From Gemmatimonadota bacterium (GTDB lineage: Bacteria; Gemmatimonadota; Gemmatimonadetes; Longimicrobiales; Gaopeijiaceae), in NCBI GenBank assembly GCA_003559555.1, contig PWLA01000129.1, forward strand, positions 1-39,783: a DNA stretch of 39,783 nucleotides, written 5' to 3'. Made by a program: the position numbers and the translations under genes. Below are positions 1 to 39,783 of the stretch, piece by piece (within the stretch, counting starts at the first letter, position 1; every line of letters begins with the position of its first letter). The notes beneath the pieces are model-generated. The model made no database searches. It saw only the letters and a program-made list of their open reading frames with translations, and had not been told where the DNA came from.

Positions 1-308
1 CTGGTTGGACCGGATCGAGCCCCGCCTCCCCTCATCGCGTTCGCGGCGGGCCGGCGCCCCTGGATCACCCTCCGGCGATGCGCCGCCGGCCTCGGACGAG
101 AGCCCCGTGATCGCGAAGGCCGAGGGGCAGGAGACACCGATGAGTGACGGAATGGGCGGATAGGTAGGGCACTTCGGTCTTCGCGGGCGGTTCCAGCGTG
201 CTCCCGTTCTTCCACAGCCTCTTAGCGAGGTAACGCTGGCCGGGGGCGACTTCCAGGACGTGGAGGTGACCGAATCGGTGACCGACGGAAACCTGGTGAT
301 CTCGCCGG
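1..308. other. decayed region, no intact gene
   Basis: I see no intact gene here. On the minus strand, around 70-160, one frame reads PSAFAITGLSSEAGG, which resembles the C-terminal 'SPxASxITGxxxxVDGG' strand of short-chain dehydrogenases. It is out of frame with the SDR remnant just upstream (309-695), so it could be a frameshifted tail of that gene or of a second SDR. The stretch between (about 170-310) reads as unrelated sequence in every frame. Confidence 0.4.
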
Positions 309-695
309 CTAGGCCGGGCCATTCGGGGCGGCTCCGTACATCTCCGGCTGTTGCTCCTTCATCATCGCCCAGATGGCGCCCGGGAACTCGATCGATCCGG
401 GTGCGATGGCATTGGCCCGAACCCCTTGGGGAGCATGCATCACGGCGAGCTTCTTGGCATGCGCGATCAGTGCCGCCTTCGCCGCCGTATAGCCATAATC
501 CGGCATGGGGTCGGCTTCGATGCCCGAGGTCGAGGACACGAATAGGATCGATCCGCCGCCGGCCTCCGTCATCCATGGAATGACCTGTTCCGCCGCATGC
601 ACCCCGGCCATCAGGTCCACCTCGAGGCTGGCCTCCCAGTCCGAAAGCTCGGGACCGACCGCCATACAGTTCTTCCCTTCGAGTCCAAGATCCAA
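309..695 (-). pseudogene. SDR-family oxidoreductase remnant, internally deleted
   Basis: This is the broken remnant of a short-chain dehydrogenase/reductase (3-oxoacyl-ACP reductase-like NAD(P) oxidoreductase). It starts with a typical beta-1 strand (MDLGLEGKNCMAVG). It then jumps to the middle of the fold (ELSDWEASLEVDLMAG), missing the Gly-rich nucleotide loop and the NNAG-type segment, roughly 70-80 residues. Next come the catalytic region (SILFVSSTSG, then YGYTAAK with the YxxxK pair) and RANAIAPGSIEF. The protein stops after MKEQQPEMYGAA with a short foreign tail, so the C-terminal ~50 residues are also lost. The length is 128 aa against about 250 for the family. Without the cofactor loop it cannot be an active SDR. 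The intact SDR at 19332-20105 is a different subtype and not an obvious source. Confidence 0.75.
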
Positions 696-809
696 GGCGA
701 CCTCCCAGATGGAGCCCGCGCTGAACGGACCGTGTTATGAGTCGCGACCGAAGGTGATGTCGCTCCCATCCGGGACAGTAGGCACATCAAGTGCCCTCAG
801 GCGGGAGGA

Positions 810-1451
810 TCAAGGTAGGGAGGGGTGTCTGACCGGGACATCGATCGGGACTGGACGGACCGAACGCAGCTCGAGGACGCCCTGGTCGAGGAGATCAAAG
901 CCCAGGCTGCCAGGCTCCGACATTCGCGCACTGCCGGCAATGCGGATGAGCGCGCCAGCAGGATCCTCCGGGCCGATGCCGAGAACATCCAGGCGATCCT
1001 TCGAAGCCGGGAGGAGCTGGTGGCCCTGATGGAAGAGGAAATCAGCGCCCTGAAGCGTCGGGACGGGAAGGAGGCTACCCCGAAAGAGCCCCTGGGAGGT
1101 TGAACACGGCGTGGGAGGCCGCCTCTGGCCGATCGGTACCCGGCCTGCTTCACCTGGGCGGAAGCACGAACTCGCAGCGGGGGCCGGTGGCTCGGGCGAG
1201 CCTCCCGTCCAGGGTCGCCGGCGGTCAGCATCTCGGTGCTCGAGGATTCGGTCCCGGGAGAGCCGGGTCCCCGTGCTCCTCTTCCGATCGCGCACGCGCC
1301 GCACCCACTCCTCGGGATCCGGCCGAGCCGCGAGTTCGATGAGCCTTCCCCGGAGGTATTCCTGGAGGGAACGGCCCGACCGTGCAGCTCGCGCCGCCAG
1401 CTCGTCGTGCGTCTCCTCGGGGACATCCCGGATGGTGATGGACTTGGACAT
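810..1451 (-). CDS. FitA/VapB-type ribbon-helix-helix antitoxin with run-on tail
   Basis: Residues 1-78 (1218-1451) form a ribbon-helix-helix antitoxin of the FitA/VapB type: an SITIRDVPEETH beta strand, helices through LAARAARSGRSLQEYLRG, then a charged C-terminal arm (WVRRVRDRK ... ILEHRDADRR) that would plug the PIN toxin. Such proteins bind DNA as dimers and repress their own operon. The family is about 75-85 aa. Here the normal stop is missing and the frame stays open to 810, giving 213 aa whose last ~135 residues look like antisense of the small gene at 825-1103. The antitoxin end abuts the VapC remnant (1150-1218), so one deletion probably removed the antitoxin stop and nearly all of the toxin. 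I am sure of the RHH domain, but not of the run-on product. Confidence 0.7.
   Translation of the reverse strand: MSKSITIRDVPEETHDELAARAARSGRSLQEYLRGRLIELAARPDPEEWVRRVRDRKRSTGTRLSRDRILEHRDADRRRPWTGGSPEPPAPAASSCFRPGEAGRVPIGQRRPPTPCSTSQGLFRGSLLPVPTLQGADFLFHQGHQLLPASKDRLDVLGIGPEDPAGALIRIAGSARMSEPGSLGFDLLDQGVLELRSVRPVPIDVPVRHPSLP
825..1103 (+). CDS. small charged helical protein, unknown function
   Basis: This is a 92-aa product starting at GTG 825 with a purine-rich ribosome site (AAGGTAGGGAGG) just upstream. It has no signal peptide or membrane segment. Residues ~15-80 look almost wholly helical and highly charged (LEDALVEEIKAQAARL, then ILRADAENIQAILRSREEL, VALMEEEISALKRR), with heptad-like spacing of L/I/A that suggests a coiled coil. 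The codons have GC-rich third positions. It runs antisense to the open tail of the antitoxin at 810-1451, and its composition is the more protein-like of the two. I do not recognise a family and assign no function. Confidence 0.5.
   Translation: MSDRDIDRDWTDRTQLEDALVEEIKAQAARLRHSRTAGNADERASRILRADAENIQAILRSREELVALMEEEISALKRRDGKEATPKEPLGG
1150..1218 (-). pseudogene. VapC/PIN toxin C-terminal remnant
   Basis: The reading frame ATLDGRLARATGPRCEFVLP ending in TGA matches the C-terminal signature of VapC-type PIN ribonucleases, where 'TLDxRLARAxGxRCxV' carries the last acidic active-site region. Only these ~22 codons remain, and an in-frame TGA lies four codons upstream. They lie directly behind the antitoxin domain in a different frame. 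This is the 3' stub of the toxin gene after a deletion that removed about 110 codons, so no toxin can be made. Confidence 0.65.
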
Positions 1452-1461
1452 GATGTCAATC

Positions 1462-1479
1462 TCGCATCAATACATGCGA
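1462..1479. promoter_or_regulatory. operator-like palindrome upstream of antitoxin
   Basis: TCGCAT-caatac-ATGCGA is a perfect 6-bp inverted repeat with a 6-bp spacer, located 11 bp upstream of the antitoxin start. FitA/VapB antitoxins usually repress their own promoter through short palindromes in this position, so it is a good candidate operator. The function is inferred from position and symmetry only. Confidence 0.4.
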
Positions 1480-1554
1480 AAGGCAGGCATCTGGTTGGTG
1501 GGCCGGGAGGCCCTCCGCCTCACCTCGGTCCTGGGCATGGGTGGTCCGGGCCGC

Positions 1555-3369
1555 CTACCCTTGGCAGGCATAGAGCTGCCCAGCAGTCGGCAGTCGCTCA
1601 ACCTGCTCGCGCTCAAGCACGCGCATCAATGATGGATAGGGGGTCGGGTCGAACTCCGGGTAGAACAAGAAGCTCGCAAGCGCCTCGGTCCGGCCGTCGC
1701 GCTCGAGGGGCATGAGAAGATCCGCTGCCTCCTGCATTCGGCCGAGAATGACCAGATAGAGCCAGAGAAGGCTGGTATCACCTTCCGGCACCCATGCAAG
1801 CATCTCTTCGACCTCGGCCCGGCGGCCCTCGGCACAGGCCTGGCGAGCACTTGCAAGCATGCTCAGTTCATCCACAGCTCCTGGCATCTGGTGGTAACGG
1901 ACCGCCACCTTCCGGGCTGCCTCTACCTCACCGGTAGTGAGGAGGGCGCGGTGGGCCTGGTACCAGGCCAGTTCATGATCCGGCCACCGAGCCAGCAGGG
2001 CTGCCACGTGATCGACCATCCGCTCCTGCTGTGATCCCCACCAGGCGAAGGTCAGGTACAACCGGGCCGCTTCAGGCGATAGCTCCGCTTGAGCCATCAC
2101 CGCTTCAAGGGCTTCGCTCAACACGGCCTGGTCGGAAGCGCGCCGTGCCTGGAGCATCAGTTCCGACCAGACCGCGATATCTCCCGGACGCTCGGCCAGG
2201 TAGCCGCGGTACAGATCGATGGCGGCTCGCAGGTGCAACTCGCTACTGGCCTTCATCGCCTGATATCCCATTCTAGCCGCTGGAGTGGGGGCCGTGGCGA
2301 CCGCTTGATCGATACGCTCAATAAAGTGCTGTCGTATCTGGTCGGGGGGCAGCCCGTTTTCGTGGCTGTCAGCCCTGGTGATATCAAGCTGCAGCCACCA
2401 GTACAACGCCGCGCGGAAGTGCGCTCCGGCAAAGCCGGGATCCAACCTGCGCGCGAGCTCATAGAGTGCGTAGCTCGCCGAGGTGGGGTCGGGAACACTC
2501 AGGGACCGTCCCCGGAGGTAGGCCTGGTAAGCGTCCACCGATTGGGCGCCCACCACCACCATGTCGGCGAGCGCCTCGGAGTCCATGGTCGTCTCCATCG
2601 CCATCGCGATCTGGCGCGCCAGGTCTTCCTGGATCTCGATCATTTCGGCCACGTTCCGGTCGTAGTGCTCCGACCAGAGGTGGAAACCGTCGGCCGCACG
2701 GATGAGCTGCGCCGTCACCCGGATGCGTTCGGCGCTCATGCGAACCGAACCCTCCAGGACATATGCGACCCCGAGGTCGGCAGCAATTTCCCGTATGTCC
2801 AGGTCGCTATTCTTGTGGCGGAACGACGAGGTCCGCGCGTTGACCAGCAGGTCAGGCGTGCGTGTCAGTGCGGCCCGGATCTCATCAGCCAAACCATCGG
2901 CGAACCACTCCTTGTCCCCATCGACGCTGTAGTCGGTGAACGGAAGCACGGCGATGGACTTGTCGTGAATGGCTGCAGGTATCGCGTCCGCAGTGTCTCC
3001 CGGCACCTCACTGGAGCCCGTACCCGCAAGCCAGAATAGTCCAATGGCCGCGATCGCAGCGACAGCGAAGAGCCCGGCCACGACCAGATAGTCCATGGGT
3101 CTGCCCGTGGACGGCCCGGTCGCCTCTTCGGGGTTGACGTTCGTTTCACGCTGGATCCCCTCGGGAGTGAGCTCGTAGGCCCAGGACAGGAACAGCGCCA
3201 CCGGGAAGCCGAGCACCATCAGCGCGATGACGAAGGTCACCGTCCACTCGGGAAGACCCAGGCGCGGAAACACCGTGTCGGTGACTTCGATCAGCACCCA
3301 GGCCACGACGGCGTAAGCCGCGGCTACGCGAAAGACCTTGCGGCGCTGGAGCTCAGTGAGCAGACGCAC
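1555..3369 (-). CDS. membrane-anchored TolB/FlgO-like protein with TPR-like C-terminus
   Basis: The product has 604 aa from a GTG start. The N-terminus RRKVFRVAAAYAVVAW begins a hydrophobic segment (about 15-30), followed by a second (about 41-63), a short linker (SWAYELTPEGIQRE) and a third near 92-115. Residues ~137-245 form the TolB/FlgO-like domain found in CadC- and adenylate-cyclase-associated proteins (KSIAVLPF, WFADGLADEI, VLEGSVR, HLWSEHYDR). The remainder (about 250-604) is all-helical with alternating A/L/Y positions typical of TPR repeats (VDAYQAYLRGR, AALYWWLQL). There is no winged-helix or cyclase domain, so it is a signalling or scaffold protein whose partner is unknown. It is a paralogue of 5807-8269. 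A 5-bp stem GGGCC/GGCCC at 1500-1513 lies beyond the stop but has no T-tract. Confidence 0.8.
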   Translation of the reverse strand: MRLLTELQRRKVFRVAAAYAVVAWVLIEVTDTVFPRLGLPEWTVTFVIALMVLGFPVALFLSWAYELTPEGIQRETNVNPEEATGPSTGRPMDYLVVAGLFAVAAIAAIGLFWLAGTGSSEVPGDTADAIPAAIHDKSIAVLPFTDYSVDGDKEWFADGLADEIRAALTRTPDLLVNARTSSFRHKNSDLDIREIAADLGVAYVLEGSVRMSAERIRVTAQLIRAADGFHLWSEHYDRNVAEMIEIQEDLARQIAMAMETTMDSEALADMVVVGAQSVDAYQAYLRGRSLSVPDPTSASYALYELARRLDPGFAGAHFRAALYWWLQLDITRADSHENGLPPDQIRQHFIERIDQAVATAPTPAARMGYQAMKASSELHLRAAIDLYRGYLAERPGDIAVWSELMLQARRASDQAVLSEALEAVMAQAELSPEAARLYLTFAWWGSQQERMVDHVAALLARWPDHELAWYQAHRALLTTGEVEAARKVAVRYHQMPGAVDELSMLASARQACAEGRRAEVEEMLAWVPEGDTSLLWLYLVILGRMQEAADLLMPLERDGRTEALASFLFYPEFDPTPYPSLMRVLEREQVERLPTAGQLYACQG

Positions 3370-3511
3370 CGGAATCCCCGCCGCCAGGGTGTATGGGCGG
3401 GATCCTTGATGATGTGGATGGCAGGTGCTGAAAGCCGGCGATCGAGAGGTTCAGCTGCTCTCGATGGCTGGAAAAGCCCTTATCGCCCCACCCTACGCGG
3501 ACGAATTCCAT
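3353..3511 (-). CDS. possible leader ORF ahead of the TolB-like gene
   Basis: This 52-codon frame starts at ATG 3511 behind a strong ribosome site (AGAGGAGACCGC). It reads MEFVRVGWGDKGFSSHREQL and ends 17 nt inside the TolB-like gene, whose own GTG start has a weak ribosome site. Two readings are possible. It may be a leader peptide translationally coupled to the downstream gene. Or it may be the stub of a lost gene: the 'VGWGDKGF' string is reminiscent of DUF2459 proteins, but the match is too short to rely on. The second half is Ser/Pro/His-rich and not protein-like. Confidence 0.3.
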   Translation of the reverse strand: MEFVRVGWGDKGFSSHREQLNLSIAGFQHLPSTSSRIPPIHPGGGDSGASAH

Positions 3512-3581
3512 GCGGTCTCCTCTGGGAAGGAGTCCCCCTGAGAGGATAGGGGGCCCGAGCGCACCGGACGGACACTCAGGA

Positions 3582-3610
3582 AATATACGGGCGGACTATC
3601 GAAACTGCAA
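3582..3610 (-). promoter_or_regulatory. candidate sigma-70-type promoter for the TolB-like gene
   Basis: Read on the minus strand, TTGCAG is followed by a 17-bp spacer and TATATT, one of very few AT-rich hexamers in this neighbourhood. Transcription would start about 205 nt before the GTG at 3369 and would include the possible leader ORF. The -35 match is weak (three of six). The rest of the 3370-3732 gap shows nothing else recognisable. Confidence 0.35.
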
Positions 3611-3732
3611 TGAGCGAGCGGGAGGCGAGAGGGGGTTCATACGGGGAGCGCTGGGGGCAGCGAGGGGAGCGACATGGGTTCCTCCTGCGGTGCACGAGAG
3701 CGAACTGCATCCCTTCAACTACGCTTCCCGGC

Positions 3733-5340
3733 TCAGCGGCTGGCTGCTTCCCCCGCTACTGGCTTCCGCGCTTCTACTTCGGCCCGAGGGAAGGCCTGGA
3801 GCACCTCGGCCAGCAGGTCCCAGACCGAGAGGGTGGAGCTTGCGTCCAGACCCCGGCGCACCACCACCAGGTCCCGGGAGGGCACCACGATGGCATACTG
3901 CCCGGCTGCCCCGGCTGCCGTGTAGGCGTCGGCGGGCAGATCGGTGCGGTGGTCGGGGACGAGCCACCACTGGCCTCCGTAGAAGCGCCCGAAGTCGGCC
4001 GTGGAGGGCGCCGGCGTCCGAACGAAGTCCACCCACTCCTCGCTGAGGATCCGTTCTCCTTCCCACATCCCCCGATTCAGATAGAGAAGGCCAAGGCGGG
4101 CCAGGTCCCGGGCGTTCATGTAGACCTGACTGCTCATGATGAAGGTGCCGAAGCGGTCCACGCCGGGCACGGTGTGCCGCATGCCCAGCCGGTCCATGAG
4201 AGCGGTCCGGGGAAATGCCAGGAACGCTTCGTCGTCGCCCAGAGCCGTTCGCAGTGCCACGACGCCCAGAAGGGTGTCGTGGTTCTCGTAGTCCCAGACC
4301 GTGCCGGGCTCCCGGACCATTCCCCGATCCCGGGCGTCGTGGGCGCAGTCCCGTCCGGCGAAGTAGCAGTGGGAAGAGCCGATGGCCGTTCCGCGCTCGT
4401 TGTCCACGGGGTAGAGTCCGCTGGACATGTGCAGCACGTGGCGGAGCGTGATCTCCGAGCGGGGGTCGGGAGCCGGCTCGGCGGCGGTGGGCGGCCACCC
4501 TTCCCAGGAGATCATGTCGAAGCCGGCGGCGTGGCGCCTGCGGTACTCGTTCAGCTCGTCCGGCTCCCAGGGGAAGGGAAGGGGCGCGTCCAGCTCCAGC
4601 AGCCTTCGATCCACTCCGATTCCGATGAGCGTTGAGGCCAGGCTCTTGGCCGCAGACCACGTCCGGGTCATGGTGTGCTCGTCGAAGCCGGGGGCGTAGC
4701 GCTCGTAGACGATCTCCCCTTCATGGACCACCAGCAGACTCACCGTCGTCTGCCCGTCGTATTCGCTCCGGTCGAAAGCCCACTCGCCGGCCGCTTCCAG
4801 GGCTGCTGCGTTCACATTGTCGGGAAGGGGGCTGTCCGGAGTCCTGTCGCCCACGGGCCAGGGAAGGGTGTCGGGATCGCCGGGAGGGGGCGGGAGAGTG
4901 AGGACGGGCAGGTCCGCGTCGTCTTCTCCATCGGATCCCGGCGGGCCGATGATGCAGCCCAGCCCCTCCTGGTACATCGCACGCATCGCCGGAGAACGGT
5001 CGCCGTCTTCGCCCGGAACGGTGACCGTTCGGCGCTCCTGATCCACCGTCATTCGCGAGGGGGGAAGAGGAGCGCTCATCCGAGACAGCTCTCCGCGGTA
5101 GAGCTGTTCGGTGGTCCGGTCGGAGACGAAGAGCCCGTTGCATACGGTGAGGGCCTGACGGCCGTTGCGGAGAACTTCCGCCGCCGAGCGGTGCACCTCG
5201 CTGTTGGCCTGAGCCTCCAGGGGGATGGGTGCCCCACCCCGGGCTGCCCCGCCCAGGAGCAGGGCGAGTGCTGTGGTCAGGAGAAGCGAGACGGCTGGAC
5301 CGGGGTGACGGGCTGGAGGAGGGCGACGGGATCGTGACAT
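3733..5340 (-). CDS. exported serine hydrolase, class C beta-lactamase fold
   Basis: The product has 535 aa and belongs to the beta-lactamase-related serine hydrolases (penicillin-binding-protein, esterase and 6-aminohexanoate-dimer hydrolase relatives). I chose ATG 5340 because GAGGT precedes it closely and it opens directly into a signal peptide (MSRSRRPP, then LLLTTALALLLGGAARGGA). Residues ~50-190 are a variable, Pro-rich lead-in. The catalytic SxxK is S229-A-A-K232 (TWSAAKS), the YxN motif is Y351-E-N353 (WDYENHD), and GAAGQY late in the chain sits where the KTG-like triad is expected. HMSSGLYPVDNERG is also typical of the fold. The substrate cannot be told from sequence; a peptidase, amidase or esterase is possible. 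It lies between two TolB-like paralogues, and its leader carries a hairpin at 5411-5438. Confidence 0.85.
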   Translation of the reverse strand: MSRSRRPPPARHPGPAVSLLLTTALALLLGGAARGGAPIPLEAQANSEVHRSAAEVLRNGRQALTVCNGLFVSDRTTEQLYRGELSRMSAPLPPSRMTVDQERRTVTVPGEDGDRSPAMRAMYQEGLGCIIGPPGSDGEDDADLPVLTLPPPPGDPDTLPWPVGDRTPDSPLPDNVNAAALEAAGEWAFDRSEYDGQTTVSLLVVHEGEIVYERYAPGFDEHTMTRTWSAAKSLASTLIGIGVDRRLLELDAPLPFPWEPDELNEYRRRHAAGFDMISWEGWPPTAAEPAPDPRSEITLRHVLHMSSGLYPVDNERGTAIGSSHCYFAGRDCAHDARDRGMVREPGTVWDYENHDTLLGVVALRTALGDDEAFLAFPRTALMDRLGMRHTVPGVDRFGTFIMSSQVYMNARDLARLGLLYLNRGMWEGERILSEEWVDFVRTPAPSTADFGRFYGGQWWLVPDHRTDLPADAYTAAGAAGQYAIVVPSRDLVVVRRGLDASSTLSVWDLLAEVLQAFPRAEVEARKPVAGEAASR

Positions 5341-5806
5341 GGGGACCTCGGGCGGGGGACGCGTCGATGGGGTGACGATGGGCATAGGCATGGACTCAGA
5401 AAACCAAGTGGAGGTCGTTTGCCTCGAAAGGCAACCTCTGAGCCTGCTCCAACCCGTTCGGGTCGGCGGGCCTTCTCCCGTTTTTCCCGAACGGACCCGC
5501 TCTCTTTACCCCCGAGCCAGGCGCGCACCACGGCGTCCTGTACGTATCCGAGTTCGATGCGGCTGACTGGTCGTCCCCTCGGGCTTCCGGTTGCGCCGGT
5601 GCTGCGGGAGAGGTGTGAGCCGCGCCAGGGTCACGTCAGGGTGGTAGAAAGGGGGGCGGAGATGGGGACGAGATCTCGAGGTGGCGGGCTGCGGCCGGGT
5701 CATGTATTGTGAGTTCAACACGGAGGTTGTCGCCGGAGTGCCTCTGCCACCGAGCGGAAAAGGGTCTCATACTCCTGCAGGACTCCGGACTCACAGGAGA
5801 GATGCC
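5341..5806. other. divergent intergenic region
   Basis: This stretch of 466 bp separates the serine hydrolase (leftward) from the second TolB-like gene (rightward). I see no gene: the frames that cross it are either 5' extensions of the flanking genes or lack protein-like composition. It contains the hairpin at 5411-5438 and a ribosome site AGGAGAG at 5795-5801, which fixes the GTG 5807 start. No convincing -10/-35 pair was found. Confidence 0.6.
5411..5438. promoter_or_regulatory. leader hairpin TTGCCT-CGAA-AGGCAA
   Basis: A perfect 6-bp stem TTGCCT/AGGCAA closes a CGAA tetraloop at 5419-5434. An outer GAGG/CCTC pair (5411-5414 with 5435-5438) could extend it across a bulge. It lies 79-94 nt upstream of the serine hydrolase start, in its probable 5' leader. 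It could be an RNA structure or a protein-binding dyad; there is no T-tract, so a terminator is unlikely. Confidence 0.35.
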
Positions 5807-8269
5807 GTGGACCGGCTACGCGCGTTCGTCATCGATATCCATCGCCGATCTCTGTGGCAGGTGATGGCGGTCTATCTCGCCTCGTCCTGGTTTGTGCTGC
5901 AGGTGTCGGAGCACGTGGTGGAGCGCTTCCTTCTCCCCGAGTGGGTCTATGGCTCGGCGGTGCTCCTTCTACTGCTCGGGCTTCCAATCGTATTGGCGAC
6001 TGCGCTCGTTCGCGAAACACATCCCGATCACAACCTATCGACCGGCGTGCTGCCGGGCGATAACCCAACGACCCCGGAGACCGAGGTGGTCCTCGGTCCG
6101 TCGGGAGCCCCTCAACCCTTCACGGCGACTCCCGGACGGGAAGGAGCCGCCGACGCTGGTGCCCCCTCCGGCCTCTGGAGCCGACTCCGGCGACAGCTCC
6201 AGCGGAGCCCCCTCCGGGTGATTCTGACCTGGCCCCGGACCATTGCAGGAGGAGTCGCCGCATTTTCCCTTCTCGCACTCGTGGGCGGAGTTCTTTACCT
6301 GCAGGGGGTCCCCCGTCTCAGCGAGGCCCGGGGATCGGCGGCCGATACCTTCGAGGAGCGAAGCTGGATTCTTCTGGCCGACTTCGAGGCAGTAGAGGAG
6401 GAGGACCGGGGCGTCGCGCTGGCGGTGAGAGAAGCTCTGGGCGTCGATCTGCAACAGTCGGAGCACGTGAACGTCCTCAACCGAAGCCAGATGGTCGGGA
6501 TTTTTCAGCGAATGGCTCTGGTGAATCCACCGCTCGACACCCCGCTCGCCCTCGAGGTCGCAGAACGGTTCGGCGCAGGGGCCGTCATCACTGCGACGAT
6601 CTCGCGATTGGGTCCACAGTACGTGGTCAGCGGACGGGCGCTTCAGGCCGGAACCGGAGAGGAACTCTTCGCGATCCGGGTGGCGGCGGCCGAGCACCGT
6701 CTCCTCGAGGCCGTCGAGTCGCTCTCCAGAGAAGTTCGCAGACGGCTGGGCGAGACCCGGGAGACGATTCGCGAGAGTCGTCCGTTGCCTGAGGTGACGA
6801 CCCAGTCGCTGGAGGCGCTCAGGGCCTACGCCGAGTCCGAGAGAGCCCTCTTGGCGGGAGACGCCGACCAGGCCGGGGCTCTGGCCGCGGAGGCCGTGCG
6901 GATCGACCCGACCTTCGCGATGGCACACCGGTTGGCAGCCGTGGCCGCCTTCAACCAGGGGCGTACGAGCGTCGGCCGGGAACATAGCGCACGTGCGTAC
7001 GAACTCCGCGATCACCTCTCGGATCGGGAACGATGGCACGTCGAGGCCTTCTACCATCAGATCGTTCGGATGGACCCCCGAGCCACCCTGGAACTGAACG
7101 AACTCATCCTCAACCGATATCCGGATGACACCAGGGCCATCAATAACATGGGCACCACGCTCATGACCTGGCGAGCCGACGCCGAGAGGACGGTTGGCTG
7201 GTACGAGCGCGCCGTCGAGCTCAGTCGTGGCGACCTCCTCCAGTTGACGAATCTCACCGAAGTCACCGGGCTCCTCGGCCGGCTCGACGATGCCGAGGCC
7301 CTGATCGATTCCTTGGAGGAGCTCGAAGCGACGGAGCTCGCGACCCGATTTCGTGTTCGGGCGAGCCTCGCCCGCGGCGACCTTGAGCGGGCCCAGTCCC
7401 TTTGCTCCACGCTCGTGGCGGGGCCTCCTCAGGTCGTTCGCACTGCGGACGACCGCGAACTCTGTGGATCCGTGGAGCTAGCCATGGGTCAGTTGGCAGC
7501 AGCGCGCGCCCGCCTCCAGTCGGTTCAGGCCAGCTACCTGACAGGGGGTCGGGTGATTCGGGCTTACTACGTCGCTTGGTCGCTCTCCCTGCTCGAGGAG
7601 CTCGCCGGCGACCCGGCGGCGGGGACACGGCATCTTGCGGCCTTTCTCGACGCGATCGACCCCGGTCAGGTCGGCGAGCCCGAGCGCTACTTGCTACGGG
7701 TCCACGCCGCCGTCATCGGGCTCCTCCGGGGAGACGACCAGCTTGTCGCAATCAGTGAGCGGCTCCCTCCGTATCCCGAGCCCGACCACTGGTTCAGCCG
7801 GCAGGGCAACTCGATGATCAGGGCTGCGCAGAGTGCCGTGGAGGGACGCGGCCACGATGCACTCGAGGAGATCCGCGCAAGCGACGTTTACGGCGAGAAT
7901 CCGGTCCAATGGATGCTTCCGCGGGCTCTGCTGCTGGCCCGCGCCTACGAACTCGGAGGGGATCACGACTCGGCGATCAGTGAGCTGGCGAGGATCGTCG
8001 ATCCCGGATGGTCGTCCTTCGCCAACCCGGTGACCCTCCGCGCCGTCCTTCCGGAACTCCTGATGCGGTTGGGCAATCTGGAAGCGAGCCGAGGGAACCC
8101 CGCGGCTGCGATCGGGCACTACAAACGTCTGCTCAGCCTCTGGACCAACGCGGATCCGGAGCTTCGCCCCAGGATTCGCCAGCTTGAACAGGCAATCATG
8201 GGTCTGGGTTCGGCCGGGAGTCCGGAGGCATCGCTGACACCCGAAGTCCAGCAGGCACGGGTGCACTGA
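5807..8269 (+). CDS. membrane-anchored TolB-like protein with TPR repeats
   Basis: The product has 821 aa. The start is GTG 5807, six bases after AGGAGAG; longer in-frame starts lack a ribosome site and add non-protein-like sequence. Two N-terminal hydrophobic segments (about 18-35 and 47-67, with LPEWVYGSAVLLLLLGLP between) correspond to those of the paralogue at 1555-3369. A third lies near 150-172. A compact TolB/FlgO-like domain follows (SWILLADFE, ALGVDLQQSEHVNVLNRSQM, GAGAVITATISRLG), then roughly 450 residues of TPR-like helices (LRAYAESERALLAGDADQA, TRAINNMGTTLMTW). No kinase or DNA-binding domain is attached. It probably senses or scaffolds at the inner membrane, with the bulk on one face; the role is unknown. 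Confidence 0.85.
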   Translation: MDRLRAFVIDIHRRSLWQVMAVYLASSWFVLQVSEHVVERFLLPEWVYGSAVLLLLLGLPIVLATALVRETHPDHNLSTGVLPGDNPTTPETEVVLGPSGAPQPFTATPGREGAADAGAPSGLWSRLRRQLQRSPLRVILTWPRTIAGGVAAFSLLALVGGVLYLQGVPRLSEARGSAADTFEERSWILLADFEAVEEEDRGVALAVREALGVDLQQSEHVNVLNRSQMVGIFQRMALVNPPLDTPLALEVAERFGAGAVITATISRLGPQYVVSGRALQAGTGEELFAIRVAAAEHRLLEAVESLSREVRRRLGETRETIRESRPLPEVTTQSLEALRAYAESERALLAGDADQAGALAAEAVRIDPTFAMAHRLAAVAAFNQGRTSVGREHSARAYELRDHLSDRERWHVEAFYHQIVRMDPRATLELNELILNRYPDDTRAINNMGTTLMTWRADAERTVGWYERAVELSRGDLLQLTNLTEVTGLLGRLDDAEALIDSLEELEATELATRFRVRASLARGDLERAQSLCSTLVAGPPQVVRTADDRELCGSVELAMGQLAAARARLQSVQASYLTGGRVIRAYYVAWSLSLLEELAGDPAAGTRHLAAFLDAIDPGQVGEPERYLLRVHAAVIGLLRGDDQLVAISERLPPYPEPDHWFSRQGNSMIRAAQSAVEGRGHDALEEIRASDVYGENPVQWMLPRALLLARAYELGGDHDSAISELARIVDPGWSSFANPVTLRAVLPELLMRLGNLEASRGNPAAAIGHYKRLLSLWTNADPELRPRIRQLEQAIMGLGSAGSPEASLTPEVQQARVH

Positions 8270-8286
8270 CCGGGAGCCCTTCGCCT

Positions 8287-8520
8287 TCAGGAGAGAGACA
8301 CATTCAGATCCGCCATCCCGCCAGCAGGCTGATCGGGAAGAGGGATCAAGCGGTCACCCGGCCGGACGAGGAAGGGGGAGTGCTTCGCGGTCCAGGCCTC
8401 CATGGTGTCCTGGCGCTGTTGGAAGACGGTATCACCCGGCTGAAGGAGCAGGCCTCCCTGGAAGCGTCGATAATGGCCGCTGGAGGTCATCTGCTGTTCC
8501 CGCTCCCAGAGCAGAACCAC
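8287..8520 (-). CDS. orphan short ORF, unrecognised
   Basis: A 77-codon frame from GTG 8520 (or ATG 8490) converges on the end of the TolB-like gene. It reads like part of a folded protein (HYRRFQGGLLLQPGDTVF, then RPGDRLIPLPDQPAGG) rather than an antisense shadow, since no gene lies opposite. I do not recognise a family, and no clear ribosome site precedes it. It may be the 3' stub of a lost gene. The neighbouring 8521-8740 shows nothing else. Confidence 0.3.
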   Translation of the reverse strand: MVLLWEREQQMTSSGHYRRFQGGLLLQPGDTVFQQRQDTMEAWTAKHSPFLVRPGDRLIPLPDQPAGGMADLNVSLS

Positions 8521-8740
8521 AGACGGCGGCGGGCGGCCTGATCCCGCGCCATTTCCCGAACCTCTCGTCAGGGCGGGTCACGCCCCCTCCTTCTTGTGGA
8601 TCACCAATCCCAGGCCGCCGCCTGAGGCCCCGTGCCACATCTGGCGGGCCTGGGCCCTCGGGGCCATCTTTGGACTCTACCACATTCATGTCGGTCTCCA
8701 AGCCGCCCTTCGCACCTACTCGTGTCGGAGCGACGTTTTC

Positions 8741-10933
8741 ATGTCTTTGGGCATCTCCCTCCTTGCCGGGCTCGTCCTCGGCTTTTCCTCAGGCACCACC
8801 CCTACAGACCCCATGCCCCAGGCCGATCCGGAGGGAACGGCTCATCGCGTGGTTCTACCTCCTGTGGTGGACGGAGTCCTGGACGAGGATGTATGGAGGG
8901 AGGCCCCGGCCCTTGAGGGTTTCGTCCAGCGGGTCCCCAACGACGGCATGCCGGCCTCCGAGCCCACCGAAGTCCGGGTCCTCTTTGACGAGGAGACCAT
9001 CTACGTGGGCGTCTGGCTCTGGGACGACCAGCCCGATCGGATCGTGGACGGTCCGGCCATCAGGGACTCCCGGTTGGACGACTCGGACGCCGTGGTCCTC
9101 ATCTTCGATACCTTCCACGATGGCCAGAACGGGTTCGTCTTCGGCACCAATCCTTCAGGCATCGAGTACGATGGACAGGTCACCAACGAAGGGCGTGGAG
9201 GAGGCGGTGCCGGTGGCGGATTCAACCTGAACTGGGATGGCGATTGGGACGTAGCCACCTCACGGGACGGATCGGGCTGGTATGCCGAATTCCGCATCCC
9301 CTTCTCCACCCTCCGCTACGCCACGGCCGACGACGCCACCTGGGGGCTCAACGTCATGCGACGGCTCCGGCGGCTGAATGAGGAGAGTTACTGGGCTCCC
9401 GTCTCCCGCCAGTACTCGCTCTACCGTCTCAGTCAGGCCGGCGTCCTCCGAGGCATCCAGCCTCCCGGCGTCCGTCAGGCCACGGTGAGCCCCTACCTTC
9501 TCCAGTCGGTTCAGCGGGATTACAGGGCGGGAGACGCGTCCTTCGGGTATCCCACCGAGATCGGGGGTGACGCCAAGGTCCAGCTCACTCAGAGCCTGAC
9601 CCTGGACCTGACCCTGAACACTGACTTCGCCCAGGTGGAGGCCGATGACCAGGAGGTGAACCTGAGCCGCTTCTCCATCCGGCTTCCGGAGAAGCGGCCC
9701 TTTTTCCTGGAGAACAGCGGGTACTTCCAGGTGGGGACGGGTGGCTCCGAGCTCTTTTTCAGTCGGCGAATTGGGATCGATGCTGGCCGGCCCGTTCCCA
9801 TTCGCGGAGGGGGTCGTCTCTCGGGCCGAACTGGTGGCTTCAATGTGGGATTCCTCCACATCCAGACCGGGGTGGACGGCCCCACCCGTCCGGAGGAGGC
9901 TACCGGATATGCGTACTCGGTGGCCCGGGTAGCTCGGGAGCTTCCCAATCGGTCCCAGATCGGCGCCTTCGTAGCGGATCGGAGCAGCCGGGGGCTGGAT
10001 GGCGCCCATGACCGAACCTACGCGGTGGACGGTCAGGTGGGGCTGGGGGAGTCCCTGACCCTCTCCTCTTTTGCGGCTCGAACCGACACCCCGGGACTGG
10101 AAGGCGATGATCACGCCTTCCACCTGAACGGATCCTACACGAGCCGGGAGTGGCGGGGGATGCTCACCTACCGTGAGATCGCCGGAGGCTTCAACCCGGA
10201 GGTGGGCTTCGTCCCCCGGCGGGACTACCGGATGGGGTCCGGCTTCCTGATGCACTACATTCGGCCCGAACGCATCTCCTGGCTCCGGGAAATCCGCCCC
10301 CATGTTTCGTACAATACGTTTCGGAGCCTGGGGACGGGCTTTGAGCAGTCGGCACGCCTCCATGTGGACTCTCACTTCGAGTTCTCCACCGGAGCCCACT
10401 TCGAGCCGGCGTTCAACTGGGTTCGGGAAGGGCTGGTGGACCCTTTCGAAATCTCCGACGGCGTGGTCGTGGAGCCGGGCACCTATGACGGCTGGGAGGC
10501 GGCCTGGCGCTTCAACACGGATCTGAGTGCCCCCCTGTCCGTCCGGGCCCGGCTGGACGCCGGCCACTTCCTCTCCGGCAGCCGCCGATCGGTGTCGGGG
10601 GAGCTGAACTATCGACACGGATCCGCCGCCATCCTGGGGCTCCGGCTGGATCACAACGAGGTGGAGCTGGCGGAAGGAGACTTCGATGTGACGCTGGCGG
10701 CGGTGCGAGCCGGGTACTTCTTCACCCCCGGGGTGTCGCTCCAGTCTCTCGTCCAGTACTCCACCCAGCAGGAGAACTGGTCCGCCAATGTCCGGTTGGG
10801 TTGGCTCAACACGGCAGGCACAGGGCTCTTTATCGTCTACAATGAAGCCCGGGGAATCCAGACGCTGGACGGTCCCCTTCACCGGTCCCTCACCATCAAA
10901 TACAGCCGCCGGTTCCAGATCTTCCGGGGCTGA
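8741..10933 (+). CDS. DUF5916 outer-membrane protein with CBM9-like N-terminal domain
   Basis: The product has 730 aa. I chose ATG 8741 because it begins a clean signal peptide (MSLGISLLAGLVLGFSSGT); the upstream extension is not protein-like. Residues ~25-215 match the carbohydrate-binding family 9-like sandwich (VVDGVLDEDVWREAP, TEVRVLFDEETIYVGVW, DGSGWYAEFRIPFSTLRY). The rest is the DUF5916 region, a predicted beta-barrel with alternating aromatic strands and the hallmark PEKRPFFLENSGYF. NTDFAQVEADDQEVNLSRF is also characteristic of the family. The protein most likely sits in the outer membrane; the ligand or substrate is not known. Such proteins are common in Gemmatimonadota and Bacteroidota. 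Confidence 0.88.
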   Translation: MSLGISLLAGLVLGFSSGTTPTDPMPQADPEGTAHRVVLPPVVDGVLDEDVWREAPALEGFVQRVPNDGMPASEPTEVRVLFDEETIYVGVWLWDDQPDRIVDGPAIRDSRLDDSDAVVLIFDTFHDGQNGFVFGTNPSGIEYDGQVTNEGRGGGGAGGGFNLNWDGDWDVATSRDGSGWYAEFRIPFSTLRYATADDATWGLNVMRRLRRLNEESYWAPVSRQYSLYRLSQAGVLRGIQPPGVRQATVSPYLLQSVQRDYRAGDASFGYPTEIGGDAKVQLTQSLTLDLTLNTDFAQVEADDQEVNLSRFSIRLPEKRPFFLENSGYFQVGTGGSELFFSRRIGIDAGRPVPIRGGGRLSGRTGGFNVGFLHIQTGVDGPTRPEEATGYAYSVARVARELPNRSQIGAFVADRSSRGLDGAHDRTYAVDGQVGLGESLTLSSFAARTDTPGLEGDDHAFHLNGSYTSREWRGMLTYREIAGGFNPEVGFVPRRDYRMGSGFLMHYIRPERISWLREIRPHVSYNTFRSLGTGFEQSARLHVDSHFEFSTGAHFEPAFNWVREGLVDPFEISDGVVVEPGTYDGWEAAWRFNTDLSAPLSVRARLDAGHFLSGSRRSVSGELNYRHGSAAILGLRLDHNEVELAEGDFDVTLAAVRAGYFFTPGVSLQSLVQYSTQQENWSANVRLGWLNTAGTGLFIVYNEARGIQTLDGPLHRSLTIKYSRRFQIFRG

Positions 10934-11178
10934 ATCCCAGGGGAGGTCCCCGGGACCGTGGCGGGGCCACGTCGGCACCGAGTCAGGCGCTCGGACAGAC
11001 CGTTCCGAGGGGAGTGGTCCAGGTAGGGGAGCCGCGAGGAAGCCGGGCAGGAAGAAGGCAAGCCCCTACGCCGCCGGGGGCCCGGAACGGCGATCTCCAC
11101 TCATCCGCTTCGAAGGCGAGGAGGAACCGCCGTTGGATCGCCGGGGCGTCGTCGACCGTCCTCAGCCCCGGAGCATGG

Positions 11179-11781
11179 TCAGCCGGAGGCCACTGTATCC
11201 AGAAAACGGCTGTAGCTCTCGAGCATGGCCTCTTCCTGAGCGTGGAGTTCGGTGACGAGCCGGTAGAAGATCACCCGGTTCTCCTCCGCCAGCTCCGGGT
11301 CGAAGAGCTCACGGGAGCCCAGGAAGCCCACGGTGGCCCGGACAGCCTTTTCCACGTATTGCTGCTGCTGGAACACCCGATTCACCGCCAGACGGATCTC
11401 CAGGTCCAACCGCACTCCGCTCTGGCGCATGATCTCCCAGCTATCGTAGGTCAGGATCTCTCGGAAGATGCCCCGCTCGTCCATGTACGCATAGGGGTTG
11501 AACGGGCCCCGTTCTTGGGCGTCCGCTGCCAGCTCCGCCTCCACGCTCCGGCTGATCTCGGCATGGTACGGAGCCCAGCGAGCCAGAATCTCCCGGTTGG
11601 TCTCCACCTCGTTGATAGCGGCCGCCAGTGCGTCCTCAGTGGCCCGTCGTTCTGCCACCTCGACCCGGTAGTCGTTGAGCCAGAAGGCCAGGAAGACACT
11701 GGCAAATATGAGAAGACCCTGAATCGAATGGTCCACCACCCGCTGACTGACGGTCCAGCGTCCCAACGGAAGCTTCTTCAT
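11179..11781 (-). CDS. small membrane-anchored helical protein (DUF6090-like)
   Basis: The product has 200 aa, with GAGGAG seven bases before ATG 11781. One hydrophobic helix near 20-37 (IQGLLIFASVFLAFWLN) is followed by DYRVEVAERRATEDALAAAI and a long, mostly helical domain. The layout resembles DUF6090-type proteins: a single N-terminal anchor, then an N-D/W-x-E-R-rich helix. No catalytic motif is visible. It lies 59 bp downstream of the next gene and is probably cotranscribed. Function unknown. Confidence 0.7.
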   Translation of the reverse strand: MKKLPLGRWTVSQRVVDHSIQGLLIFASVFLAFWLNDYRVEVAERRATEDALAAAINEVETNREILARWAPYHAEISRSVEAELAADAQERGPFNPYAYMDERGIFREILTYDSWEIMRQSGVRLDLEIRLAVNRVFQQQQYVEKAVRATVGFLGSRELFDPELAEENRVIFYRLVTELHAQEEAMLESYSRFLDTVASG

Positions 11782-11840
11782 GGATTGTCTCCTCGGTTTG
11801 TGATCTCCGGGGACTTTTCCGAACCCGGAGGAGGGTTGGA

Positions 11841-12440
11841 TCAGGTGAAGGTAGGCGCGGCAGTGGGCAACCTTCGAGACGGATCACCGTTTTCGGTCCC
11901 GAAACTCTGCTGCAGCCCGTTACTCCACGGGGTGTTCGACCTGGCCAGCTTGTCGTCCTCACCGGCCAACCGGGGGAGGTGCAGGTAGCGGCGGAAGGCG
12001 CCGCTGCGCTGGAGCTCTGGAAAGCTCCGGAAGCGATAGATCCTCCCACCCACCTGGAGCATGGGCTCCTTGAACTGCTCAGCCAGGATCGGGTCCTCGG
12101 CGGTGGCATAGCTCGGGGCCCGGCGGGTCTCAGGCTCGATCTCCCGCTCCCGAACGAAGGCTACCAGATCGATGGTCATCTTCGCCAGGACCATGGCGAC
12201 CAGGCCGGCGAGTGGATCCTCCAGGAAGATGAAGAGGAAGCCGCCTCCCAGGATCACGCTGTGGCTGACCAGGAGTCGTGGCGTCACATCTCCCATGATG
12301 ACGTTGATGGTCTCCGGTCGGCGACGGGTTCGGGCCAGTCGCTCAAGGAAGAGAAGGAGTTGGGCCAGCCCCAATCCCACCAGGGGTATCAGGTTCAGGA
12401 GGGCCACGAAGACCATGGATGGCAGCCTGGGCAACGTCAT
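11841..12440 (-). CDS. DUF6498-like membrane protein, N-terminally short
   Basis: The product has 199 aa. An N-terminal hydrophobic segment (MVFVALLNLIPLVGLGLAQ) is followed after ~40 residues by PRLLVSHSVILGGGFLFIF and DPLAGLVAMVLAKMTIDLVA, which resemble the C-terminal half of DUF6498 membrane proteins. The region that normally contains several helices after the first one is missing or replaced by a basic stretch (RLARTRRRPETIN), so the gene may be internally deleted. A TAG lies in frame upstream and no GTG/TTG alternative exists, so ATG 12440 is the only start, with a weak ribosome site. The soluble tail (130-199) has no known motif. Confidence 0.6.
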   Translation of the reverse strand: MTLPRLPSMVFVALLNLIPLVGLGLAQLLLFLERLARTRRRPETINVIMGDVTPRLLVSHSVILGGGFLFIFLEDPLAGLVAMVLAKMTIDLVAFVREREIEPETRRAPSYATAEDPILAEQFKEPMLQVGGRIYRFRSFPELQRSGAFRRYLHLPRLAGEDDKLARSNTPWSNGLQQSFGTENGDPSRRLPTAAPTFT

Positions 12441-12710
12441 GGTCGTGGGGGGTTTCGGGCAGAAGGTGACCTGGAGGGGCCTTGATCGGGCGGCATGGCC
12501 GCACCAGCCACCGTCAACCTACAGCCCCCAAGGAGCTCCCGCCCGTTCGTTCGTCGCCCCGAGGCTGATCCAGGTGGTCCCGGACCTGGTGGAGTGCGAG
12601 GGCCACACCTCCTCCGAGGTCATGCAGGGCCACATGCAGGTCCGGGCCCAGTGGAACCGGTTCATGGCCCGGGTTGCCAGCCACGTGCGGGCCCGCACCC
12701 ATCCGCACCG
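12441..12710. other. gap downstream of the Mnh operon, no firm gene
   Basis: About 270 bp between the last MnhD-type gene and the DUF6498-like gene. A plus-strand frame at about 12560-12710 reads fairly protein-like (LIQVVPDLVECEGHTSSEV, then MQVRAQWNRFMARVASHV), but it has no start with a ribosome site and no stop before it runs antisense into the operon. It may be a gene remnant. No terminator with a T-tract was seen. Confidence 0.4.
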
Positions 12711-14159
12711 TCACCTGAGGACGAAGACGACGGCCAGGAGCACGACGAACAAGAGGGCGAGGTTCGGCGCGATCTCCCGGGCATACCGTTCGACCGCCCG
12801 TTGGAGACGGGCCTCCGGGAGGGCTGGAAGGCCCGGGGGAGCTGGAAGGGGAACCGTCCAGCCGCTGGGAAGGGACGGGATGCGGACCGGCGGCCACGCC
12901 GGGCCCCAGCGACGCCACGTCAGATAGAGGACGGTTCCAGCACCGAAGGTGGCCACGAAGTAGGGCATGTCGGTGGGGAGGGCCGGGTGGAGGAGGGGGA
13001 GCGCGGCGATGATCAGTCCCAGCGCCGTCAGCGCCCCACCAATCTCGGAGGCGCGGGTCGCCGGATCCGGGTCCCTCGCCGGACCCAGAAAGACCTCTGC
13101 GATCAGCTTCAGGAGGATCGCCACCGTCCCCGCGGAGGCCAGAAAGAAGACGGCTTCGGCCGACGGGACTCCCTCGAGTGCGTGATGGATCTCTGCCTTC
13201 CCCGCCGAGGCCCGGAGGAGGGGGAAGCCCATGAGCGCCAGGCCCGCGAAAAGGGAGAGCGCGAAGGTCACGGGCATCGTTCGCCAGAGCCCTCCAAGTC
13301 CGGCGAGCTGGACCGTTCCGTGCCGAAGCGCCACCGCACCGACGGCCAGGAAGAGGACCGCCTTGGCCGACGCGTGCGTCATCACGTGCTGGAGGCTCCC
13401 CTCCCATGCCCCCGCCCCGATGCCGGTCAGGATCACCCCGACCTGGCTCACGCTCGACCAGGCGAGAAGCCGCTTGGCGTCGGACTGGACCAGGGCACGG
13501 AGGGCGCCGTAGGCCGCGCCTGCGAGACCCAGGGTGAAAACGGTGGCATGGAGCATTTCCGGGGTGGCGGGATCGGTCAGCACCCGGAAGATCCCGTAGA
13601 TGCCGGTCTTGATCATCACGCCGGACAGGAGTGCGCTGGCTGGAGCTGGGGCCTTCGAGTGGGCGGCGGGGAGCCAGCCGTGCACCGGAAGCATACCGGC
13701 CTTGACCCCGAACCCGAGAAGCAGGAGGACCGACCCGGGGCCGGAGGCGCCTCCCCCCCGAAGGAGGATCCCCGCCAGGAGCACGAGTCCCCCAACGAGC
13801 ATCGTCCAGAAGTAGCGGATGGCAGCTCCCCTGGCGCCGTCTCCTTGTCGGACGAGGAAGAACCCCAGGAGCGCCAGGATCTCGAAGAAGACGAAGAGCG
13901 TCAGCAGGTCTCCGGCGAACACGACCCCGAGGACCGCCCCGAGGGTGGGCAAGGCCGTGAGGAGGAAACGACCGCGCGTGCCACCCCGGCCGCCGCCGGC
14001 CGCCCTCGCGGTCCCGCCGCCGGACGGGCCTGACATTCCCCTCAGGGCAAATACGAACACCCCGATCCCGATGAGCACCGTCAACGATGCGAAGTGGATC
14101 GTGACCGAGTCGACGGTGAAGGTGAACCGGCCCACCGAGCCAGGGGTCAGAGGCGACAT
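12711..14159 (-). CDS. MnhD/NuoN-type antiporter subunit, third copy
   Basis: A 482-aa proton-conducting membrane subunit (Proton_antipo_M family). The start ATG 14159 lies one base after the stop of the preceding gene (TGAGATG), with GGAGGGTG overlapping that stop. Key channel residues are present: E93 (FVFFEILALLGF), K153 (FGVKAGMLPVHGWL), K184 (SGVMIKTGIYGIF), K266 (HASAKAVLFLAVG), and a late lysine (SAGKAEIHHALEG). The N-terminus is unusual: it lacks the first helices of its sisters and carries a Gly/Arg-rich loop at ~42-64. The C-terminus has a long Pro-rich extension (WPPVRIPSLPSGWTVPLP) and a final membrane helix. It is the most divergent of the three copies and the last gene of the operon. 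Confidence 0.88.
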   Translation of the reverse strand: MSPLTPGSVGRFTFTVDSVTIHFASLTVLIGIGVFVFALRGMSGPSGGGTARAAGGGRGGTRGRFLLTALPTLGAVLGVVFAGDLLTLFVFFEILALLGFFLVRQGDGARGAAIRYFWTMLVGGLVLLAGILLRGGGASGPGSVLLLLGFGVKAGMLPVHGWLPAAHSKAPAPASALLSGVMIKTGIYGIFRVLTDPATPEMLHATVFTLGLAGAAYGALRALVQSDAKRLLAWSSVSQVGVILTGIGAGAWEGSLQHVMTHASAKAVLFLAVGAVALRHGTVQLAGLGGLWRTMPVTFALSLFAGLALMGFPLLRASAGKAEIHHALEGVPSAEAVFFLASAGTVAILLKLIAEVFLGPARDPDPATRASEIGGALTALGLIIAALPLLHPALPTDMPYFVATFGAGTVLYLTWRRWGPAWPPVRIPSLPSGWTVPLPAPPGLPALPEARLQRAVERYAREIAPNLALLFVVLLAVVFVLR

Positions 14160-14160
14160 C

Positions 14161-15390
14161 TCACCCTCCGATTCCCCGCGCCGCCGCACGTGCGAGTGCG
14201 AGGGGGAAGCCCGGAAGCGCCGCCCCGATGCCGAGGACGATCGTGATCGCTGCGGCAGCGAGAACCGGAATCAACGTCGGGGGAGGTGGATCGACCTGCG
14301 GGCCCTCGGACGGCGGCGGGTCGAACCAGGCCGTGTGAACGATCGGCATCAGGTACAGTGCGGCCAGCAGGGCACCGGTGAGGAGGACCGTGAGCGGAAT
14401 CCAGGCCCCCGCCTGGGCCATCCCCGCCCCGATGACCCACTTGCTTACGAAACCCGAGAGGGGAGGGATTCCGATCAGGCCTAGAGAGAGGAGGGTGAAG
14501 GCCCCCATCGTCCAGGGCATCCGGCGGGCCGCACCCCCCATTCGGCTCACGTGGCGAATCCCCAGGTGATGCAGCAGGAGACCAGCGCACAGGAAGAGTC
14601 CACCCTTCATGAAGGCGTGGTGAGTGATGTGCACGATCCCCCCGGCGAGCGCCTCCCGGTCGAGCACCGAGATCGCCAGCGGGACGTAGGCCATCTGGCT
14701 GATGGTAGACCAGGCGAGGCGGCGTTTCAGGTGGTCGGTGCGAGTCGCCACGACCCCGGCCAGCACGACGGTCAGCGCGGAGACCCCGGTAAGGATCGCG
14801 AGGGGAGGCGGGTCCATCACCTGGATCAGCCGGATCATTCCGAAGGATCCCGTTGCCACCATGAGCCCCGAGAGGAGGGCGGAGATGGGCGCCGGTGCGA
14901 TGGGATGGGCCTGCGGGACCCAGCCGTGTACCGGCAGGAGTGCCGCCTTCACCGAGAACCCCGCCAGGAGGAGTACAATCCCGAGAGCCGGGACCTCGAC
15001 CCTGGTGCCGAAGCCCACGTCCCCGGCGGCAAGGGTCACGACGGCCAGCCCCAGGAGGAGCATGGCGGCGCCTGTGAGGACGTAGGCGAGGTAGCGTCGG
15101 CCGGCGGCGAGTGCCTCCGCGGTCTCGTCGTGGATGATCAGCGGCCACGCTGCGAGGGAGAGGAGCTCGTAGAACATGAGGAGCGTGAGAAGGTTGCCCG
15201 CTGTGCCAACTCCCAGCGTCAGGACGAAGCTGAGGGCGAGGAGCGCTTCATACCGGCGCCCACGCCTTGGCCCCGGGAGCACCAGGAGCCAGAGGATTCC
15301 CGCCGTCGCCGAAAAGAGGACCCCCAGTGCGTCGAACCTAAGATGAAGGCGAAGCTCCGGGACGATTTCGAAAAGGATGGACTCCATCAC
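14161..15390 (-). CDS. MnhD-type antiporter subunit, second copy, lacks TM8 lysine
   Basis: The product has 409 aa of the Proton_antipo_M family, starting by a 4-base overlap with the preceding gene. E75 (LMFYELLSLAAW), K148 (FSVKAALLPVHGWV), K262 (HHAFMKGGLFLCAG) and K317 (FVSKWVIGAG) occupy the conserved proton-path positions. At the TM8 position, where the sister copies have SGLIVKMG and SGVMIKTG, this one has SGLMVATG (A179, near 14855), so the central relay lysine is absent. The chain is shorter than a typical MnhD (about 490-500 aa), lacking one or two N-terminal helices. It may be a structural or differently gated copy. The family call is certain; its transport role is inference. Confidence 0.9.
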   Translation of the reverse strand: MMESILFEIVPELRLHLRFDALGVLFSATAGILWLLVLPGPRRGRRYEALLALSFVLTLGVGTAGNLLTLLMFYELLSLAAWPLIIHDETAEALAAGRRYLAYVLTGAAMLLLGLAVVTLAAGDVGFGTRVEVPALGIVLLLAGFSVKAALLPVHGWVPQAHPIAPAPISALLSGLMVATGSFGMIRLIQVMDPPPLAILTGVSALTVVLAGVVATRTDHLKRRLAWSTISQMAYVPLAISVLDREALAGGIVHITHHAFMKGGLFLCAGLLLHHLGIRHVSRMGGAARRMPWTMGAFTLLSLGLIGIPPLSGFVSKWVIGAGMAQAGAWIPLTVLLTGALLAALYLMPIVHTAWFDPPPSEGPQVDPPPPTLIPVLAAAAITIVLGIGAALPGFPLALARAAARGIGG

Positions 15391-16757
15391 TTCCCCACGA
15401 AGGCGGCAAACGGGCCCCCAATGATCCCCACCCCGACGGAGAGTGCGGCCAGGACGAAGATCGGGACGAGCATGACGAGAGGAGCCTCACTGGTGCCCTC
15501 CCGGTCTGCCGGGCTGGGCCGGAAGGCGACCACCACCACGAAACGTGCATAGCAGAGCGCCAGGATGACCGCCCCCAGGAGGATCATGACAGCGAACCCC
15601 CATCGCCCCGCTTCAAGGGCCCCCAGGACGATCATCCACTTCCCTGTGAACCCGCCGGTGGGTGGGATCCCGATGGCTGCGATCCCTCCAACCGCAAAGG
15701 CACTCGTGGTGAGCGGCATCGAGCGTCCGGTCCCCTCGATTCGTCTCGACCCGGCCCGGTGGATGAACGCCCCCGCCGCGAGGAAGAGGGACGCCTTGAT
15801 GATCGCGTGATTCAGGATGTGCACCGTCGCACCTGTTCGGTCGACGGCCAGCCCGAGCACGACCAGTCCGATGTTCGAGACGGTGGAATATGCCAGCATC
15901 CGCTTCAGATCGTCCTGCACCAACGCGAAGAGCGCTCCTGCCAGGAGGGAGGCTGCGCCTACCCAGATCAGGAGTTCGTGGAGGTGCTCGAGTCCGGGTG
16001 TCCGAAGCAGGCCGATGATGCCCATCTTCACGATCAGTCCCGAAAGGATCGCACTCACCGCGCTCGGCGCCGTGGCGTGGGCATCCGGAAGCCAGACGTG
16101 GAGTGGGAAGACCGCGGCCTTCAAGAGGAACCCGGCGGCCAACCCCCCGATGGCCAGGTGGAGCGGGAGACCGCCGTCGGGCAGCCGTTGGCCCACGTCC
16201 GCCATGTTGAGGCTGCCGGTGAGCGTGTAGAGGAGCCCCACCGAGAGGAGGATGACGATGGAGGCGACCGTACCCATCAGGAGGTATCGGAAGGCAGCGA
16301 GCCCTGCCCCTCGCTCCTCGCTCATCGCCACCATTCCGTAGGCCGAGATCGAGAGCACCTCGAGAAAGACGAAGAGGGTGAAGAAGTCTGCGGCCACTAC
16401 GAAGCCCATCATCCCACCTGTCCCCACGAGAATGACCGCGACCCCCTCGGGTGTGGTGACAGGTTCGTTGGAGTGGGTCGCAAAGGGCACGGCGAGGGCC
16501 GCCACGAGGGCGATTGGGACGGCGAACGTGCTCAACACGTCGAAGCGGAGCTCGATCCCGTACGGCGGAGGCCACCCGCCCACGGCGTAGGAGACGGTGT
16601 CTTCGCGGAGGAGCCCTGTGAGGAAGAGGGCCACGCCCAGGGTCGCGATGAGAACCCCGAAGCCCCAGGCCGGCGCCCATCGCCGGGACATCGTGGGCAC
16701 GAGCACGCCCCCCGCGATGGGGATCGCGACGAGCGCCGGGAGCCAGTGGGTCGTCAC
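15387..16757 (-). CDS. mnhD: MnhD-type Na+/H+ antiporter subunit, first copy
   Basis: A 456-aa multi-helix membrane subunit of the Mrp/Mnh and complex I-like Proton_antipo_M family. It is the most canonical of the three D-type copies. E133 (LFVFLEVLSISAYG) is the TM5 glutamate, K213 (FLLKAAVFPLHVWLPDAHA) the TM7 lysine, K244 (SGLIVKMGIIGLL) the TM8 lysine, K321 (NHAIIKASLFLAAG) and K373 (FTGKWMIVLGALE) the distal path. A complete half-channel for protons therefore seems present. It overlaps mnhC upstream and the second D copy downstream by four bases each, so the stoichiometry is probably set by translational coupling. Confidence 0.93.
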   Translation of the reverse strand: MTTHWLPALVAIPIAGGVLVPTMSRRWAPAWGFGVLIATLGVALFLTGLLREDTVSYAVGGWPPPYGIELRFDVLSTFAVPIALVAALAVPFATHSNEPVTTPEGVAVILVGTGGMMGFVVAADFFTLFVFLEVLSISAYGMVAMSEERGAGLAAFRYLLMGTVASIVILLSVGLLYTLTGSLNMADVGQRLPDGGLPLHLAIGGLAAGFLLKAAVFPLHVWLPDAHATAPSAVSAILSGLIVKMGIIGLLRTPGLEHLHELLIWVGAASLLAGALFALVQDDLKRMLAYSTVSNIGLVVLGLAVDRTGATVHILNHAIIKASLFLAAGAFIHRAGSRRIEGTGRSMPLTTSAFAVGGIAAIGIPPTGGFTGKWMIVLGALEAGRWGFAVMILLGAVILALCYARFVVVVAFRPSPADREGTSEAPLVMLVPIFVLAALSVGVGIIGGPFAAFVGK

Positions 16758-17104
16758 CAGCGCTTCCGCAGCTCGTCGATCTCCAGGGTCCCGAACTCCC
16801 GGTGGACCCGGAGGAGAAGCGCGAGGGCCAACGCGGTCGTGCTCACGGCCACCACGATCCCGGTGAGTACCAGAGCGTGCGGGATCGGGGCCATGAACGG
16901 GGGGGCCGCGTCGGGGCCCAGGATCGGCGCGGCCCCGCCCTCGATCATCCCCGAAGTGACGATGAAAGCGAAGACGGCCGTCTCCATGATGTTCAGCCCC
17001 ATCAGCTTCTTGAGGAGGTTCGAATCGGCAAGGACCGTCCAGAGACCGATCAGAAGGAGCACGACGGTGGCCGCGTAGTCCAGGTTCTCGAGAAGGGGTG
17101 TCAC
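16754..17104 (-). CDS. mnhC: MnhC/NuoK-type antiporter subunit
   Basis: A 116-aa protein with three membrane helices, homologous to MrpC/MnhC, MbhG and NuoK. MGLNIMETAVFAFIV and PIPHALVLTGIVVAVSTTALALAL match the family's G-x-x-x-x-E and 'PxPxALVLTxIV' blocks. The second helix carries the conserved glutamate (E41 in the NIMET string) used in NuoK-type proton transfer. A short Pro/Ala-rich loop (GGAAPILGPDAAPPF) separates helices 2 and 3. It overlaps its neighbours by ATGA on both sides. Confidence 0.93.
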   Translation of the reverse strand: MTPLLENLDYAATVVLLLIGLWTVLADSNLLKKLMGLNIMETAVFAFIVTSGMIEGGAAPILGPDAAPPFMAPIPHALVLTGIVVAVSTTALALALLLRVHREFGTLEIDELRKRW

Positions 17105-17778
17105 GCGTCCTCCAGCGCCAGGTACAGGCGGCTGAAGATGAGGGCGCCCCCGATCCCGATCCCGAGCTCCACCCCCATCAGCATCGCCTCATGGAGAAGC
17201 GGGAGGTGCGTCGGGTATCCCAGGGCGAACCCGGTGGCAATCCCCCCCACGATACCGGCGGCCAGGAACGCGAGGGGACCTGCCCCCTGAAGCCACGGAA
17301 GGAGCCGCCCCGGGAGGAGACTTCGGGCATGCTGCGGGCCGAACACGAACCCGTTCAGGATGACGAGCCCCCCAAGGATCGCGGCACCCTGGAGCCCTCC
17401 TCCGGGGACCTCGAGTCCGGACAGGATCACGTGGAACCCGAAGAGGGCGATGAAGGGCGTGACGAGGCGGACGATAAAGGCCACGATCGGGCTCGGTGAC
17501 GCGGCCGGCAACGCGGGCTCGCGGTGCCTGGCGAGGACGAGGACGGCAACCAGGCCGACGAAGATCACCACAACCTCCCCGAAGGTGTCCATCCCGCGGT
17601 AATCCAGGAGGATCGCGGTCACCAGGTTGCCCGTCTCCGGTCCCGACTCGATGTACTCCCGGGCGACGTGCGTGTGGATCGGCTGATCCGGGGAGCCGTG
17701 CCTGGGGAGCGCGGCCATCGCCGCGAGCATGGGAACCGCGAGTCCCGTGACGAAGGCGGCAGCGAGCCGCGGGTTCAT
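17101..17778 (-). CDS. mnhB: MbhE-MnhB fusion antiporter subunit
   Basis: A 225-aa membrane protein that joins two normally separate subunits. Residues 1-85 are the MbhE/MrpA-C-terminal domain, identified by ETGNLVTAILLDYRGMDTFG, whose motif is diagnostic. Residues ~95-225 are MnhB/MbhF: HVILSGLEVPGGGLQGAAIL corresponds to the canonical 'GHxxPGGGFxGG' and is followed by three more helices. The linker (REPALPAASPSP) is short. In Mbh hydrogenases these are MbhE and MbhF, adjacent genes in the same order, so this is a natural fusion of neighbours. The subunit sits between the DUF4040 gene and mnhC with four-base overlaps. Confidence 0.92.
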   Translation of the reverse strand: MNPRLAAAFVTGLAVPMLAAMAALPRHGSPDQPIHTHVAREYIESGPETGNLVTAILLDYRGMDTFGEVVVIFVGLVAVLVLARHREPALPAASPSPIVAFIVRLVTPFIALFGFHVILSGLEVPGGGLQGAAILGGLVILNGFVFGPQHARSLLPGRLLPWLQGAGPLAFLAAGIVGGIATGFALGYPTHLPLLHEAMLMGVELGIGIGGALIFSRLYLALEDA

Positions 17779-18008
17779 CGGGAAGTCCGGGCGATGACCA
17801 CGAGGAAGAGCAGCGTCGTGACTCCGGCTCCCACCGCGGCCTCGGTGAGAGCGACATCGGGGGCGCCCCGGTGCAGCCAGAGCAGACAGAGCATGAGGCT
17901 GTAGGCGGCGAAGAGGATGGCGGCCGCCGCCAGGTCCCGGGCCCGGGCCACCGCCAGCGCCGTGAGAATGAGGAGGGTGAGGAGGACCACGTCGAACAGT
18001 TCGCTCAT
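17775..18008 (-). CDS. DUF4040 antiporter subunit (MbhD-like)
   Basis: A 77-aa protein of three short membrane helices. I chose ATG 18008 because it overlaps mnhG by four bases and begins at the conserved N-terminus; longer starts add Arg/Pro-rich sequence. RGAPDVALTEAAVGAGVTTL is the DUF4040 signature, equal to MbhD in membrane-bound hydrogenase and to the penultimate part of MrpA. It stands alone here instead of being fused to a large NuoL-type domain, which is the Mbh-style arrangement. Confidence 0.9.
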   Translation of the reverse strand: MSELFDVVLLTLLILTALAVARARDLAAAAILFAAYSLMLCLLWLHRGAPDVALTEAAVGAGVTTLLFLVVIARTSR

Positions 18009-18304
18009 GGGTCGTCCGTTGTCCAGGGTGCGACCCCTCTCCGGTCCGCTGCCCGGGCGAGGGCGTGGCTGGCGGTCGGACCGGCGATGAGGATCAGGAT
18101 CGCCAGGCCCAGGAGCTGGAAGCTCGCGAGGCCCGGGCACAGGGCGAAGGCGAGTGCGAGGAGTATCGACCCCGCCCCCACCGTGTCGCACTTTGCCGCC
18201 GCATGGGCGCGGGAGTAGAAGTCGGGAAGGCGGAGAAGCCCGATCGTGGCGGCTAGAAAGAAGAAGGCGCCGATGAGACCGAAGGGGATGGCCAGCAGGC
18301 TCAC
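18005..18304 (-). CDS. mnhG: MnhG-type antiporter subunit
   Basis: A 99-aa protein with three membrane helices, MrpG/MnhG/PhaG family (MbhC in hydrogenase). IGLLRLPDFYSRAHAAAKCD followed by TVGAGSILLALAFAL is the family hallmark (RLPDxYxRxHAxxKxDTxG). The tail (ARAADRRGVAPWTTDDP) is hydrophilic. The role in the Mrp complex is structural, next to subunits E and F. It overlaps mnhF and the DUF4040 gene by ATGA. Confidence 0.93.
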   Translation of the reverse strand: MSLLAIPFGLIGAFFFLAATIGLLRLPDFYSRAHAAAKCDTVGAGSILLALAFALCPGLASFQLLGLAILILIAGPTASHALARAADRRGVAPWTTDDP

Positions 18305-18567
18305 GGGTCCAGCCTCCCGCTCTCCAACAACCGGCTGGCGGCCAGGCTCACTCCGAAGCTCAGGAGCCCATAGACGAAGGCGACGGTGAAGAAGATCTCC
18401 CGTCCGAATACGAAGCCCAGGAGGACGAGCACGACGAGTGTCTTCATGGCGAGCACGTTCACGGCCAGGATCCGATCCATGAGCGTGGGGCCGACCCGTG
18501 CCCGCTGGAGGCAGGCGAAGGCGTTCAGGAGGAGAAAGATTGCGAGCCCCCAGAAGAAGGTGGTCAT
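18301..18567 (-). CDS. mnhF: MnhF-type antiporter subunit
   Basis: An 88-aa protein with three membrane helices, MrpF/MnhF/PhaF family (MbhB). The start ATG 18567 overlaps the mnhE stop by four bases; an upstream in-frame methionine would add 26 non-conserved residues. ARVGPTLMDRILAVNVLAMK is the conserved 'GPTxxDRIxAxNxxxxK' block, with the acidic residue D (in MDR) in the membrane region. Confidence 0.93.
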   Translation of the reverse strand: MTTFFWGLAIFLLLNAFACLQRARVGPTLMDRILAVNVLAMKTLVVLVLLGFVFGREIFFTVAFVYGLLSFGVSLAASRLLESGRLDP

Positions 18568-19058
18568 GGGGTCTTCCCCTCGAACACCCGGGCGACCCGC
18601 TCCTCCAGGCGCTGAACCTGCTCCCCGAACCTCGGCTCCAGGCAATGGATGCGAAGCTCCGAGCCTGCCAGGTCCACCGTCAGGGTTCCAGGCGTGAGGG
18701 TGAGCGAGTTCGCCAGCGCCACACGGGAGATCTCACGGGTCAGAGTGGTGCGATGGATGATGGTGACCGGCTTGACGGGAAGCCGAGGGTCCAGCACCAG
18801 CCGGGCCACATGGAAGGCGGCCGCCGTGATGAGGAGGGCGAGCTGGACCAGGTAGAGGAGGAGGGCGGCGCCTTGCCTGGCGCTGATGGCGGGGACCTCG
18901 GTGGTGCGGAACGCCCGGTTCGCAACCACTCCCAACCCGAGGGAGAGGCTTGCCCCGAGGGCGAGATCCCACGGATGGAAGGACCCGGAGAGGATGAGCC
19001 AGAAGAGGAACAGGAAGATCGCCGAGGGGATGACCCTGCCATGGCGCGATTTCGGCAT
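18564..19058 (-). CDS. mnhE: MnhE-type antiporter subunit, operon leader
   Basis: A 164-aa protein of the MrpE/MnhE/PhaE family (MbhA). I chose ATG 19058, preceded by AGGGAAGG. Two hydrophobic helices (FLFLFWLILSG and GAALLLYLVQLALLITAAA) are followed by a cytoplasmic domain with the typical PVKPVTIIHRTTLTREISR and NSLTLTPGTLTVDL signatures. It is the first gene of the nine-gene operon. The promoter is not obvious in the 273-bp divergent gap to the SDR gene. Confidence 0.93.
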   Translation of the reverse strand: MPKSRHGRVIPSAIFLFLFWLILSGSFHPWDLALGASLSLGLGVVANRAFRTTEVPAISARQGAALLLYLVQLALLITAAAFHVARLVLDPRLPVKPVTIIHRTTLTREISRVALANSLTLTPGTLTVDLAGSELRIHCLEPRFGEQVQRLEERVARVFEGKTP

Positions 19059-19131
19059 CACCTTCCCTGGAGTGGGTGGTCTGTTGTCCTCAGCGCCTAC
19101 CCCTGGCGCATGAGATGTGCCAGCCGGGCGG

Positions 19132-19147
19132 TGGCACGCCCTCTGCA
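19132..19147 (+). promoter_or_regulatory. sigma-54-like promoter candidate
   Basis: TGGCACG-ccct-CTGCA fits the -24/-12 consensus (TGGCACG-N4-TTGCA) with one mismatch and the required GG-to-GC spacing of 10 bp. It points toward the SDR gene at 19332, giving a leader of about 170 nt. Its -24 element is also half of a GTGCCA/TGGCAC dyad (19117-19137). In GC-rich DNA a chance match is possible, and no enhancer-binding regulator lies nearby. Confidence 0.3.
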
Positions 19148-19331
19148 CTTCTGATCACCACCTTTCTCAGCTTACGGCGGCCACGCAAGGGCCACGCTGG
19201 TGCGTTGTCGCGAAAAGGGAGGGGGATCGACCGATCACCCCGGCCGGACGACCGAGAAGGAATGTCCCGCGGAAGGCAATCCCAACGGGACGGGCTGTCC
19301 CACACATGACACGATTTCAGAGGAGACAACG

Positions 19332-20105
19332 ATGAGCAAGCGAGCAGAGAACAAGGTGGCACTCGTGACTGGTGGCTCCATCGGGCTGGGAAGGGCACAG
19401 TCCATGTTGCTAGCCCGTGAGGGTGCGAAGGTGGCCGTCACCGATATTCTGGACGAGGAGGGGCAGGCGACCGTTCAGGAGATCGAGGAGGCCGGAGGGA
19501 CCGCTCGCTACTGGAACCTGGACGTCACCGACGAGGCCCAGGTGAAGAATGTGATGGGTGAGGTGATCGAGGCGTTCGGCGAGGTGACCGTGCTTGTGAA
19601 CAACGCCGGGGTGTCGGGAGCGAACAAGCCCACGCACGAGATCACCGAAGAGGAGTGGGACCATGTCCAGGACGTGAACGTCAAGGGCGTCTTCTTCTGC
19701 ACCAAGCACGTCATTCCGTCAATGAAACGGGCAGGGGAGGGAAGCATCATCAACCTGTCGTCCATCTACGGGCTGGTGGGCGCCCCGGACGTGCCGCCCT
19801 ACCATGCATCGAAGGGCGCGGTCCGCCTCATGGCCAAGACCGATGCCCTCATCTACGCGGAGGACGGGATACGGGTGAACTCCATCCATCCCGGGTTCAT
19901 CTGGACTCCCATGGTCCAGCAGCACCTGAAGAATTCCGGAGTGGATCCAGAGGAAGGGAAGAAGGATCTGGCCGCCCAGCACCCCATCGGGAAGGTGGGC
20001 GAGCCCGACGACATCGCCTATGGTGTTCTCTACCTGGCGTCGGACGAGTCCAAGTTCGTTACGGGAAGCGAGCTCGTCATCGACGGTGGATATACAGCGA
20101 AGTAG
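19332..20105 (+). CDS. short-chain dehydrogenase/reductase (classical SDR)
   Basis: The product has 258 aa, with ATG 19332 preceded by AGAGGAGA. It is an NAD(P)-dependent SDR of the classical type, probably cytoplasmic. TGGSIGLG (residues 13-20) is the dinucleotide loop; D37 at the end of beta-2 (VAVTDIL) suggests NAD rather than NADP. NNAG is at 90-93, the catalytic S144, Y157 and K161 are in INLSSIYG and YHASKGA, and the C-terminus has FVTGSELVIDGGYTAK. The family includes glucose, cyclopentanol and 3-oxoacyl-ACP dehydrogenases; the substrate is not predictable. The 3' end overlaps the convergent heme-protein gene by 29 bp. Confidence 0.92.
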   Translation: MSKRAENKVALVTGGSIGLGRAQSMLLAREGAKVAVTDILDEEGQATVQEIEEAGGTARYWNLDVTDEAQVKNVMGEVIEAFGEVTVLVNNAGVSGANKPTHEITEEEWDHVQDVNVKGVFFCTKHVIPSMKRAGEGSIINLSSIYGLVGAPDVPPYHASKGAVRLMAKTDALIYAEDGIRVNSIHPGFIWTPMVQQHLKNSGVDPEEGKKDLAAQHPIGKVGEPDDIAYGVLYLASDESKFVTGSELVIDGGYTAK

Positions 20106-20832
20106 GTGGGGCTCCTGTGATCTCGAAGGCACGGGTGTAGACCCGGTCCCCGATCTGCGACTGGTCGCCGTCGGCGGCCAGGGCTGCGAGGTGGAGCACC
20201 ACGGGTACGCCGGCCTCGTCCGGCGCTACCCACTCCACCGACCAGCGAGTCGTCGTCTCCTCGGTCGGTTCGATTCCGCCGAGCCGGTGCTGGGCGAACT
20301 CGACCTCCCGGTCGACCAGGATTCCTACGCGTTCCTCCTCGGTGTCCGGCACCTCCAGAGTCCCCACCTGGGACTCGTCCGCGGGGTGCCGGACGGCAAG
20401 CTGGAAGCAGGCCACCACCAGGTCCGGATCGGTCAGGGTGATCTCCAGCGGATAGCGGGCTCCCGGCTCGTACGCCTCGGGAAACCCGTGGAGTTCGAGC
20501 GTTCCCGGGCCGTCGTCCTCCGCACCGTTCCAGTGGCAGGCCCCGCAGGAATCTTCCCCGAAGCCACCGGTCACCCGTGCGGGTGGCCCATCACGGAAAG
20601 CGATGTGGAAGCCCAGGCGGCCCTCGCCGGCCAGATCTCCTCCACCGACCTTCCGGAGGCCGTCGAGCCAACTCCCCTCGTCCGCGGAGGCCGCACCTGC
20701 CAGGGCGGGCGGGGGGGAGGAAACGGCCCCGGCCAGGGCCATCCCACCGAGGCCGAGGCCTGCCACGACCGACGCTCTGACGAGCGAGGCCGCCAGCGGG
20801 CTGGGCGAAGCCCGGGATGCGCGACGGATCAC
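20077..20832 (-). CDS. exported heme c-binding, choice-of-anchor/reeler-like protein
   Basis: A 251-aa protein with an N-terminal Arg-rich region and hydrophobic signal (VVAGLGLGGMALAGA). A single heme motif C96-G-A-C-H100 is followed by a beta-rich domain (GFPEAYEPGARYPLEITLTD, VVACFQLAVR, GTLEVPDTEEER, RWSVEWVAPDEAG). That layout resembles the reeler/choice-of-anchor V domain seen in heme-linked surface proteins of environmental bacteria. It starts by an ATGA overlap with the upstream beta-propeller gene, so the two are coexpressed and may form an electron-transfer or redox-sensing pair in the periplasm. No membrane anchor follows the domain. Confidence 0.75.
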   Translation of the reverse strand: MIRRASRASPSPLAASLVRASVVAGLGLGGMALAGAVSSPPPALAGAASADEGSWLDGLRKVGGGDLAGEGRLGFHIAFRDGPPARVTGGFGEDSCGACHWNGAEDDGPGTLELHGFPEAYEPGARYPLEITLTDPDLVVACFQLAVRHPADESQVGTLEVPDTEEERVGILVDREVEFAQHRLGGIEPTEETTTRWSVEWVAPDEAGVPVVLHLAALAADGDQSQIGDRVYTRAFEITGAPPTSLYIHRR

Positions 20833-21839
20833 TGCGAGGACGGCCGGGTCAGGACGCGTCCCAGGTAGTTCGAGTCGGTCCCGAACCAGATTGCGCCACG
20901 CTCCTCGTCAAAGGCCATGTGGCGAATGTTGTTCGACACCTGATGTACGGCGATGAAGCTCTCGCTGGCGGGATCGAAGGCCACGAGTTGCTTCTCGGGA
21001 CCGGTCTCGCTGATCCAGAGGACCCCACGGTCGTCCTTCGTGATGGCGTACGGACGCGAGTCCTGGCCGCCCGGCATCGGATACCTGGTGACCTCGCCGG
21101 TGGCGATCTCGATGCGGGCGAGGATTCCGTGCGGCTCGTCGACGGACCAGACGAACCCGTCGTTCAGCACCTCCAGGCGTCGCCCCCGGGACTCCTCCTG
21201 CGCCTTGTTGAAGCGGGTGATCTCGAGGGACTCCGGATGGATCCGGACGACCTCGTCTTCGCCGAAAAGCGAAACCCAGGGATGCCCCTCGTCGTCCAGC
21301 ACGATGCCGTACGGACGCGCCCGGTCGTTATCGTGCGGGGTGACCAGGCGGTACTCGCCGGTGGCCATGTCGATGTGGCCGACCCGGTTCGACTGCTGCG
21401 AGGTGAACCAGATTCCCCCTTCACCGTCGAAGACCATGGTGTGAGGATCCCGAGCCTCGCCGGTGGGGAAGACCCGAAGCTCGCCAGTCTCCGGGTGCAC
21501 CCGTGTGATGGTCGCGTTCCGGTTACCCGCGTACCAACCGTAGCCGTCCTCGTCGACGATCACCGTATGGGGGTTGGCGCCTTCCTCGATCTCGTACCGG
21601 CGGAAGGATTCGTCGGCGGGGTCGAAGCGGGCCACGTAGTTGCCCGCCTGGCCCACGAACCAGATGGTGCCGTCCGGCGAGACCGAGGGATCCCGGGTTC
21701 GGCCGCCCCATTCCACCTCCCACTCCACCAACTCGTCGACTCCGCCTGGGGCCCCCTGGGCGGCCACCGGCTCCGGTGTGGTGGGGGCAAGCACGAAGGC
21801 ACCAGCTACCGCGATCGAAAAGGACATGCGCAGGTGCAT
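20829..21839 (-). CDS. exported Vgb-like beta-propeller protein
   Basis: A 336-aa protein from ATG 21839, chosen for its strong ribosome site (AAGGAGGAG) and signal peptide (MHLRMSFSIAVAGAFVLAP). The body consists of seven similar blades: 'DGxxWFxGQxxNxVARFDP', 'DEDGYGWYAGNRNATITRV', 'EGGIWFTSQQSNRVGHID', 'DEGHPWVSLFGEDEVVRI', 'DRGVLWISETGPEKQLVA', 'RGAIWFGTDSNYLGRV'. This is the streptogramin (virginiamycin B) lyase-like propeller fold. Most members outside antibiotic resistance have no proven activity, and I cannot place the lyase catalytic His pair with confidence. Treat it as a propeller of unknown ligand, coupled to the heme protein downstream. Confidence 0.8.
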   Translation of the reverse strand: MHLRMSFSIAVAGAFVLAPTTPEPVAAQGAPGGVDELVEWEVEWGGRTRDPSVSPDGTIWFVGQAGNYVARFDPADESFRRYEIEEGANPHTVIVDEDGYGWYAGNRNATITRVHPETGELRVFPTGEARDPHTMVFDGEGGIWFTSQQSNRVGHIDMATGEYRLVTPHDNDRARPYGIVLDDEGHPWVSLFGEDEVVRIHPESLEITRFNKAQEESRGRRLEVLNDGFVWSVDEPHGILARIEIATGEVTRYPMPGGQDSRPYAITKDDRGVLWISETGPEKQLVAFDPASESFIAVHQVSNNIRHMAFDEERGAIWFGTDSNYLGRVLTRPSSQ

Positions 21840-22178
21840 GACACTCCTCCTTGGGATGGATGGACTTGCTTGGGATGGATGGACTCGGCCGGCGGACCTG
21901 GTCCGCTCCGCACAGTCCCGTACCGGCCAGTACCATGGAAGGATCCGGAGGGGGGACGCCACGGCCTGTGGCCGTGGGCTCGGGACCGTGTTTCTCGCCG
22001 CCCTCCTCACGCGTCGCGACCATGGGCCCCTCCGGGACCGACGTGGGACTGTGGCGATTTTTCGGTGAACCCGGCCAGGGCAGGGCGATCGCCCCCAACC
22101 GCCCGGATCCGTGCGGCGGCCTCATGGGTAGCTCTGGCTCTGGTGACGGTGCCAACCCCCTCGGGCCGTGGAGGCTCC
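21840..22178. other. divergent intergenic region with tandem repeat
   Basis: A region of 339 bp between the leftward propeller gene and the rightward barrel gene. Apart from the ribosome site of the propeller and the 19-bp tandem repeat at 21851-21888, I see no gene or clear promoter. A plus-strand frame is open through it, but it is antisense to the propeller gene and its composition is not protein-like. Confidence 0.55.
21851..21888. repeat. 19-bp tandem duplication
   Basis: Two consecutive copies of TTGGGATGGATGGACTTGC, the second ending in CGG, lie 12-49 bp upstream of the propeller start. They sit next to its ribosome site, probably within the leader of its mRNA. A recent slippage duplication is the simplest explanation; a regulator-binding repeat is possible. 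Confidence 0.75.
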
Positions 22179-22952
22179 ATGTTCGACCTTCTCAAGGCGC
22201 GTTCCTTTCACGGCATGGCGCTGGTCGCAGGCGCCCTGCTCCTGCCGCCCGGATGGGCCGGGGCCCAGGAACCGAGCTTCACCCTCGAGATCGAGGTGGG
22301 GCCCGCGTGGCAGAGCCGCAACGACGTGGAGATCCCCAATGACGGGACGGCCACCCGGTTTGCACTGGACGGGTTGGTCGGAGGAGGGGCTCTGCCGGCG
22401 GGTCGGGTCTACCTGGGCTGGAACTGGCGGGAACGTCACGGTGTCCGTCTCCTGGTCGCTCCCCTGACGCTGCGCAGATCCGGGATTCCGGACCGGGAGA
22501 TCCGCTTCGCCGGCACCACCTTCCAGGCGGAGACCGCGGTCTCGGCCCGCTACACCTTCAATTCCTATCGGCTGTCGTATCGGTGGCTGGCCCGGGAGGG
22601 GGAGCGGACCACCGCCTGGCTCGGTGCGACGGGCAAGCTTCGAGATGCCGTGGTTTCGTTGGAGCAGGGGGAGGTCACGGCACGGGACGACGACCTGGGG
22701 TTCGTGCCGCTTCTCCACCTGGCCGGCGAGTGGCACTTCGCACCAGGGTGGCGCGGGAGCTTCGATGCCGATGCCCTCGCCGGGGGGCCGGGCCGGGCGT
22801 TCGATGCAACCGTCCGGGTGGGCCGTGCGGTGGGTGACGGATGGCACGTCTCGGCGGGGTACCGCACGGTGGAGGGAGGCGCAGACGTGGACGCCGTCTA
22901 CGCCTTCGCGTGGTTCAACTTTCTGACCCTGGCCGTGACGAAGCGGTGGTGA
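22179..22952 (+). CDS. predicted outer-membrane beta-barrel protein, unknown
   Basis: A 257-aa protein. I chose ATG 22179, preceded by GGAGG and opening into a signal peptide (GMALVAGALLLPPGWAGAQ). The mature part alternates polar and aromatic residues over many short strands (TLEIEVGPAW, GRVYLGWNWRERHGVRLLVA, AETAVSARYTFNSYRLSYRW, WFNFLTLAVTKRW) and ends in a C-terminal aromatic, typical of barrels inserted by BAM. No family recognised; an outer-membrane structural or porin-like role is inferred. The hairpin at 22971-23012 follows. Confidence 0.75.
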   Translation: MFDLLKARSFHGMALVAGALLLPPGWAGAQEPSFTLEIEVGPAWQSRNDVEIPNDGTATRFALDGLVGGGALPAGRVYLGWNWRERHGVRLLVAPLTLRRSGIPDREIRFAGTTFQAETAVSARYTFNSYRLSYRWLAREGERTTAWLGATGKLRDAVVSLEQGEVTARDDDLGFVPLLHLAGEWHFAPGWRGSFDADALAGGPGRAFDATVRVGRAVGDGWHVSAGYRTVEGGADVDAVYAFAWFNFLTLAVTKRW

Positions 22953-22970
22953 ACCGGGCCCGTTGACCGG

Positions 22971-23012
22971 AAGCCGCCCCTCCACTTGCCCGTTTGTGGA
23001 CGGGGGCCGCTT
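22971..23012 (+). terminator. imperfect hairpin between two plus-strand genes
   Basis: AAGCCGCCCCTCCAC pairs imperfectly with GTGGACGGGGGCCGCTT across a 10-nt loop. It starts 18 bp after the barrel stop and lies before the next start. The long GC stem suits a terminator or mRNA-end structure; there is no T-tract, so intrinsic termination is unproven. Confidence 0.4.
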
Positions 23013-23079
23013 GACCGCCCCGGCTCCAGCCGGCAGGATAAGTACCACGCTTGTTGCCTTCACTTTTGCGAGGCCCGTC

Positions 23080-24516
23080 ATGCATGGATCCTCTTCGCAC
23101 TCCCGGTCGTACCCGTCCTGGCTGTTTGTCCTCGGGGTGAGCGTTGGAGCCGCTGCGGCCGCCGCCTGCGAGCCGGCCGATATGGTGCCCGAGGAAGAGC
23201 CCCTCCCGGGCACGGCCCTGGTCTTCCAGGACGTGACCATCGTGGAAACCGGGCAGGAGGCGGTGACCCCCTGGCAGACAGTGGTGGTTCGGGAGGGTCG
23301 GATCGACAGGGTTGGACCGGTGGACGAGGTGGAGGTCCCCGAGGACGCCCTTCTCATCGATGGGGAAGGGCGCTACCTCATGCCCGGCATGGCCGAGATG
23401 CACGGCCATCTTCCCGGAGCGGATCCCACCTCCCCGGAGGTTCAGGATCTTCTCTTCCTGTACGTGTCCCAGGGGGTGACGACGGTGCGCGGGATGCAGG
23501 GCCATCCCGCTCAACTGGAGATCCGGCGGGCCATCGAGGACGGTGATCTGCTGGGGCCTCGCCTGATCCTGGGAAGTCCCGCCATGGGGTGGGGCAACCT
23601 CCCGGACGCCCAGGAGGCTCCGGAGCGGGTGCGGGAGTTCAGCGAGGTCGGCTTCGACCTCATCAAGATCGGTGAGGGAGCCGACCCGGCCACCTACGAC
23701 GCCCTGGTGCAGACCGCCCGTGAGGAGGGGCTGCCGGTGGCGGGACACGTCCCCGACGACGTGGGTCTCATGGAGGCCCTCGCCGCCGGCCAGGTCACCA
23801 TCGATCATCTGGACAACTACGTGGAGGAGCTGGTGCCAGAGGAGGAGCGCCAGGCCATCGCACCGCTCTGGGGCGTGGCGTCGGTGGGTCACCTGGCGGA
23901 CGAGGGTCGGATCCCCGAACTGGTGGACGCCACCGTCGAGAGCGGGGCGGCACAGGTGCCCACCATGGTGCTCTGGGAGATCTTCTTCGGCGACAGGACC
24001 GGTGAGGAGCTTCGGGAGGCACACCCGGAGGTTCGCTACATGCCCCCGGACGTGGTGGACGGCTGGGAGAGCTCCCTGGCAAACCTCCATGAGACCATCG
24101 GCCACCCCGAGGGGGTGGCCCGGGTGGTGGAGCTCCGCCGGGCGATCTTCCGGCACCTTCACGAGGCGGGTGCCACCTTTCTGCTGGGCACCGACTCTCC
24201 GCAGCTCTTCAGCGTACCGGGATTCTCGAACCACCGGGAAATGCAGCTCTGGGTGGAGCTGGGCATGACGCCCTTCGAGGTGGTTCGGGCCGGGACCTGG
24301 AACGTGGCGGACCACCTGGGTGAGCTGGATGAATCAGGATCGGTGGAGGAGGGAAGGCGAGCGGACCTGATCCTCCTGGAAGCCAATCCCCTGGATGACA
24401 TCGGGAACGTGGCCCGGCGGGCCGGCGTGGTGATGCAAGGCCGCTGGATCCCCGAGGAGGAGATCCAGGAGCGGCTCGCCAGCATGGCGGAGCGCCACCG
24501 GGAGGCCGGCAGATGA
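23080..24516 (+). CDS. amidohydrolase-family lipoprotein
   Basis: The product has 478 aa. I chose ATG 23080 with GCGAGG upstream because it opens a lipoprotein signal ending in AAAAAAC30-EP. It belongs to the metal-dependent amidohydrolase superfamily, the imidazolonepropionase/prolidase-like group common in exported enzymes. Likely metal ligands are H108 and H110 (EMHGH), K196 (LIKIGEGA; possibly carboxylated), H223 (AGHVPDD), H243 (IDHLDN) and D372 (LGTDSP). An N-terminal composite beta domain (LVFQDVTIVETG, VVREGRIDRVGPV) and its C-terminal half (EGRRADLILLEANPL) frame the barrel. The substrate may be a peptide or amide. It is fused by a 4-base overlap to the DUF1499 gene. Confidence 0.88.
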   Translation: MHGSSSHSRSYPSWLFVLGVSVGAAAAAACEPADMVPEEEPLPGTALVFQDVTIVETGQEAVTPWQTVVVREGRIDRVGPVDEVEVPEDALLIDGEGRYLMPGMAEMHGHLPGADPTSPEVQDLLFLYVSQGVTTVRGMQGHPAQLEIRRAIEDGDLLGPRLILGSPAMGWGNLPDAQEAPERVREFSEVGFDLIKIGEGADPATYDALVQTAREEGLPVAGHVPDDVGLMEALAAGQVTIDHLDNYVEELVPEEERQAIAPLWGVASVGHLADEGRIPELVDATVESGAAQVPTMVLWEIFFGDRTGEELREAHPEVRYMPPDVVDGWESSLANLHETIGHPEGVARVVELRRAIFRHLHEAGATFLLGTDSPQLFSVPGFSNHREMQLWVELGMTPFEVVRAGTWNVADHLGELDESGSVEEGRRADLILLEANPLDDIGNVARRAGVVMQGRWIPEEEIQERLASMAERHREAGR

Positions 24517-24986
24517 GGGCGGGTGTTGCGACCGGGTGCCTCTCGCTCCTGGCCACTCTGGTTCTGGCCGCTTGTGGGGCGCCTCCCCCGGACACCCTGG
24601 GGCCATCCGAGGACGGGTTGCGCCCGTGCCCCGACGCCCCCAACTGCGTCCATACCGGCGACGAGCATCCACCTGAGGTCCTTCCGTTCCACCTGACGCC
24701 CGAGTGGAGGGACCGGTCTCCCGAGGCGGTGTGGGACGCCGTGGAATCGGCCGTCTCGTCCCTGCCCGGAACGGAGGTGGTGGTCCGGACGGACGACTAC
24801 CTCCGGGCAGAATCCACGAGTCGGATCTTCCGGTTCGTGGACGACCTGGAGGTGTACCGGGCGCCGGAGTCCCCGGAGCTGGTGGTGAGATCCGAATCCC
24901 GGGTGGGGCGCTCCGACATGGGCGTGAACCTCCAGAGGGTGGAAGGCTTGAGGGAGGCTCTCCGGGAACGGGGGGTCGTGGACTGA
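24513..24986 (+). CDS. DUF1499 lipoprotein
   Basis: A 157-aa protein translated by an ATGA overlap with the amidohydrolase. The lipoprotein signal ends at LVLAAC21-G. RPCPDAPNCVHTGDEHPP is the diagnostic DUF1499 block (CPxxPNCV), and VVRTDDYLRAESTSRIFRFV and the late RSESRVGRSDMGVNLQRVE complete the domain. The family's function is unknown. The tight coupling suggests that it acts with the amidohydrolase on the outer face of a membrane. Confidence 0.9.
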   Translation: MRAGVATGCLSLLATLVLAACGAPPPDTLGPSEDGLRPCPDAPNCVHTGDEHPPEVLPFHLTPEWRDRSPEAVWDAVESAVSSLPGTEVVVRTDDYLRAESTSRIFRFVDDLEVYRAPESPELVVRSESRVGRSDMGVNLQRVEGLREALRERGVVD

Positions 24987-25074
24987 GTGCCGCTGAATCC
25001 ATCCGGCGTTCCGGTCCGTAGGAGGGGAAGGATCATGTGGTTCTCTCCCCCTCGATAAACGGACCGAACGTGCA

Positions 25075-27003
25075 ATGAACAGATTCGACTGCCTCTTCGG
25101 CGGAGCAGTGGCCCCCGCCTTGCGTTCCACCCTGCTCCGAACTTCTGGGTCTCGAAGGCCCGGCTTGCGGTTCGTGGTTCTCCTGGCGTGCGGGTTCGTG
25201 GCATCTGGGCTCCTGGGCGCTGCAGCTCCGGGCCCGGGTTCCGACGCCGACCCCTGCGCGCCCGCCGATGCTCTCCTGGCCGACCTCCCCCTCGAAGCGC
25301 CCGGAGTCCTGGTGGGGGTGGTGACGCCCGATGCCGGGCTGGCCTGCTACCGGACCGTGGGATTTGCCAATGTGGGTCACCGGATCCCCATGGATCGGCA
25401 CACCCGAATCAATGTGGGCTCGACCGCCAAGACGCTGACCGGGTGGGCGCTGGCCCGCCTGGAGCTCGACGGCGTGCTCTCACTTGACGACGACGTGCGG
25501 CACTGGATCCCGGAGCTCCCGGAGCTGGAATCCCCGGTAACCCTCCGCCATCTCCTGACCCACTCCAGTGGATACCGGGAATTTCTGAACGCCCTGGCCG
25601 TGGGAGGGTGGCGGATCGAGGACGGCGACTTCATCCACCCCGACGAGGTGATCCGGGTGGTCTCGCAGCAGCCGAGGCTCCAGAACGAGCCCGGCGCCGA
25701 ACGGAACTACAACAACACGGGCTACGTGCTCCTGGCCCGGGTCGTGGAGGCTGCAACCGGCAGGTCCTTCCCTCGCTGGGTCCAGGAAGAGGTCTTCGAG
25801 CCACTGGAGATGGAGCACTCAATCTTCCGGCTCGACGGCCAGCGGATCGTCGCGGATGCGGCGTACGGGTATCGACCCCAGGTGCCCGGGGAGACGTCCG
25901 GACCGGAGCGCTCGGATCCAGCGGTCGCCGGCTGGGTGAAGGCTCCCGACGTCGGCTCCCCCATTGGAGCCGGCGGGCTCTACACCACCATGGATGACCT
26001 GGCGCGGTGGCTCACGGCGCTCACCGGTGACGATTCCCGGTGGAGCGAGCCCTTCGTCCTGATGAGCGAGCCCTTCGTCCTGAACGACGGGAGCGCGACC
26101 AACTACGGGCTGGGACTCGAGGTGGACCGGATGGCGGGGCTGGAGCGGCTCCATCATCCCGGGGGCGACCTGGGTCATCGGGCCGAGTTCATGTGGTTTC
26201 CGGAGCGTGAGATGGGCGTGATGGTACTGACGAACAATGCGGGACTGCCACCGACGCTGCCGGGCCAGGTGGTGCGTGCCGTGCTGGGCCTGGACCATCC
26301 GGGAGCCGTGGCCATGGACCTCGAGGAGGCTTCTCTCGCCGAAGCAGGTGACCCTCCGGAGGCAGCCGATCCCCCGGCCCGCTCCGACTCCCCGGCTGGG
26401 GACCAGCTGCCCCCCGGCCTGACGGATCCGGATCACCTGGCCCTGCTGGCGGGGCGCTACGAGCTCGAGGCACAGCCCGGGTTCGTCCTCACGATCCGGG
26501 TCGCAGGGGAGGGGCTCGAGGCGCAGGCCACCGGCCAGCCTCCCTTCTCCCTCACTCCCCAAGCGGATTCCGCCTGGACGATCGACGCGGTGGGCGCCCG
26601 GCTCACTTTCCATCATGAGGACCCGGATGGCTCACCCACGGCCTCCTCGCTCACCCTCCACCAGGGCGGCGCCAGCCTTCCCGCGCCTCGCATCGCGTCC
26701 GGGTGGGAGGATGTCGACCTCCAGGCCTTCGAGGGTCGGTACCGCTCCGACGAGTTCGAGACCGAGTACGTGGTCCGTGCCGTGGAGGGCGGACTCAGGC
26801 TCGAGCACCGGCGTCGAGACGCGGTCGTGGTCACTCCGGCCGGAGACGACCGGTTCAGCGGATCCTTCCCCTTCTTCGGAGTGGAGTTCGTCCGCGACGA
26901 GGAGGGTCGGGTGACGGGGTTCGTCGTCGACGCGATCCGGGCCCGGGACCTGGGCTTTTACCGGGTGGCGGGTCACGAGTCGGCCGGGATCGGCACGAGG
27001 TGA
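25075..27003 (+). CDS. exported serine hydrolase, beta-lactamase fold with C-terminal beta domain
   Basis: A 642-aa serine hydrolase. Its N-terminus has an extended signal or anchor (RFVVLLACGFVASGLLGAA at ~32-50). SxxK is S116-T-A-K119 (GSTAKTLTG), YxN is Y212-N-N214 (RNYNNTGYVLL), and the HxG triad is H361-P-G363 (LHHPGGDLGH). The catalytic domain ends near 400; a Pro-rich linker follows (EAADPPARSDSPAGD), then ~190 residues of beta-rich sequence in two halves (LAGRYELEAQPGFVLTIRV, FEGRYRSDEFETEYVVRAV), like the lipocalin-like tails of such hydrolases. A tandem heptapeptide (SEPFVLM/SEPFVLN) lies at 324-337. Substrate unknown; only distantly related to 3733-5340. The start has no strong ribosome site. 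Confidence 0.87.
   Translation: MNRFDCLFGGAVAPALRSTLLRTSGSRRPGLRFVVLLACGFVASGLLGAAAPGPGSDADPCAPADALLADLPLEAPGVLVGVVTPDAGLACYRTVGFANVGHRIPMDRHTRINVGSTAKTLTGWALARLELDGVLSLDDDVRHWIPELPELESPVTLRHLLTHSSGYREFLNALAVGGWRIEDGDFIHPDEVIRVVSQQPRLQNEPGAERNYNNTGYVLLARVVEAATGRSFPRWVQEEVFEPLEMEHSIFRLDGQRIVADAAYGYRPQVPGETSGPERSDPAVAGWVKAPDVGSPIGAGGLYTTMDDLARWLTALTGDDSRWSEPFVLMSEPFVLNDGSATNYGLGLEVDRMAGLERLHHPGGDLGHRAEFMWFPEREMGVMVLTNNAGLPPTLPGQVVRAVLGLDHPGAVAMDLEEASLAEAGDPPEAADPPARSDSPAGDQLPPGLTDPDHLALLAGRYELEAQPGFVLTIRVAGEGLEAQATGQPPFSLTPQADSAWTIDAVGARLTFHHEDPDGSPTASSLTLHQGGASLPAPRIASGWEDVDLQAFEGRYRSDEFETEYVVRAVEGGLRLEHRRRDAVVVTPAGDDRFSGSFPFFGVEFVRDEEGRVTGFVVDAIRARDLGFYRVAGHESAGIGTR
26043..26084 (+). repeat. 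in-frame 21-bp tandem duplication
   Basis: GAGCGAGCCCTTCGTCCTGAT is followed directly by the same 21 bases with the last base changed to A. It duplicates seven residues (SEPFVLM, SEPFVLN) inside the serine hydrolase. The near-identity at DNA level points to a recent slippage event; it keeps the frame and lies in a region that is probably a surface loop. Confidence 0.85.
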
Positions 27004-27034
27004 AGAGCCCCTTCACGAGGCCCAGCGAACGGGC

Positions 27035-27529
27035 TTACCCCGGCTGGAGGCTCTCCGGGAGTTCCGGCAGCCACCCGGCGTCCAGCACACCCCACAGTCC
27101 GATGAGGATTGCCTCGGCTGCATCGTGCCGCAGCGAGGTGGGTCGGGGCGCCCCGGACCAGGCGATGACCTCCCGGGCGATCTCGTCGGCCTGCTCCTTC
27201 GCGTCCCTGCCGGTGCGCCGATCCCGGGGGAGCAGGAGAGCCTTCCTCCAGACCCCGGCCTGCACCCGCTGGAGAGAGAGTCCCCGACGGTGGGCTTCCC
27301 GGGCCCAGGGGTCGGCTACCGGACCGCCGCCTTCCACCACCACCCGCCGAAGCCCTTCCACCGCGCTCATGACCCCGTAGACCCCCTTCTTGAGGCGACT
27401 GGGGGCGCCGAAGTTGGTGGACCGGTACCGTTCGAGCCGACCGTCGGCGGTGTAGACCGCGAGTCCCGCTCTCAGGCCGGCATCGATGGCCAGAAGTCGG
27501 GTCGGTGGTGTGGGCGTGGGGCGGTTCAC
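27035..27529 (-). CDS. stand-alone RuvC-fold (RNase H-like) nuclease
   Basis: A 164-aa protein. I chose GTG 27529, 16 bases after the protease stop; a longer start would overlap that gene with non-protein-like sequence. It shows the RuvC/RNase H-like order of acidic residues: D16 (LLAIDAGLRAGLAVYT), E66 (RVVVEGGGPVADPW), then D109/K111 (GRDAKEQADEIA) and D136 (SLRHDAAEAILIGLW). This matches RuvC-type resolvases or phage-like RuvC homologues in length. No RuvA or RuvB lies nearby, so it is probably not the housekeeping gene. It sits between genes for exported proteins, which is an odd place for a DNA-repair enzyme. Holliday junction or branched DNA cleavage is inferred. Confidence 0.7.
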   Translation of the reverse strand: MNRPTPTPPTRLLAIDAGLRAGLAVYTADGRLERYRSTNFGAPSRLKKGVYGVMSAVEGLRRVVVEGGGPVADPWAREAHRRGLSLQRVQAGVWRKALLLPRDRRTGRDAKEQADEIAREVIAWSGAPRPTSLRHDAAEAILIGLWGVLDAGWLPELPESLQPG

Positions 27530-27545
27530 CGGAACGCTCGGAGGC

Positions 27546-28706
27546 CTACCGGCAGGCCGGCCTCCGGCTGTTGCCTGGACAGTGGGGTTCGTCGGCAGCG
27601 CCGTTCTCGTCGCCCATGCCTTCGGTGGTGGCATCCAGACGCCCCAGTTCACGCTGAATCCCCGAGAGGGGGCTGAAGATGAACATGTCCCCGCTCTGAT
27701 TCCCGCCCCAGAGGATCCCCACGAGCTCAGCGTCGTCCGTCCCGTTCAGGGTGAAGACCGGAGAACCGCTGTCGCCCCCGTCGACGATCCGGGCGCCTGG
27801 GTTCTCGACCAGGGTCTGGCACAGGAGCTGAATGTTGGAGCGGGCGACGTTCACCATGGCGCAGGTGTCGGTTGCGGTGCCGGAGGTCCACCCGGTGGTG
27901 CGCCCCACCTTGTGGATGGTGCCGTCGAAGCGGTCGGCGGACGTGTCCTGGTCGGTGATGCGGAAGTAGCTCGGGGCCTGCACGGCCCCGGTGTTCACGC
28001 CTGTGGTCTTTGCGACCCGGGGCAGGCTCCGGACCCCCGGCTCATAGCGCACCCGGGCGGCATCGCTGTACCGGCAGATCTTGCCCCGGGAGCAGAGCCC
28101 ACGGCGAAAGTAGGCCGGATCGTCGGCCTCGAAGCCGATGGGGTCCGGGCTCACGTCCCGGTGGGGCTGGTTGTACTGCGTGTCTCCGGTGGAGCCCTGC
28201 CGGTCGGTGCAATGGGAGGCGGTGACGAAGGACCAGCCATCATCGTGCTCCGCGCTGAAGCCCAGGGTGCAGACGTACCGGCTCCAGTGGATCTGGACGC
28301 CACCCACCAATGTTTCGTGCTCTGTCCGAAGGGTCGCCGACGCGTGCTCATTCTGGAGTGCGTGCATGAAGTGGATCGGCTCGGTGATCCGGATCCGGTA
28401 GTCCGTCTCGGGGATGCCTTTCCGGGCCATGATGGGCGCGATGTCCCGGGCCACCGCCGGGCGCTCCACACCGAAAACGAGCTGTCCAGTCGACTGGTCC
28501 CGGGCCGCGAAGACGGTCCCCGGAAGCGCCATGACCTCGGGCGACGCCTGGGCGAATCGATCCGGCACCTCCAGGTGGACCGGAGGCCCCTGGCTGAATC
28601 CCGCCTCATCCGGGACGCCCACCGGGGTGGTGGTGTCGGCACAGGCACTGATGGCCACGAACAGGATCAGTACCGACAGACGACCGGCAACGGTGGCTCG
28701 ATTCAT
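27546..28706 (-). CDS. S1/trypsin-fold serine protease lipoprotein
   Basis: The product has 386 aa. The lipoprotein signal ends at FVAISAC22. After a ~110-residue propeptide-like region, the protease domain contains H165 (FVTASHCTD), a likely D215 (ICRYSDAARVRY) and S313 (DGGDSGSPVFTL), plus KVGRTTGWTSGTATDTC, a signature of streptogrisin/alpha-lytic-type proteases. Paired cysteines (C146/C166, C205/C211, C282/C296) suggest disulphides and thus export. The tail after ~350 is Gly/Pro-rich. It diverges from the DUF1326 gene, with an inverted repeat between them. Confidence 0.88.
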   Translation of the reverse strand: MNRATVAGRLSVLILFVAISACADTTTPVGVPDEAGFSQGPPVHLEVPDRFAQASPEVMALPGTVFAARDQSTGQLVFGVERPAVARDIAPIMARKGIPETDYRIRITEPIHFMHALQNEHASATLRTEHETLVGGVQIHWSRYVCTLGFSAEHDDGWSFVTASHCTDRQGSTGDTQYNQPHRDVSPDPIGFEADDPAYFRRGLCSRGKICRYSDAARVRYEPGVRSLPRVAKTTGVNTGAVQAPSYFRITDQDTSADRFDGTIHKVGRTTGWTSGTATDTCAMVNVARSNIQLLCQTLVENPGARIVDGGDSGSPVFTLNGTDDAELVGILWGGNQSGDMFIFSPLSGIQRELGRLDATTEGMGDENGAADEPHCPGNSRRPACR

Positions 28707-28753
28707 GGCGCATCTCCGAGGGGGATTGAAGGACGGCCAAGCAGGGACAGGGC

Positions 28754-28861
28754 ACAGAATGCGTCATGGATGGATGAACTGTCAATAGAGGACGAATCTC
28801 TGGGCTGCCCGATTCCAACGGAGGCTACATCGCCGGTTCCAACGAGGGGGCTGCATTCTGT
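28754..28861. promoter_or_regulatory. 9-bp inverted repeat in divergent promoter region
   Basis: ACAGAATGC (28754-28762) and its exact reverse complement GCATTCTGT (28853-28861) frame the middle of the 191-bp divergent gap between the protease and DUF1326 genes. A direct repeat TTCCAACG at 28813 and 28837 lies between them, 24 bp apart. The arms could be the two half-sites of a looping regulator or of an ordinary operator pair. Function unproven. Confidence 0.4.
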
Positions 28862-28897
28862 TTGGCGACACCGACCCTTCAGCAACAGGAGGAACCG

Positions 28898-29635
28898 ATG
28901 ACTGGACGATTTCTGATTGGTGGAACCGTGCTGGCGCTCTTCGTGGCAGTCGCTCTGTCCAGCGAGATGACCGCGACCGCCGTCGAGGAGGCCCCGGAAT
29001 GGAGCCTGAACATGACGGCCATCGAAGCCTGCAGCTGCCCCATGTTCTGCCAGTGCTACTTCAACACCGAGCCGGCGGCGCATCACGACCACGACCACGA
29101 TGACGCGGAGCACTACTGCCGGTTCAACGTGGCCTGGCAGGTCAACGAGGGTCATCACGGAGGCACGGACCTGGCCGGGGCCCTTTTCTGGATGGCCGGC
29201 GATCTGGGAAGCAGCTGGGCAGATGGCACCATGGACTGGTCGGTGATCCACTTCGACCCGACGGTGTCTCCGGCCCAGCGCGAGGGCATTCTGGAGATCT
29301 TCGCGCCGCTCTTTCCGGTGGAGTGGGCCTCCTTCGAAGTCGGCGAGGAGCTCCCCATCGAATGGAGGGCTGGACCGGACGGAGCCGTAGCCACCCTGGA
29401 TGGCGGCGAGGCCGCCGAAGTCCGCCTGATCCCCGTGGCTCAGGCCATGTCTCCCGACCAGCCGGTGGTCCTGGACAACATCCAGTACTGGGGCGCTCCC
29501 CGGCATGACGGCGTCGTGATGATGCCCAACGAGGTGGAGGCCTACCGGCTGGGCCCGAACGCCTTCGAGTACCACGGGACCAACGGCTTCATGATCACCA
29601 TCGACATCAACTCCAACGACGTCGCCCAGCAGTGA
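28898..29635 (+). CDS. exported DUF1326 protein with His/Asp-rich loop
   Basis: A 245-aa protein from ATG 28898 (AGGAGG six bases before). An N-terminal hydrophobic segment (about 5-20) acts as a signal or anchor. The DUF1326 domain starts at EWSLNMTAIEACSCPMFCQC, whose four cysteines (C45, C47, C51, C53) with C74 suggest a metal or disulphide site. Inserted at 62-69 is HHDHDHDD, a metal-chelating run that I do not recall as part of the usual domain. The rest has family strands (MDWSVIHFDP, VVLDNIQYWG, YHGTNGF). The TlpA-like gene follows 85 bp downstream, so redox or metal handling (perhaps copper) is a fair but unproven inference. Confidence 0.85.
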   Translation: MTGRFLIGGTVLALFVAVALSSEMTATAVEEAPEWSLNMTAIEACSCPMFCQCYFNTEPAAHHDHDHDDAEHYCRFNVAWQVNEGHHGGTDLAGALFWMAGDLGSSWADGTMDWSVIHFDPTVSPAQREGILEIFAPLFPVEWASFEVGEELPIEWRAGPDGAVATLDGGEAAEVRLIPVAQAMSPDQPVVLDNIQYWGAPRHDGVVMMPNEVEAYRLGPNAFEYHGTNGFMITIDINSNDVAQQ

Positions 29636-29720
29636 ACCCCTGTCCGGGGTGGCGGCGCCCTCCGCCTGCGAGGGGCCGTCGCCATCCCCCGGGGGCTGGC
29701 GGCAAGGAGGCGAACCAGCG

Positions 29721-30266
29721 ATGACGCTGAAGAACGCGGCGGCCCTGGTGTTGCCGGGGCTCCTCGTGGTGGCCGTGTACATGGGCTTCGCCCAGTCCTC
29801 GGACGGGCTGGAAGGGGGCGAGAGCCCGGGGGCAGGGAGCTCGCTGGCGGTTCCGGCACCCGAGGTGGGGTTTCCCACGCTGACGGGAGGAGAGGATTCC
29901 CTGGCCGGCTACCGGGGCCAGGTGGTTCTGCTGAACATCTGGGGGACCTGGTGCCCGCCCTGCGTGCGGGAGATCCCCCACCTGGTGGAGGTGCAGCAGG
30001 AGATCGAACCCCGCGGGGGAACCGTGATCGGACTGGCGGTGGACTCCGGCTCTTCGGAGGACATCCGTGCCTTCTGGCAGGACCGCATCGAACTGGATCC
30101 GGCCTATCCCATCTGGATGGGGACGAACCGTGAGGCCCGGCGCCACTTCGAGGCCTTTGGGCTTCCCAACACCCTCATCATCGACCGGGACGGGATCATC
30201 CGGGAGCGGTTCCTCGGGCTCGTCACCCGGGAGATGTTGCGGGAAGCGCTGGAGCCGTACCTGTAG
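29721..30266 (+). CDS. TlpA-like exported thioredoxin-fold oxidoreductase
   Basis: A 181-aa protein from ATG 29721 with AAGGAGG 10 bases upstream. A single N-terminal helix (about 8-24) anchors it or serves as the signal, and a short linker leads to the AhpC/TSA-redoxin-like domain. The active site is WC78-P-P-C81 in LLNIWGTWCPPCVREIPHL. The rest of the fold is present (GLAVDSGSSEDIRAF, and FGLPNTLIIDRDGIIRERF with the cis-proline of the NTL loop). It faces the periplasm and reduces or oxidises thiols there, as in cytochrome c maturation or metal-centre assembly. The partner may be the DUF1326 protein just upstream. Confidence 0.92.
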   Translation: MTLKNAAALVLPGLLVVAVYMGFAQSSDGLEGGESPGAGSSLAVPAPEVGFPTLTGGEDSLAGYRGQVVLLNIWGTWCPPCVREIPHLVEVQQEIEPRGGTVIGLAVDSGSSEDIRAFWQDRIELDPAYPIWMGTNREARRHFEAFGLPNTLIIDRDGIIRERFLGLVTREMLREALEPYL

Positions 30267-30743
30267 CGTTCCGGTCGTCCAGGCGGGCCGAAGCTTCGGG
30301 TCCGTTATACGCTGCCCGGCCCACCCCATCCTCTGGTGGCTGGGATTCCGGGACACCCCGCCCCGGTGGTCTGCCAGTGGTGGGCCTGATTGTCCCACCT
30401 GATCCAGCGGCACCTCCAGGCGAAACTGCCGCCACATGGTGCTGTGGTCGGATGAAGGCCGCTCGGCGAGCGCCTGGTGCGCTTTCTGCATCTGACTTGG
30501 TGGTAGACGGGACGGCTGCCGGGAATGGATCCCGGGGTCGCAGGCGCTCCTCGCCTTTCCGGGACGAGCCGCCTTCCCCCCAGCCAGGCGAGGCCCGGAC
30601 GCCCGGCGATTCGGACGGACTCCAGCGTGCCACCAATACTCGGGGATCCGATGCACGTGGGCGCCCTGGTGTTGGGGGGCGCGGCTGCATTGCTGGTGGG
30701 GGCGATCGAGCGAATCCGTGACCCAGATCCCTTTGGAGGAACC
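30267..30743. other. intergenic region without visible gene
   Basis: A 477-bp gap. Several frames are open on both strands (for example 30377-30721 plus and 30305-30784 minus), but their products are Arg/Pro/Ser-rich and lack ribosome sites. I see no RNA gene or T-tract terminator. A clear ribosome site (GGAGG) ends the gap at 30735, ahead of the cytochrome gene. Confidence 0.6.
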
Positions 30744-31217
30744 ATGCATTGCCTATTGTCCTGCAGGTCCGTCGGCTGTCTCATTCTCCTGGCCGTTCTG
30801 ATGGTGGCATGCGATCGCCCGCCGGATGACGAGGCGGACCGGGCCCGCGAGAGGAGGGCTGCCGATGCAGTGCGACTTGCCGATGAACGCTTCGATCCTG
30901 TGGCTTTCGAGGAGTTGGAGCCCCTGAGACCGGAGACCGTGCAGGAGCGCGGCAGGGTGATCTACGAGGTGAGTTGTGCCAAGTGTCATGGCCCCGAGGG
31001 CCGCGGCGACGGAGGGTTTGTCTTCCAGGGGGATACCCTTCAGCCCAGGTCCTTCAGCGATCCGGATTGGGAGCGCATACGGGTTCCCATGGAGCTTCGT
31101 CGGATGATCTACGTGGGCACGGCCGAGGGGATGCCCCACTGGGGAATCCGCGGGCTTCGTGTTCGAGACGTGGATGCCGTCGCCGCCTACGTCGAGCGGG
31201 AACTCATCGAGGGGTAG
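30744..31217 (+). CDS. lipoprotein c-type cytochrome, single heme
   Basis: A 157-aa protein from ATG 30744 (GGAGG at 30735-30739). The lipoprotein signal ends at LAVLMVAC23-D. A charged, mostly helical segment (30-68) precedes the heme motif C78-A-K-C-H82 in IYEVSCAKCHGPEGRGDGG. The likely distal ligand is M130 (TAEGMPHWG). The fold is that of class I cytochromes used as membrane-bound electron carriers. It may accept electrons from a periplasmic dehydrogenase such as the molybdenum hydroxylase at 33376-36093, but the genes are on opposite strands and not adjacent, so the link is only an idea. It overlaps the convergent DUF2267 gene by 14 bp. Confidence 0.92.
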   Translation: MHCLLSCRSVGCLILLAVLMVACDRPPDDEADRARERRAADAVRLADERFDPVAFEELEPLRPETVQERGRVIYEVSCAKCHGPEGRGDGGFVFQGDTLQPRSFSDPDWERIRVPMELRRMIYVGTAEGMPHWGIRGLRVRDVDAVAAYVERELIEG

Positions 31218-31656
31218 TCGGCTCCGGCGGCGGCAGGAGGTCTCTCAGTGCGTTGGGAAGCATCCGTCGGACATCCTCCCATTCGCCTTCGGAGACGTGT
31301 CGGGTGAGGACCCGGAAGACTCCCGTGACCACGTGCTCTGCGTTCGCGTTGGGTCTCGCCGGCTCGAGCTCCCGGCGCACCATGTCCAGGAACCTCTGAC
31401 GATCCCGGACCTTCACCGGGGTCGCCCCGGGGCGCCAGCCATCGTAGAACACCCCCTTCACCAGGAGCGGCAGTTGGGACGCGAGCTTGGCAGACTCCTC
31501 GGGCGTAAGCCGGTCGCGAAGGGCGTGAAGGCTGGCACGCAGGGCCATGTACACCTCGTGCCGGTCCTCCCAGTGGAGTTCTTCAGCCAGTTCCTTCAGG
31601 AGGAGGTTCGTTTTCTGAATGGTGCGATCGAAGACGTCGAGACCTGTGTTGCCCAT
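31204..31656 (-). CDS. DUF2267 protein
   Basis: A 150-aa cytoplasmic, all-helical protein. MGNTGLDVFDRTIQKTNLLL and ELHWEDRHEVYMALRASLHA followed by LRDRLTPEESAKLASQLPLL are characteristic of DUF2267. GVFYDGWRP lies at the centre and RVLTRHVSEGEWEDVRRMLP near the end. No catalytic residue is known for the family, which is often stress-associated. The end converges with the cytochrome gene. Confidence 0.9.
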   Translation of the reverse strand: MGNTGLDVFDRTIQKTNLLLKELAEELHWEDRHEVYMALRASLHALRDRLTPEESAKLASQLPLLVKGVFYDGWRPGATPVKVRDRQRFLDMVRRELEPARPNANAEHVVTGVFRVLTRHVSEGEWEDVRRMLPNALRDLLPPPEPTTPR

Positions 31657-31922
31657 GGCTCACGCTCCCAGGGAGGATGTTCTTGAAGGGATCCAGCGTT
31701 CACAGCGCTTGCGGCCGGTTCCGGTGACAGCTCGGGTCACACGGTCCGGTCCCACCCCTGGAGTAGCGCAACTGTCATGCCAGTCCGAACGTCCCGGGCG
31801 CCGCTCCAATGACGAACCATGAAGGGGACGAGGCGGAGCCAGTTCGTCTCAACGTCGGGAAAGATTGTCACTGGACGCCGGGATGGGGGCGAGACACACT
31901 TTGACACCTGGAGGGAGTCAGA

Positions 31923-32177
31923 ATGGAGCGTACGGAATTCACGTCCGAGACAAGGCCGGATCCGCCTGATCATCCGGAGCCCTGGGATCCCGGGCCCCCG
32001 GAGCCAGGGGAGCCGGAACGGCCGGAACCGGGAGACCCTGAACGGAGGCAGCCCCACGACCCCGACCCTCCCGATCCCGCGGATCCAGAGAAGCCGCTTC
32101 CCGGCGATCCCGATCCGGAGATGCCGGAGGGGGTCCGGGCCGCCCGGTCGTCCCGTTGGCAGGAGTGGTGCGGATGA
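31923..32177 (+). CDS. small Pro/Asp/Glu-rich protein
   Basis: An 84-aa product starting at ATG 31923 with GGAGGGAG just upstream. About 40 percent of the sequence is Pro or Asp, in repeats of the type PDPPD, PGDPE and PDPADPEKP, giving an acidic, disordered chain. A short basic C-terminus (RAARSSRWQEW) is the only non-repetitive part. No signal peptide, no known domain. The ribosome site and absence of an opposing gene make translation plausible, but low complexity alone could be a GC-bias artefact. In the 266-bp gap before it I see no gene. Confidence 0.5.
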   Translation: MERTEFTSETRPDPPDHPEPWDPGPPEPGEPERPEPGDPERRQPHDPDPPDPADPEKPLPGDPDPEMPEGVRAARSSRWQEWCG

Positions 32178-32184
32178 CCGGAAG

Positions 32185-33366
32185 TCAGGTGCCTGCTTCG
32201 GTTCTCTCCGCCCAGGCGGCCAGGACCTCCCGTTCCCGGGCAGGGGCGAGCCCGGCGCCCAGCTCTGCCTGACGCTCAGCAGGAAGCGAGCGGAACCAGG
32301 CCAGCAGGTCGGTGGTGGTGGCGGCCAGCGGCCGGAAGGTGAGCCCGGCGGCGACGGCCCGCTCGATGCTCGCTCGCGAGATCACCTCGTCCTCTCCGAA
32401 CCAGGTGGGCATATGGGACCACGGCCGGACGGAGTGCTCCTGCAGGAAGTCGGCGGGGACCCAGGTGAAGCTCAGCTCCAGGTCCCCGGGGAGGGCGCCG
32501 CGGATTCCGTGAAGCTGCCCGGCCATGGTCAGGGTCGACCGGGGGCCAGTGGCGTTGAAGGTGCCGGTGGTTTGGTTCTCGACCATGCGGATGGTCCATT
32601 CCGCCAGGTCGCGGGCGTCGATGATCTGGATTGACGCGTTGCCTCTGCCCGGAGCCAGGATCTCTCCACCTCGTGAGATCCGAAGGGGCCAGTAGGTGAA
32701 ACGGTCGGTGGGGTCCCCGGGCCCCACGATGAGGCCAGGCCGGATGATGGTCGTGCGATCTCCGAACCAGCGGTGGGCCTCCCGCTCCGAGGCCGCCTTC
32801 ATCGGTCCGTACAGGCGCCCTCCCTCCTCCTGGTAGATCTCCGGTGTGACATCGAGGGGATCACCCTCGGTGTACTCCAGGAGGGCGCTCTCCTCGTCCA
32901 GATGCTCGAGGCGGGCCACGTCGTACACCGAGAGGGTGGAGATGAAGACGTACTGGTCGGTGGTATCGTGCAGGACCTCCCCCACGTCCCTGACCCAGAA
33001 GGGCAGGGTGGTGGGGTTGTCGATGACGGCGTCCCACGACCTCCCTTCCAACGCGCCCATCTCGTGCTGATTCCGATCCCCGATGAGCTGCTCCACGCCA
33101 TCGGGAAGATCGGCTTCGGTTCGGCCCCGGTTGAAGACCGTGACCCGGTGTCCCCGAGCCACCGCGTACCGCAGCTGATGGGGTCCGGTGAAGCCGGTAC
33201 CCCCCAGGATGAGGAGATCCAGGGATCGTCGGGCCGTGCCTGCATCGGGGAGGCCTCGATAGTTGGCGAGTGTCGCGCCGAGGGCGGAGGGAGCGAGGGC
33301 CTCTGCGGCCACCGCACTGCCGGCGAGGGCCGAGAGACGCAGGAAGGTGCGGCGGTCAGGGCTCAT
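32185..33366 (-). CDS. Tat-exported NAD-dependent epimerase/dehydratase-like protein
   Basis: A 393-aa protein. The Tat signal is RRTFLR at 5-10 with hydrophobic LSALAGSAVAAEALAPSALG. A Rossmann domain follows: GGTGFTG at 55-61, VTVFNRGRT, and the catalytic pair Y186-x3-K190 (RLYGPMKAASE). TTIIRPGLIVGPGDPTDRF is typical of extended SDR epimerases. The later part (LDLEYTEGDP-like and QIIDARDLAEWTIR) completes the substrate domain. Folded export would carry a bound nucleotide cofactor to the periplasm. It lies nine bases downstream of the molybdopterin subunit and is likely cotranscribed; a sugar or unrelated small substrate is possible. Confidence 0.87.
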   Translation of the reverse strand: MSPDRRTFLRLSALAGSAVAAEALAPSALGATLANYRGLPDAGTARRSLDLLILGGTGFTGPHQLRYAVARGHRVTVFNRGRTEADLPDGVEQLIGDRNQHEMGALEGRSWDAVIDNPTTLPFWVRDVGEVLHDTTDQYVFISTLSVYDVARLEHLDEESALLEYTEGDPLDVTPEIYQEEGGRLYGPMKAASEREAHRWFGDRTTIIRPGLIVGPGDPTDRFTYWPLRISRGGEILAPGRGNASIQIIDARDLAEWTIRMVENQTTGTFNATGPRSTLTMAGQLHGIRGALPGDLELSFTWVPADFLQEHSVRPWSHMPTWFGEDEVISRASIERAVAAGLTFRPLAATTTDLLAWFRSLPAERQAELGAGLAPAREREVLAAWAERTEAGT

Positions 33367-33375
33367 GGTCCGGTC

Positions 33376-35562
33376 CTACGACCAGCTCAGGTCGTGTTTG
33401 TTGATGGGGAGTGATCGCACCCGGTGGCCCGTCGCATCGAAGATGGCGTTGGTGAGTGCCGGAATCGCCGGGGGGAGCGGCGGCTCGCCCAGCCCGGTGG
33501 GTGGGTTGTCGGAGCGGAGGAAGTGGACTTCCACCGGCGCCGCCTGGGCGTGCCGCAGGAGGGGGTACACGTTGAAGTTGCCCTGAGCCGCCCGTCCGTC
33601 CTCGATGGTGATCTCCTGGCCCAGCGCCTGGGAGATGCCCTCGAGAACCGCGCCCTGTGTCTGGTGCTCGGCGTTGCTCTCGTTGATGATCTGGCCGCCC
33701 ACGTCGCCGGCGGCCCACACCCGGTCTACGGTGAGATCGCCTTCGGGGCTCACACTGGCCTGGACCACCTCGGCGAAGTACCCCCGGTGGCTGAAGTGGA
33801 AGGCCACCCCCATTCCGGTGCCCCGGGGGAGCTGGCCTCGCCGGGTATGCCACCCCGAAACCTCGGCCGCCAGCTCGAGCACGCCCCGCATGCGTTCCGG
33901 GTCCAGCCCCTGACCCTCCACCTCCCGGGAGAGAAGCTCCAGGCGGAAGTCCACCGGGTCGCGGCCCGCTGCGTGGGCCAGCTCGTCGATGAAGGACTGG
34001 TAGACGAAGGCCAGCCCGTTGCTCCCGGGGGCCCGGAGTGCCCCGGTGGGGATCCCGAAGGGGATGAGGGATGCACCGAGCTCGAAGTCCGGGACAAAGC
34101 GGGCCGGAAACTCGTTGGCCGACACACCGGCGCTTGAGGCGAAGCTCTCGTCTTCTCCGAATGACACGAAGTGGTTCTTCCATGCCACCAGGCGGCCCTG
34201 GTCGTCGACTCCGCCGCTCAACCGGTGGAACCCCGCCGGCCGGTAGAAGTCGTGTCGCATGTCGTCTTCCCGGGTCCAGAGAAGCTTCACCGGACCCTCC
34301 ACCTCCATGGCGATCCGGGCCGCCTCCACCATGTAGTCGTTGGCGAGCCGCCGACCGAAGCCGCCACCGATCCGCTGGAGGTGGATGGTGATCTCCTCCG
34401 GCTCCAGCCCCAGCGTCCGGGCCACCAGCCCGCGTCCGCTTTGCGGAGTCTGGGTGGGAGCCCAGATCTCCAGGCGGCCGTTGCGGTAGTGGGCCGTGCA
34501 GTTCTGGGGCTCCAGGGTGGCGTGGGAGAGGAAGGGGTAGTCGTACTCCGCCTCCACCACCTGGGCCGCACCGGCCAGGGCGTCGTCGGCCGCGCCATCG
34601 CTCCGGACCGAGAACCCGGCTGGGCCCTCGAACAGCTCGGCAGCCTGGTGGGCGAAGCCTTCGCTGCTCTGGCTCGCCGTGGGGCCCTCGTCCCAGGTCA
34701 CCTCCAACTCCCGGCGTGCCCGGTTGGTGGCCCACCAGCTCTCCCCCACCACGGCCACGCCGTCCAGGAGGCCGTTCAGCGAGTCGCCGCCCTCCACCAC
34801 GAAGGCATGGGTCACCCCGGGAAGGCCTCGCACGTGATCCAGGTTGGCATCCCGCACCTTTCCGCCGAAGACCGGACACTTCTGGAAGACGGCCCACTGC
34901 ATGCCCGGGAGGGTGAAGTCTATGCCGAAGAGGGGTTCCCCCGTGACGATGGCGTGGTTGTCCACTCCGGGGATCCGGCTGCCGATGATCCGGAACTCCG
35001 CCGGGTCCTTCAGTGGGACGGCGTCCAGGTCGGGGGCCGGCATTGCCGCCGCCCGGGTGGCCAGCTCGCCGTACCCGGCGCTCCTGCCGGAGCCCCGGTG
35101 GCGCACCACACCGGCCTCGGTCTCACAGTCTGCGGCCGGCACGTCCCACTCCTGGGCGGCGGCGGCCACCAGCATGGTCCGGGTCGCCGCCCCGACCCGG
35201 CGCATGGGCAGCCAGGCCTGGGGTGTGGCGTTGCTCCCGCCAGCGAACTGCCCGTCGTACTTGTCGGGGTCGAAGGAGGCCTGCTCCACCCGGACGTCGG
35301 TCCAGTCCACGTCCAGCTCCTCGGCGATGAGCATGGGGAGCATCGTCTTGACGCCCTGTCCGATCTCCGGATTCTTGGCCATGATGGTGACCACCCCGTC
35401 GGGTGTGATGCGGATGAAGGCGTTGAGGGTCTCCTCGGCCGGCGCCCCTTCGCCCAGGCTCCCCGCGATGCCGAAGGCGTCCAGGTGGGTGGCGATGAGC
35501 ATGCCTCCCCCTGCCAGGGCGCTGACCCGAAGGAACTGCCGGCGGCTGACCGTGGTCTTCAT
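33376..35562 (-). CDS. exported molybdopterin-binding subunit of xanthine dehydrogenase family (IorB-like)
   Basis: The product has 728 aa and starts with GAGGAGAT a few bases before ATG 35562. A Tat motif SRRQFLR (6-12) precedes a hydrophobic segment. It is the large catalytic subunit of aldehyde/isoquinoline-oxidoreductase-type molybdenum hydroxylases. Recognisable blocks are NPEIGQGVKTMLPMLIAEEL, GGSNATPQAWLPMRRVGAA, RIGGGFGRRLAND (near 395-405) and the catalytic glutamate E693 (TGLGEPPLPPAIP). The enzyme hydroxylates or oxidises an aldehyde or aromatic compound with water, passing electrons to the [2Fe-2S] subunit encoded 12 bp upstream. No FAD subunit gene lies nearby, as in the two-subunit IorAB type. 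Confidence 0.93.
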   Translation of the reverse strand: MKTTVSRRQFLRVSALAGGGMLIATHLDAFGIAGSLGEGAPAEETLNAFIRITPDGVVTIMAKNPEIGQGVKTMLPMLIAEELDVDWTDVRVEQASFDPDKYDGQFAGGSNATPQAWLPMRRVGAATRTMLVAAAAQEWDVPAADCETEAGVVRHRGSGRSAGYGELATRAAAMPAPDLDAVPLKDPAEFRIIGSRIPGVDNHAIVTGEPLFGIDFTLPGMQWAVFQKCPVFGGKVRDANLDHVRGLPGVTHAFVVEGGDSLNGLLDGVAVVGESWWATNRARRELEVTWDEGPTASQSSEGFAHQAAELFEGPAGFSVRSDGAADDALAGAAQVVEAEYDYPFLSHATLEPQNCTAHYRNGRLEIWAPTQTPQSGRGLVARTLGLEPEEITIHLQRIGGGFGRRLANDYMVEAARIAMEVEGPVKLLWTREDDMRHDFYRPAGFHRLSGGVDDQGRLVAWKNHFVSFGEDESFASSAGVSANEFPARFVPDFELGASLIPFGIPTGALRAPGSNGLAFVYQSFIDELAHAAGRDPVDFRLELLSREVEGQGLDPERMRGVLELAAEVSGWHTRRGQLPRGTGMGVAFHFSHRGYFAEVVQASVSPEGDLTVDRVWAAGDVGGQIINESNAEHQTQGAVLEGISQALGQEITIEDGRAAQGNFNVYPLLRHAQAAPVEVHFLRSDNPPTGLGEPPLPPAIPALTNAIFDATGHRVRSLPINKHDLSWS

Positions 35563-35574
35563 GGGATCTCCTCG

Positions 35575-36093
35575 TCAGGAGCTGGGGGTGGGGTGGGCGG
35601 CGCCGCCCGCGGACCCTTCCATGGATCCGTCCTCCGTGGCCGGGAGGCCGGCGGCGGCACGGATGCCCTGCTTGATCCGGAGGTAGGTGGCGCACCGGCA
35701 GATGTTTCCGTTCATGGCCGCGTCGATCTCCTGGTCGGTGGGGCTCCCGTTTCGCTCCAGGAGCGCAGCCGCCGACATGAGCTGTCCGGCCTGGCAGTAG
35801 CCGCACTGGGGTACGTCCAGCTCCTTCCATGCCTGCTGGAGCGCGTGGGTCCCGTCCGGTGAGAGGCCCTCCACCGTGCGCACCTCGGCCCCTTCCGCCT
35901 GCGAGACGGGGAGCACGCAGCTCCGGGTGGCGTTGCCGTTCAGGTGCACGGTGCACGCCCCACACTGGGCGATGCCGCACCCGAACTTGGTCCCCTTCAG
36001 CTCCAGGACGTCCCGGAGCACCCAGAGAAGGGGCATCTCGGGCGGCACGTCCACCGATACCGGTTCACCGTTGACCGTAAAGCTCACTTTCAT
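35575..36093 (-). CDS. [2Fe-2S] subunit of molybdenum hydroxylase (IorA-like)
   Basis: A 172-aa protein; ATG 36093 follows AGGAGGGT. The N-terminal plant-type ferredoxin domain binds the first cluster with C39, C44, C47 and C59 ([26 protein letters not shown]). The second helical domain holds the other cluster with C97, C100, C132 and C134 ([34 protein letters not shown]). There is no signal peptide; it presumably crosses the membrane piggy-back with the Tat-targeted large subunit. The Gly/Ala tail ([13 protein letters not shown]) is extra. It is encoded directly before the large subunit. Confidence 0.95.
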
Positions 36094-36225
36094 GGGTTGG
36101 ACCCTCCTGGCCGTGCGAGGTCGCCGGGGCCGAGCGCCCGGGATGACGCTGAAGTAGAAGAGTGTCAGAGTACCCGAGTATCAGGGGGCAGGCAAGTACG
36201 GCCAAGGCGTGCGGGTCCGTCTCCC

Positions 36226-38511
36226 TCATCGGTCCGCGCCGTCCAGCTCGTTGGCCCGGGCGTCGTCGGGCGTGTCGAAGTGCCGGGTGTACCATCCGAT
36301 GATCCGCTCCCAGTGGTCCAGGAAGTCCTCCTCGCTGCCCGCCCGCCCGGCGCCGTGGCCGGCATTCATGTAGTTGACCCAGACGACTTCCTTCCCGAGC
36401 CGCCGCAGGGCGTAGTACATCTCCCGGGTGTTGCCCGCGGGCACGTTCCAGTCCCCCTCGCCGGTGAGAAGCAGAAGCGGGGTCTCGATCCGGTCCGCGA
36501 ACACCACCGCCGAGTGCTGCCAGTACTTCTGGGGCTGCTCCCACAGGGTGGCGCCGATCCGGTCCTGGCCGGCCTCGGCAGCGACGTAGTTCCGGGTGGT
36601 GATCTTCTCCGAGTCTCCCAGAAAGGAGATGATGTTCACCTTCCCCGAGATGTTGATGGCCGCGGCGAAGCGGTCCGTCTGGGTGATGAGAAGGTTCGCG
36701 GCGTATCCCCCGTAGCTGGTGCCGTGGACGCCCAGTCGATCCCCGTCCACCATGCCCCGGTCGATGAGCGTGTTGATGGCGGTGGTCACCCCCTTCATCC
36801 AGCCCTCGCCCGGGAACCCTTCCTCCAGCCGAACCGAGGGCCGGAGAACGAACCAACCCCGGGCCGTGAGGTTCTGGGCGCTGTAGTTCCATCCATTGTC
36901 GAAGAAGCTTTCGTAGATCTCGGCCACCAGGGGGTAGGCGGTGCCTTCCTGGTAGTCCACCGGATAGTGGAGGATGCCGTGGAGCTCCTCGCCGTCCACG
37001 TCCAGGTACCGAACCAGCTCGCTTCGGGAGAGGGCGATATCGTCGAGCCAGGGATTGAGTGCCGTGAGGGGTCGGGCGTCGGAGAAGGCACCATCAGCGG
37101 TCCACAGCTCATCGGGGCGGTCCCCGTCGGAGCGGCGCACCACGACTCGGGAGCCGTCCTCCGCGACCCGCAGGTCCCGGTACAGATCGCTGTCGGCCAC
37201 CAGCACCGTTTCGGTCCGCTCCTGGATGTCGTAGGTCATGAAGCCCCGCTCCCACCGGTCCCGTGCCGAGCGGGAGAGATAGAGCCGGTCCCCATCCTCG
37301 GTCCACTGGACCACGCTCAGGCGGGGCATGGCCTCCCGTTCGTCTTCGTCCTCGGGGAAGGCCCAGATTTGCTCCGGTTCGCCGCCGGCCGCATCCAGCA
37401 GGAAGAATCCGTCCTGGGCCCGGGCCAGGATCGCGTTGGAATCCGGCCGCCACTGCTCCAGGGAATAGGAACGCTTGGTGTCCTCATCGCCGAAGAGCTC
37501 CGGGCGGTGGTCCTCGGTCAGGTTCACTGCGCTGTCGCCATCCAAAGGCTGGACGAGGATGTCGCCGTCCCGACCCCAGGCCATGACCTGGCCATCGGGA
37601 CTGAACTCCGGACGAACCCGCTCCTCGGTGGCTTCCATCAGGGTGACGGCCTCGGCTCCCTCGGCCAGGTCGAGGCGCACGACCTCGAACTCGGTGCCCT
37701 CGCCCCGCTGGTACGAGGTGCGAAGCGGGGTGATGCGGGTGAAGGTGAGGTGGGAACCGTCCGGCGCTACCCTCAGATCGCCCCGGACGCCTTCTTCCTC
37801 CAGTACGCGCAGACCTTCGTCCGCCAGGTTCAGGAGGGCCAGCTCCTCCAGGTTGCCCCGGTTGCGCACCGCGTCCCACGCCAGGAAGTCATCGGATCCG
37901 TCCTGCACCACCACCGGACCCTCGGACAGCTCCAGGAAGGCGCTCCGTGCCGCCTCGGCCCAACCCGGCGTCCGAAGTCCCAGCACCAGCCCCGAGCCGT
38001 CCGGCAGCCATTCCAGCGGAGAGCCGGACGACAACCGGCGTTCGGGGGCGAGGGCGACCCTGTGCACCTCCTGACTGTTCGGGTCCAGGATCTCCAGGTG
38101 AAGGGTGCCGTCACCCCGGTCCAGGTCATGGCGGAGCACCGCCAGTCGGCTTCCGTCCGGCGACCAGCTGGCCCGGACCACGTGGACCGGGGGAGAGAAG
38201 GGGGTCCACGAGGTGCCTTCGTCCGTATCGAGGACCTCCAGTTCCATCTCGGTGGGCGCCATGTAGGTGGGGTCACCGAACCGGAAGTGGTCCGTGCCCG
38301 TGCGGCTCGCTGCCGTCGTTACCGTCGCCGCCACCCAGCGGAGGTCGGGGGAGGCGTCGGACACGGATACCAGTCTCACATCCAGGGCGTCCTGTGGGGT
38401 GAAAGTTCGGGCCTCCTGACCGTAAGCGGGGACTGCGAAGGTCGAGGCGGCGAGGAGCAGGACTCCCACCCAACGGTGGATGGATCGAGGACTGCTGCGG
38501 AGTGGTTCCAT
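36226..38511 (-). CDS. exported S9-family (prolyl oligopeptidase-like) peptidase
   Basis: The product has 761 aa. I chose ATG 38511 because it opens a signal peptide (IHRWVGVLLLAASTFAVPAYG); the upstream frame overlaps the next gene. Residues ~25-520 form a beta-propeller (SPDLRWVAATV, WSPDGSRLAVLRHD, FSPDGQVMAWGRDG, VVQWTEDGDRLYLSRSA). The C-terminal alpha/beta hydrolase has S599 (HGTSYGGYAANLL), D687 (TGEGDWNVPAGNT) and H719 (MNAGHGAGR). The fold cleaves short peptides, often after Pro or hydrophobic residues. Export suggests nutrient scavenging. The gene precedes the hydroxylase genes by 132 bp. Confidence 0.93.
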   Translation of the reverse strand: MEPLRSSPRSIHRWVGVLLLAASTFAVPAYGQEARTFTPQDALDVRLVSVSDASPDLRWVAATVTTAASRTGTDHFRFGDPTYMAPTEMELEVLDTDEGTSWTPFSPPVHVVRASWSPDGSRLAVLRHDLDRGDGTLHLEILDPNSQEVHRVALAPERRLSSGSPLEWLPDGSGLVLGLRTPGWAEAARSAFLELSEGPVVVQDGSDDFLAWDAVRNRGNLEELALLNLADEGLRVLEEEGVRGDLRVAPDGSHLTFTRITPLRTSYQRGEGTEFEVVRLDLAEGAEAVTLMEATEERVRPEFSPDGQVMAWGRDGDILVQPLDGDSAVNLTEDHRPELFGDEDTKRSYSLEQWRPDSNAILARAQDGFFLLDAAGGEPEQIWAFPEDEDEREAMPRLSVVQWTEDGDRLYLSRSARDRWERGFMTYDIQERTETVLVADSDLYRDLRVAEDGSRVVVRRSDGDRPDELWTADGAFSDARPLTALNPWLDDIALSRSELVRYLDVDGEELHGILHYPVDYQEGTAYPLVAEIYESFFDNGWNYSAQNLTARGWFVLRPSVRLEEGFPGEGWMKGVTTAINTLIDRGMVDGDRLGVHGTSYGGYAANLLITQTDRFAAAINISGKVNIISFLGDSEKITTRNYVAAEAGQDRIGATLWEQPQKYWQHSAVVFADRIETPLLLLTGEGDWNVPAGNTREMYYALRRLGKEVVWVNYMNAGHGAGRAGSEEDFLDHWERIIGWYTRHFDTPDDARANELDGADR

Positions 38512-38617
38512 GAGGCGTTCCGGGCCGGAGGAGGGGGTAGGGGACCTTCCCGATGGAGGACTGTCGCAAGGTACGGCTCCCATCCGCATGTTCGCGAGGG
38601 GGGGCGCATGCCCTCGG

Positions 38618-39604
38618 TCACCCGGCGGCCAGGATCTCCGCCAGGCGTTCCCGGGGAAGGTTTCCTCCGCTGAGCACGCCCACCACCGTCTTTCCGGCGA
38701 GTCGGTCCCTGAGCTGCAGGGCCGCGGCCAGGGGAGCGGCACCGGCGCCTTCCGCCACGAGCTTCGCTTCCTCGACCAGGAGCCGGACGGCGTCGTCGAT
38801 GGCCTCGTCCGAAACCAGGACGAAGTCCGCCAGCGTTTCGCGCATGACGGACATGGTGAGGGAGAAGGGCACGCGGGTGGCCAGTCCCTCGTGCACCGAA
38901 TCCATGCGGGGGTGGGGCGCGAGCTCTCCCGTCCGCCAGGCTTCGTAGGCACCCGGTGCCTCCCCCGACTGGACGCCGATGATCTCCGCCCCGGGACGCA
39001 GCTCACGCATCACGACGCCCTGACCCGCGGCGCCACTGCCTCCCCCCACCGGCACCAGGACCACGTCCACCTCGGGGAGATCCTCCACGATCTCCAGGGC
39101 CATGGTTCCCACCCCCGCCACCAGAAGGGGCTCATTGGCCGAATGGACGTAGCGGAACCCCTCGCGCCGTGCTTCCATCTCGCACGCTTCCCGGGCCTCA
39201 TCGAAGTCGCGCCCGTGCCGTCGAACTTCTGCGCCCAGCCGCTCCATGGCCCGAAGCTTTGCGGGGTTCGTTCGCTCAGCCGGCACGTAGATGACCACCG
39301 GCACGCCGAAGAGGCGCCCGGCGTAGGCCAGCGACTGGCCGTGATTGCCGGTGGAGGAGGCCACCAGGCCCGCTGCCCGCTCCTCCTGGGAGAGCTGAGC
39401 CACCAGGTTCACCCCGCCCCTCACCTTGAAGGCGCCCACCGGCTGCAGGTTCTCGCATTTGATCCAGTACTCGCAGCCCAGGAGCTCCGAGAGCTTTTCC
39501 GAGTGGACCAGGGGGGTGGGCCGCAGGTGGCGCGCGATGGTCTCCCGTGCGGCACGGACATCGGCCAGGGAGAGTGGGGAGGGGGGAGTGGACGCCATGG
39601 GCAT
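38618..39604 (-). CDS. PLP-dependent threonine dehydratase/serine racemase-family enzyme
   Basis: A 328-aa fold-type II PLP enzyme. I take ATG 39604 (ATG 39598 is also possible); the longer frame crosses the promoter-like site. The PLP lysine is K60 (CENLQPVGAFKVRGG), the substrate loop is STGNHGQ at 84-90, and the phosphate-binding loop is GGGSGAAG at 187-194. There is no ACT regulatory domain, so it is the catabolic, TdcB-like or serine-racemase-like form, not the biosynthetic IlvA. Likely reaction: threonine or serine to 2-oxoacid plus ammonia. It is the first gene of the minus-strand block, 106 bp before the S9 peptidase. Confidence 0.9.
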   Translation of the reverse strand: MPMASTPPSPLSLADVRAARETIARHLRPTPLVHSEKLSELLGCEYWIKCENLQPVGAFKVRGGVNLVAQLSQEERAAGLVASSTGNHGQSLAYAGRLFGVPVVIYVPAERTNPAKLRAMERLGAEVRRHGRDFDEAREACEMEARREGFRYVHSANEPLLVAGVGTMALEIVEDLPEVDVVLVPVGGGSGAAGQGVVMRELRPGAEIIGVQSGEAPGAYEAWRTGELAPHPRMDSVHEGLATRVPFSLTMSVMRETLADFVLVSDEAIDDAVRLLVEEAKLVAEGAGAAPLAAALQLRDRLAGKTVVGVLSGGNLPRERLAEILAAG

Positions 39605-39648
39605 GATCGAGGGTCGGGGGGACGGGGGCACAGAACAGGGGGCGCCGG

Positions 39649-39676
39649 AGTATATTTTCGGAGTTCGTCCGGTCCA
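39649..39676 (-). promoter_or_regulatory. candidate sigma-70-type promoter of the dehydratase
   Basis: On the minus strand TGGACC (-35, four of six) and TATACT (-10, five of six) are separated by 16 bp. The -10 lies about 45 bp before the start at 39604, which would leave a leader of roughly 38 nt. The AT-rich hexamer stands out in this GC-rich DNA. Beyond it, to 39783, I see no gene. Confidence 0.5.
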
Positions 39677-39783
39677 CGGGAAAGGTTCGAGCACGGCACG
39701 CCGAAAACTGGCCTGACGCGGCCCGGAACGAAACCGTCATTGAGGAACTCTTGCTTGCTTCCCGCACGGCCCGGGCACCCTCC

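Follow-up and report, generated by a model that had tools for sequence, protein, structure and literature searches.

The operon lies on the minus strand at positions 12711-19058 of a 39,783-nucleotide stretch of contig PWLA01000129.1 (hereafter, the window) from a Gemmatimonadota bacterium, and its gene order is E-F-G-MbhD-(MbhE+MnhB)-C-D1-D2-D3. A Pfam search matched all nine gene products to their own families above cut-off, i.e., MNHE, MrpF_PhaF, PhaG_MnhG_YufB, MbhD, MbhE plus MnhB, Oxidored_q2, and three times Proton_antipo_M. The first gene (18564-19058, ATG at 19058) encodes an MnhE/MbhA-like subunit of 164 aa (PF01899, 93 bits) and shares an ATGA overlap with the F gene (18301-18567, start at 18567), which encodes an MnhF/MbhB-like subunit of 88 aa (PF04066, 46 bits). 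These are followed by an MnhG/MbhC-like subunit (18005-18304; PF03334, 83 bits, with TIGR01300 also above cut-off), an MbhD/DUF4040 subunit (17775-18008, ATG at 18008; PF13244, 72 bits), which is a homologue of part of the MrpA C-terminal domain, an MbhE-MnhB fusion of 225 aa (17101-17778; PF20501 and PF04039), and a NuoK-like MnhC/MbhG subunit (16754-17104; PF00420). The last three genes encode antiporter-like subunits with PF00361 matches: MrpD-type MnhD1 (D1; 15387-16757, 456 aa, 196 bits), MnhD2 (D2; 14161-15390, 409 aa, 167 bits), and distal-type MnhD3 (D3; 12711-14159, 482 aa, 153 bits). Seven of the eight junctions (E/F, F/G, G/MbhD, MbhD/EB, EB/C, C/D1, and D1/D2) are 4-bp ATGA or GTGA overlaps, and D2 and D3 are separated by a 1-bp gap, with a GGAGG-like site 5' of the D3 start (ATG at 14159). 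The Pfam matches and junction sequences thus bear out the nine-gene order and the seven overlaps described in an earlier note on this DNA. A promoter and terminator scan gave nothing above chance.

One flank of the operon holds a gene for a DUF6498 protein and an unassigned 200-aa ORF, the other a divergent SDR gene; among the window genes and scanned flanks, no redox gene was found inside or adjoining the operon. These non-redox neighbors agree with the earlier observation that no hydrogenase, NADH dehydrogenase, or redox subunit follows the third MnhD. Likewise, neither a [NiFe] hydrogenase module (MbhJ-N) nor the NuoA-I peripheral and quinone modules of respiratory complex I lie in the operon or beside it, and the NuoL/M/N-type genes of the organism's complex I sit elsewhere, on contig C295. 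Group 1/2 Mrp is marked by an MrpA that joins a NuoL-like N-terminal domain to an MbhD/MbhE-like one; the operon lacks such an MrpA, and its MbhD and MbhE parts lie in other genes. In the organism's own assembly (3.5 Mb, 90% complete), no TIGR00940 match at E ≤ 1e-100, and hence no MrpA, was found; across the phylum, an MrpA-like match at this threshold was present in just 6 of 200 genomes. Together with the Pfam matches, the own-genome PF00361/TIGR00940 search confirms an Mbh-like gene order without MrpA. The 14 PF00361 proteins of the genome comprise NuoL/M/N of complex I and 11 D-type proteins, three from the window operon and eight from other loci: C160 carries MbhD-MbhE-MnhB-C-D-D-D, its upstream part being cut by the contig end, C219 carries a complete second E-to-DDD operon, and C163 carries D1 and D3 of the C219 type. 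The C219 operon (L016, 3-13555), whose D3 has Ala at GluTM5, lies directly after genes for NuoF, a formate dehydrogenase alpha subunit, and formate-THF ligase. A coupling of this operon to formate dehydrogenase was considered and rejected, as the neighborhood is not conserved in the relatives searched.

The gene set itself is not new; it is of a known kind, group 3 Mrp, defined by the absence of mrpA and sometimes several mrpD (PMC8415708). The window operon has three D genes, none of them in the MrpA/NuoL clade, and unites E, F, G, B, and C in one operon. In vivo tests of the MrpA-less Mrp of P. furiosus identified Na+ as coupling ion (PMC8415708), MrpBCDEFG is reported to be over-represented in SG8-23, a saline order of Gemmatimonadota (PMC9426454), and a haloalkalitolerant Nitrospira has a group 3 Mrp plus two further D-like genes (PMC7784846). 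Plasmid NZ_CP119800 of the haloarchaeon Halomontanus rarus carries E-F-G-DUF4040-MnhB-C-D-D-D, which confirms the likeness to haloarchaeal multi-MnhD operons named in the earlier note, and E-F-G..C-D-D-D was found on a Rhodobacteraceae plasmid and in 11 of the 14 Gemmatimonadota type I (C160-type) loci fetched, the remaining three, C160 included, being cut by contig ends. Of 96 genomes of the bacterial family, 71 had a match to the type I D3 (NF009310) at E ≤ 1e-100, 67 of them above its cut-off. The extra D channels that the earlier note proposed as replacing MrpA are no innovation of this lineage: operons with the E..D-D-D set turn up repeatedly in the family, and the published definition of group 3 Mrp covers several mrpD in the absence of mrpA (PMC8415708). 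With the group 3 systems of P. furiosus (EFGBB'CD), 'Ca. N. alkalitolerans', and Halomontanus rarus, the window operon shares the absence of MrpA and of redox genes, the E-F-G-B-C-D order, and separate MbhD/MbhE/MnhB domains, and with the last also D-D-D; it differs in that D2 and D3 lack TM1-2, D3 lacks the long lateral arm, and MbhE is fused to MnhB. The membrane module of P. furiosus MBH (MbhA-H) matches the window operon in subunit types and in their order as far as C-D, but it has a single MbhH in contrast to three D subunits, and the window operon lacks its hydrogenase genes.

For the D subunits, we calculated a quick tree with SH-aLRT support (values marked by an asterisk). D1, D2, and D3 formed separate groups (D2 100*, D3 97*), each with archaeal, alphaproteobacterial, actinobacterial, and gemmatimonadotal members; D1 grouped with MrpD, and MrpA and NuoL formed a fourth group (98*) that excludes D2 and D3. 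Because each D group holds both archaeal and bacterial members, the three subunits belong to a standard set of ancient origin and did not arise in this lineage as substitutes for MrpA. This is the outcome that the earlier note had named as refuting its own idea, i.e., that extra D-type channels take the place of the missing MrpA channel. The absence of MrpA and the presence of three D genes would fit an addition of D subunits in this lineage to replace a lost MrpA; however, the divergence of D1, D2, and D3 predates that of the bacterial and archaeal operons, and the nearest relatives carry more D genes, not fewer, making such an addition highly improbable. A lineage-specific duplication of D is rejected by the same tree. 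In the rhizobial 'green' complex I, two MrpD-like subunits replace NuoL (PMC9040806), and those of S. meliloti (pSymA) fall into the D2 and D3 groups, which suggests that D2 and D3 take the place of MrpA-N or NuoL; the rhizobial subunits, in contrast, are part of a redox-driven NADH dehydrogenase.

Within its phylum, the window operon represents a third operon type, detected in three genomes only, all of one genus. The best relatives are the MAGs CSSed162cmB_156 (71% D3 identity) and CSSed11_55, apparently soda-lake MAGs by their names, the CSSed datasets being from sediment of Cock Soda Lake, one of the Siberian soda lakes of pH 10 (PMC6146748). Both were found in a separate search and did not show in a draw of 395 genomes of the phylum, in which a search at E ≤ 1e-36 yielded no further close D3 and the six weaker matches came from Hyf-like or other loci. 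The nearest operons outside the phylum, from Coriobacteriia, Wenzhouxiangella, Desulfurivibrio, and Gammaproteobacteria, carry four D subunits (D1-D2a-D2b-D3). Those of the first three, ordered E-F-G-MbhD-EB-C-D1-D2a-D2b-D3, are the closest outside the genus for every subunit compared and share the MbhE-MnhB fusion and an Ala at TM8 of D2b, but have the additional D2a. The window D2 belongs to the D2b clade (100*), and in a concatenated tree the gemmatimonadotal operons are nested among the four-D operons (branch 87/100); holding the four-D operons together lowered the log-likelihood by 28.9, and this alternative to nesting was not rejected (AU p = 0.15). Because of the nested position, we favor a loss of D2a, which probably occurred in the window lineage. 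With one D fewer and shortened subunits compared to the nearest homologues, reduction is a better reading than addition.

The number of D subunits varies among related operons (three, four, and probably five), and several other loci with multiple D-type subunits came to our attention. In a Methanocellales MAG (L104:25-9758), MbhD-MbhE-B-C precedes five D-type genes (D1-D2-D2-D2-D3), of which the contig end truncates the last. The MAG STD1_102 (L127:5341-16710) has NuoJ-NuoK-D2-D2-D2-D3-NuoM-NuoN, a complex I operon that holds six antiporter-like subunits; L129 and L130 have five, and L114 and L117 resemble these loci but are broken or cut. In 2022, a complex I with five such subunits was called unique (PMC9040806). 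In methanogen-related loci (L099:7755-10331; L100:7755-10253), the C-terminal arm of D3 contains internal repeats of ~26 residues (self-match peaks at shifts of 25-26), the same length as the extra lateral-helix insert of PMC9040806. Some actinobacterial four-D operons carry a gene for a protein with a C-terminal 4Fe-4S domain near D3, either directly downstream or some kb off (L070:10494-11336; homologues in L072, L076, L077, L078, L080, L081, L082, L088, and L068).

TM1-2 are present in the window D1, and both D2 and D3 begin at TM3. The same TM3 starts were found in CSSed162cmB_156 (L067), and CSSed11_55 (L094) has full-length D2 and D3. Mis-called starts were rejected as an explanation, as the stop-to-stop frames span only 441 and 519 codons and the L067 starts are identical. 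AlphaFold models bear out the TM3 starts. That of D2 (pLDDT 91) begins with a hairpin before TM3 and aligned in Foldseek to MrpD of 7qru with a TM-score of 0.90 by query length. In the D3 model (pLDDT 81), residues 428-447 score below 50 and are followed by a single helix (449-481), i.e., the lateral-helix arm is reduced to a short disordered linker and the last TM helix. From the TM12 Lys of D3 to its end there are 162 residues in the window; CSSed11_55 has 257, and most four-D operons have about 395-528. This arm loss is seen in one sequence, as the L067 contig ends inside D3. Arm lengths ranged from 228 to 342 in three-D operons (median 254) and reached a maximum of 528 in four-D operons (median 468), with L095 and L097 counted automatically as four-D although they hold a second D3. 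A simple ruler, with longer D3 arms where an operon has more D subunits, was judged suggestive only, given the outliers L110, L119, and L125 (long) and L144 (short). The only precedent we found for such trimming is the loss of TM1-3 in metazoan ND2 (PMC13073174).

Alignments showed that GluTM5, LysTM7, and LysTM12 are intact in D1, D2, and D3, with D1 retaining the full E/K/K/K set, and that in all aligned operons of the window type, D2 has Ala in place of LysTM8. Asn occupies the LysTM7 position in some type I D3 proteins, that of the haloarchaeon among them (L015:1987-3732; L049:10527-12323). The MbhD motif PDVALTEAAVGAGVT lies at the position of MrpA DLALTQxxVE and reads TEAAVG where MrpA has TQxxVE, and window-type MnhC has a Glu in its GLNIMETAVF motif. 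Both proteins lack residues conserved at the group 1 Mrp cation site and have Glu nearby. By these alignments, the site residues of C and MbhD are MBH-like, and ion and site may therefore differ from those of group 1 Mrp; Na+ is the candidate favored on habitat grounds.

Taken together, we consider the operon to encode a stand-alone group 3 (MrpA-less) Mrp-type antiporter of a haloalkaline Gemmatimonadota bacterium, with a probability of about 0.72. PMF-driven Na+(K+)/H+ exchange would be its most likely function. We infer that the nine products form one complex, as well as subunit positions, transport direction, and ion. E, F, G, MnhB, C, and MbhD/MbhE would make up the cation-translocating module, with D1, the MrpD equivalent, adjoining C, and D2 and D3 extending the proton-conducting row outwards into the place occupied elsewhere by MrpA-N or NuoL. 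By analogy with the Mrp structure (PMC7419157), protons would pass through the D row, with the exchange against a cation taking place at the C/MbhD/D1 interface; proton entry through the D subunits would expel Na+ (or K+) and keep the cytoplasm less alkaline and less salty. The redox-independent antiporter of the earlier note is retained here as regards the missing MrpA and the absence of a redox module in or beside the operon; an addition of D channels in this lineage to replace MrpA is contradicted by the D tree.

Two points speak against the antiporter: the cation-site residues differ from group 1 Mrp, and the shortening of D2 and D3 could mean decay. The MBH-type sequences of MbhD, MbhE, and C would also suit a redox-driven pump of the Mbh, Fdh, or complex I kind, with its membrane arm encoded here and its electron-transfer subunits elsewhere, as would the 4Fe-4S protein gene of some actinobacterial relatives and the NuoF/FdhA/FTHFS genes beside the C219 operon. 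However, we regard such a pump as unlikely: no redox gene adjoins the window operon or lies in the scanned flanks of the Wenzhouxiangella, Desulfurivibrio, and congeneric loci, the C219 neighborhood is not conserved in the relatives searched, and the 4Fe-4S protein has no homologue among the window ORFs. With other DDD operons in the genome, the window copy could instead be a decaying paralogue with little activity left, in which one D subunit, helices, and the lateral arm are being lost, in line with two subunits without TM1-2, the reduced arm, and the probable loss of D2a. Against this, the truncations are common to two species with about 70-75% identity, every reading frame is intact, the 4-bp overlaps are tight, and the key Lys/Glu residues are retained, so that decay, too, appears improbable.

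In addition to the antiporter assignment, we tentatively propose a functional Mrp complex derived from a four-D ancestor, in which TM1-2 are dispensable for two of the three antiporter-like subunits, and a lateral helix for the end subunit; we hold this as possible, with the odds against it. The gene set is ordinary, and the operon is a new reduced variant in detail. If the proposal is true, the complex would be a natural minimal version testing which parts of the complex I/Mrp fold ion translocation needs, and its activity would limit the possible coupling roles of TM1-2 and the lateral helix, a matter of debate for complex I. As this operon shows, the row of proton channels in Mrp and complex I has no fixed length, and individual channels can be shortened.
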